In this document: piece after piece, positions 1 to 36,172 of the stretch | How positions within the stretch are numbered: position 1 is the first letter of the stretch | Layout: each line of letters starts with the position of its first letter | IMG/VR virus record: IMGVR_UViG_3300024273_000117 | Coordinates: 1-36,172 of that record | Direction: 5' to 3' (one strand) | Source of the DNA: a virus | Length of the DNA stretch: 36,172 nt | Notes under the pieces: generated by a model | Told to the model about the DNA's origin: nothing | Seen by the model: only the letters and a program-made list of their open reading frames with translations | Databases searched by the model: none | Program-made: the position numbers and the translations under genes

Positions 1-73
1 CACTGTTATGTGTGTAGCACATCCAAATATGGTCATGCTTGCTGTTCGTCTCTATATCGAGAACTAAGTCCAC
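1..73 (-). CDS. DNA polymerase I family (T7 gp5-like), N-terminal fragment, runs off left edge
   Basis: Reading leftwards from a GTG codon at 73, the frame gives V/M-DLVLDIETNSKHDHIWMC and continues past base 1. The DIET box near residue 6 is the Exo I motif of the 3'-5' proofreading domain, at the place it has at the N-terminus of T7 DNA polymerase. GTG is the likely start because GAGGGG lies 8 nt upstream, inside the end of the preceding gene. Only about 24 codons are present. The C-terminal part of a polymerase of the same family lies at the other end of the window on the same strand, so both are probably one gene cut by the window boundary. Confidence 0.75.
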   Translation of the reverse strand, partial: MDLVLDIETNSKHDHIWMCYTHNS

Positions 74-76
74 CTG

Positions 77-331
77 TCACACCCCTCGTAAGTAGTTGTA
101 CCGCTCGTGTAAATGTCGTTCAAAAATAGGTTTGCCCGTCTCGTCATCAAATGGGACTTCTACCGTATTAAAAGTTGTGAAGTAATATTCTACACCTTCA
201 CTCTCTAAAGTAACATCAGGACTACGTACATCTTTAACAACGTAGTTACGCTCTGTCTTGAAGTCATAGAATTTATCACCACGATAGAAACTGTACAACC
301 TCATTGTTTTACCATATTCAACTTCTTGCAT
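77..331 (-). CDS. Small phage protein of unknown function
   Basis: This 84-residue protein is rich in aromatic and charged residues (RLYSFYRGDKFYDFKTERNY) and has no motif I recognise. The frame is open up to 373, but the ATG at 331 is preferred: AAGGG lies 7 nt upstream, and starting there avoids overlap with the previous gene, which stops at 358. Its last codons carry the GAGGGG that serves the DNA polymerase start. It is co-directional with and immediately upstream of the polymerase, so a replication-linked accessory role is possible but is only inferred from position. Confidence 0.65.
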   Translation of the reverse strand: MQEVEYGKTMRLYSFYRGDKFYDFKTERNYVVKDVRSPDVTLESEGVEYYFTTFNTVEVPFDDETGKPIFERHLHERYNYLRGV

Positions 332-357
332 CTCATTACCCTTGTTTAGTTCATTAC

Positions 358-645
358 TCAAGTTGCTCTCCACTCACGTTCTTTACGCCCACTAGCGGAT
401 AGCACTTCTTTCCCTGTTAGTTCTATAAGGCCAGCACGTTGCAACTCATGTAGCCGCCTAGCTACTTGTTGTTTATCTAATTCTACCAACTCCCATATGC
501 CATCTTTGCCTAAGCTGCCATACTTTTTAAGACACGCCACAATTATCTTGTAGTGTTGTGATGAGAACTCGTTTACAGACTTAGCAGCTTCTTTGCTGGT
601 TGTTGGGTCTGTTACTCTGGCTCTGGCAAATAAATCTGCTTGCAT
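358..645 (-). CDS. Putative winged-helix DNA-binding protein
   Basis: The 95-residue protein begins with a DPTTSKEAAKSV segment followed by a helix-turn-helix-like region (about residues 35-75: KIIVACLKKYGSLGKDGIWELV, then DKQQVARRLHELQRAGLIEL) and a basic end (ASGRKEREWRAT). This layout matches small phage winged-helix proteins of the MarR/IclR-like fold and suggests a transcriptional regulator, though no target can be assigned. The SD AAGGGG lies 8 nt before the ATG and falls in the last codons of the upstream gene. It is one of few recognisable DNA-binding regulators here, so it is a candidate for binding the operators between 6400 and 7400. Confidence 0.7.
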   Translation of the reverse strand: MQADLFARARVTDPTTSKEAAKSVNEFSSQHYKIIVACLKKYGSLGKDGIWELVELDKQQVARRLHELQRAGLIELTGKEVLSASGRKEREWRAT

Positions 646-646
646 A

Positions 647-991
647 TCACTTCCCCTTGTTTAGTTCAATCTCGACTAGTTTCGCATACCCACCTACATC
701 ATGCCAACTGTCGTCATAGAATGGGTCGCCGTTAACAATACGTGCCAGCTTGTTTGCTATTAAATCCAAGCTCTCTTGCATATATGCCTCCATTCCATTC
801 CAACTAGCACCCCCACGCAAGGTTTCTTTTAACTGTTGCGCTGTTGCCGCTACCTTCACATACTCACCATAGCGCCCTTCACGTTGGCCTAGTGTTTCTG
901 TTATATCTTTAGTCATATTTTCTTCTTTAGTGTTGTCCTCACCATAAGCCATTGCCACTGCCACGAACTCTTCAAACTCTTCATCAGTCAT
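647..991 (-). CDS. DUF6378-like phage protein
   Basis: From residue 30 onward the protein has ITETLGQREGRYGEY, then LIANKLARIVNGDPFYDDSWHDVGGYAKLVE. I recognise this as the conserved pattern of the phage and prophage family annotated DUF6378, whose function is unknown. The frame is open to 1012, but the ATG at 991 has AAAGGA 6 nt upstream and overlaps the previous gene by only 8 nt, so I chose that start (114 residues). The last codons (ELNKGK) encode the SD of the next gene. Confidence 0.75.
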   Translation of the reverse strand: MTDEEFEEFVAVAMAYGEDNTKEENMTKDITETLGQREGRYGEYVKVAATAQQLKETLRGGASWNGMEAYMQESLDLIANKLARIVNGDPFYDDSWHDVGGYAKLVEIELNKGK

Positions 992-1274
992 AACTTTCCT
1001 TTGGTTCAGCACCTGACAACTCAGCCATCCTAGCCAACAAGTTGTTAAGTGGTTCTGTCATCATCGCCCTACAGCAACTAACAACAATTGGGTTGAACAT
1101 CTTACCACCACTGCTCTCCTCTGTGCGGTTTAAGTATTTGTCAAAGAACTCTTTCACACACACTCGCAACTCATCGTCCCGCATTAAAGCAATGTTCTTT
1201 TCTAAGGTGGCTATGTCCTGCTCTGTCTCGTAGTCCTCTCTGGCAGTTCTGGCATCACGCTCTTCATCATTCAT
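984..1274 (-). CDS. Small acidic phage protein of unknown function
   Basis: This 96-residue, strongly charged protein starts MNDEERDARTAREDYETEQD. Residues 5-35 look like a continuous amphipathic helix or coiled coil, and no enzyme motif is visible. The start overlaps the upstream stop as ATGA, and GGAG lies 8 nt before the ATG. The end overlaps the next gene by 8 nt. The tight spacing on both sides supports a real, translationally coupled gene; the function is not recognised. Confidence 0.7.
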   Translation of the reverse strand: MNDEERDARTAREDYETEQDIATLEKNIALMRDDELRVCVKEFFDKYLNRTEESSGGKMFNPIVVSCCRAMMTEPLNNLLARMAELSGAEPKESYD

Positions 1275-1504
1275 TTGTTAACTCCAAAGTAATCTTGTAA
1301 CGTTTCAACCTGCTCATTGATACAGTTGTTATACTCAGAGGCAAACACATCACCTGTGTACATATCACCCCTGTAGTTTTCATCCATCAGTTCAATACAT
1401 TTACTAACAATCACTTCAGCAAACTTCTCATGGTCAAAGTGTAACCTGCCATCTAGTTGCTTGTCCCAGCATATAGTTGCTAGGCGTTTGATATGTTCAT
1501 TCAA
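1271..1504 (-). CDS. Small phage protein of unknown function, TTG start
   Basis: The 77-residue protein has the pattern MNEHIKRLATICWDK...FDHEKFAEVIVSKCIELMDE, a layout seen in many uncharacterised small proteins of tailed phages. The only in-frame start with a ribosome site is TTG at 1504, placed exactly 7 nt after a full AGGAGG. A nearby ATG at 1500 is in another frame and closes after a few codons. The TTG overlaps the TGA of the upstream 47-residue gene, so translation is probably coupled. Confidence 0.75.
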   Translation of the reverse strand: MNEHIKRLATICWDKQLDGRLHFDHEKFAEVIVSKCIELMDENYRGDMYTGDVFASEYNNCINEQVETLQDYFGVNK

Positions 1505-1644
1505 AATAAAGCCTCCTGTGTGTTAGTTACAACGTTGCCCTGCCTAATCTTCTCAGCCAACTTAATCACCCATAGCGGCCTAGCCCCAAAAGGGTTGAGA
1601 CACTTGCCTGTCTTGCTGCAATAACCATACTGTTCTAGTTTCAT
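1501..1644 (-). CDS. 47-residue phage protein of unknown function
   Basis: This short gene starts at an ATG with GAGGG 7 nt upstream; that SD includes the stop codon of the previous gene (TGAGGG). The protein begins MKLEQYGYCSKTGKC, with two cysteines five residues apart, and continues NPFGARPLWVIKLAEKIRQ with a likely amphipathic helix. Its last codons encode the perfect AGGAGG used by the next gene's TTG start. The function is not recognised. The close fit with both neighbours is the main evidence for it. Confidence 0.65.
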   Translation of the reverse strand: MKLEQYGYCSKTGKCLNPFGARPLWVIKLAEKIRQGNVVTNTQEALF

Positions 1645-1653
1645 AATGTACCC

Positions 1654-1809
1654 TCAACTAAAATAAGCTAACCAGTTCAAACAGACAGGGGCTAATTCAT
1701 ATAGATAACTACTGTCGCACTCTATCTGCACCCATATCAACGTTGCTTCTGAGACATAGTAACACCCAACAGGGTCGCCAATGGCTTCAGTAATTGTAAC
1801 CGTTGTCAT
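1654..1809 (-). CDS. Small phage protein of unknown function
   Basis: Starting at the ATG at 1809, which overlaps the upstream TGA as ATGA, this encodes 51 residues (MTTVTITEAIGDPVGCYYVS...LAYFS). Two in-frame alternatives exist: ATG at 1824, preceded by AGGTGGGG, and TTG at 1857. The overlap pattern common in this operon favours 1809. The protein is hydrophobic and aromatic at its C-terminus, without a clear membrane segment. The function is unknown. Confidence 0.5.
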   Translation of the reverse strand: MTTVTITEAIGDPVGCYYVSEATLIWVQIECDSSYLYELAPVCLNWLAYFS

Positions 1810-1952
1810 TTTAGATTCATCCATAGCCCCACCTGTGCAAATGCATAACCAATCCAAATCATGCCGTTAGCTCCTTCACCTTTGTACCATTGTAAGATAC
1901 CGACTGTCAGGTAACCAAGCCCAGTAGCGCCCACGATTACCTGCTCAATCAT
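1806..1952 (-). CDS. 48-residue predicted small membrane protein
   Basis: The ATG overlaps the stop of the primase-helicase gene as ATGA, and GAAGAGG just upstream is a good ribosome site. The product is MIEQVIVGATGLGYLTVGIL, then a short polar QWYKGEGANG, then MIWIGYAFAQVGLWMNLK. This looks like two short hydrophobic helices with a polar turn between them, a hairpin that could span the inner membrane. It ends in an ATGA overlap with the next gene. It is one of four very small hydrophobic proteins in the early operon. A role in altering the host membrane is plausible but unproven. Confidence 0.7.
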   Translation of the reverse strand: MIEQVIVGATGLGYLTVGILQWYKGEGANGMIWIGYAFAQVGLWMNLK

Positions 1953-3541
1953 AAAGCCTCTTCCGTTATTAGTGCCGTCTCGCTCAGTATACCATTTTTC
2001 TGGTTATAAAGCAATCCAAACTTCATACCCGTAGCCCTGCCAGTAAACCGATCTTTAAGCACCCTGAACGTTGTGGTCTGCCGTTTAACTAAGTCTTCCT
2101 CTTGCTTGTTCCGCTCCAATCCGAACATATAGTGACTCCATCGTGCAATCGACCGACTACCAGTGAAGTGCTTTTCCATAACCCGACCCCCTTCTTCGTG
2201 TGCCTTACCCTCTGGTGTCGTCAGGTGGCTAATGAAGTGGATGATAATACCCAACTCCTGCGCCAACCCCGCCATGTCCGCCATGATGCCATCTAGTGCC
2301 CTACGCTCGTCATGCTCATTGGCTGATAGCGCCGTTAAGTGGTCAAGGTAAATATGGTCAATGTCGTATGCCTTGTTGAAGTACTTGATGATGCTCCTAA
2401 TGGTCTTCCAATCCATAGACCCGAAATGCTCCATCATGTACAACTGGTCACGCTTTTCTAACCTATCAATGGAATCGACATACTGGTCTCTGCTCCATTC
2501 GCCATCAGGTATGTGATACAGCTTCTTATCCAGCTTACCCATCACACGCTGCGCCGTCTCCACTACGTTTTGCTCTAGATAGATAACACCCACCTTTATC
2601 TTTAGCACATCAATATCATAGGCTATCTGCTGGGTGAATATATCGGTTTTTCCCACTCCCACACCTGCTCCGAATCCAAAGAGTTCGCCTTTTCGCCGCC
2701 CATATGTTAACTCTGTCAGCGTTGGAAAGCACCACGGCACACCTGCTTCTGGCGGCTTTAGCAACCTGTCGCGAATGTCCTGCATGGTAACTATACCTTC
2801 AGGCTTGAATTGCTCTGCCGCCCACCATGACGATACAAATTGCGGTTCTAACCTTTGCATTAGATAATCACACGCATCTTTACAATCGTCTATGTGCTTC
2901 ATCACCTTGGCTTTATTGCCAAACAATTCCGCCACTTCCGCCGCCGCCTTTCGTCCTGCTTCGTCAGAGTCAAATGATATAACCACACTATCAAAAGAAT
3001 CAAGCCATTCAAAGTGTTCTTTACAATCCCCTAATGCACCCTGCGCACCTGTACGAACCGACACCACCGGATAATTACCTAACATCTGGTATGCCGCCAA
3101 TGCATCGAATTCACCTTCGACAATAGTTACGAATTTACCGCCCTTCGTGAATAACTGTTGACCGAATAAAACCGACTTCTGCTTTTCACCTTCAAACCAC
3201 ATTTTCTTATCAACATTGCGAACCTTCTGACCTTGTTTGTCCCCCGTCTTGTTGTAATAGGGAAATATAGTCAAGTCATCGGTTTGCGTCACACCATATC
3301 GACTGGCTGCGTTAATGGATATTCTACGGTCTTTAAAACCCCCTACAAACGCATCAGAACGCTCTGTAACGCCCTTAACTACCTTGGTTGATAGGACAGG
3401 TAGGGTTTCACTGTTTGAGCCGTTCAGCGGCCTTGTGTACTTTCCGCACTTAAAACACTTGGTCGATGCATCAGTGTTGATTGTTAGTGCATCTGAACTG
3501 CCGCAATCGTTACATGGTTGATGTATTTTCTCATAACTCAT
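1949..3541 (-). CDS. DNA primase-helicase (T7 gp4-like)
   Basis: This 530-residue protein has the full T7 gp4 architecture. It has an N-terminal zinc finger (C10, C13, C29, C32); a TOPRIM primase core with VEGEFDALAA (E142) and FDSDEAG (D191, D193); and a RecA-like hexameric helicase with Walker A GAGVGVGKTD (about 291-300), Walker B IYLDHL (D400) and a HFISHL segment after it. It would unwind DNA 5'-3' ahead of the phage polymerase and lay down primers. T7 gp4 is 566 residues, so this is full length. GGGAG lies 6 nt before the ATG, and the upstream stop is immediately adjacent. It sits upstream of the polymerase in the same unit, as in T7. Confidence 0.96.
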   Translation of the reverse strand: MSYEKIHQPCNDCGSSDALTINTDASTKCFKCGKYTRPLNGSNSETLPVLSTKVVKGVTERSDAFVGGFKDRRISINAASRYGVTQTDDLTIFPYYNKTGDKQGQKVRNVDKKMWFEGEKQKSVLFGQQLFTKGGKFVTIVEGEFDALAAYQMLGNYPVVSVRTGAQGALGDCKEHFEWLDSFDSVVISFDSDEAGRKAAAEVAELFGNKAKVMKHIDDCKDACDYLMQRLEPQFVSSWWAAEQFKPEGIVTMQDIRDRLLKPPEAGVPWCFPTLTELTYGRRKGELFGFGAGVGVGKTDIFTQQIAYDIDVLKIKVGVIYLEQNVVETAQRVMGKLDKKLYHIPDGEWSRDQYVDSIDRLEKRDQLYMMEHFGSMDWKTIRSIIKYFNKAYDIDHIYLDHLTALSANEHDERRALDGIMADMAGLAQELGIIIHFISHLTTPEGKAHEEGGRVMEKHFTGSRSIARWSHYMFGLERNKQEEDLVKRQTTTFRVLKDRFTGRATGMKFGLLYNQKNGILSETALITEEAL

Positions 3542-3724
3542 TTATAACTCCCAGCTATTGTGTAACACTTCCATTGCCTCTTGTTCTTCAATGGTCAGCA
3601 GTCGAGATTGTTTTTCAGTATAGAGGGACGTTAGGAAATTTAACATACCCACTTGTTTAATTAACTCATGTGCATCATTAAGAGTTGCGTAAGTCATATA
3701 CTCTTCATAGTCCTTATTAGTCAT
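3542..3724 (-). CDS. Small phage protein of unknown function
   Basis: This 60-residue, mostly helical acidic protein (MTNKDYEEYMTYATLNDAHE...EVLHNSWEL) lies directly upstream of the primase-helicase with no gap. AAAGGA lies 11 nt ahead of the ATG, somewhat far. No motif is recognised. Its position suggests co-translation with the helicase. Confidence 0.6.
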   Translation of the reverse strand: MTNKDYEEYMTYATLNDAHELIKQVGMLNFLTSLYTEKQSRLLTIEEQEAMEVLHNSWEL

Positions 3725-3738
3725 CTTTAGTTATTCCT

Positions 3739-3960
3739 TTATTGATTATATCTAAAGTCGTTATTATCTTCATAGTCTATATAGTCATAGAGAGCAATAT
3801 TCGTGCCAAGTTCTAAGGTTACGTCATTTTCGCATGTATATTCGATACCTTCCATTAAAGATAGACAGGCAACACATGCATTCAGGAACAAACCAGTAGT
3901 AGCACTTTTAATTGTTAATTCAGCATCAGATAGTGTTGAATCACAGCATTCGCATTTCAT
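3739..3960 (-). CDS. Small putative zinc-ribbon protein
   Basis: The 73-residue protein starts MKCECC and has CECC near residues 3-6 and CVAC near residues 29-32, two CxxC-type knuckles that could bind one zinc ion. The rest is acidic (TCENDVTLELGTN...YDYIDYEDNNDFRYNQ). A perfect GGAGG sits 8 nt before the ATG. Zinc ribbons in small early phage proteins often mediate protein or nucleic-acid contacts; the partner cannot be told here. Confidence 0.65.
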   Translation of the reverse strand: MKCECCDSTLSDAELTIKSATTGLFLNACVACLSLMEGIEYTCENDVTLELGTNIALYDYIDYEDNNDFRYNQ

Positions 3961-3964
3961 ATAG

Positions 3965-4027
3965 TTAATCCTCCATTAGTAATATGACCAAGCCCAAAAT
4001 AACCGCAAAAACAATTGGTAATAACAT
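3965..4027 (-). CDS. 20-residue hydrophobic micropeptide
   Basis: A good SD (AAAAGG, 6 nt before ATG) precedes MLLPIVFAVILGLVILLMED, which is almost entirely one membrane-spanning helix with an acidic end. It fills the gap between two genes, and its last codons carry the GGAGG of the next gene. The same pattern (tiny hydrophobic gene with its own start site between larger genes) occurs at 5002-5103 and 6084-6161, which raises confidence that it is translated. It could instead be a leader that places an SD. Confidence 0.5.
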   Translation of the reverse strand: MLLPIVFAVILGLVILLMED

Positions 4028-4037
4028 ATATATCCTT

Positions 4038-4232
4038 TTATAAGTCCAAGTCTTGAAATGTAACATCAAAGGCCAGACTATCGCCCATGCAGTTGAATGA
4101 CTCTCTAATAGGCGCTAAAATAGCCTCTATCTCCACCATTGAGATTATTGATGTAATGGTAAGGGTAACGGCTGGAGGCGCTTGCATGACCCCATTTGCA
4201 TAGCCCTTGACTGTTAAGTTATACGCCATCAT
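4038..4232 (-). CDS. Small phage protein of unknown function
   Basis: This 64-residue protein (MMAYNLTVKGYANGVMQAPP...ESFNCMGDSLAFDVTFQDLDL) has alternating hydrophobic residues suggesting a small beta-alpha fold. It starts at ATG 4232 (ATG 4229 is an alternative) with AAAGGA upstream, and its start lies within the last codons of the 53-residue gene before it. No family is recognised. Confidence 0.6.
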   Translation of the reverse strand: MMAYNLTVKGYANGVMQAPPAVTLTITSIISMVEIEAILAPIRESFNCMGDSLAFDVTFQDLDL

Positions 4233-4380
4233 TTTTAATATCCTTTACTTTAACTAATTTATACAATTGAACTTCATTGTCATATAGGTGATTATTATCG
4301 GCAATCCAGTCCAAAGCAAATTGTAAGCTATTGTAGGTTACGGCGACTATCCCACTACTGACGTGCACTACTTGATACAT
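4219..4380 (-). CDS. 53-residue phage protein of unknown function
   Basis: The ATG at 4380 follows AAAGGA at about 10 nt. It overlaps the upstream gene's end by 13 nt and the downstream gene's start by 14 nt. The product (MYQVVHVSSGIVAVTYNSLQ...YKLVKVKDIKNDGV) resembles the upstream neighbour in beginning MY-x-hydrophobic and in having a helix that packs DWIADNN; both could be small alpha/beta proteins of one type. No function is recognised. Confidence 0.6.
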   Translation of the reverse strand: MYQVVHVSSGIVAVTYNSLQFALDWIADNNHLYDNEVQLYKLVKVKDIKNDGV

Positions 4381-4574
4381 GAGACAATTTCCTTTGATTT
4401 AACCTTAACCCGTACAGCCCTAAAAACGCCTTTAGACAACAATTTACCATGTCTTAGGGGGTTAGTATGTATAAACAGATTAACAGCGTCAGCGGCTTCT
4501 AAAAGGCTTGTGTAGTTGTCCGGCGCTAGTCTGTGCCACCCGTGCTTGCTGTTTCGTATTTGTATGTAGTACAT
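4368..4574 (-). CDS. Small basic phage protein of unknown function
   Basis: The 68-residue protein (MYYIQIRNSKHGWHRLAPDN...FRAVRVKVKSKEIVSCIK) is basic. An N-terminal strand, a helix (YTSLLEAADAVNLFI) and a final strand suggest a small nucleic-acid- or protein-binding fold. The start overlaps the preceding stop as TAATG. No family is assigned. Confidence 0.6.
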   Translation of the reverse strand: MYYIQIRNSKHGWHRLAPDNYTSLLEAADAVNLFIHTNPLRHGKLLSKGVFRAVRVKVKSKEIVSCIK

Positions 4575-4795
4575 TAATCGTCCCCTTGCGAGAAAACGAT
4601 TTGCTTTTCTAGCTCACTCAGCACCGAATCTGACAAGTAGGGCATAAGGTCGAGCGGGTCAGTGCCCCTATAAACCTCCTCAACCTCACACCAAATCTCG
4701 CCATCAAACGACTCGAACGAAAACACCACGCGCAGCTTATCGAGTTTTGAAAAACCCAAGCACATGACACCGTTAACTTTTTTATCTTTTATCAT
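4574..4795 (-). CDS. Small phage protein of unknown function
   Basis: This 73-residue protein (MIKDKKVNGVMCLGFSKLDK...SELEKQIVFSQGDD) has beta-rich alternation in its first half and an acidic tail. The start overlaps the upstream stop as ATGA and the end overlaps the next start as TAATG. The tight coupling supports a real gene; the function is unknown. Confidence 0.6.
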   Translation of the reverse strand: MIKDKKVNGVMCLGFSKLDKLRVVFSFESFDGEIWCEVEEVYRGTDPLDLMPYLSDSVLSELEKQIVFSQGDD

Positions 4796-4992
4796 TTCAT
4801 ACCCCTTAATGTTATAGCTAACCCTTGCAAATCGTGCATGTCGTTTCCCGTGTGAGCGCCGTACAGGTAGCGTCTTAGCATTTGTTTGTTTTCCATTGTC
4901 AAGGTATCCAAACCCAGTGCATCTAGTAGCGCTTGGCCATGATAGCCGTTGCCTGATGCTAGAGCGTCCAGTTTGTCCGCTAGTTCATTCAT
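4792..4992 (-). CDS. Small phage protein of unknown function
   Basis: This 66-residue, helical protein (MNELADKLDALASGNGYHGQ...LQGLAITLRGMK) has a strong SD (AAGGGGG about 4 nt before ATG). It resembles no family that I can name. It lies downstream of a tiny membrane-protein gene and is coupled to the next gene by ATGA. Confidence 0.6.
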   Translation of the reverse strand: MNELADKLDALASGNGYHGQALLDALGLDTLTMENKQMLRRYLYGAHTGNDMHDLQGLAITLRGMK

Positions 4993-5001
4993 AATACCCC
5001 C

Positions 5002-5103
5002 TTAGTAAGTGTATGTAAGGCAATCAAAATATTCGAGCAGGAGGCACACCGCACCCACCACAAAGACAGCATAGCCCAAGCCAGTTATTATTAATTGTCG
5101 CAT
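5002..5103 (-). CDS. 33-residue predicted single-pass membrane protein
   Basis: GAGG lies 8 nt before the ATG, and the SD includes the last codons of the upstream gene. The product is MRQLIITGLGYAVFVVGAVC followed by LLLEYFDCLTYTY: a short basic N-terminus, about 20 uninterrupted hydrophobic residues and an aromatic polar end. This is a small inner-membrane protein of unknown role, too short for standard gene calling, but with its own ribosome site and placed exactly between two genes. Confidence 0.6.
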   Translation of the reverse strand: MRQLIITGLGYAVFVVGAVCLLLEYFDCLTYTY

Positions 5104-5106
5104 GGG

Positions 5107-5379
5107 TTACACCTCAACGGTAGAGTTATTGAAACAGAAAGAGTAGCCCTTAGCGTCTGCACTGTCACCATATCGCATGTCTGATAAGTTCCAGTCTAAG
5201 TTGTTCTTTTCCACTAGTGCCTCAACTGCTTTAAAGTGGGCTGCAACGTCTCCGAATGCATAAGGGTAGCTGATGGTAGTGCTAAAGCCTTTGCGAGTGC
5301 CGTAGCTGGCTGTATATGCTTTGACGCGCTCACCTCTGGTGTTGGTGGCTTGTATGTACTTGGTATGAATTGCAATCAT
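5107..5379 (-). CDS. Small early phage protein of unknown function
   Basis: The 90-residue protein (MIAIHTKYIQATNTRGERVK...GYSFCFNNSTVEV) begins with beta strands around a TRGERVKAYTASYG segment and has a central helix (AAHFKAVEALVEKNNL). This beta-beta-alpha layout is found in many small early phage proteins of unknown function. Its leader (5380-5408) shares about 25 nt with those of three other early genes, including the SD AGGTATATC before ATG. Confidence 0.65.
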   Translation of the reverse strand: MIAIHTKYIQATNTRGERVKAYTASYGTRKGFSTTISYPYAFGDVAAHFKAVEALVEKNNLDWNLSDMRYGDSADAKGYSFCFNNSTVEV

Positions 5380-5408
5380 GATATACCTTATCTAGGTTAG
5401 AGTGGCAA
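5380..5408 (-). repeat. Shared early-gene leader, copy A
   Basis: Immediately before the start of the 5107-5379 gene, the minus strand reads TTGCCACTCTAACCTAGAT and then AAGGTATATC before ATG. Three other early genes carry close copies. It contains the SD, so it is at least a conserved translation start; the conserved CTCTAACCTAGA part upstream of the SD has no known role. Confidence 0.7.
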
Positions 5409-5441
5409 AGTTGCCGTTAAAAGGTCATTATAAACCCTTAT

Positions 5442-5468
5442 CAATAACCCCACTGTGTAGGGCTATTG
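5442..5468 (-). other. RNA hairpin after stop codon, copy 1
   Basis: On the minus strand CAATAGCCC pairs with GGGTTATTG (one G-T pair) around a 9-nt loop, ten bases after the stop of the 5478-5678 gene. No T-run follows, so it is not a typical intrinsic terminator. It may be a processing or mRNA-stabilising site. A near copy is at 5742-5770. Confidence 0.6.
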
Positions 5469-5477
5469 TAAAGGCTT

Positions 5478-5678
5478 TTATATAAATGATAAATCTATAA
5501 ACAACCAGCCGTTGACGGTTAACCATTCCTGATTGTCGGTGTCATAGGCTTTGAATCGGCTGTCTAAATCTACGTCTGGTTTAACAAGTAGGTAAAGCTC
5601 AATAATGCCGTCAGTGATGTGTGCGGTCTGTGTGTAACCTAGCCGTTGTGCGTGGTTGTCTGTATTTTGCATTGTCAT
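5478..5678 (-). CDS. Small early phage protein of unknown function
   Basis: The 66-residue protein (MTMQNTDNHAQRLGYTQTAH...TVNGWLFIDLSFI) is probably beta-rich with an acidic middle (KPDVDLDSRFKAYDTDN). It has the repeated leader (5679-5708) with AGGTACATATC before the ATG. Ten nucleotides after its stop is the first of two related hairpins (5442-5468). The function is unknown. Confidence 0.6.
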   Translation of the reverse strand: MTMQNTDNHAQRLGYTQTAHITDGIIELYLLVKPDVDLDSRFKAYDTDNQEWLTVNGWLFIDLSFI

Positions 5679-5708
5679 GATATGTACCTGTCTAGGTTAG
5701 AGTGGCAA
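5679..5708 (-). repeat. Shared early-gene leader, copy B
   Basis: The minus strand reads TTGCCACTCTAACCTAGACA then GGTACATATC before the ATG at 5678. It is identical to copy A over the first 18 bases, with only a few differences after that. Confidence 0.7.
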
Positions 5709-5741
5709 TAGTGCCTGTAAGAGCTTATTTTAAACCCTTAT

Positions 5742-5770
5742 CAATAACCCCATTGTACATAGGGCTATTG
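5742..5770 (-). other. RNA hairpin after stop codon, copy 2
   Basis: The same 9-bp stem (CAATAGCCC / GGGTTATTG) as at 5442-5468 recurs with an 11-nt loop of different sequence, eight bases after the stop of the 5778-6065 gene. The stem and the following GATAAGGGTTT are kept while the loop varies, which points to selection on the structure or to recent duplication. Confidence 0.6.
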
Positions 5771-5777
5771 TAAGAGC

Positions 5778-6065
5778 TTAAACGTTTATAGCATCATATG
5801 CTTTGTCCCATTCTTCCATAAACGGGGTGCATGTGTAGTCGCTCACGGTTTCGTCTGCCTGCCCTTGATCGATTATCAAGGCCCAGCCGATCTCCTTGCC
5901 GTTTTCTTTTATACGCAGCTCTGATTCTTCCACACTGTCGATAGCGTCTTTGATGGCCTTGTAACTAGTGGAATTCTTAACTTGCCATTCTTCGCCGTCC
6001 CACACTGATATGGTGAGGTTCTTAGCTAGGCTGTACTTGATTAGGTGAAGGTGTGCTGTTTGCAT
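5778..6065 (-). CDS. Small early phage protein of unknown function
   Basis: The 95-residue protein (MQTAHLHLIKYSLAKNLTIS...MEEWDKAYDAINV) has a strand-rich start with DGEEWQVKNSTSYKAIKDAI, which resembles small beta-beta-alpha phage proteins in which a helix follows a xWEVxxSTxxxxI motif. It carries the shared leader (6066-6090) and is followed by the second of the two related hairpins (5742-5770). No function is assigned. Confidence 0.65.
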   Translation of the reverse strand: MQTAHLHLIKYSLAKNLTISVWDGEEWQVKNSTSYKAIKDAIDSVEESELRIKENGKEIGWALIIDQGQADETVSDYTCTPFMEEWDKAYDAINV

Positions 6066-6090
6066 GATATGTGCCTGTTTAGGTTAGAGG
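6066..6090 (-). repeat. Shared early-gene leader, copy C
   Basis: The minus strand reads CCTCTAACCTAAACAGGCAC then ATATC before the ATG at 6065. The TAA inside it is the stop codon of the 25-residue peptide upstream. Confidence 0.65.
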
Positions 6091-6161
6091 GTTTCAAGTA
6101 GTAAAAACAATACAATTATAGCGGCTAAGATAGCCACTACAGGGATAAGGGATAATAACAT
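6084..6161 (-). CDS. 25-residue hydrophobic micropeptide
   Basis: The ATG at 6161 overlaps the upstream stop as TAATG. The product MLLSLIPVVAILAAIIVLFL plus LLETL is a single membrane helix with an acidic last turn, much like the 20-residue peptide at 3965-4027. The ribosome site is weak (GGGTAT), so translation probably depends on re-initiation after the upstream gene. Its stop codon lies inside the repeated leader of the next gene. Confidence 0.45.
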   Translation of the reverse strand: MLLSLIPVVAILAAIIVLFLLLETL

Positions 6162-6406
6162 TATAATACCCAGTCAGTTGGTAGGCGGTCGCTTAGTGGT
6201 TTAACCAATGCAGTACGTGCCCTTATATGTTTGGCCGTCATCTCAGTGTCGCAGTGTTCAGCTACATCACCTAAGAGGTCAGCCAGTTTATGCCACTTCT
6301 GAGCACATGCCATGTCTTCGGTTTCTAGTGAGACGGCAAACTGTCTGGCTTCACGGGCGTTTGTGTAAGCGTTGTTTGCGATGTCGTGTGGTTGTTTGCT
6401 TTGCAT
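6161..6406 (-). CDS. First gene of the leftward early operon, unknown function
   Basis: This 81-residue, almost wholly helical protein (MQSKQPHDIANNAYTNAREA...SDRLPTDWVL) has a spacing of small and charged residues suggesting a helical bundle. It is the first gene to the left of the 1-kb non-coding region, so it is probably the earliest expressed in the leftward unit. The leader carries the shared motif ending AGGTATATC-ATG. A candidate promoter lies at 6458-6487. No family is recognised. Confidence 0.65.
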   Translation of the reverse strand: MQSKQPHDIANNAYTNAREARQFAVSLETEDMACAQKWHKLADLLGDVAEHCDTEMTAKHIRARTALVKPLSDRLPTDWVL

Positions 6407-6430
6407 GATATACCTGTCTTGGTTAGTAGG
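6407..6430 (-). repeat. Shared early-gene leader, copy D
   Basis: The minus strand reads CCTACTAACCAAGACAGGTA then TATC before the ATG at 6406. It is the most diverged copy but keeps CTAACC-A-GACAGGTATATC. It lies in front of the first gene of the operon, so it belongs to the 5' end of the early transcript. Confidence 0.6.
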
Positions 6431-6457
6431 TCAGCGTGATTGCTTCCCATGTTGTTT

Positions 6458-6487
6458 ATTATAGGCTTATGAATAAAAATATGTATA
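6458..6487 (-). promoter_or_regulatory. Candidate leftward early promoter
   Basis: On the minus strand TATACA (4 of 6 matches to TTGACA), an 18-nt spacer and a perfect TATAAT lie about 50 nt before the first leftward gene. It lacks the GTGTGG spacer end found in the late promoters. The position is right for the early operon, but the -35 is weak. Confidence 0.45.
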
Positions 6488-6665
6488 TGTAAACCCTAAG
6501 TTGCAAGATAACAACACCAGCCTGATTGCCTAGCACAAACCATGCCAATCAATAATCGTGCCAAGCCATTAGCGGCCTTCTAAGCGGTTTAGACTGCTTA
6601 CCCTACCTAACCCCTGCGAAATAGTTATCCCGCGTTTCAGTGGATATCTCACATGGTGGAATGAC

Positions 6666-6938
6666 TTGTCCACAGCCTGTGCATAACTATGGTGTCTTGT
6701 ATGTGACAGTTGGTTAGTCTTTGTTGCTGTATAGGCTACCGCATAGACTCACACACTTGGTTACACGATAGCTCAATTACTTGGTAACTAAGTTACATAG
6801 GCTGTGACTACTCTTATGTCTTATAGAAGACCACTCTTATGTCTTATAGAAGACTACTCTTATGTCTTATAGAAGACTGCCCAGCCTGTGGATAACTATT
6901 AACATGCACTATACTGCCTGTGGATAACCTGTGGATAA
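6666..6938. other. Cluster of DnaA-box-like 9-mers (candidate origin)
   Basis: TGTGGATAA (complement of the consensus box TTATCCACA) occurs at 6887-6895, 6919-6927 and 6930-6938. TGTGCATAA is at 6678-6686 and TTGTCCACA at 6666-6674 in the opposite orientation. The 21-bp stretch beginning CCTGTGCATAACTATGG at 6676 recurs at 6928 with one mismatch. Three perfect boxes plus two one-mismatch boxes within 273 bp of non-coding DNA are typical of DnaA-dependent origins. The iterons lie between the two groups. Confidence 0.7.
6810..6878. repeat. Three tandem 23-bp iterons with inner dyad
   Basis: Three direct repeats start at 6810, 6833 and 6856 and differ only at the last base of the first copy. 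Each contains GTCTTATAGAAGAC, a dyad with 5-bp arms GTCTT/AAGAC around ATAG (6818-6831, 6841-6854, 6864-6877). The 23-bp period is about two helix turns, so bound proteins would sit on one face of the DNA. Initiator-binding iterons and multi-copy operators both look like this. The next DnaA box begins 9 bp after the last copy. Confidence 0.85.
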
Positions 6939-6970
6939 CTATGGTGTCGATTCGCTACTACTTAGTGACA

Positions 6971-6986
6971 GGGGAGGGGGGAGGGG
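6971..6986 (+). other. G-rich tract
   Basis: GGGGAGGGGGGAGGGG on the plus strand, 33 bp to the right of the last DnaA box. It could form a strained G-quadruplex or act as a strand-specific signal; nothing more can be said from the sequence. Confidence 0.6.
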
Positions 6987-7163
6987 ATTAGCTAGGCTGT
7001 ATATTTGTAGTACCCGCCCAGATACAAAATAGGGCTATTATTGGAACTAATTAACCTACCTAGAACAAACACCTATATAGACTTAGAAGGTTGATTTAAA
7101 ACAATAAAGGCGGCAACAAGGCCTAACCAATCAATAACCAATATTACTGAGGCTAACCTATCA

Positions 7164-7245
7164 CCAGTCGATGTCGCCTACTTAGGGACGGTAGTTATAA
7201 TCTTAAATACCCACTAAGAGTCGCATAGGTGACAATCTCGACTGG
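7164..7245. repeat. Long bulged inverted repeat
   Basis: CCAGTCGA (7164-7171) pairs with TCGACTGG (7238-7245). TGTC, then CCTA (with a G-T pair between), then CTTA and GGG pair with GACA, TAGG, TAAG and CCC, interrupted by bulges of 3, 7 and 2 nt on the right arm. About 24 base pairs enclose a 22-nt loop. It lies upstream of the late promoter, so it is probably not in the late mRNA. It could be a DNA cruciform at the origin, a small RNA or a terminator for other transcription. Confidence 0.6.
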
Positions 7246-7284
7246 AGGTTATGACGATAAGGCATAAAAAAGTGAAGATAGTAC

Positions 7285-7313
7285 TTGACATTTTAGCAAA
7301 AGTGTGGTATAAT
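7285..7313 (+). promoter_or_regulatory. Late promoter 1 (sigma-70 type, consensus)
   Basis: Perfect TTGACA and TATAAT with a 17-nt spacer ending GTGTGG, which also supplies an extended -10 TGn. It is placed about 100 nt before the small terminase gene and probably drives the terminase, lysis and portal genes. The same element recurs at 12521 and 21240. Confidence 0.9.
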
Positions 7314-7375
7314 GATTGTTCTATATAGGTATGAAGGTGATAGGGTTTATTTAAATTATATCTGACGTTCATAGG

Positions 7376-7390
7376 TATATAGCCTATATA
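7376..7390. promoter_or_regulatory. Palindrome TATATAG-C-CTATATA, possible operator
   Basis: A perfect 7-bp inverted repeat around a single C, in the 5' leader between late promoter 1 and the first late gene. A half-copy (CTATATAGG) lies at 7321, just after the expected transcription start. The pairing could bind a regulator or form a weak RNA hairpin before the SD. Confidence 0.4.
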
Positions 7391-7411
7391 GTCTAATTAG
7401 GAGTCCCAGTA

Positions 7412-7789
7412 ATGGATAAACCCGAACAACGTAAGAAGCCGGGTCGTCCCCGCAAGAGTGAGTTAGCAGCCGTGATGAAGAGATCGGTAGGTAGACCAAA
7501 GGGTGACGCAGCAGCCATAGAAGAGTTTAAGGCACGGTTATTAGCATCCCCCAAAAGTAAACAAGTTATTGACTCTATCTTGAATGCGGCTTTAGATGAC
7601 GACCACAAGAATCAATCGGCAGCGTGGAAACTCCTCGTTGATAGAATGTTACCAATGTCTTATTTTGAAAAGGACAAAGCTGGTGGCAGTCGCCCTGCTG
7701 TCTCTATTACCATTAACGGTATCGGCAGCGGAGATAACCCCACGGTTATTGACGATAATGGAGATGTTGAGGACGTACCCTATGAGTGA
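7412..7789 (+). CDS. Probable terminase small subunit
   Basis: The 125-residue protein has two AT-hook-like motifs at its start (KKPGRPRKSE and RSVGRPKGD), then a helical core with ARLLASPKSKQVIDSILNAA and DDDHKNQSAAWKLLVDRMLP, and an acidic end. This pattern matches small proteins encoded just before large terminases in aquatic podoviruses, which recognise phage DNA and recruit it to TerL. AGGAG lies 8 nt before the ATG. It is the first gene after late promoter 1. The large subunit follows three lysis genes later. Identity rests on pattern and position, so an unrelated AT-hook DNA-binding protein is possible. Confidence 0.6.
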   Translation: MDKPEQRKKPGRPRKSELAAVMKRSVGRPKGDAAAIEEFKARLLASPKSKQVIDSILNAALDDDHKNQSAAWKLLVDRMLPMSYFEKDKAGGSRPAVSITINGIGSGDNPTVIDDNGDVEDVPYE

Positions 7790-8306
7790 AAAAAGACGAG
7801 ATGTTGAGAGGATGGTTAGAGACACAGGCTTACCCAAGGCGGCACAAATAGCTCTCTTGGCTAACATAGCAGTCGAAACCGGCAACTCCTTTGACCACAA
7901 ACAACAACAGCGTGGCTCATCCGCCCCAGCCAAAGGGTTGTTACAATTTGACCCTAGTGGTAAGTTAAACGACTATAAGAAGTACCTAGACTTAAACTCA
8001 TATATCGACAGCGCTCAAAACCAGATTAACTACTTCATGGATACCATCTATGGGGACAGTAAAAAAGAAATAGGTCACGGCAACGCTGCAAAGCTAAGAG
8101 ATATAATCGAGACAGGTGATTACAAACAGGTAACACAAGCCCTCACTGACATGTGGTTCAAGCCGGGTAAGCCGCACATGGAACGCAGAATGGATGAAGC
8201 CTACGGGTTTGCACTCCAAGATCAGAACGAAACCAACCGCAGGACAAGGGAGTTATCTCAACAACCTGTGGACTTAAACAAAACTGGATTCGAGCCTACC
8301 ATATGA
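7782..8306 (+). CDS. Lysozyme-like endolysin
   Basis: The ATG at 7782 overlaps the preceding gene by 8 nt, and GAGG lies upstream. The 174-residue protein has AAQIALLANIAVETGNSFDH near its N-terminus. The glutamate E32 in this segment fits the catalytic acid of the phage tail-lysozyme/goose-type family. GSSAPAKGLLQFDPSGKL follows, like the GxGxxQWT-type segment of that family. There is no signal peptide, so release would need the holin encoded next. The family is recognised from the pattern only; tail-associated lysozyme is an alternative, but the adjoining holin and M15 peptidase favour host lysis. Confidence 0.7.
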   Translation: MSEKRRDVERMVRDTGLPKAAQIALLANIAVETGNSFDHKQQQRGSSAPAKGLLQFDPSGKLNDYKKYLDLNSYIDSAQNQINYFMDTIYGDSKKEIGHGNAAKLRDIIETGDYKQVTQALTDMWFKPGKPHMERRMDEAYGFALQDQNETNRRTRELSQQPVDLNKTGFEPTI

Positions 8307-8692
8307 TACCTTTATTAACTACGCTTGTCCAGATAGGCGGTAACTGGCTAGATAACAAACAGAAGGTGGCACAGGCTAAGACAGATGCCGAGATTACCAC
8401 CATCAAGGCACAAGCCGACAGACAGGCCAGCGCACAAGATCAGAACTACGATCTCGACCGCCTAGCTATGGAAAACATGTCTAAGAGTTGGAAGGATGAG
8501 GTTATTCTTGCCGTCTTCCTAGCCCCAATGATAATGGCTTTCATTCCCGGCTTTGAGTTATATGCCTTAGCTGGGTTTGGTGTTATGGCTCAGATGCCGC
8601 AATGGTATCAGTATACAATTATTGGTATGGTCGTTGTCATATATGGTCTACGTGGCCTATTAGAAAAAGTGTTAGCAAAGAAAGGGTTTTAA
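8303..8692 (+). CDS. Holin-like membrane protein (3-TM/GTA holin type)
   Basis: The 129-residue protein starts with a short hydrophobic stretch (MIPLLTTLVQIGGNWLDNKQ), then a long charged helix (residues 22-55), then SWKDEVILAVFLAPMIMAFI (TM, about 62-82) and YQYTIIGMVVVIYGLRGLLE (TM, about 100-119). This order, including the GGNWLDNKQK and SWKDE segments, matches the family called 3-TM holin in phages and gene transfer agents. It overlaps the lysozyme by ATGA and is followed at once by the M15 peptidase, forming a lysis cassette. It would make the inner-membrane holes that let the endolysins reach peptidoglycan. Confidence 0.75.
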   Translation: MIPLLTTLVQIGGNWLDNKQKVAQAKTDAEITTIKAQADRQASAQDQNYDLDRLAMENMSKSWKDEVILAVFLAPMIMAFIPGFELYALAGFGVMAQMPQWYQYTIIGMVVVIYGLRGLLEKVLAKKGF

Positions 8693-9151
8693 ATGAAACT
8701 CAGTAATAATTTTAGTTTGAGTGAATTCACCTCTTCACCTACAGCAGACCGACTAGGGATTGACAACACCCCTGACAAAGAAGCAACCGATAACCTACAG
8801 GAGCTAGTAACCTTTGTGTTGCAGCCCCTACGTGACCGCTTTGGCTCTATTACCATCTCCAGTGGCTACCGCAGCCCTGAGCTAAACAAAGCCATTGGCG
8901 GGTCTACTACAAGCGACCATTGCCTTGGTTGTGCTGCCGACTTTGAAGTGCAGTCTCAAGACAATAGGGTAATGGCTCAGTGGATTGCAAATAACTTAGA
9001 CTTTAAGCAACTCATCTTAGAATTCTACCATGTAGGTGATATGCACAGCGGCTGGATTCATTGCTCCTACAAACAAGGCAGCAATAATAAACAAAAGTTA
9101 AATGCCCTGAAGGATGGCAAGAAGACCATCTACACTGAAGGTAAGTGGTAA
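8693..9151 (+). CDS. Peptidase M15-type endolysin (L,D/D,D-carboxypeptidase fold)
   Basis: The 152-residue protein is a complete M15A-like zinc peptidase: FSLSEFTSS at the start, ITISSGYRSPELNKAIGG in the middle, and zinc ligands in TSDHCLGCAADFE (H76, D83) and WIHCSY (H123). Members cut peptide cross-links of peptidoglycan. It has no signal peptide. It lies directly after the holin and ends in a TAATG overlap with the large terminase gene. With the lysozyme-like protein it would give two different cell-wall cuts, glycan and peptide. Confidence 0.88.
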   Translation: MKLSNNFSLSEFTSSPTADRLGIDNTPDKEATDNLQELVTFVLQPLRDRFGSITISSGYRSPELNKAIGGSTTSDHCLGCAADFEVQSQDNRVMAQWIANNLDFKQLILEFYHVGDMHSGWIHCSYKQGSNNKQKLNALKDGKKTIYTEGKW

Positions 9152-10404
9152 TGGCAGAGTTAAACATCGACCTCCTCCCTTGGCAACAGACAGTCTGGAA
9201 TGACACCACACGATTTAAAGTGGTTGCAGCCGGTCGCCGTACAGGAAAAAGTAGGTTGGCAGCATACCTCCTAATAGTGAGGGCATTGCAAAGCCAAAAG
9301 GGACAAGTGTTCTACGTTGCTCCTACACAGGGTCAAGCTAGAGACATTATGTGGCAAACCATCCTAGAGGTTGGGCATAGTGTTATTGTCAGTAGCCACG
9401 TTAATAACCTCCAGTTCAAATTGATTAACGGCTCTATGATAAGCCTGAAGGGTGCTGACCGACCAGAGACTATGCGAGGTGTGTCCTTGAAGTTTTTGGT
9501 TATGGACGAGTATGCCGACATGAAGCCAGAGGTCTGGGAGCAAATCCTACGACCTGCACTGGCTGACTTGAAGGGTGATGCCTTGTTTATTGGTACACCG
9601 ATGGGACGCAATCATTTCTATGACTTGTATCAGCATGGGATGTCAGGTGATGACCCAACCTTTGCTGGCTTTCACTTCACCTCCTTTGATAACCCCCTAC
9701 TTGACCCTGAAGAGATTAATGCTGCTAAAACCAGTATGTCATCCTTTGCATTCCGTCAAGAATTCTTAGCCTCCTTTGAGGCTGCGGGTGGTGAGTTGTT
9801 TAACGAAAAGTGGATTAAGTTCGACAAGAAAGCACCAAAAGAGGGCGAGTATTACATTGCCTGTGACTTGGCTGGCTTTGAAGAAGAAGGCAGTAAGGGT
9901 GTTAAGAACAAGAGGCTGGACAACACAGCCATTGCCATTGTTAAAGCAAACGAAGACGGCTGGTATGTAGAGAACATCATATACGGACGCTGGGATGTAC
10001 GAGAGACAGCCAAGAAGATATTCGATGCTGTTAAGAAGTATGAGCCGGTGGCAGTCGGGATTGAAAGAGGTATTGCTAAACAAGCGGTGATGCCTTATCT
10101 GTCAGACGTTATGAAGCGGACTCAGACATTCTTTCGGGTTGATGAGTTAACTCACGGTAACAAGAAGAAGACTGATCGTATTGTTTGGTCGTTGCAAGGT
10201 CGTTTCGAGAATGGCTACGTTACGTTAAACAAGGGCGACTGGAATGCTGAGTTCTTAGACCAACTATTTCAATTCCCCAACAAGTTAGTACATGACGATT
10301 TAATTGACGCACTCTCATATGTTGAACAACTGGCTAAAGTAGCTTATGTGTTTGATTTTGAGGAAGATGACTACGAACCTATGGACGCTACGGCAGGATA
10401 TTAA
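9151..10404 (+). CDS. terL: Terminase large subunit
   Basis: The 417-residue DNA-packaging motor has an N-terminal ATPase with Walker A AAGRRTGKS (about 26-34) and Walker B LKFLVMDEYAD (D119, E120). The C-terminal RNase H-like nuclease has acidic residues in ACDLAGFEEE (D239), VGIERG (E305) and HDDLIDALSY (D382, D383, D386). The ATG at 9151 overlaps the peptidase stop as TAATG; a GTG at 9145 is in frame but less likely. It would cut concatemers and pump DNA through the portal encoded next. Confidence 0.96.
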   Translation: MAELNIDLLPWQQTVWNDTTRFKVVAAGRRTGKSRLAAYLLIVRALQSQKGQVFYVAPTQGQARDIMWQTILEVGHSVIVSSHVNNLQFKLINGSMISLKGADRPETMRGVSLKFLVMDEYADMKPEVWEQILRPALADLKGDALFIGTPMGRNHFYDLYQHGMSGDDPTFAGFHFTSFDNPLLDPEEINAAKTSMSSFAFRQEFLASFEAAGGELFNEKWIKFDKKAPKEGEYYIACDLAGFEEEGSKGVKNKRLDNTAIAIVKANEDGWYVENIIYGRWDVRETAKKIFDAVKKYEPVAVGIERGIAKQAVMPYLSDVMKRTQTFFRVDELTHGNKKKTDRIVWSLQGRFENGYVTLNKGDWNAEFLDQLFQFPNKLVHDDLIDALSYVEQLAKVAYVFDFEEDDYEPMDATAGY

Positions 10405-10405
10405 T

Positions 10406-12448
10406 ATGTATAAAAAAGATAAGCAGTATATAAAGCAGACAGCCGAAAGTTGGGTCATTGATAAGGCCGACCAATGGCGCGACCACTACTCTAGTAACTA
10501 CGAACAGAAGTTTGATGAATACTACCGTCTGTGGCGTGGTATTTGGGCTGCTGAAGACAAGATTCGTGAGAGTGAGCGGTCGCAATTAATCTCTCCTGCC
10601 CTCCAGCAAGCCGTTGAGAGTTCAGTAGCGGAGATTGAAGAGGCAACCTTTGGGCGTGGTAAGTGGTTTGACATTAAAGATGACCACAAAGACCCCGATA
10701 GCAAAGACATTGCCTACCTACGTGAGCAACTATCAGAGGACTTTAACTTTACTAAGACCCGCAAGGCCGTTGGTGAGGTTCTAATCAACGCTGCCGTGTA
10801 TGGAACGGGTATGGCTGAGTTGGTTATCGAAGAAGTTAACGAGATGAAGCCAGCAACGCAACCTATTATGGAAGGTGCAATGCAAGCAGTCGGAGTTACC
10901 GTTGAATCTCGTGTTGTAGTTAAGCTGCGACCTGTTCAACCACAGAACTTCTTGATTGACCCAGTAGCCTCCACCATTGAAGATGCTTTAGGTATCATTA
11001 TTGATGAGTTTGTACCCCGTCATCAGGTTCAAATGGGTATTGATTCCGGTATCTACAAGGATGTTGAGCTAGAAGACGCTGCAACCGACACAGATATTGA
11101 ACCCGACAAAGAGTTAAGCACCTACGATGACGACAAGGTGCGTTTAACCAAGTATTATGGCCTAATCCCCCGTCACATCTACACAGCTACGTTAAAAGAG
11201 TTCTCAAAGGACGAAGATGACGAAGATGACCTAGACAGCGAGATTGACCCAGAGACCGATGAGGACGAAGAAGAAGAAAAGGGCTACGTTGAAGTAATCA
11301 TTGTTATTGCTAACGAAGGCCAACTGCTCAAGATCGAAGAAAACCCCTACATGATGCAAGACCGTCCTGTTGTGGCTTTTCCTTGGGACGTTGTACCCGG
11401 CAGGTTTTGGGGTCGTGGAGTCTGTGAGAAGGGCTACAACAGCCAGAAAGCACTTGATGCAGAGCTACGTGCCCGTATCGATGCTTTGGCGCTCACAGTC
11501 CATCCTATGATGGCTATGGACGCTACTCGTATGCCTCGTGGTGCTAAGTTGGAGATTCGTCCCGGCAAGACCATCCTGACTAACGGCAACCCTGCTGAAA
11601 TCTTGCAACCATTCAAGTTTGGTAACCTAGATCAAGTCTCCTTTGCCCAAGCTGCTGAGTTGCAGAAGATGGTGCAAATGGCTACAGGCGCTATTGACGC
11701 TGCTGGTATCCCCGGCTCTATTAATGGTGAGGCTGCTGCCGGTGCGGTATCAATGTCTTTAGGTGCAATCATTAAACGTCACAAGCGTACCTTGGTTAAC
11801 TTCCAAGAGAGCTTCCTGATACCAATGATTGAGAAGACGGCGTGGCGTTACATGCAGTTTGACCCAGATAACTATCCTGTGTCTGATTACAAGTTTGTGC
11901 CTTCATCCTCACTTGGTGTTATTGCCCGTGAATACGAAGTAACCCAACTTGTACAACTGTTGCAGACATTAGGCCAAGATAGCCCTATGTACCCAATGCT
12001 GGTATCTAGCGTTATTGACAACATGGGCCTAACAAACCGTGAAGAGTTGATGGAGCAGTTGAAGCAAATAAACCAGCCACAACCTGAACAGCAACAGATG
12101 CAACAAGCTCAACAGCAGATGCAGATGGCAACGGTACAAGCTCAATTGCAATTGCTACAAGCTCAAATCGCTAAGACTAATGCAGAAGCTCAAGAAACGC
12201 AAGTGGATACGCAAATTGCACCACAGATTGCTCAGGCTAAATTGGTAGCGGCTTTGTCTAATAACTTAGATACAGGCGGTGGCGATGAGAAAGCAATGGA
12301 GCAACGCTTCAGGATGGCTGAGTTGTTGTTGAAGAAAGAAGACATCGACAGCAATGAGCGAATTGCCACAATGCAGATGCAAAACAAAGCAAAGCCCGGA
12401 ATGCACAGAATGCCTGACGGTAGCATGATGGCTAATAATGACATGTAA
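10406..12448 (+). CDS. Portal protein (head-tail connector)
   Basis: This 680-residue protein follows terL with one base between; AGGA lies 8 nt before the ATG at 10406. It has portal features: an alpha/beta N-terminal half with SSVAEIEEATFGRGKWFDI and VLINAAVYGTGMAELVIEE, and a central segment (PFAWDV-like VAFPWDVVPGRFWGRGVCEK) followed by a long helix region. An acidic insertion (about residues 248-275, many D and E) and a glutamine-rich C-terminus (QPEQQQMQQAQQQMQMA) are notable. It is larger than T7 gp8 (536 residues) and fits the larger portals of aquatic podoviruses. It forms the dodecameric ring for DNA entry. Confidence 0.88.
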   Translation: MYKKDKQYIKQTAESWVIDKADQWRDHYSSNYEQKFDEYYRLWRGIWAAEDKIRESERSQLISPALQQAVESSVAEIEEATFGRGKWFDIKDDHKDPDSKDIAYLREQLSEDFNFTKTRKAVGEVLINAAVYGTGMAELVIEEVNEMKPATQPIMEGAMQAVGVTVESRVVVKLRPVQPQNFLIDPVASTIEDALGIIIDEFVPRHQVQMGIDSGIYKDVELEDAATDTDIEPDKELSTYDDDKVRLTKYYGLIPRHIYTATLKEFSKDEDDEDDLDSEIDPETDEDEEEEKGYVEVIIVIANEGQLLKIEENPYMMQDRPVVAFPWDVVPGRFWGRGVCEKGYNSQKALDAELRARIDALALTVHPMMAMDATRMPRGAKLEIRPGKTILTNGNPAEILQPFKFGNLDQVSFAQAAELQKMVQMATGAIDAAGIPGSINGEAAAGAVSMSLGAIIKRHKRTLVNFQESFLIPMIEKTAWRYMQFDPDNYPVSDYKFVPSSSLGVIAREYEVTQLVQLLQTLGQDSPMYPMLVSSVIDNMGLTNREELMEQLKQINQPQPEQQQMQQAQQQMQMATVQAQLQLLQAQIAKTNAEAQETQVDTQIAPQIAQAKLVAALSNNLDTGGGDEKAMEQRFRMAELLLKKEDIDSNERIATMQMQNKAKPGMHRMPDGSMMANNDM

Positions 12449-12477
12449 TTAGACAGCCTTAGGGCCGTTAGCACTCC

Positions 12478-12504
12478 GGGGGTAGTGTGTCGAAAACCCC
12501 CACC
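12478..12504 (+). terminator. Possible terminator after portal gene
   Basis: GGGGGT and ACCCCC form a 6-bp stem with a 12-nt loop; after ACC a short T-run (TTTT, 12504-12507) follows. It sits 30 nt after the portal stop and just before late promoter 2, so it would separate two transcription units. The T-run is short, so efficiency is probably partial. Confidence 0.5.
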
Positions 12505-12520
12505 TTTTGCAAGAAAACAC

Positions 12521-12549
12521 TTGACAAAATTGCAGAAGTGTGGTATAAT
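12521..12549 (+). promoter_or_regulatory. Late promoter 2 (sigma-70 type, consensus)
   Basis: Perfect TTGACA and TATAAT with a 17-nt spacer ending AGTGTGG, followed by AGCAAC as at late promoter 3. It lies 36 nt before the next gene and would drive the scaffold and coat genes strongly. Confidence 0.9.
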
Positions 12550-12584
12550 AGCAACATCTCTCCTAACAACGAAAGGAAAAAGAG

Positions 12585-12836
12585 ATGAACCAAGAAGACA
12601 AAGATTTACAAGATTATTACGAGAATTTGTTAGAACTGTTTACCACTGCTGGCTGGAAACAATATGTAGAAGATATTACCGACAATCAGGAAATGCTTCA
12701 GGATATTACAACAATCGCAGATGAGAAACAATTCTGGCATAGGCGCGGTCAACTCGAAGCGGTAACACGAATCCTACAGTACGAAACCTCAATTAAAAAC
12801 AGCTATGAGGATTTTACGGAGGACTCTGATGCCTAA
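12585..12836 (+). CDS. Small structural-region protein of unknown function
   Basis: The 83-residue, acidic, helical protein (MNQEDKDLQDYYENLLELFT...NSYEDFTEDSDA) follows late promoter 2, with AAGGAAAAAGAG before the ATG. Small helical proteins at this place, between portal and scaffold, are common in aquatic podoviruses and have no known role. The open frame at 12485-12724 on the same strand is a shadow of it. Confidence 0.7.
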   Translation: MNQEDKDLQDYYENLLELFTTAGWKQYVEDITDNQEMLQDITTIADEKQFWHRRGQLEAVTRILQYETSIKNSYEDFTEDSDA

Positions 12837-13068
12837 ACGTATATACGAGTTTGTCTGCCCAAGCGACCACCTTACCGATGCATATATTGACTCCGAACTC
12901 CGGATAACCAATTGTAAGGTATGTGGTCAACCTGCTAATCGCATAGTTAGCACTCCTATGGTCAAACTTGAGGGCGTGACCGGAGATTTTCCCGGCGCAC
13001 ATGCGCAATGGGAACGGAAGCGAAACGAAAAGATTAAAGCAGAGAAGAAGTACAGCCCCACCGAATAG
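12829..13068 (+). CDS. Small FmdB-like zinc-ribbon protein
   Basis: GGAGG lies 6 nt before the ATG at 12829, which overlaps the previous gene by 8 nt. The 79-residue protein has YEFVCPSDHLTDAYIDS, then NCKVCGQPANRIVSTP. The CxxC pair with the earlier C and H, together with the PANRIVSTP stretch, follows the FmdB zinc-ribbon pattern (a beta-hairpin ribbon with xxCxxCGxxAxRIxSxP). A tail GVTGDFPGAHAQWERKRNEK follows, a combination seen in phage proteins near coat genes. Its role, possibly in head assembly or in gene regulation, is unknown. Confidence 0.7.
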   Translation: MPKRIYEFVCPSDHLTDAYIDSELRITNCKVCGQPANRIVSTPMVKLEGVTGDFPGAHAQWERKRNEKIKAEKKYSPTE

Positions 13069-13118
13069 GTATAAGGGCTATTTTAATTTCCACAATACAT
13101 TCTATGTACGGAGAAAAC

Positions 13119-13898
13119 ATGGCAACATTTTTAGACGAGGGTGATGACCTTCAACCAGACGAATTCAGCTCAATTGATGAGGAACAAGAGGTAGAGACCC
13201 CTGAAGAGGAAACTTCTCAACCCCCTGAAGACGATGACATACCTGAAAAGTATAGGAACAAGAGCGTAAAAGACATTGTTCGTATGCACCAAGAAGCTGA
13301 AAGAGCTATGGGCAAGCAGGGTAGTGAAGTCGGTGAATTACGCCGTGTGGTTGATGATTTTGTCAAATCTCAAACCGTCAACAAAGCCCCCGATGTCGAA
13401 GAGGAACTAGATTTCTTCTCAGACCCAGATAAAGCCATTGCACGGGCTATCGATAAACATCCGAAGATTAAGCAAGCTGAACAATATACAGCGCAAATGG
13501 CAAAGGCGGAAGCCCTCGCTAACCTCAAGCAATCTCACCCTGATTACCAAGAAGTGTTGCAAGACGCTGGGTTTGGAGAGTGGATTACAAAGAGCAATGT
13601 GCGTAAGGAATTGTTTCAACGGGCAGATCAACGGTATGACTTTGATGCAGCACATGAGTTACTGTCAACTTGGAAAGAAAGAACACAAGTTGTTAATAAC
13701 ACAGTGAAGGCAGAAAAGGCTACACGATCAAATGCAATACGAGCCGCCTCAACAGGTAGTTCAACAGGTTCTGGCGAGAGTCTCAAGAAAACATACCGCC
13801 GCGCTGACATCATTGATCTCATGCAAAGAAATCCTGACCGTTATCAAGCATTACAACCTGAAATTATGGCTGCATATGCTGAGGGTCGGGTAAAGTAA
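13119..13898 (+). CDS. Capsid scaffolding protein
   Basis: The 259-residue protein starts at ATG 13119 (GGAG 5 nt upstream). It is very acidic at the N-terminus (DEGDDLQPDEFSSIDEEQEV) and helical in the middle (KSVKDIVRMHQEAERAMGKQ, then a coiled-coil-like run). The C-terminal part is basic (KKTYRRADIIDLMQRNPDRY). Length, charge layout and the place just before the coat gene fit a podoviral scaffold that guides coat assembly and then leaves or is degraded. Confidence 0.85.
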   Translation: MATFLDEGDDLQPDEFSSIDEEQEVETPEEETSQPPEDDDIPEKYRNKSVKDIVRMHQEAERAMGKQGSEVGELRRVVDDFVKSQTVNKAPDVEEELDFFSDPDKAIARAIDKHPKIKQAEQYTAQMAKAEALANLKQSHPDYQEVLQDAGFGEWITKSNVRKELFQRADQRYDFDAAHELLSTWKERTQVVNNTVKAEKATRSNAIRAASTGSSTGSGESLKKTYRRADIIDLMQRNPDRYQALQPEIMAAYAEGRVK

Positions 13899-13929
13899 AG
13901 TAAAATTTTTAAACTAAAAGGAAATTAAA

Positions 13930-14847
13930 ATGGCCTATCCTACCCCCCAAGTCACCAAAGCAACTGGTGCTGTATTTATCCCTGAAATCTGGTCTGACGA
14001 AGTTATTGCTGCTTACAAGCAAAACCTAGTTATGGCTAACCTTGTCTCCAAGATGTCCTTCAAGGGCAAAAAAGGTGACACATTGCACATTCCAAAGCCA
14101 ACCCGTGGTACTGCTTCTGCTAAAGCTGCATCTACTGCTGTTACTTTGATTGCTGCTACTGAGAGCGAAGTGCAAGTTGTTATCAACCAACACTTTGAAT
14201 ACTCACGTTTCATTGAAGACATTGCTGAAGTTCAAGCCTTGTCATCTATGCGCCGTTTCTACACTTCTGACGCTGGCTACGCTTTGGGCAAGCAAGTTGA
14301 TACCTCTATCATTGAATTAGGCGCAGGTCTACAAGGTGGTGACGGTACTACTGCTTACACTGGCGCTGTGTTGGCTGGTGATGGTGCTACTCCTTACGTT
14401 GCTGGCACTACTGCTGGTACTGCATTGACTGACGCTGGTATTCGCAAGATGATTCAGAAGTTGGACGATGCTGATGTGCCAATGGACGGTCGTTCTATTG
14501 TATTGCCACCTGTAGGCCGTAACGTGATGATGGGTATCGCCCGTTTCACTGAGCAAGCCTTTGTTGGTGACACTGGTTCAGGTAACACTATCCATAACGG
14601 TCGCATTGGCGATGTATATGGCATGATGGTTTACGTGTCTACCAACGCTGCTACCTCTTCTACTGTAACTGACCGCATTGGTTTGATGTTCCACAAAGAA
14701 GCCTTTGTTTTTGCAGAGCAGATGGGCGTTCGCTCACAGACTCAGTACAAGCAAGACTACTTGGCTACATTGTACACTGCTGACACGTTGTACGGTGTTA
14801 AAGAGTTGCGTGATGACGCTGGTGTTGCTTTCGCGATGCTTGGTTAA
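13930..14847 (+). CDS. Major capsid protein
   Basis: The 305-residue protein begins MAYPTPQVTKATGAVFIPEI and has WSDEVIAAYKQNLVMANLVS, then KGKKGDTLHIPKPTRG and LTDAGIRKMIQKLDDADVPM, with a later PPVGRNVMMGIARFT. These segments are typical of HK97-fold coat proteins in aquatic podo- and siphoviruses. AAAAGGA precedes the ATG, and a strong hairpin terminator follows the stop, as expected for the most abundant late protein. No accessory coat domain or protease is seen nearby. Confidence 0.93.
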   Translation: MAYPTPQVTKATGAVFIPEIWSDEVIAAYKQNLVMANLVSKMSFKGKKGDTLHIPKPTRGTASAKAASTAVTLIAATESEVQVVINQHFEYSRFIEDIAEVQALSSMRRFYTSDAGYALGKQVDTSIIELGAGLQGGDGTTAYTGAVLAGDGATPYVAGTTAGTALTDAGIRKMIQKLDDADVPMDGRSIVLPPVGRNVMMGIARFTEQAFVGDTGSGNTIHNGRIGDVYGMMVYVSTNAATSSTVTDRIGLMFHKEAFVFAEQMGVRSQTQYKQDYLATLYTADTLYGVKELRDDAGVAFAMLG

Positions 14848-14857
14848 TAGCTAGACT

Positions 14858-14882
14858 GGGGACTCTTTAGGGAGTCCCCTTT
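14858..14882 (+). terminator. Terminator after major capsid gene
   Basis: GGGGACTC, a 6-nt loop and GAGTCCCC form a perfect 8-bp stem, followed by TTT. It lies 10 nt after the coat stop codon. No promoter is visible between it and the tail-fibre genes, so it is probably leaky and lowers expression of the following genes relative to the coat protein. Confidence 0.75.
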
Positions 14883-14934
14883 CATGTTTGTAGAGTTTAT
14901 TTACAAAAGTGAATTCCACAAACAAGGAGAATAT

Positions 14935-15084
14935 ATGGTTGAATTTATGTGTAAGCAGGGTGGTTCTATAGTTACTTTTGCTTTAGATTATGATATTGAA
15001 CAGATGAGAAAACATCCTGACTTTGTAGAAGTAATTCAACCTAAAGAGAAGAAACCTGTAGTTAAGAAACCAACAAAGGAATGA
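14935..15084 (+). CDS. 49-residue structural-region protein of unknown function
   Basis: The frame is open from 14884, but the ATG at 14935 has AAGGAG 6 nt upstream. It gives MVEFMCKQGGSIVTFALDYD and ends in a lysine-rich tail (KEKKPVVKKPTKE). The pattern of a short beta segment plus DIEQMRKHPDFVEV resembles small proteins next to coat genes in podoviruses. The function is unknown. Confidence 0.6.
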   Translation: MVEFMCKQGGSIVTFALDYDIEQMRKHPDFVEVIQPKEKKPVVKKPTKE

Positions 15085-15085
15085 C

Positions 15086-16096
15086 ATGGCAATTTATCGT
15101 GGAATAGGCGGCGCAGGAGATAGCACTACAGATGCAACTGTAACCGCTGTAACAGCCCAAGCAGTAATTGCAGTCAACGCAGCGGCAGGGGCTGCTCTTA
15201 GCGTCTCAAACTCAGCAACCAATGCAAGTAACTCAGGCATTAGCGCCACTGCCTCAGCCAATAGCGCCACCGCATCAGCCAATAGCGCCACTACATCAGC
15301 TAACAGCGCCGCCACTTCAGCAAGCAGCGCCGCCCAATCAGCAGCTTCTTACGACTCCTTTGATGATCGTTACTTAGGCGCTAAAGCTACAGCACCTACA
15401 ACGGACAATGACGGTGGTGTGTTAATTGTTGGTGCTTTGTACTTTAACACAGTAGATTTGTTAATGAAGGTGTGGGGCGGTTCTGTTTGGATTAACTCAT
15501 ACGCTTCTTTGTCAGGTGTCCTAATAGACATTAACAACCTTAGTGACTTAGACAATGCAGCAACTGCCCGTACTAACTTAGGATTGGGTACAGCGGCTAC
15601 TACAGCGGCTACAGCCTATGCTACAGCGGCTCAAGGTACACTGGCTGACTCAGCTACTCAACCAGCAGATTTAGCGACTGTAGCCACTTCTGGTAGTTAT
15701 ACTGATTTAACAAGTACGCCTACATTGGGAACGGCAGCGGCAACTGCTTCAACTGACTATGCTACGGCGGCTCAAGGCTCTACGGCAGACTCAGCTACAC
15801 AACCTGCTGACTTATCGGCTGCTATTCTTGTTGCTGTACCGGCTCAGACAGGTAACAGTGGTGAGTTTCTAACAACTAATGGTACTGTTACTTCATGGGC
15901 CACGGTGGATGCTCTACCTGACCAAACTGGAAATAGCGGTGAATATCTAACAACTGATGGCACTGTGGCTTCATGGGCAGTGCTGGACTTAACAACTAAA
16001 GCAGATGTGGGTGGTGCAAACGCTACCGGCACTTGGCCTATTGCAGTGACTAACGGACTTATTAACACATCGACCATTGACGGAGGAACTTATTAA
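15086..16096 (+). CDS. Tail fibre protein with alanine-serine repeats
   Basis: This 336-residue protein has SANSATA-type heptad repeats (about residues 50-90), the trimeric coiled-coil stalk found in tail fibres. A DDRYLGAKATAPTTDNDGGV segment follows that recurs in many phage fibres, then NNLSDLDNAATARTNLGLGT, also a fibre hallmark. Two internal duplications are visible (TAAQG-x-ADSATQPADL and QTGNSGE-x-LTT-x-GTV). It ends STIDGGTY, which returns in the small fibre-like protein at 23511-23726. It overlaps the next gene by TAATG. It is probably part of the receptor-binding apparatus. Confidence 0.85.
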   Translation: MAIYRGIGGAGDSTTDATVTAVTAQAVIAVNAAAGAALSVSNSATNASNSGISATASANSATASANSATTSANSAATSASSAAQSAASYDSFDDRYLGAKATAPTTDNDGGVLIVGALYFNTVDLLMKVWGGSVWINSYASLSGVLIDINNLSDLDNAATARTNLGLGTAATTAATAYATAAQGTLADSATQPADLATVATSGSYTDLTSTPTLGTAAATASTDYATAAQGSTADSATQPADLSAAILVAVPAQTGNSGEFLTTNGTVTSWATVDALPDQTGNSGEYLTTDGTVASWAVLDLTTKADVGGANATGTWPIAVTNGLINTSTIDGGTY

Positions 16097-16413
16097 TGGC
16101 AAATACAATTATTCTCAAAAACAGTTCAACAGCCTCTGCTGTTCCCGTAGCTGGTGACTTAACGGCGGGTGAGTTAGCTGTTAACACTGCCGACCGTAAG
16201 TTATTTACAAAAACCGTAGGAGGTGTTGTAGTTCAAGTGGGTGGTGGTGCAACAGGTACAGGTGCTGACGATGTATTTTACGAGAACACACCAACCGTGA
16301 CTGCTGATTACACTATTACCACCGGCAAGAATGCGATGACAACAGGGCCATTGACAGTTAACTCTGGCATCACTGTTACCGTTCCTACCGGCTCTCGATT
16401 AGTTATACTTTAA
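16096..16413 (+). CDS. Small tail-fibre module protein
   Basis: The 105-residue protein begins MANTIILKNSSTASAVPVAG, followed by LTAGELAVNTADRKLFTKTV, the well-known adaptor segment of phage tail fibres and hyaluronidase-like proteins. The rest is a low-complexity beta structure (TITTGKNAMTTGPLTVNSG). It is short because it lacks a receptor-binding end, so it may be a connecting piece encoded as its own gene. Confidence 0.75.
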   Translation: MANTIILKNSSTASAVPVAGDLTAGELAVNTADRKLFTKTVGGVVVQVGGGATGTGADDVFYENTPTVTADYTITTGKNAMTTGPLTVNSGITVTVPTGSRLVIL

Positions 16414-16422
16414 GGAAAGAAC

Positions 16423-17289
16423 ATGAGTATTATATTAAACGGTACGACAGGGATTACAACCCCCGACATTACCTCTAGCGGCTCTTTAAACATTGACGCA
16501 AGCGCACCTGATGACAGCTTGGTGGTTAATAGCTCAGGCAACGTGGGAATTGGGACGAGTTCGCCGGGGTACAGGTTAGAAGTAGTCAAATCCAACCCCT
16601 CAAGCACGGGAGCGATTGCTCGTTTCTTTCATGGGCCAGCTTCAAACCGTTCTATTGAGTTTGGTGTAGCAGATTCTGGGTCGTTCCCTACCTATATTCA
16701 AAGTAGGGGAGTCGGGTCTGCAACAGTTGACTTATCTTTACAACAAGACGGCGGCAACTTGCTGGTGGGGACTACGAGTGTTATTTCGTTGGGCAAGATA
16801 AGTACCGCCTTTGATGGCTCTGTGGCTTACGGAGCAACATATAAAACAACTTACGGATTTCTTGGCTCTACTTTTGTAGCGTTTGTGAACTCAGCAGGAA
16901 GTGTTCAAGGTTCTATTTACGCAAACGCAACCAGTTCTGTTCAATATCTGACATCTTCAGACTATCGTTTAAAAGAGAATATAGCCCCAATGACGGGGGC
17001 TTTGGCTAAAGTTTCTGCATTAAAACCTGTCACATATAACTGGAAGGTTGACGGTTCATCTAGTCAAGGCTTTATTGCTCATGAGTTAGCTGAAGTTTCA
17101 CCAGAGTGTGTGGGCGGCGAGAAAGACGCTGTAGACGCTGACGGTAATCCAAAGTACCAAGGCGTTGACACCAGCTTCTTGGTTGCTACATTAACCGCAG
17201 CAATCCAAGAGCAGCAAGTACTTATAACTCAGCAAGCCGCTGCAATTGATGATTTAACAGCACGAGTAAGTGCATTGGAGGCCAAATGA
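16423..17289 (+). CDS. Tail fibre/spike with C-terminal S74 self-cleaving chaperone
   Basis: The 288-residue protein starts MSIILNGTTGITTPDITSSG and has VGIGTSSPGYRLEVVKS in its first third, a common trimeric fibre repeat. From about residue 179 (SDYRLKENIAPMTGALAKV) a peptidase S74 intramolecular chaperone follows, with QGFIAHELAEVSPE and a final coiled coil (about 258-288). In this family the chaperone helps the fibre trimerise and then cuts itself off next to the serine before DYRLKEN. AAGGAA precedes the ATG. Confidence 0.88.
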   Translation: MSIILNGTTGITTPDITSSGSLNIDASAPDDSLVVNSSGNVGIGTSSPGYRLEVVKSNPSSTGAIARFFHGPASNRSIEFGVADSGSFPTYIQSRGVGSATVDLSLQQDGGNLLVGTTSVISLGKISTAFDGSVAYGATYKTTYGFLGSTFVAFVNSAGSVQGSIYANATSSVQYLTSSDYRLKENIAPMTGALAKVSALKPVTYNWKVDGSSSQGFIAHELAEVSPECVGGEKDAVDADGNPKYQGVDTSFLVATLTAAIQEQQVLITQQAAAIDDLTARVSALEAK

Positions 17290-17858
17290 GTAATATAGCA
17301 ATTAAGGGTGCGGCGACAGGGAGTGGAACATTCACCCTTGAAGCGCCAGCCACCAGTACAAATAGGACGTTGTCACTTCCTGACGAGGCTGGGACAATCC
17401 TGACTACGGCTACGGCTGGTGTGCCTATAAATGGCCCAGCTTTTAGTGCTTATGGTAGTGCAACTCAATCTCTTGGGACAAGTGTAACAACAAAAGTGAT
17501 TCTTAACACAGAAGAATTTGACACTAACAGTGATTTTGACAGCGCTACAAACTACCGATTCACCCCAACAGTTGCTGGATATTATCAATTGACTTCAACC
17601 ATGTTTTTTGCGGGTGGTGGAGCAGGTGGAGTAGGGGCGTTGTATATATATAAAAACGGCGTGTTATTTAAACAAATAAGTTCACCGTTTATTAGTGGTA
17701 GTAATTTGTTTCCGATTTTGTCTTCTTTAGTTTATGCAAATGGCTCAACAGATTATTTTGAGGTTTATCTGTATCAAAATTCAGGAACTACACGGGCGTG
17801 TGGAAGTAATAGTGCTTCTTTCTTTTTTGCTGGTTGTTTAGTAAGGAGCGCAACATGA
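17286..17858 (+). CDS. Tail fibre protein with C1q/TNF-like receptor-binding domain
   Basis: The 190-residue protein has a fibre adaptor (AIKGAATGSGTFTLEAPATS...LSLPDEAGTI) and then a jelly-roll domain with FDTNSDFDSATNYRFTPTVA, GYYQLTSTMFFAGG and ALYIYKNGVLFK. These are the hallmark strands of C1q-like domains, which form trimers and bind ligands. It overlaps the S74 gene by ATGA. It is a likely receptor-binding tip, and its separation from the S74 protein suggests exchangeable modules. Confidence 0.82.
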   Translation: MSNIAIKGAATGSGTFTLEAPATSTNRTLSLPDEAGTILTTATAGVPINGPAFSAYGSATQSLGTSVTTKVILNTEEFDTNSDFDSATNYRFTPTVAGYYQLTSTMFFAGGGAGGVGALYIYKNGVLFKQISSPFISGSNLFPILSSLVYANGSTDYFEVYLYQNSGTTRACGSNSASFFFAGCLVRSAT

Positions 17859-18016
17859 GTTTATACGACAAAGTAATGGCTCTTTACCCAGAGCTGACCC
17901 AGCAAGACTTTATGACCACCATCCGCTTGCAAAACGACAGCGATGGCAAGGGTGATTACATAGCAGCTTGGGAACATCCAACATTAGCCAAGCCAACTGC
18001 GGAGCAATTAGCATGA
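17855..18016 (+). CDS. Small XkdW-like tail-region protein
   Basis: AAGGAG lies 6 nt before the ATG at 17855, which overlaps the previous stop as ATGA. The 53-residue product MSLYDKVMALYPELTQQDFM continues with TTIRLQNDSDGKGDYIAAWE, the pattern of small phage proteins related to XkdW, usually encoded beside tail-fibre genes. It may help fibre assembly, but no activity has been shown for the family. Confidence 0.75.
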   Translation: MSLYDKVMALYPELTQQDFMTTIRLQNDSDGKGDYIAAWEHPTLAKPTAEQLA

Positions 18017-19122
18017 CAACAGCATATAGCGGAGATGGCATAACATTTCCAGACAATTCGGTGCAAGCTACAGCGCCACGGGTGGGCATGGTTAACCGGA
18101 TAATCAATGGAGATATGCGGATAGACCAAAGGAACGCTGGGGCTGCGGTAACTGCTAATGCTAGTTACCCAGTAGATAGATGGATTGTTTACTCACCCGC
18201 TGGTTCTTTTTCCGCACAGAAAAGCACAAGTATTATTCCTGAATCACATACAAACTCTTTAGGATTTACTGTTGTAAGTGCGGGATCACCTTCAGGGGGG
18301 CAAGGGGCAAACCTTGGACAATACATTGAAGGGTTTAATGTTTCTGATTTAGGTTGGGGCAGTGCCTCCGCTAAAACAGTTACGGTTTCTTTTTGGGTTA
18401 GAGCAAGCATAGCTGGGACATATTGTTTTGCCGTTCAAAATAATGCAGTAGATAGATCATATGTTAGCGAATATACTGTCTCATCTGCAAACATTTGGCA
18501 GCAAGTTAACGTAACTATTGCTGGTGATACAACAGGAACTTGGTTAACTACAAACGGTGCTGGTTTAAAGTTGTGGTGGGATTTTAATTCAGGCTCTGAT
18601 AATTCAACAGGTAGTGCGGATACTTGGTTAGCTGGTGGCAAGAAAAGAACTACAAATCAAACTAATCTAGTCGGCACATCTGGAGCAACCTTCTACATCA
18701 CAGGAGTGCAGCTAGAAAAAGGCTCAACCGCCACAGATTTTGAATACGTGGATTATTCACGGCAGTTGCAGATGTGTCAACGGTATACAACTTTAATCGG
18801 TAACTATTCTTCTAGCGGTGGTATTTCTGTTGCAAATGGCTCTTGTAATGGTGGTTCTGCCGTTTGGAGAGCTAGAGTTCCAATGCAAGTTCCAATGAGA
18901 GCAAATCCAACAGTAACCTTTACAAATCTTGTTGCTGGAGTTCCCGGAAGCGGGACTCAAACTGTAACTGCTATTGGTGCTACTTATATGACTGCTAGTT
19001 TAAATGCTCTAGAGTTGGACTTTAATACAGGTGGCACAGTAGGCTCAGTCGGGCAAACAGGAAGTATTTTCACAAATAGTGGAGGTTCTGCCTCTTATTT
19101 ATTAGTAAATGCGGAGTTATAA
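18013..19122 (+). CDS. Tail fibre/carbohydrate-binding receptor protein
   Basis: The ATG at 18013 (GGAG 9 nt upstream, ATGA overlap) gives 369 residues. After a short collar (YSGDGITFPDNSVQATAP) comes NRIINGDMRIDQRNAG and YPVDRWIVYSPAGSFSAQKS, the start of a beta-jelly-roll resembling carbohydrate-binding modules found in many phage fibres. Later segments include VSFWVRASIAGTYCFAV, ITGVQLEKGSTATDFEYVDY and SRQLQMCQRY, all typical of this fibre family. The C-terminal 100 residues are variable and probably bind the host surface. Confidence 0.85.
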   Translation: MTTAYSGDGITFPDNSVQATAPRVGMVNRIINGDMRIDQRNAGAAVTANASYPVDRWIVYSPAGSFSAQKSTSIIPESHTNSLGFTVVSAGSPSGGQGANLGQYIEGFNVSDLGWGSASAKTVTVSFWVRASIAGTYCFAVQNNAVDRSYVSEYTVSSANIWQQVNVTIAGDTTGTWLTTNGAGLKLWWDFNSGSDNSTGSADTWLAGGKKRTTNQTNLVGTSGATFYITGVQLEKGSTATDFEYVDYSRQLQMCQRYTTLIGNYSSSGGISVANGSCNGGSAVWRARVPMQVPMRANPTVTFTNLVAGVPGSGTQTVTAIGATYMTASLNALELDFNTGGTVGSVGQTGSIFTNSGGSASYLLVNAEL

Positions 19123-19278
19123 ATGTATAAATTATCTAAAAATTCAAACGGTGACGTAGCAAATGTAATCCGTCTATTAGACAATGCTTGCATCCCATAC
19201 GCCCCCGACAACACCGACTACCAAGTTTACTTAGAGTGGCTGGCAAAAGGTAATGAACCAGAGGCTGCTGATGTATGA
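19123..19278 (+). CDS. 51-residue tail-region protein
   Basis: The ATG follows the fibre stop directly. The product [20 protein letters not shown] continues [20 protein letters not shown] and ends in [12 protein letters not shown]. The pattern VIRL-x-D-x-A-x-IP-x-x-PDNTDYQ-x-YLEWLA-x-GN-x-PEPAD is common in small phage proteins encoded after tail fibres. It ends in an ATGA overlap with the next gene. The function is unknown; an assembly role is inferred from position. Confidence 0.75.
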
Positions 19279-19478
19279 ACTCCATAGACCCAATTGAATA
19301 TGGTAAGTTAATTGCCCAAGTAGATAACCTAACCTGTAAAGTTGAGAGTATGGAGTCTGACCTCAAGGCATTATTGGCCTTAGCTAATCAGTCTAAAGGT
19401 GGTTTCTGGATGGGGATGACGATAGCTGCCGTCTTGGGTGGTGCGTTAACATTAGTTATGAATTGGATTATTAAATGA
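19275..19478 (+). CDS. Second holin-like or membrane-anchored small protein
   Basis: The 67-residue protein has a polar coiled-coil N-terminus (residues 1-40: [35 protein letters not shown]), then one membrane helix ([22 protein letters not shown], about 44-66) at the extreme C-terminus. This layout matches XhlA-type and other single-TM holin-like proteins. It overlaps its neighbours by ATGA at both ends. A holin was also found at 8303-8692, so this may be an antiholin, a second holin or a virion membrane factor. Confidence 0.6.
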
Positions 19479-19918
19479 TTGCTGAACTCGCTATAGCCAA
19501 CGCTGCCTTTGGGGTTATTAAAGAAACAATAGCCAATGGCGGCGATATAATGGCGGCGGGTTCACATATCTTTAAGTTCTTTGATTCTAAGTCGGAGTTG
19601 TCAAAGAAGGCTAATCAATCAGGGTCAGACTCTGAGGCTTTCTTTGCCCTTGAACAGATCAAGCAACATGAGGCTGCTATTCAAGAGATGTTTATATATC
19701 AAGGTCGAGCAGGTCTTTGGGATGATTGGTTACAGTTTCAAGTGGAAGCTCGTAGGAAAAGAGATGAAGTTGCCGCCGCTGAAGTAAGAAAACGATTAAA
19801 GACAAAAGAAAGGATAGCCAATGTTGTTAATACCGTGTTGGTTATTATACTTGTGTCCACCGGCCTATTCGCTGTTGGTGGTCTACTATGGGCTATTTAC
19901 ACTAAAGGACAATTCTAA
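19475..19918 (+). CDS. Conserved aquatic-phage membrane protein of unknown function
   Basis: The 147-residue protein has an amphipathic helical body with EAFFALEQIKQHEAAIQEMF, IYQGRAGLWDDWLQFQVEAR, then a basic helix and one C-terminal TM segment (TVLVIILVSTGLFAVGGLLW). This combination recurs in marine T4-like and podoviral phages, where its role is not known. It is coupled to the holin-like gene before it by ATGA. A spanin-like or infection-stage membrane role is possible. Confidence 0.7.
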   Translation: MIAELAIANAAFGVIKETIANGGDIMAAGSHIFKFFDSKSELSKKANQSGSDSEAFFALEQIKQHEAAIQEMFIYQGRAGLWDDWLQFQVEARRKRDEVAAAEVRKRLKTKERIANVVNTVLVIILVSTGLFAVGGLLWAIYTKGQF

Positions 19919-19989
19919 TGTTAAGAGAACTACCAGTGCGGAACATGCGTAAGATGAAGAACAAAAACAAGAAACCACCAAAGAAATAA
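19918..19989 (+). CDS. 23-residue very basic micropeptide
   Basis: The ATG overlaps the previous stop as TAATG. The product MLRELPVRNMRKMKNKNKKP ends PKK, so more than a third of residues are lysine or arginine. It could bind nucleic acid, or be a short translated spacer before the next basic protein. The start is supported only by the overlap. Confidence 0.4.
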   Translation: MLRELPVRNMRKMKNKNKKPPKK

Positions 19990-20002
19990 CTAAGGATATA
20001 TT

Positions 20003-20155
20003 ATGCCATCTAAAGGATTATACGCTAACATTAATGCAAAGAAGAAACGCATTGAGGGTGGCAGTAAAGAGAAGATGCGTAAAGTAGGCAGTAAGGGTGC
20101 TCCGACTGCTGACGCTTTTAAACAATCAGCTAAGACAGCCAAGCCTAAGAAATAA
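20003..20155 (+). CDS. 50-residue basic phage protein (conserved, unknown function)
   Basis: The product begins MPSKGLYANINAKKKRIEGG, then SKEKMRKVGSKGAPTADAFK and QSAKTAKPKK. The stretch KGLYANINAKKKRI-x-x-GS-x-EKMRK-x-G-x-KGAPTA is shared by many aquatic phages and is easy to recognise, although no function is known. AAGGAT precedes the ATG. High lysine content suggests contact with DNA or membranes, and it may be a minor virion component. Confidence 0.75.
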   Translation: MPSKGLYANINAKKKRIEGGSKEKMRKVGSKGAPTADAFKQSAKTAKPKK

Positions 20156-20166
20156 CTGGATAACAT

Positions 20167-20889
20167 ATGAACTTTGATGACTATATTCAACAGTTGTTAG
20201 GCAATCGTAACCCCCAAGGCAATATGCTTACAGGGGTTTCAACTGCGCCTAACTTTTATAATCAAGCCCAGAATAACGATTACTATAACAACCCCTTTAG
20301 ACGGCAAGATTCAATAGACGCTGCAATGGCTCAAAAGCTGGCAGATGAGCAAGCATTAGCCCAACAGTTAGGTCTTTCAAATGCTGGCGGTATGATGTCT
20401 GGTGGCGGTGGTGGTGACTCAGAAGTGTCATTAACTCCAGACCAGATTGCTTACTTTGATGCTGAGACGGGTATGGAACGGGATGCCCGTATGAATAACA
20501 TATTTAATGGTATTGCTGCCCCCATAGCTGGTTTGTTAGGTGGCCCTATTGGTTACGGCCTTGCTGGTCTTATGCCCAATAATGCCCCTGTTTACAGTGG
20601 ACGAGATGATTATAGCACCAGAAGCCCTGCCGCTATTCGTCAAGATATACAGTTACAACAATCTCTAATGGCAGATGAGCAACGTAAGCGGGAAGCTGCA
20701 CAAGTTGCTATGGCTGCGGAACAAGCTAGGGCATCTGCTAACGCACAGGCACAAGCAAATGCAGCGGCTAATGCAGCGGCAATATCTTCCGCACAAAGCT
20801 CAGGGTACGCTCCTAGTGGTTTAGGTGGGGATTTAGGTACAGGAGCTTCAGATGCTGCTGGCTTTGGTGGTTACGGCGGTGTGTGGTAA
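20167..20889 (+). CDS. Putative virion protein, glycine/alanine-rich
   Basis: The 240-residue protein has an N-terminal polar region (NFYNQAQNNDYYNNPFRRQD), a glycine run (SGGGGGD), a hydrophobic patch (IAAPIAGLLGGPIGYGLAGL, about 115-135) and an alanine-rich helix (about 180-215). Its composition resembles internal or tail virion proteins of podoviruses. It ends in a TAATG overlap with the next gene. No enzyme motif is seen. Confidence 0.6.
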   Translation: MNFDDYIQQLLGNRNPQGNMLTGVSTAPNFYNQAQNNDYYNNPFRRQDSIDAAMAQKLADEQALAQQLGLSNAGGMMSGGGGGDSEVSLTPDQIAYFDAETGMERDARMNNIFNGIAAPIAGLLGGPIGYGLAGLMPNNAPVYSGRDDYSTRSPAAIRQDIQLQQSLMADEQRKREAAQVAMAAEQARASANAQAQANAAANAAAISSAQSSGYAPSGLGGDLGTGASDAAGFGGYGGVW

Positions 20890-21236
20890 TGAAACACTCA
20901 ATTGGACTTAGCCCTGTAGCGGCAACTCTTACAACCATCCTGACCGTCCCTGCTGGTTATAAAGCAGACGTAAGCACTTTGTTTATTAGTAATGCTACCG
21001 GTAATAACAAGCACTTTACAATCTATTGGCAACACGCTCACGATGCCACACATAAGGTATATATTGTTACTGAAGCTATCGTAGCGCCTAATAGTTATAT
21101 CCAATACACAGATAGTTTGGTTATGCAAGCAGGGGACTCTTTACACTTTAACTCAGAAGCTGGTTCAGCGCCTTCTGTTATTGCCTCGTTTGACCTATAT
21201 AAAGAAACCCCTATAGCCTTTTTTGGCAACGAATAA
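20889..21236 (+). CDS. Small beta-rich virion protein
   Basis: The ATG at 20889 (TAATG overlap) gives 115 residues: MKHSIGLSPVAATLTTILTV, PAGYKADVSTLFISNATGNN, HFTIYWQHAHDATHKVYIV and a later LVMQAGDSLHFNSEAGS. The alternating strands and the PAG-K-x-x-V-x-x-L-x-I-x-N pattern are typical of small jelly-roll phage structural proteins, often neck or decoration proteins. The role is inferred only. Late promoter 3 starts right after it. Confidence 0.65.
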   Translation: MKHSIGLSPVAATLTTILTVPAGYKADVSTLFISNATGNNKHFTIYWQHAHDATHKVYIVTEAIVAPNSYIQYTDSLVMQAGDSLHFNSEAGSAPSVIASFDLYKETPIAFFGNE

Positions 21237-21239
21237 TGC

Positions 21240-21268
21240 TTGACATTTTAGCACAACTGTGGTATAAT
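21240..21268 (+). promoter_or_regulatory. Late promoter 3 (sigma-70 type, consensus)
   Basis: Perfect TTGACA and TATAAT with a 17-nt spacer beginning TTTTAGCA (as at 7285) and ending CTGTGG. It begins 4 bp after the previous stop and lies 20 nt before the adaptor gene. It would add expression of the connector, tail and internal virion genes. Confidence 0.9.
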
Positions 21269-21288
21269 AGCAACAAAGGAAACAAACA

Positions 21289-21948
21289 ATGACCTATTTA
21301 GATATTGTAAATAAGGTGCTACGGCGCTTACGGGAAGGAGAGGCTACTACAGTTCAAGGGGCTGGTAACACTAACGCATATCCCCGTCTCATAGGTGACT
21401 ATGTTAATGAAGCTAAATCACAGATAGAGACTGCTTACGATTGGAGCGCCCTACGTGATACCTTAACTCTAACTACAGCAAACAATACATTTAACTATGT
21501 GTTGGTAGGCTCAGAGAATAGTTTTAAGACGCTTGATGTTTGGAACGACACATCTAAGTTAGAGATGCGCTACCAGACCTCACATTGGTTTAACGAGCAA
21601 TTCCTACCAAACAACCCAGCCAAAGGCGAACCCAACTATTACAACTACAACGGTGTGGATGCTAACGGTGACTCACAGGTTGACATTTACCCTATTCCCG
21701 ATGGTGTGTACACTGTCCGCTTTAATGTAACTAAGCGTAAGCCAGAACTTTCAGCAGACACAGACACAGTAGTTATTCCTGTCCGACCCATCATATTGTT
21801 AGCAGTCGCAATGGCGATTGAAGAGCGTGGTGAAGATGGTGGGCAACAAAGTGTTAATGCCTACATGATGGCTCAAAGCGCTATGTCCGATGAGATTGCT
21901 ATGGACGCTGCCCGACATCCTGAAGACTCTATTTGGTATACCGTATGA
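21289..21948 (+). CDS. Head-tail adaptor (T7 gp11-like tail tubular A type)
   Basis: The 219-residue protein starts MTYLDIVNKVLRRLREGEAT and contains YPRLIGDYVNEAKSQIETAY followed by DWSALRDTLTLTT, the pattern of gp11-like adaptors that attach below the portal. SD AAAGGA lies 9 nt before the ATG. It is coupled by ATGA to the tail protein gene, the same order as T7 genes 11-12. Confidence 0.85.
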   Translation: MTYLDIVNKVLRRLREGEATTVQGAGNTNAYPRLIGDYVNEAKSQIETAYDWSALRDTLTLTTANNTFNYVLVGSENSFKTLDVWNDTSKLEMRYQTSHWFNEQFLPNNPAKGEPNYYNYNGVDANGDSQVDIYPIPDGVYTVRFNVTKRKPELSADTDTVVIPVRPIILLAVAMAIEERGEDGGQQSVNAYMMAQSAMSDEIAMDAARHPEDSIWYTV

Positions 21949-23510
21949 AACAACTAACACCTGTCTCCATTGTAGCCCCCGGCTTTTTCGGGTTGAATAC
22001 ACAAGAGAGTAGTGTTACTGTTTCCTCCAACTATGCCCTCGTAGCTGATAACTGCACCATCGACAAATACGGTAGATTAGGTGCTCGTAAAGGCTGGACA
22101 ATGCAAACCGTAACAGGTTCATCTGTTTTAAGCAATCAGTATGTTGAGGGTATCTTTGAGCATGTGAATGCGGACAACACTACAGACATTTTAGTATCCG
22201 GCAACAACAAGATATTGTTACAAGAGACGGATAAAACACTAACAGACATAACTCCGGGTAGTTACACTATATCGGATAACAACTGGAAGAGTGCTACTAT
22301 CTTTGACCACACATTGCTGGTTCAGAAGAGTCAAGCACCCTTAATCTTCACTAGAGAGAGTGGAGCACCTGTGTTACACCTTGAGAGCGATCATACGGCT
22401 CACGGTGGCCCTTACGCTCCTAGCTTTGGTACTAGTTACCCTAGAGATGCAATAGCCGCCTTTGGTCGCTTCTGGGTGCATGACGGCGACACAGTGTATT
22501 GGTCAACAGATATAGCTGACAGTACTTTCCCTGCCTTTGCTGGTGGGTCTAGCGGTACATTGAACATTGCATCTGTACTGCCTAAGAATGTGGATGTTAT
22601 CACGGCGTTGGCTGTTCATAACAACTTTTTAATCATATTCTGCGAACGTAACATTATTATTTATAGTGGTGCGGATAACCCTTTAGGTAACTTTGTTTTA
22701 GCAGACGTTATAGTTGGTGTTGGCTGTATTGCTCGTGACAGCTTACAGAGCACAGGTGGTGACTTGTTGTTCTTGTCTGGCACTGGTATCCGCAGTCTAG
22801 GTCGTTTGATTCAAGAGAAGTCTTTGCCAATGCGTGACTTAACACGTAACGTAAGGGATGACTTCTTAGACATTATGAATACTGAGATTGTTAGCAATGG
22901 CAACTTAGATAAAGTACGTAGTGTTTACTCTGAGGACAACGCCTTCTACCTTATTTCATTTCCATCAGCGCAAACCATTTATTGTTTAGATATGCGGTCT
23001 CCACTGGAGGATGGTTCAGCAAGAGTTACAAACTGGCTAGGTAGTAAGGTTGCAGCATTCTTACGAACCAGAGACCGTGAAGTATTCTTAGGTAAGTCTA
23101 ATGGTATTGGCGTGTATGCTGGCTACTCTGACAACGGCGCAAGTTACCGTATGAAATTCTTCTCCAACTTTATTGACATGGGGGATGTTACGGTTAAGAA
23201 GATACTGAAACGTATTAACGTAATTGCTATTGGTGGTAACGATCAATCCTTTGTTATTAAATCAGGTTACGACTATTTTGGCAGCACATTCTCTTATCCG
23301 TTTGTTATAGAAGCAGGGGATATATCTGAATACGGGATTGCTGAATATGGTATTGCTGAGTATGTGGCTGGGGTGTTAGTCGCTAAGATTAGTTCACCGG
23401 CACAAGGCAGTGGAGAAGTGGTTCAAATAGGCTTTGAGGCCAACGTTGCCGGTAAAGAATTAAGCGTCCAAAGAATAGATATATTTGTTAAAACAGGAAG
23501 GATTAACTAA
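21945..23510 (+). CDS. Tail nozzle/stabilisation protein
   Basis: The 521-residue protein starts at ATG 21945 (ATGA overlap). It has GFFGLNTQESSVTVSSNYAL and ALVADNCTIDKYGRLGARKG, the N-terminal pattern of podoviral tail tube proteins with a beta-propeller body. Many repeated strand units follow (for example VHNNFLIIFCERNIIIYSGA and LSGTGIRSLGRL). Near the end is a tandem YGIAEYGIAEY repeat. It corresponds by position to T7 gp12 (794 residues) or P22 gp10, but is shorter than gp12. Confidence 0.8.
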   Translation: MKQLTPVSIVAPGFFGLNTQESSVTVSSNYALVADNCTIDKYGRLGARKGWTMQTVTGSSVLSNQYVEGIFEHVNADNTTDILVSGNNKILLQETDKTLTDITPGSYTISDNNWKSATIFDHTLLVQKSQAPLIFTRESGAPVLHLESDHTAHGGPYAPSFGTSYPRDAIAAFGRFWVHDGDTVYWSTDIADSTFPAFAGGSSGTLNIASVLPKNVDVITALAVHNNFLIIFCERNIIIYSGADNPLGNFVLADVIVGVGCIARDSLQSTGGDLLFLSGTGIRSLGRLIQEKSLPMRDLTRNVRDDFLDIMNTEIVSNGNLDKVRSVYSEDNAFYLISFPSAQTIYCLDMRSPLEDGSARVTNWLGSKVAAFLRTRDREVFLGKSNGIGVYAGYSDNGASYRMKFFSNFIDMGDVTVKKILKRINVIAIGGNDQSFVIKSGYDYFGSTFSYPFVIEAGDISEYGIAEYGIAEYVAGVLVAKISSPAQGSGEVVQIGFEANVAGKELSVQRIDIFVKTGRIN

Positions 23511-23726
23511 ATGAGTAACTATATAAAACTCACAGACTACGCCGCTAAGGATTCACTCCCTACAGGCAATGCAGGAAAGATTGTTAAAGGTGCGGAGATT
23601 GATGCTGAGTTTACTGAGCTACAAACGGTGTCGGCTACCAAAGCTAATTTAGCTTCACCTACCTTTACTGGTACGGTTACTATACCTACTATTGATGGCG
23701 CGTCTATCAATGGTGGCACTTACTAA
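23511..23726 (+). CDS. Small tail-fibre-like protein
   Basis: The 71-residue protein begins MSNYIKLTDYAAKDSLPTGN, followed by KIVKGAEIDAEFTELQTVSA and TKANLASPTFTGTVTIPTID. These are the well-known N-terminal segments of podoviral tail fibres, here ending ASINGGTY without a distal domain. The ending resembles the 15086-16096 fibre's STIDGGTY. It may be a short adaptor onto which separate fibres attach. Confidence 0.75.
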   Translation: MSNYIKLTDYAAKDSLPTGNAGKIVKGAEIDAEFTELQTVSATKANLASPTFTGTVTIPTIDGASINGGTY

Positions 23727-23735
23727 GGAATTATT

Positions 23736-24533
23736 ATGGCTTTTGCAGATTGGATGTCGTTAGGCGGTAATGTGTTTGGAGCAATTACCGCAAGAAACGC
23801 AGGTAAAGACGCAGCAGCGGCTAGTGCGGCGGCTGGGCAACAAGCGGCGGCAGCGGCAGAGTTTAAACCTTATTCTATAACATCAGGGTTTGGCACTGGC
23901 TACTTTGATACGAATAAGAATCAAGCAGGTTATGAGATTGACCCGGTACTTCAGGCTTTCCGTGACCAGATGTATGGCGGTTCAGCAGACTTCTTAGGGC
24001 AGGTTACCACTGACCCCAATGCAGCCGCACAGAACTACTATAACCAACAACAAGGCATCATGGCTGGTAGTCGTGAAGCAGAAGATATTGCCTTACGTAA
24101 CCAACAGATGCAACAGGGTCGTATTGGTCTAGGGTTATCATCACAGGCAATGGGTGTAGGTGGCCCAGCAGGTATGGGTGGTGGCTACTTAAACCCCGGT
24201 CAATATTCACAGCAAGTAGCCCGTAACATGGCAGACCAGAACTTAGCTGCCCAGTCAATGCAAATGGCACAGGCTGACATCGACCGCAACATTGCTCGTG
24301 GTCAGGGTATGTTACAGACAGCCACAGGCTTAGAGCAACTGGCTATGACACCGCTTAGTATGGGTGCTGACATTGGAAGCCGTCAAGCTGTCTCTGGTGC
24401 TAATCAAGGTCAAGCATTGTTAGCCGGTGGTCAAGGTGCTGCTAATGCTAACTTAGCTTCTGGTTTAGGTATGGCAGGTATGTTCTCTAATGCAGGTAAT
24501 GCATTTAAGCCGTACCAACCACCAAAAGCCTAA
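23736..24533 (+). CDS. Internal virion protein A (ejection protein)
   Basis: The 265-residue, alanine/glycine/glutamine-rich protein begins MAFADWMSLGGNVFGAITAR and has long helical stretches such as QQGIMAGSREAEDIALRNQQ. Composition and position (first of three genes after the tail protein) match the T7 gp14/P22 gp7 group, which is ejected into the cell to form the DNA channel. The hydrophobic start could insert in a membrane. Confidence 0.75.
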   Translation: MAFADWMSLGGNVFGAITARNAGKDAAAASAAAGQQAAAAAEFKPYSITSGFGTGYFDTNKNQAGYEIDPVLQAFRDQMYGGSADFLGQVTTDPNAAAQNYYNQQQGIMAGSREAEDIALRNQQMQQGRIGLGLSSQAMGVGGPAGMGGGYLNPGQYSQQVARNMADQNLAAQSMQMAQADIDRNIARGQGMLQTATGLEQLAMTPLSMGADIGSRQAVSGANQGQALLAGGQGAANANLASGLGMAGMFSNAGNAFKPYQPPKA

Positions 24534-24570
24534 CAAGATAAATGAAACACAGTATAAAAGGAGTTAACTA

Positions 24571-25710
24571 ATGGCTGGCTTATTTGATTATCAATCTCCA
24601 GAGAATATGAGGGCTGCACGTTTACAACCACTATTGGTGTCGGGCGCTCAAATGGGTCAGCAGCCGTTGTTAAGTCAACTGGTGTCGCAGATGAGTAACG
24701 CTGGTGCTAACATTGGTGCTACTGGTGCTGGCATGTTAGGGCTGCAATTGCCGGAAGAGGCTCGTCAACAACAAGTGCAAGGCATAATGCAGGGTGTTGA
24801 TTTAACTAGCGCAGAAGGGCTTATGGGGGCTTCTAAGAGGTTTTCAGAAGCAGGGTTTCCAGAGGAAGCACTTAAAACAAGCGAGCTTGCGCTGGCTCGT
24901 GCGCCTAAAAGCGATGTCAATGCCTCTTTATTAGCTAATTTTACCACGGACAGTGTTGCTGCATTTAACAAATCTAAAAATCCTGCTGAATTAGTTCGCT
25001 ACACACCAGAAGAAAAGGCTAAAATTTCTGCATATGGGCAGCAGCTAGTAGATGAAGGTTTGAAAGTAGGGAGTCCTGAATACCAAGCAGTAATGCAAGC
25101 ATACAACAAAGCGGCAATTACAGGAAAAGCAAAAGGTCAAAGCACTACAATAGAACTTCCGGGAGACGCTAAAGCTGTAGACATTCCTAAGTTTAGGTCT
25201 GATTTACAAAATACTGTAAAACCATATACACAGACTATTGATGCCGCTGATACTGTTATTGCTGCTATTGACTTAGGAATTGATGAAGGTAACTTTGTAG
25301 CAGCTAAAGGTGCTGCCGTAGCTTTAGTAAAGGCTTTCGGTGACGGGACTGTTAGTCGTATTGAAGCGGAAAAGAATGGAGCAGACCCCTCTATTATTGG
25401 TGGCGGTATTGATGCCATTAATAAGATGTTTACTGGAACTGCTTCTACCGATACAATGAAAAAGTTACGCAAAACAGCACAAGTCTTAAAAACGCTTAAC
25501 ACAGCTAAACGAAAGAAAGAATTGGATGTTCAAAGAGGCATTGCTAAAAGCTCTAAGATACCCGCTGATGCTGTTGACCTAATTTTCTCTGGTTTTGGTG
25601 AATCTGAAACAAAAAGAACAGTTGTTAATACCGGAACAATTACTGATGCGGCAGGTGTAGTTCGTAAAGTTGTTAAATACAGTGACGGGAGTGTAGAATA
25701 TGCCAATTAA
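24571..25710 (+). CDS. Internal virion protein B
   Basis: The 379-residue, helical protein (MAGLFDYQSPENMRAARLQP) has LLSQLVSQMSNAGANIGATG and a middle region (VDIPKFRSDLQNTVKPYTQT) found in podoviral internal core proteins. AAAGGAG lies before the ATG, and it overlaps the following gene by 11 nt. It corresponds by position to T7 gp15. No enzyme motif is visible. Confidence 0.75.
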   Translation: MAGLFDYQSPENMRAARLQPLLVSGAQMGQQPLLSQLVSQMSNAGANIGATGAGMLGLQLPEEARQQQVQGIMQGVDLTSAEGLMGASKRFSEAGFPEEALKTSELALARAPKSDVNASLLANFTTDSVAAFNKSKNPAELVRYTPEEKAKISAYGQQLVDEGLKVGSPEYQAVMQAYNKAAITGKAKGQSTTIELPGDAKAVDIPKFRSDLQNTVKPYTQTIDAADTVIAAIDLGIDEGNFVAAKGAAVALVKAFGDGTVSRIEAEKNGADPSIIGGGIDAINKMFTGTASTDTMKKLRKTAQVLKTLNTAKRKKELDVQRGIAKSSKIPADAVDLIFSGFGESETKRTVVNTGTITDAAGVVRKVVKYSDGSVEYAN

Positions 25711-28405
25711 TGCAGCAGACGTTCAGTGGGATAAACCATTAACTATTTCTGATAAAGATGTACAATGGGATGATGCACCTAAAGAAGAACCCCAAGTATC
25801 TACATTAGATTACTATATTGATCGTTTTAAGAAAGGTGTTTCTGGAACATTATCAATGTTTATGGAAGGCGCAGGTCAGGGTCAACTCTCTATGGGGGAT
25901 GCGTTAACAAATAGAGAGCCTTTAGCTCCCCAAACAGGCGTGTCAGCAGCGCAGATGCAAAAAGAGTTTGCAGGTGTGAAGAATGTACCAGCACCCTCAA
26001 CGGCAGATAGGTATATTGGTGGGGCTATTGAAGCAGTTGCTGACCCTCTTTCTTATATACAGCCGGGTGGTTTGTTAACTAAACTTGGTCTGACTGCTGT
26101 CGGTGGTTCGGCTGCTGAAGCTGGCGGTGATGCTGGTTCTTTTGCAGAACGGAAGATGCGTTCAGGTGAAGAATCTGGTGTTGGTCGGTTAGCTGGCTCT
26201 TTAGTCTTTGGTGTAGGTACTCCTGTAGCGGCTCAGATTTCTGGTGAAGCTACACGAGCACCTATTAATGTTGGAATGCAGTTGTGGAAGAAACACAAAG
26301 CTGTTCGCCTAGACCCCGGCGCTGCTGAAGACATGGTTGCTGCTGGTGCTGCTAAACGAATCTTAGAGCAAGCTGCCTCTGCGTCAGGTGCTGACAACAT
26401 TGAAACATTGATGGCTGATATTTCTAAAGCATCTAAATATGTTACAGGAAAAGAAGCTCCTTTGTTAGTAGGTGCGTTAGATAACCCCGTCCTTCGTGAT
26501 AAGTATATTAACCTAGTACGCACAAACCCTGAATTTAGGCAGCGTGTGGATGAAGAGTTAAAGAATATTGCTGTTGCGATTGACAATAAAACAGATAAGA
26601 TATTTGGTTCTCGTTATGCTGCTCAAACTTTAGGTGAAGGTGTTAAAGTTAATAACGCCCGTAAGCAGATTCTGGAAATAGACAGTAGGATTGAAAAACT
26701 AACATCTCCTACAGTCACTGCTTCAGGTGTTGACATTTCTAGACCTATTTCATCTTTGATTGAACAAAAACGAAAGGTTGTTACTAAGGAATTAGGTGGC
26801 GAGTATGAAGCCTTAAAAGCTGAAGCAAGAAGTGCTGGCGTAGTGATGGATGCTGAAGCCACAAAAGACTTGTATAACTTTGTTGAGGGTAACAGACTAC
26901 GTGACATATTTGGTAGGGGTACAGAGCCGGAGAAGAAGATTGCAGCTTTGTTATCTCCTCGTGTAACAGTCCGGGCTGATCTTGACCCTAACATTGTTGC
27001 GTTGGAAAAAGCGGCGGGGTTAGAATCAAAAATACCTAAGACTGAATCCTTTAAACCAATGACTTTTGACGATGTAGACAGTTTAAAACGACTTGTCAAC
27101 GATAGGTTACGTGTTGTTAAAGACCCAGCACAGATAACCAAACTAGAAGATTTAAAGGGTATGTTATCTAGTGTACGTGAGCGTTACCTTCCTGAAAAGT
27201 ATAACACCGCCTTAAAGGAGATTGATTCACAGTATTTTGAACGTATGGGTATTCCTTTCCGTAATGCTCAAGGTATTAAGGATATAGACTCCGTAAAATA
27301 CGCTTCTCAAGTAGCTCCAACATTGTTAAAGAACAAAGACTCGTTATCTGACTTTTTAAACGTAGCTGGAGAACAAGGTAAAACTATTGCAACTACTGCT
27401 GTGTTGGCTAAAGCCTATACTGACACTGTAAAGGATGGCATCTTCAACACTGCTTCTTTAGCTAACTTTATTAAGAAAAACACTCAGAATGGTATCTTAA
27501 AACAAGTGCCTGAAGCTGAAGCAATGTTAAAATCAGCTTTACTAGATAGTAAGGTGTTGACACGATCTAAGAATTTGTTAAATAACCAAGCCCAACAAGC
27601 GGAAAAGCGTATTGCTGATAACTGGATAACGACAACTGATGAGCCTGACTTTAATTCCTTAACTACTAAGTTTATGAATGATGGTCGCGCTCGTGCTAAG
27701 ATCATGAAGGACTTAAAGGACTTATCTCCTGAGTCTTCTAAAGCTGTTATGCAAAGTATTAGGGCTGAGATTGCTTTTAAAGCTAAAGGAAACGGTGACG
27801 GTGGATTAGCTTACTTAACTAACCCTACTAACAAAGCAGCTTTAAACACTGCTATGGGTGTAGGTTATCAGGAACGGTTGGCGAACATTGTTAAACTATC
27901 TGATGCTTTAAAATTAGCTAATGTGGACAACTTAACTGTTCAATTAACTAAATCTCAAACAGATGCTTTAGGTAACTTAGTTGGTGGTTTAGATATTCCA
28001 TTTGTTGCTTCTACTTTAAGAGATCGTATTTCTTCTAATACACAGAAAGCAGTTAGACTATTATCTAGAATTAACGTGACATCTATTAATGCTAAAACAG
28101 ATAAGCAATTGATGGAGTTATTCTTAGACCCTGATGGTATTAAAAAGTTATCAAAAGTAGCAAGCGATTTAAACTTTAAGATTAAGAATCCAATTGATTT
28201 AAAAAAGATTGTTGATACGTTTACAGATTCTTTACCAGCTAGGACATATATTAGTGTAATGGCTACAGAAGAACAAGAGCAACAACAACAACAACCGCCT
28301 GACGACAGTGACGGGCAAAGCAAGAGAGAACCTTATACAGTTGATATTGATGTGTCCCAAGAGCAGTTACGACAAAATGCTCAACGACTACAACAACAAC
28401 AGTAA
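25700..28405 (+). CDS. Large internal virion protein C (ejection protein)
   Basis: This 901-residue protein is the largest in the window. It begins MPINAADVQWDKPLTISDKD, has a hydrophobic/glycine region (about 110-200: IGGAIEAVADPLSYIQPGGL) and then long helical, charged stretches to a glutamine-rich C-terminus (polyQ at about 860 and at the end). Size and position match the T7 gp16 group of ejected core proteins, but I see no transglycosylase motif, so its peptidoglycan-cutting function, if any, must come from another protein. It ends just before the bidirectional terminator. Confidence 0.78.
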   Translation: MPINAADVQWDKPLTISDKDVQWDDAPKEEPQVSTLDYYIDRFKKGVSGTLSMFMEGAGQGQLSMGDALTNREPLAPQTGVSAAQMQKEFAGVKNVPAPSTADRYIGGAIEAVADPLSYIQPGGLLTKLGLTAVGGSAAEAGGDAGSFAERKMRSGEESGVGRLAGSLVFGVGTPVAAQISGEATRAPINVGMQLWKKHKAVRLDPGAAEDMVAAGAAKRILEQAASASGADNIETLMADISKASKYVTGKEAPLLVGALDNPVLRDKYINLVRTNPEFRQRVDEELKNIAVAIDNKTDKIFGSRYAAQTLGEGVKVNNARKQILEIDSRIEKLTSPTVTASGVDISRPISSLIEQKRKVVTKELGGEYEALKAEARSAGVVMDAEATKDLYNFVEGNRLRDIFGRGTEPEKKIAALLSPRVTVRADLDPNIVALEKAAGLESKIPKTESFKPMTFDDVDSLKRLVNDRLRVVKDPAQITKLEDLKGMLSSVRERYLPEKYNTALKEIDSQYFERMGIPFRNAQGIKDIDSVKYASQVAPTLLKNKDSLSDFLNVAGEQGKTIATTAVLAKAYTDTVKDGIFNTASLANFIKKNTQNGILKQVPEAEAMLKSALLDSKVLTRSKNLLNNQAQQAEKRIADNWITTTDEPDFNSLTTKFMNDGRARAKIMKDLKDLSPESSKAVMQSIRAEIAFKAKGNGDGGLAYLTNPTNKAALNTAMGVGYQERLANIVKLSDALKLANVDNLTVQLTKSQTDALGNLVGGLDIPFVASTLRDRISSNTQKAVRLLSRINVTSINAKTDKQLMELFLDPDGIKKLSKVASDLNFKIKNPIDLKKIVDTFTDSLPARTYISVMATEEQEQQQQQPPDDSDGQSKREPYTVDIDVSQEQLRQNAQRLQQQQ

Positions 28406-28408
28406 CTA

Positions 28409-28442
28409 AAAAGCCCCTATGTATCACTACATAGGGGCTTTT
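28409..28442. terminator. Bidirectional intrinsic terminator between converging operons
   Basis: AAAAGCCCCTATGTA and its exact complement TACATAGGGGCTTTT enclose a 4-nt loop: a perfect 15-bp stem flanked by A- and T-runs on both strands. It starts 4 nt after the stop of the last rightward gene and lies 16 nt from the end of the last leftward gene, so it can stop transcription from both sides. Confidence 0.95.
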
Positions 28443-28457
28443 CTTTTGCCTTTAATT

Positions 28458-28655
28458 CTAGAACATATCTAGGTCAAGCTCATGGAACGTCCCAAACAAT
28501 ATTTTAAAGAAGGGAATAGTTACCATCAGCCCCTCAAAGGCAGCGACATATGCCTCCGTCTCTCCTTCCTCATTCTCACTTTCTATAATGTAACAAGTAC
28601 TATCACTGGACTCAATATCAAAGCCAAACCCTAACCGCATTGTTATATTAAACAT
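28458..28655 (-). CDS. Last leftward gene, small acidic protein of unknown function
   Basis: Start at ATG 28655 is preferred over 28661: GGGAGG lies 6 nt upstream of it. It overlaps the phoH end by 8 nt. The 65-residue product (MFNITMRLGFGFDIESSDST) ends FHELDLDMF and is beta-rich at first and acidic. No family is recognised; it is downstream of phoH and before the terminator. Confidence 0.6.
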   Translation of the reverse strand: MFNITMRLGFGFDIESSDSTCYIIESENEEGETEAYVAAFEGLMVTIPFFKILFGTFHELDLDMF

Positions 28656-29382
28656 TGCCATCCTCCCACTTCGTCTTAGCGATGATGTAGTTCTTAACCA
28701 AACTACTCCTCACAATGTCGTCAATGCCAAACTCAATCTCTGTGAACTCACCCATGTTACGCAATATCTGCAAGAAGTCAAGAAGCCCACTGCGGTCATC
28801 ACGCTTTCTCAAGTCAACCTGCCTGTAGTCACCACACAAGAAGAACTTACTTGCATGGCCTATACGGGTAATAATGGTGTCCAACTCGTGCATAGTACAG
28901 TTTTGGCTCTCATCCAAGATAACGATGGCATTGTTAAACGTAGTGCCACGGATAAACGATGTAGACAAGAATTCAACATAACCTTGTTCTACCAATCTAT
29001 CCCACGCATCCTTTCGTTTAAACATCTCCGCTGCTATCTGCTTGTACGGCTCAGTGAACATACTCATCTTTTCAGCGGCATCACCCGGCAAGTGTCCCAT
29101 CTCACGACCCTGCACACTTGACCGGATAATAACTAACTTGGCATAAGGGTTAGTTCTGTCCATCACCTCCTCTAGTGCCTTGTAGAATGCTATGTATGTT
29201 TTACCCGTACCAGCCACACCGGACAAAGCACCAAAGTAATGACCTTGTTGATATGCGTCAAAGAACTCCTTCTGTTTGTCTGTCTTCGGCTGTACTGTCA
29301 TCATATCATCCAGCCGCATCTTTAACCCATGTTGCGGTTTAACTGGTTCGGTTTCTACTAGTTGCTTCTTACGTGTTGCCAT
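28648..29382 (-). CDS. phoH: PhoH-like ATPase
   Basis: Start at ATG 29382 (AAGGAAATAT before ATG) gives 244 residues. The P-loop is GVAGTGKTY (55-63) and Walker B is AIVILDESQN (D157, E158). VIIRSSVQGREMGHLPGD and a later FFLCGDYRQVD complete the PhoH-type RNA-helicase-like ATPase fold. Phage PhoH proteins are common in aquatic phages; their role is unsettled (proposed RNA or ribosome metabolism). It lies downstream of the nucleotide-metabolism genes. Confidence 0.92.
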   Translation of the reverse strand: MATRKKQLVETEPVKPQHGLKMRLDDMMTVQPKTDKQKEFFDAYQQGHYFGALSGVAGTGKTYIAFYKALEEVMDRTNPYAKLVIIRSSVQGREMGHLPGDAAEKMSMFTEPYKQIAAEMFKRKDAWDRLVEQGYVEFLSTSFIRGTTFNNAIVILDESQNCTMHELDTIITRIGHASKFFLCGDYRQVDLRKRDDRSGLLDFLQILRNMGEFTEIEFGIDDIVRSSLVKNYIIAKTKWEDGNV

Positions 29383-29420
29383 ATATTTCCTTATGTTATT
29401 ACTTAACAGAAGAGCCAACA

Positions 29421-29440
29421 CAAGGTCTTTTACAACCTTG
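29421..29440 (-). other. Small hairpin between RNR and phoH
   Basis: CAAGGT and ACCTTG form a 6-bp stem with an 8-nt loop in the 75-nt gap between the RNR stop and the phoH start. No T-run follows on the minus strand. It may be a processing or weak attenuation site. Confidence 0.35.
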
Positions 29441-29457
29441 GTTAGCCCTCTTACCCC

Positions 29458-31416
29458 TTAACGAATTGGACAAGCGCCGGTAGCACAATCATCATCCAGT
29501 GTATCTGACACAGTAGTCTCATCTAACTCAAAATCAACAATGTTAGCTACATACTTATCAAACACCTCTTTGGTTACAACCTCCTGTGGCAAATATGGAT
29601 AACCTAAGTCGGCAGCAGTCTTTGTTGGGTCATTGCGGAACAGGAAACTTACACCAACATAGTTATCCCAATTCTCCATTAACCAATCAACAATTACAGG
29701 CACTTCATCTGCATCATAACTAATGGTTGCTGACACATTTTGTTGACACCAGTTGGTCATTAACATCTTGTATCGCTCTAGTTGCTCAACGGCACTCTCA
29801 AGATTAACCTCCATATTGTTATGCACATCAAACTCGACTGTATCCCACTTAACTGGCAACGCAACTAACACACTTTCTTTATCAAATGGGTGGTCAAACA
29901 CTTTGTAGCCAGAGCCACGCAGTTTAGGAACAACTAAATCAAACTTACTGAAGACCACATTGTTAATGATGTACTTACCTAATGGCTTGTGCACACCCTC
30001 AGTGGTATCCATAATCTTACTTAACGTACCGCTTGGCTTAACAGTGGTGATGTTCTTAGGACGAGGAGTTCCAAGTTCATCTGCCATCGCATAAGCTGCT
30101 GAAGTCGCTGTTCGCTGTAACTCTGCGTAGTCATAGGATTGCAGGTCAGGACGGGTAGCAATACCAGTTAAGCCTACACCACACAGACGCAAGAAGTCGT
30201 TATTCATGTGCCACGCCTCTTGCAAGATACCGTCTCTCAAATTCACACAGGTTTGGCGGTAGTTAGCACGAGCAGCAATTTCAACTGCACGGCGTAGACC
30301 AGCACTGTCCCCATGAAACTTATTCAAATCCACTTCAGTTAAGTTACAGAAACTCTTGTTACCCAGCAAAATCTCGACACATGGGTTACTACCTTTGAAC
30401 CACGGAGCACGTTTAGTTGCTGCCTGTCCATTGATAAAGCCCGGTTCGCTACCTCCACTGGCAACCATCAAACCAAATATCTTCTCAAGCTCTGACTTCA
30501 ACGGCTTAGTGTTAAACACCAAGGAGTTATTAGACTGGGCACGTTGCTCATTGGCAATCCAGAAGTCCTTCTTAGCAACAGCAAACTGTTCCCACTCATC
30601 CTCACCAAACGTAAACAGAGCAATCTCAGCACTACGGCGTGATGACAATACAGTACCCATCCAGTTAACCAAGTCTAGGATGTTCATACGGGTCAACAGA
30701 GACCCTGAGCGGCGATTAAGCAACTTATGGATAGCTGTATATGCCTTACACAATGAAGCGTCACCAGAGCTTATCCAGCCATATCCTGCGAGACGGTCAC
30801 CAGCGGGACGTATCTCTGTGAAATCGAGTACAAGTTCACTGGCGGGAAACTTATGGGCAACCAACTTACCGATACTTTTGGCCCATGCTTCTGCACTGTC
30901 TCCAACTTTAATTGTCCACACTCCGGTTGCTGCATCAAATGTCTCCTCGTTATGTGCCACACCTCCTTTAGTGGTGCGCTCACTTCGCTTAATAGTTAAC
31001 TTAGGGATTGGTTTCTGGTATCCAGTCAACTGACCAACAATGGGTCGGAAGCCTACACCACAGCCTTGCAGCAATAACCAAAGGGTATCCACGCAGTCCA
31101 TCACTGTCTCTACGTTGGTGAAGCTACAGTTAAATTGGCTTGCCTCACGCTTTTTAGCCACCTCAGTGCCACCTAGCCACAATGTACGACCTGATGTTAA
31201 TACCTTACGTTCCATCATAAGGGTGCGTAGTTCATCTAGTTCGCTATCCAAGGCAACAGGGCCAGCCTCAGCACGTTGCCACAGCCAACGCTGGTGACCA
31301 ATAACACGGTCTACTGTCTGCTCCCAACTCTCAAAGCCTCCCTCTTCTAATGGACGGTTGTATGTGCGGCGTGTAATAACTTGTGCACGTAGGCTGGGTA
31401 AATTCTCAATTGTCAT
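29458..31416 (-). CDS. Adenosylcobalamin-dependent class II ribonucleotide reductase (monomeric type)
   Basis: This 652-residue protein reduces ribonucleoside triphosphates for phage DNA synthesis and needs vitamin B12. It has the key residues of Lactobacillus RTPR with matching spacing: C97 in SQFNCSF, C346 and E348 in NPCVEI, C357 in FCNL, and a C-terminal C-x4-C pair (CATGAC) that re-reduces the active site. No small subunit or radical activase gene is present, which supports class II over I or III. The start is ATG 31416 or TTG 31419; GAGGAAAACA lies upstream. It overlaps the 53-residue gene before it. A B12-importing or -making host is implied. Confidence 0.93.
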   Translation of the reverse strand: MTIENLPSLRAQVITRRTYNRPLEEGGFESWEQTVDRVIGHQRWLWQRAEAGPVALDSELDELRTLMMERKVLTSGRTLWLGGTEVAKKREASQFNCSFTNVETVMDCVDTLWLLLQGCGVGFRPIVGQLTGYQKPIPKLTIKRSERTTKGGVAHNEETFDAATGVWTIKVGDSAEAWAKSIGKLVAHKFPASELVLDFTEIRPAGDRLAGYGWISSGDASLCKAYTAIHKLLNRRSGSLLTRMNILDLVNWMGTVLSSRRSAEIALFTFGEDEWEQFAVAKKDFWIANEQRAQSNNSLVFNTKPLKSELEKIFGLMVASGGSEPGFINGQAATKRAPWFKGSNPCVEILLGNKSFCNLTEVDLNKFHGDSAGLRRAVEIAARANYRQTCVNLRDGILQEAWHMNNDFLRLCGVGLTGIATRPDLQSYDYAELQRTATSAAYAMADELGTPRPKNITTVKPSGTLSKIMDTTEGVHKPLGKYIINNVVFSKFDLVVPKLRGSGYKVFDHPFDKESVLVALPVKWDTVEFDVHNNMEVNLESAVEQLERYKMLMTNWCQQNVSATISYDADEVPVIVDWLMENWDNYVGVSFLFRNDPTKTAADLGYPYLPQEVVTKEVFDKYVANIVDFELDETTVSDTLDDDCATGACPIR

Positions 31417-31567
31417 CAATGTTTTCCTCTAAATAGTCGGCTCGTTCTTCAATTAAATCATGGAATCGGTCAACAATGTCAGCGCTGTGTATATTCAACA
31501 ACTCCAACAATGTTACCTCATCCATACGCTTCAGTTTATCATAAATATCAGGTAGTGTTAATGGCAT
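31406..31567 (-). CDS. 53-residue phage protein (conserved, unknown function)
   Basis: The product MPLTLPDIYDKLKRMDEVTL continues LELLNIHSADIVDRFHDLIE ERADYLEEN. The pattern KL-x-x-M-x-E-x-TLLELL-x-x-x-S-x-D-x-VDRF-x-D-x-IE-x-R-x-DYL-x-E is easy to recognise and recurs in many phages, always small and without known function. It overlaps the upstream gene by 10 nt and the RNR start. The ribosome site is weak, so coupling is likely. Confidence 0.75.
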   Translation of the reverse strand: MPLTLPDIYDKLKRMDEVTLLELLNIHSADIVDRFHDLIEERADYLEENIDDN

Positions 31568-31761
31568 TTGAAATAGTCAGGTAACTTCTGTTCATATTCT
31601 CTTAACCACGCCAAAACAGTTGGTGTATTCATCTTCTTCTTTAACTCCTCAAATGTAGCGCCTGTTACGGCAATGTCTTTCTTTGGGTTATAACCGCCTA
31701 CAACCCCATAAACTGTGTACCTATGCTTGTGTTTAAGATTCGGTATTCCTAGCTTGTGCAT
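31558..31761 (-). CDS. Small phage protein of unknown function
   Basis: The 67-residue, basic protein (MHKLGIPNLKHKHRYTVYGV...WLREYEQKLPDYFKCH) has a strand-like start and a helix (ATFEELKKKMNT). AGGAAC lies very close to the ATG; AAAGGG is 10 nt away. It overlaps the upstream gene by 29 nt, so its start is uncertain. Confidence 0.55.
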   Translation of the reverse strand: MHKLGIPNLKHKHRYTVYGVVGGYNPKKDIAVTGATFEELKKKMNTPTVLAWLREYEQKLPDYFKCH

Positions 31762-31927
31762 GTTCCTGTGCCCTTTCTTTCCACTTTTTGTAATTCTTAG
31801 CTGCTTCTTGGGTTAGCCTCATTGCTAACTTTTTATCGTGCTGAAATACTTCAACAGCAAAGCGCTTGTCAATAACTAGTTTACCGTGTTTCAAGTGATA
31901 CAGTTTAAGAACATCAGTTGGTCGCAT
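31733..31927 (-). CDS. Small basic helical protein of unknown function
   Basis: The 64-residue protein (MRPTDVLKLYHLKHGKLVID...RAQEHAQARNTES) is basic and helical, with KNYKKWKERAQEHAQ as one long helix. GGAG lies 7 nt before the ATG, and it overlaps the phosphoesterase gene by 14 nt. The function is unknown. Confidence 0.6.
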   Translation of the reverse strand: MRPTDVLKLYHLKHGKLVIDKRFAVEVFQHDKKLAMRLTQEAAKNYKKWKERAQEHAQARNTES

Positions 31928-32681
31928 ACTTCTTCTCCAAATACTTCATTGACAAGAACATCTCATCAAACGCCCCATCTTCTACTTCGTTTAACATTAC
32001 CAATCCCCGCCAATGACGGTTAGAAAGAATGTCCATGTAGTCTTCATCATGTAGATAGAACGACCCGGCTATGATACCACAGATTGGTTGTCCGTCTGCA
32101 CGTTTACCATAGGCTACTTGTTTTCCTTGTTGGTGACCAGCAACGCAAGACATATGTAACTTATTAACAATGACAGTTGCAGAACTAGCGGGACGGCCCA
32201 TAGCACCGACAGGCCAATAGTGACAGAAGCCGACACCACCGATAAAAATAGGTTTAAGAAATTCATGTACTTCCCAATCTTTGTCATAACCTAAGTCGGC
32301 AGTCGAGATGACTCCCTCTAACATAGGATTATTGTTAACTGCCCTGTTGATTCTATACTCATGGTTACCCATTGTTAAAACCATTCGCGGCTTGTATACT
32401 TTATGCTTTGTGTCCTTCTGTACTTTTTGAAGGTCTCGTAAAGGTTTAAGCATCTTTGCCATACCCATCTTCGCATATGAAATGTCATCCTTGTAACGTT
32501 TACCTTCAAAATACTTACTACCCACCTTATCGTGAGTGGACAGGGACGGCATATCTGCAAAGTCCCCAATGTTAACTATAACATCAGGACGATAATCACA
32601 GATGGCTTTCCCTGCCCATTCAAGGTGGTCAGTCTCTACGCCGGGTTTAACCTGACAGTCGGGAATGACCAGTATCTTCAT
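31914..32681 (-). CDS. Calcineurin-like metallophosphoesterase
   Basis: The 255-residue protein has the metal-binding set of this superfamily: IPDCQ at residues 6-10 (in place of the usual DxH), NIGDFAD (about 37-43), LTMGNHEYR (about 103-111), and a late AGHQQGK that takes the place of GH-x-H. MKILVIPDCQVKPGVETDH is the usual start of the phage group annotated metallophosphatase, which may act on nucleic acids. The substrate is unknown. GAAGG lies before the ATG. It lies between thyX and RNR in the metabolic cluster. Confidence 0.85.
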   Translation of the reverse strand: MKILVIPDCQVKPGVETDHLEWAGKAICDYRPDVIVNIGDFADMPSLSTHDKVGSKYFEGKRYKDDISYAKMGMAKMLKPLRDLQKVQKDTKHKVYKPRMVLTMGNHEYRINRAVNNNPMLEGVISTADLGYDKDWEVHEFLKPIFIGGVGFCHYWPVGAMGRPASSATVIVNKLHMSCVAGHQQGKQVAYGKRADGQPICGIIAGSFYLHDEDYMDILSNRHWRGLVMLNEVEDGAFDEMFLSMKYLEKKYATN

Positions 32682-32893
32682 TCTGCACCTTCATTCGCTC
32701 GTTCTTCTAGCATCATGTCTACATTCTCGTAAACACCAACGTAGCCACACTCATCTAAGAACATTGCAAACTGCCTAAGTACATCACCCCAGATAGCACC
32801 CTCTTCACATACGTAGAAGTGTTCATGGTTTGTGCTTCTATTCTCTTCGTTTGTTACTCGTTTAAACAAGAAGTTTTGTGATACATCTTTCAT
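32678..32893 (-). CDS. Small phage protein of unknown function
   Basis: The 71-residue, acidic protein (MKDVSQNFLFKRVTNEENRS...DMMLEERANEGAE) contains VLRQFAMFLDECGYVG, a helix-turn pattern resembling small phage proteins encoded near ThyX. It begins 2 nt after the thyX stop and is coupled by ATGA to the phosphoesterase gene. The function is unknown. Confidence 0.6.
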   Translation of the reverse strand: MKDVSQNFLFKRVTNEENRSTNHEHFYVCEEGAIWGDVLRQFAMFLDECGYVGVYENVDMMLEERANEGAE

Positions 32894-32894
32894 C

Positions 32895-33509
32895 TTAATC
32901 CTTAAAAAGTATTGGGAACTGCTGCTTTAACACAGCCTTACATTTGTCAGCCACATCTCTATGCTCTTTCTGGGTTGCTTCGTCACACCTGATGTCAATA
33001 AAGTGCATCCAGCTACGCAACGTCCCATTCATATACATACGACTCATTGTTAGACCCTCTGGCAGCACCTTACGTGCCACCTCCTTAGCTATGCCGTTAT
33101 TCAAAGCAGCAGCGTAGATACCTTTGGTCTGAGCTAACAAACTGTTTTGCATCTCGTCCCACCACCGCTGGAGTTCTCTGTCCTCTGTCGGTAGGCTGTT
33201 CTGACGGTTCTTAGTATCCTGTAACCTCACCTCTGAAGTTTCGTAGTCAGTCGCAACCGCATATCGTTGACTAAACTCTTGAAAGCTAAAGCTGCGGTGT
33301 CGCAGGATTTGTCGGGCAATGTCTCTAGTACACTCAATCTCCATACACACGTTAGCCATCTCAAATGGACTCCAGTGTTTATTGTTCTTGAGGTAACCTA
33401 ATAACTTCTCAATGCTAGGGTTATCTTGATTCTCTGGGTTACTGACACGAGCCATGTACGCAATTAAGCGTTCAGCGTCAGGTGTCGCCCATACAAGTTT
33501 AACATTCAT
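32895..33509 (-). CDS. thyX: Flavin-dependent thymidylate synthase
   Basis: The 204-residue protein makes dTMP from dUMP with FAD, NADPH and methylene-tetrahydrofolate. The signature RHRSFSFQEFSQRY lies at about residues 70-83, close to the RHR-x7-S-x-R-Y ThyX motif. LPEGLTMSRMYMNGTLRSWM near the C-terminus carries the dUMP-binding and catalytic arginine region. Length is usual for phage ThyX (200-230). It overlaps the HNH gene by ATGA. With RNR it supplies thymine nucleotides for phage DNA. Confidence 0.95.
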   Translation of the reverse strand: MNVKLVWATPDAERLIAYMARVSNPENQDNPSIEKLLGYLKNNKHWSPFEMANVCMEIECTRDIARQILRHRSFSFQEFSQRYAVATDYETSEVRLQDTKNRQNSLPTEDRELQRWWDEMQNSLLAQTKGIYAAALNNGIAKEVARKVLPEGLTMSRMYMNGTLRSWMHFIDIRCDEATQKEHRDVADKCKAVLKQQFPILFKD

Positions 33510-33880
33510 TTCTTCTTCCTTTCTTTACGTTCTCGGTTCGTTTTATCTTTGTGGCACGGCTTGCACAGGAGTTGCATGTTAGGCTTAGGGCAGTGTAGAC
33601 GCTCACTAAAGGTATCTAAACTTTCAAAGCCAACAACAGGGTCAACAACAGGGTCTATATGATCTACCTGTACGTCTCTAGCGATAAACAAGCCACCGCA
33701 AGAGACACATAAGTAATGTTCTGCCATCCTGCCTGTGTACTTGTTAACATGCTTTCCCATCTTACCTTCAGCAATTACCTCCCATTTAGGTGGAAAGCGT
33801 CTGAACCCTGCCCTTAGAGAAGATACAGCAAAGGCTTGAACCTGCGCCTTTGTCCACTCTTTAGGTTTTTTGTCGCTCAT
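33506..33880 (-). CDS. HNH endonuclease
   Basis: From ATG 33880 the protein has 124 residues. C58 and C61 (LCVSCG), D73-H74 in VDHIDP, N101, and C106-C109 with H110 (LLCKPCHKDKT) form a zinc-stabilised HNH nuclease. The N-terminus (SDKKPKEWTKAQVQAFAVSS, RFPPKWEV) is the usual extension in phage HNH proteins of this type. No good SD precedes ATG 33880. A TTG at 33901 (GAAGG just upstream) is the alternative start. It could be a repair, packaging or free-standing homing nuclease. Confidence 0.85.
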   Translation of the reverse strand: MSDKKPKEWTKAQVQAFAVSSLRAGFRRFPPKWEVIAEGKMGKHVNKYTGRMAEHYLCVSCGGLFIARDVQVDHIDPVVDPVVGFESLDTFSERLHCPKPNMQLLCKPCHKDKTNRERKERKKK

Positions 33881-34130
33881 ATTGGTATAACAGTTGGGCA
33901 AAGCCTTCTACAAATCGTTCATCATGGTTACGCTCACCCATTGTAAACATAATTGCATGGACTAGCTCGTGATAGAAAGTAACCTCAGTTGTTTGGCCTT
34001 CTAGCTTTTTGTTAATGATAATGCGACCCGTGTCAGGGTCTGTGTACCCTAATGCATCTGTCTCACTACGCACAACAATCCAGTCGAAACCAGCCAACTT
34101 AAACTTACTTAGGTGGTTGCCACATTTCAT
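33861..34130 (-). CDS. Small HExxH zinc metallopeptidase
   Basis: A strong AGGAGG lies 7 nt before the ATG. The 89-residue protein has FYHELVHAIMF: the zinc motif HELVH at H54, E55 and H58, and a later glutamate in VEGFAQLLYQY that could be the third ligand, as in ImmA/IrrE- and SprT-like minimal peptidases. There is no DNA-binding or signal domain. It overlaps the exonuclease gene by 26 nt and the HNH gene start by 20 nt. The substrate is unknown. A host repressor or virion protein are possibilities. Confidence 0.75.
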   Translation of the reverse strand: MKCGNHLSKFKLAGFDWIVVRSETDALGYTDPDTGRIIINKKLEGQTTEVTFYHELVHAIMFTMGERNHDERFVEGFAQLLYQYERQKT

Positions 34131-34779
34131 TTGCTGTCCTCCTTAACCATAATAGGCGGGCATTCTCTAGCACCCGTTCTTCGCCCAAACCCTCCACACA
34201 ACACTGATATAGCTCTTGCTCCGTCACCAAGTCTGCCATCATCTTGTCTGCCGTCTTTGGCCCAACCCGATATATGCCCTTGATGTTGTCCGCTGAATCG
34301 CCCATCAGTATTTGTTTGTAGAAGAAACGCAACCCTTCTTCCGGCGTTACATACTTCTTTTCTTTCTTCACAAAATTGTAATGCCATGTTGGTACTTGTA
34401 GGAAATCCTTGTCTATACTAACAATAAGTGCTTCATCACCTAGCTCGGTAGCTCTTATTGCAATGTCGTCATCAGCCTCTTGGTCTTCGCTCATCTTTGC
34501 GCCCCAAGCTGTAACTAAATATTCACGTAACAAAGGCAGGTGGACTGGTTTAGCTTTGTTAGTCCTATTGCCCTTGTACGGAACAGTTACAGCAACATCG
34601 TTGCGAAAGTTAGTCTTACCAGTTAAGAACAGTTCGTATCCGTCCGTATCTAGTAAGTCATAAAGGAGGAGGTCTTCAATGAATAACGCCATTGTAGTTA
34701 GCGCATCACTTTCAGACTCCTCATTTGTTGCAAAGCCAACCCGATAACAAAGAATATCGCTATCGAGTAGGGCTATCAC
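34105..34779 (-). CDS. 5'-3' exonuclease (FEN family)
   Basis: The 224-residue protein has the metal-binding acid set of flap/5' nucleases: LLDSDIL (D6, D8), DQEADDDIAIRA (E101, D103-D105), VSIDKDFLQ (D123, D125) and MGDSADNIKG (D161, D164), followed by the helix-hairpin-helix GIYRVGPKTA. It corresponds to T7 gp6, which removes primers and degrades host DNA. It overlaps the SSB gene by ATGA and lies in the same unit as the polymerase. Confidence 0.92.
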   Translation of the reverse strand: MIALLDSDILCYRVGFATNEESESDALTTMALFIEDLLLYDLLDTDGYELFLTGKTNFRNDVAVTVPYKGNRTNKAKPVHLPLLREYLVTAWGAKMSEDQEADDDIAIRATELGDEALIVSIDKDFLQVPTWHYNFVKKEKKYVTPEEGLRFFYKQILMGDSADNIKGIYRVGPKTADKMMADLVTEQELYQCCVEGLGEERVLENARLLWLRRTANEMWQPPK

Positions 34780-35183
34780 AGAATATCGTCTTCGTCAAAC
34801 GCCATACCTTCAGCGCCCATTGGGATAAACTCTTTAAGGTCAGTGATTACCAACTTAGTAACACCAGCGCCTTTGCCCTTCTTACCCTTGAACGTCCAAT
34901 CATATGTGTTAATCAAAGCCGCCGCCTTGCTGCCATTGCCAACAATAGTGCCGTTAAGCTGTGTACCACCGTCATCGAATGCAAAGATAGGCCGTGTGCT
35001 CTTGCAGGTAATGTAGTAGCCCTTGCCTTCCTTGTTCTTAACTTCCAAGCCTAGCCCTTCTAAACCCTTGATGGCTGGGTCTGACAGGTTACACAAGTCT
35101 ACTTGAAACTTACCACTCATCTCGTTGGGTTTGTCCAAGTAAGCCCACATGATGTCTGCACGGATTTTGATTTGATCTGCCAT
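34776..35183 (-). CDS. Single-stranded DNA-binding protein (T7 gp2.5-like)
   Basis: The 135-residue protein has a compact beta-barrel (IKIRADIMWAYLDKPNEMSG, KFQVDLCNLSD, GYYITCKSTRPIFAFDDGGT) and an acidic tail (EGMAFDEDDIL), the C-terminal feature through which gp2.5-type SSBs contact polymerase and helicase. T7 gp2.5 is 232 residues; this shorter form is common in aquatic podoviruses. AAGGT lies before the ATG. It is encoded downstream of the polymerase and upstream of the exonuclease. Confidence 0.85.
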   Translation of the reverse strand: MADQIKIRADIMWAYLDKPNEMSGKFQVDLCNLSDPAIKGLEGLGLEVKNKEGKGYYITCKSTRPIFAFDDGGTQLNGTIVGNGSKAAALINTYDWTFKGKKGKGAGVTKLVITDLKEFIPMGAEGMAFDEDDIL

Positions 35184-35211
35184 TTTTAGTTACCTTTTAA
35201 GTCTGTTTAAG

Positions 35212-35406
35212 TTAAATACCATCGCTTGGGTCTTCTTCGGCAACTTCATAAAATGAATTAGTTGTTATCGCAAGAATATCCAAGACTTCCATCTCTGAGA
35301 GGTTATCGCTAAAGCTGAGGTACATCTCATCATTCTCCATAGAAATAACAATCATTGATTCTGCTGACTCAAGAATCTGACTTAAATCTTTATCGCTCAT
35401 TTTCAT
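35212..35406 (-). CDS. Small acidic protein next to DNA polymerase, unknown function
   Basis: The ATG at 35406 overlaps the polymerase stop as TGATG; other in-frame starts are 35424 and 35400. The 64-residue product (MKMSDKDLSQILESAESMIV...EVAEEDPSDGI) is acidic and helical. No family is recognised. Confidence 0.55.
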   Translation of the reverse strand: MKMSDKDLSQILESAESMIVISMENDEMYLSFSDNLSEMEVLDILAITTNSFYEVAEEDPSDGI

Positions 35407-36172
35407 CAATGTGTTTCTTTCCATGTGTTACCGATTTTATACTCACCGCTCGTTGGACAGCGTAGATTGTAATAAAGCCCAGCTTCTTTAATTGCTTCGA
35501 CTCCCATTCTACCTACACGGTCTGCGTCCTCTTCTTCTACCTCTATCTGCCATTCATCATGCACATTAGCTACATAGTGAGCTTTTATTATACCACACTT
35601 TAGCTTTTTATGCAAGATAATTAACGCTCTTTTCATTAAGATAGCACCAGCGCCTTGCAACAAAGTATTTAGCGCTGAGTGTTCTGAACGTATCAATATC
35701 TCACGTCCATCTAGTCCTCTCATAAAGCCCAACCCTGCAAGTCGTGAGACCTTAGCCTTTAGTTTTTTCAATGCTGGTGTATTGTCAAGAAACTTTTGAC
35801 TAAGTCTACCTCCTGCTATTTGACCACCCCCAATAATGCTACCAATCTTTTTATCACCTGCACCGTATAAGAATGCATAAATAAATGTCTTAGCTAAGTC
35901 TCTAGTGGCAAGCCCTGCTGCCTTCTGATTCATAGTGTGCACATCCGTCCCATCTTTACTGTTACCTTCCACTACCGTCTTAATGTAGGCTGGGTCACAC
36001 ATATAGTGGGCTAACATTCTCAATTCCAAGCCAGAAGCGTCAATCCCCACTAACTTGTTACCAGCATCTACCGTCCACAAGTCCCTACACTCTGGGCCAT
36101 ACTCACTACTAGAGTTGGGTATCTGCGCCATATTGGGACTCATATGCGACATACGCCCTGTAATTGCACCAA
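35406..36172 (-). CDS. DNA polymerase I family (T7 gp5-like), C-terminal part, cut by right edge
   Basis: The frame is open to the right end of the window and holds about 254 residues of the polymerase domain. TGRMSHMSPNMAQIP corresponds to the T7 segment TGRATHAFPNIAQIP. Motif A is VGIDASGLELR, motif B is RDLAKTFIYAFLYGAG and motif C is VHDEWQIE. The end (NTWKETH) matches the T7 C-terminus (NWAICH). The right half of a 700-residue polymerase is therefore here, and the 3'-5' exonuclease start appears at the left edge of the window on the same strand. Confidence 0.95.
   Translation of the reverse strand, partial: GAITGRMSHMSPNMAQIPNSSSEYGPECRDLWTVDAGNKLVGIDASGLELRMLAHYMCDPAYIKTVVEGNSKDGTDVHTMNQKAAGLATRDLAKTFIYAFLYGAGDKKIGSIIGGGQIAGGRLSQKFLDNTPALKKLKAKVSRLAGLGFMRGLDGREILIRSEHSALNTLLQGAGAILMKRALIILHKKLKCGIIKAHYVANVHDEWQIEVEEEDADRVGRMGVEAIKEAGLYYNLRCPTSGEYKIGNTWKETH
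35587..35615 (-). promoter_or_regulatory. Minus-strand promoter inside the polymerase gene
   Basis: On the minus strand TTGCAT (4 of 6 -35 matches), a 17-nt spacer ending AAGTGTGG and a perfect TATAAT share the 12-mer GTGTGGTATAAT with late promoters 1 and 2. It would start transcription about 190 nt before the end of the polymerase gene and serve the SSB-exonuclease-thyX-RNR-phoH genes. Confidence 0.6.

Follow-up and report, generated by a model that had tools for sequence, protein, structure and literature searches.

The window, meaning the whole stretch of DNA that was analyzed, is a 36,172-base virus record without end repeats. Its genes are arranged in two convergent blocks, and transcription diverges at the intergenic region spanning positions 6407 to 7411. 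The leftward block encodes a T7-type primase-helicase, ThyX, ribonucleotide reductase, PhoH, a 5'-3' exonuclease, and the C-terminal part of a family A DNA polymerase; the rightward block carries the lysis, terminase, portal, scaffold, capsid, and tail genes. Since the polymerase is 556 to 612 amino acids (aa) long in relatives, approximately 1 kb is missing between the two ends of the window. A search for RNA families and tRNAs found none. The intergenic region holds five DnaA boxes within 273 bp (6666 to 6938), three of them perfect. A sequence-only reading of the window had described five 9-mers at or within one base of the DnaA consensus in this space, two of them within copies of a 21-bp repeat, in noncoding DNA between divergent operons. 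All of this holds, the noncoding stretch being bordered by the first early open reading frame (ORF) on one side and the first late gene on the other (Table 1). Just to the right of the boxes, at 6971 to 7034, lies a conserved core that consists of a G-block followed, at 52 bp, by GATACAAAAWAG. This core, the three 23-bp tandem repeats, and the sigma-70 promoter of the late operon are additions to what the sequence-only reading described.

Table 1. Features of the divergent intergenic region and selected genes of the window
Feature	Position	Strand	Sequence or remark
T7-type primase-helicase, 530 aa	1949-3541	-	
First leftward (early) ORF, 81 aa	6161-6406	-	Left border of intergenic region
Sigma-54-like -24/-12 site	6549-6564	-	TTGGCACGATTATTGA; toward early operon; last -12 base off consensus
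DnaA box, one mismatch	6666-6674	+	TTGTCCACA
21-bp repeat, two copies	6676-6696, 6928-6948		CCTGTG(C/G)ATAACTATGGTGTC; each copy holds one DnaA box
DnaA box, one mismatch	6678-6686	-	TTATGCACA; inside first 21-bp repeat copy
Palindrome	6783-6797		GGTAAC-TAA-GTTACA; two similar ones replace the boxes in sister L026
Three tandem 23-bp repeats, iteron-like	6806-6877		CTCTTATGTCTTATAGAAGACTA
Perfect DnaA box	6887-6895	-	Exact TTATCCACA
Perfect DnaA box	6919-6927	-	TTATCCACA; first of head-to-tail pair, 11 bp apart
Perfect DnaA box	6930-6938	-	TTATCCACA; second of pair; inside second 21-bp repeat copy
G-block, first half of core	6971-6986		GGGGAGGGGGGAGGGG
A-element, second half of core	7010-7034		GTACCCGCCCAGATACAAAATAGGG
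Sigma-70 promoter, 12/12 match	7285-7313	+	TTGACA-17-TATAAT, extended -10; reads into late operon
First late gene, 125 aa	7412-7789	+	Terminase small subunit by position and synteny with phage tf
Family A DNA polymerase, C-terminal 248 aa	35406-36152	-	Cut by contig end

Is such a cluster to be expected by chance? Across the whole window there are 12 near-boxes against 10.2 expected, hence the total is ordinary and it is the clustering that is unusual. Among 1000 shuffled windows, none matched the observed cluster of five or more near-boxes in 273 bp, and a single one reached four or more. Three exact boxes per window turned up in 5 of 1000 shuffles, and 5000 shuffles of the 959-bp intergenic region never produced more than three near-boxes or more than one exact box.

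Relatives were gathered in four ways: by primase-helicase, by TerL, by the box motif, and by the core pattern. An unbiased census of 62 loci was then defined by leaving out the window and all loci fetched by the box motif. In 17 of the 62 (about 27%), at least three boxes lie within 300 bp to the left of the core, where the shuffle control gives a mean of 0.003 such loci and a maximum of 1. The cluster thus recurs at the homologous place in relatives chosen independently of the motif, and the observation passes the refuting test proposed with it. The 17 comprise 8 of the 21 loci fetched by TerL, 3 of the 12 fetched by primase-helicase, and 6 of the 29 fetched by the core pattern. On the right side of the core, no unbiased locus (0/62) carries three or more boxes, and near-boxes number 110 in 28.9 kb to the left versus 17 in 30.3 kb to the right. 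In 36 of the 62 core-bearing loci, the 450 bp that precede the core on its left contain no box. Start-to-start spacing of boxes in relatives is 11 bp in 19 instances and 22 bp in 11, mostly head to tail; the extended box CCTGTGGATAACT has near-uniform flanks, and the box nearest to the core is often 11 to 60 bp away from it. One locus, L122, has up to 10 near-boxes, and in the clade L134, L148, and L165 the boxes occupy the same place in the opposite orientation. In the clade L134/L135/L148/L163/L165, the only one of three groups to align cleanly and the only one used, variation is tenfold lower in the box columns than in the rest of the alignment; the sample is small.

The DnaA array is an exchangeable module to the left of the conserved core. 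On a TerL tree of 51 loci (a quick tree, with support by SH-aLRT only), the DnaA state requires 12 changes, gains or losses of the array, and the well-supported branches force at least 7. Loci L023 and L026 are near-identical on both flanks and differ in a stretch of about 90 bp, where L023 has four perfect boxes and L026 has two GTAAC-N3-GTTAC sites. The right-hand three boxes are common to the window and L004, its closest relative, to the left of which lie the three 23-bp iterons in the window and GTAAC palindromes in L004. The 23-bp iteron contains an inner inverted repeat, GTCTT-ATAG-AAGAC, and is present in several copies in relatives; iterons and boxes are mostly found in different relatives, and L006, L007, L008, and L199 have iterons without DnaA boxes. 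Further relatives carry other repeats in the same slot. Among the relatives compared, no convincing ORF covaries with the iterons. As boxes are present in only about a quarter of the unbiased loci and are missing from the near-identical L026, DnaA is not strictly required in this lineage; because sister phages do without boxes, other factors must be able to take its place, presumably proteins that recognize the iterons or palindromes.

The core, by comparison with its exchangeable neighbor, is conserved with or without DnaA boxes, and most relatives share it upstream of the first late gene. Its consensus is the G-block GGGGCGGGGGAGGGG, about 22 variable bases, and then GTACCc.CC.AGATACAAAAWAGgg..AAAttAG. 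The sequence between the two halves is mostly unconserved and the spacing is near-constant, the start of the G-block lying 52 or 53 bp from ACAAAA in 49 of 74 distinct cases. The protein encoded by the first late gene has invariant, AT-hook-like GRP motifs at residues 11 to 13 and 27 to 29 in all 42 aligned relatives. It matched no named database family, and tblastn of the 125-aa sequence against 50,697 phage records gave no match, thus no detectable TerS homology; its predicted fold has a mean pLDDT of 65, too low for a fold search. Four TerL matches lie in metagenome bins of different phyla and so are not usable for naming a host.

When cultured phages were searched with the intergenic region, the one meaningful match was the sigma-70 promoter of Pseudomonas phage tf, whose annotated promoter the late promoter of the window resembles. 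The late promoter block AAAAGTGAAGA.AGTACTTGACA...AAAGTGTGGTATAATG is nearly the same at positions 7260 to 7320 of the window and 45797 to 45854 of tf, a Pseudomonas putida phage, and this likeness exceeds what the promoter hexamers alone require. On the early side, sigma-54-like sites (TGGCAC-N5-TTGC) that point toward the early operon number 20, in 17 of 65 loci, versus 1 in the reverse direction, and none lies to the right of the core in the 65 loci. Control of phage early genes by sigma-54 would be unusual.

Which proteins could start replication here? The profile of the T7-type RNA polymerase (PF00940) is absent from the window and from 20 phage relatives, while the positive controls T7, LUZ100, CRP-125, and YIMV22061 were all detected, so a polymerase simply missed by annotation is rejected. 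The search covered 22 records, of which L219 sits in a bacterial bin and is not counted as a relative; the window misses about 1 kb inside polA, and the searched relative G010 is a circular assembly without that gap. The sequence-only reading was thus right that this phage has no RNA polymerase and that it keeps a T7-type primase-helicase and a polymerase, the latter of family A. The hybrid origin that it proposed is supported in part. A T7-type replisome in a phage without an RNA polymerase is not unique, being shared by Roseobacter phage SIO1 and by tf. A phage-encoded DnaA is also rejected, as a dnaA gene turned up in none of the 12 records searched. Neither PHROGs nor Pfam revealed a Rep-type initiator in the ORFs scanned. 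The product of the ORF at 358 to 645 (minus strand) is winged-helix-like, with weak matches to MarR and Phage_rep_O below the cutoff, and is a candidate initiator or regulator.

In eight genomes, the distance between the core and the minimum of the circular cumulative GC skew is 1, 15, 76, 238, 590, 855, 901, and 1745 bp, the largest value being that of the window. A skew turn, one of the signs by which the proposed origin was to be recognized, is thus found at the junction in all eight genomes but is inseparable from gene direction; because the turn coincides with divergent transcription, skew is not decisive for an origin. DNA is predicted to be unstable at 6776 to 6851, around the iterons, and at 7001 to 7076, to the right of the G-block, and promoters are equally unstable. 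None of the 70 exact boxes has a DnaA-trio within 16 bp (mean of 0.6 under the null), and the DnaA-trio architecture of the basal unwinding system (BUS) is accordingly rejected.

From the arrangement of these elements we infer that the junction is an origin and that DnaA binding, DNA opening, and helicase entry would take place at the array. The intergenic region from 6407 to 7411 would be the replication start junction and probably also the site at which DNA is cut for packaging, with the array, on the early-gene side of the core, serving as the platform on which host DnaA lands. Assembly of DnaA along the phased, head-to-tail boxes would assist in opening the adjacent AT-rich DNA, whereupon the phage T7-type primase-helicase could enter the opened strand and make primers for the family A polymerase. 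In T7, the gp4 primase-helicase needs no dedicated loader to get onto single-stranded DNA. In sister phages, the 23-bp iterons, GTAAC palindromes, and other repeats in the slot would serve this purpose through a different protein. That the array is a host-DnaA-binding initiation module at the replication or terminus junction of the phage is a proposal to which we give even chances. A broader and more tentative picture, possible though we would not lean toward it, is that this lineage of podophages without an RNA polymerase retains a single core at the replication/terminus junction and exchanges the module beside it on which the initiator lands, some members hijacking host DnaA and near-identical sisters using iterons or palindromes read by other proteins. 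Different openers could then let in a T7-type helicase, and the pressure behind such swaps may come from satellites, host defense, or a change of host.

Could the junction instead be a terminus or packaging region, with the G-block and A-element as a terminase recognition or cut site and the DnaA boxes as a regulatory add-on rather than an origin? Much of the case comes from the LUZ24-like phages (Pseudomonas phage tf, Krylovvirus), which share with the window the two convergent gene blocks. Like the window, phage tf combines a T7-type primase/helicase with polA and has no annotated RNA polymerase, and its 186-bp terminal repeats were experimentally mapped to the equivalent junction, between the early genes and the sigma-70 promoter (PMC3517423). 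A similar promoter precedes TerS in both genomes, the order TerS-lysozyme-TerL-portal is common to them, and the left end of tf reads 5'-CCCCGG, a G/C run. The core sits upstream of the small terminase gene, as expected of a terminase site, and is kept whether boxes are present or not; moreover, five core-bearing loci have their ends 3 to 22 bp to the left of the G-block, the interval from 23 to 107 bp being free of ends. However, G-homopolymers can by themselves break assemblies, other contig ends are scattered over more than 1 kb, and the circular assembly G010 has no fixed end, its 127-bp overlap probably being an assembly k-mer. Packaging also accounts for the core but not for the phased DnaA arrays evolving beside it. 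In tf, unlike the window, no DnaA-box cluster and no G-block/A-element core were seen, and since the cluster is lacking there, synteny with tf leaves the array unexplained. Taken whole, this explanation is unlikely. The core on its own may nonetheless be a packaging site, given the synteny with tf and the genome ends mapped to the same junction; together with the loci that end at the G-block, this makes a terminase site at least as likely a role for the core as an unwinding element. Origin and terminus may share the junction.

The boxes might also act as a decoy that sequesters host DnaA and stops host replication, independently of any phage origin. The many near-boxes of L122 and the dispensability of the array, which is absent in L026, fit titration, but a decoy needs no fixed place, yet the boxes are phased and confined to the left of the core, and we consider it improbable. 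A little more doubtful still is transcriptional control, in which boxes, iterons, and palindromes would be operators of the leftward early promoters, regulated by DnaA or another host protein. The module does lie between divergent operons and has leftward sites of sigma-54-like and sigma-70-like type close by; against this, the arrays often adjoin the core and not the early promoters, and sigma-54-like sites occur both with and without boxes (8 versus 9 loci). Functionless chance clustering or local duplication, which the two boxes within a repeated 21-mer might suggest, is extremely improbable in light of the window shuffles (0/1000), the recurrence in relatives (17/62 against 0.003 expected), and the seven or more state changes forced on the tree, and boxes recur in unrelated arrangements and in both orientations.

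How does the proposed DnaA-binding initiation module compare with known systems? In iteron plasmid origins of the pSC101/P1 oriR type, DnaA boxes stand beside short tandem iterons, as in the window; unlike in these plasmids, no Rep protein was found, and the relatives with iterons are usually not those with boxes. The cobavirus SIO1 resembles the window in having no RNA polymerase and in its replication module of primase-helicase, polA, thymidylate synthase, ribonucleotide reductase, and PhoH, but it has a different gene layout and lacks a DnaA cluster over the 34.9 kb analyzed. Bacterial oriC regions, like the window, have tandem high-affinity DnaA boxes no more than 3 bp apart near a GC-rich element and an AT-rich one, the latter being a candidate unwinding element in the window, and in the bacterial basal unwinding system the DnaA-trios lie at most 16 bp from a box (PMC8287927). 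The window, in contrast, is without DnaA-trios, its A-element lies beyond the 16-bp maximum, and the array is phage-carried. Exchange of initiator-binding repeat modules between close relatives at an origin, putative in the present lineage, is also seen in the Vibrio cholerae PLE satellites, in which a matching RepA domain covaries with the repeats (PMC8263062). The lineage of the window differs in that no covarying initiator gene was seen and DnaA is host-encoded.

The use of DnaA by a phage is not in itself new, since P1 oriR and coliphage 186 involve DnaA. In a Pseudomonas myophage, DnaA boxes have been predicted by software (PMC11512268), and a survey of alphaproteobacterial phages found DnaA sites without positional bias (PMC9437464), a pattern to which the cluster in the window would be an exception. 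No description of a phased, recurrent, exchangeable DnaA array in phages with a T7 replisome was found in the open-access literature, which has plasmid and chromosome boxes.

Overall, these phages may borrow the replication starter of their host, DnaA, and the arrangement bears on how T7-type replisomes start in phages without an RNA polymerase, SIO1, the LUZ24-like phages, and the lineage of the window among them. The exchange of modules between near-identical genomes supplies natural matched pairs for testing dependence on DnaA. If DnaA does open the DNA at this junction, the bacterial initiator would be linked to a phage helicase that loads itself, and copying of the phage would depend on a cell-cycle switch of its host.
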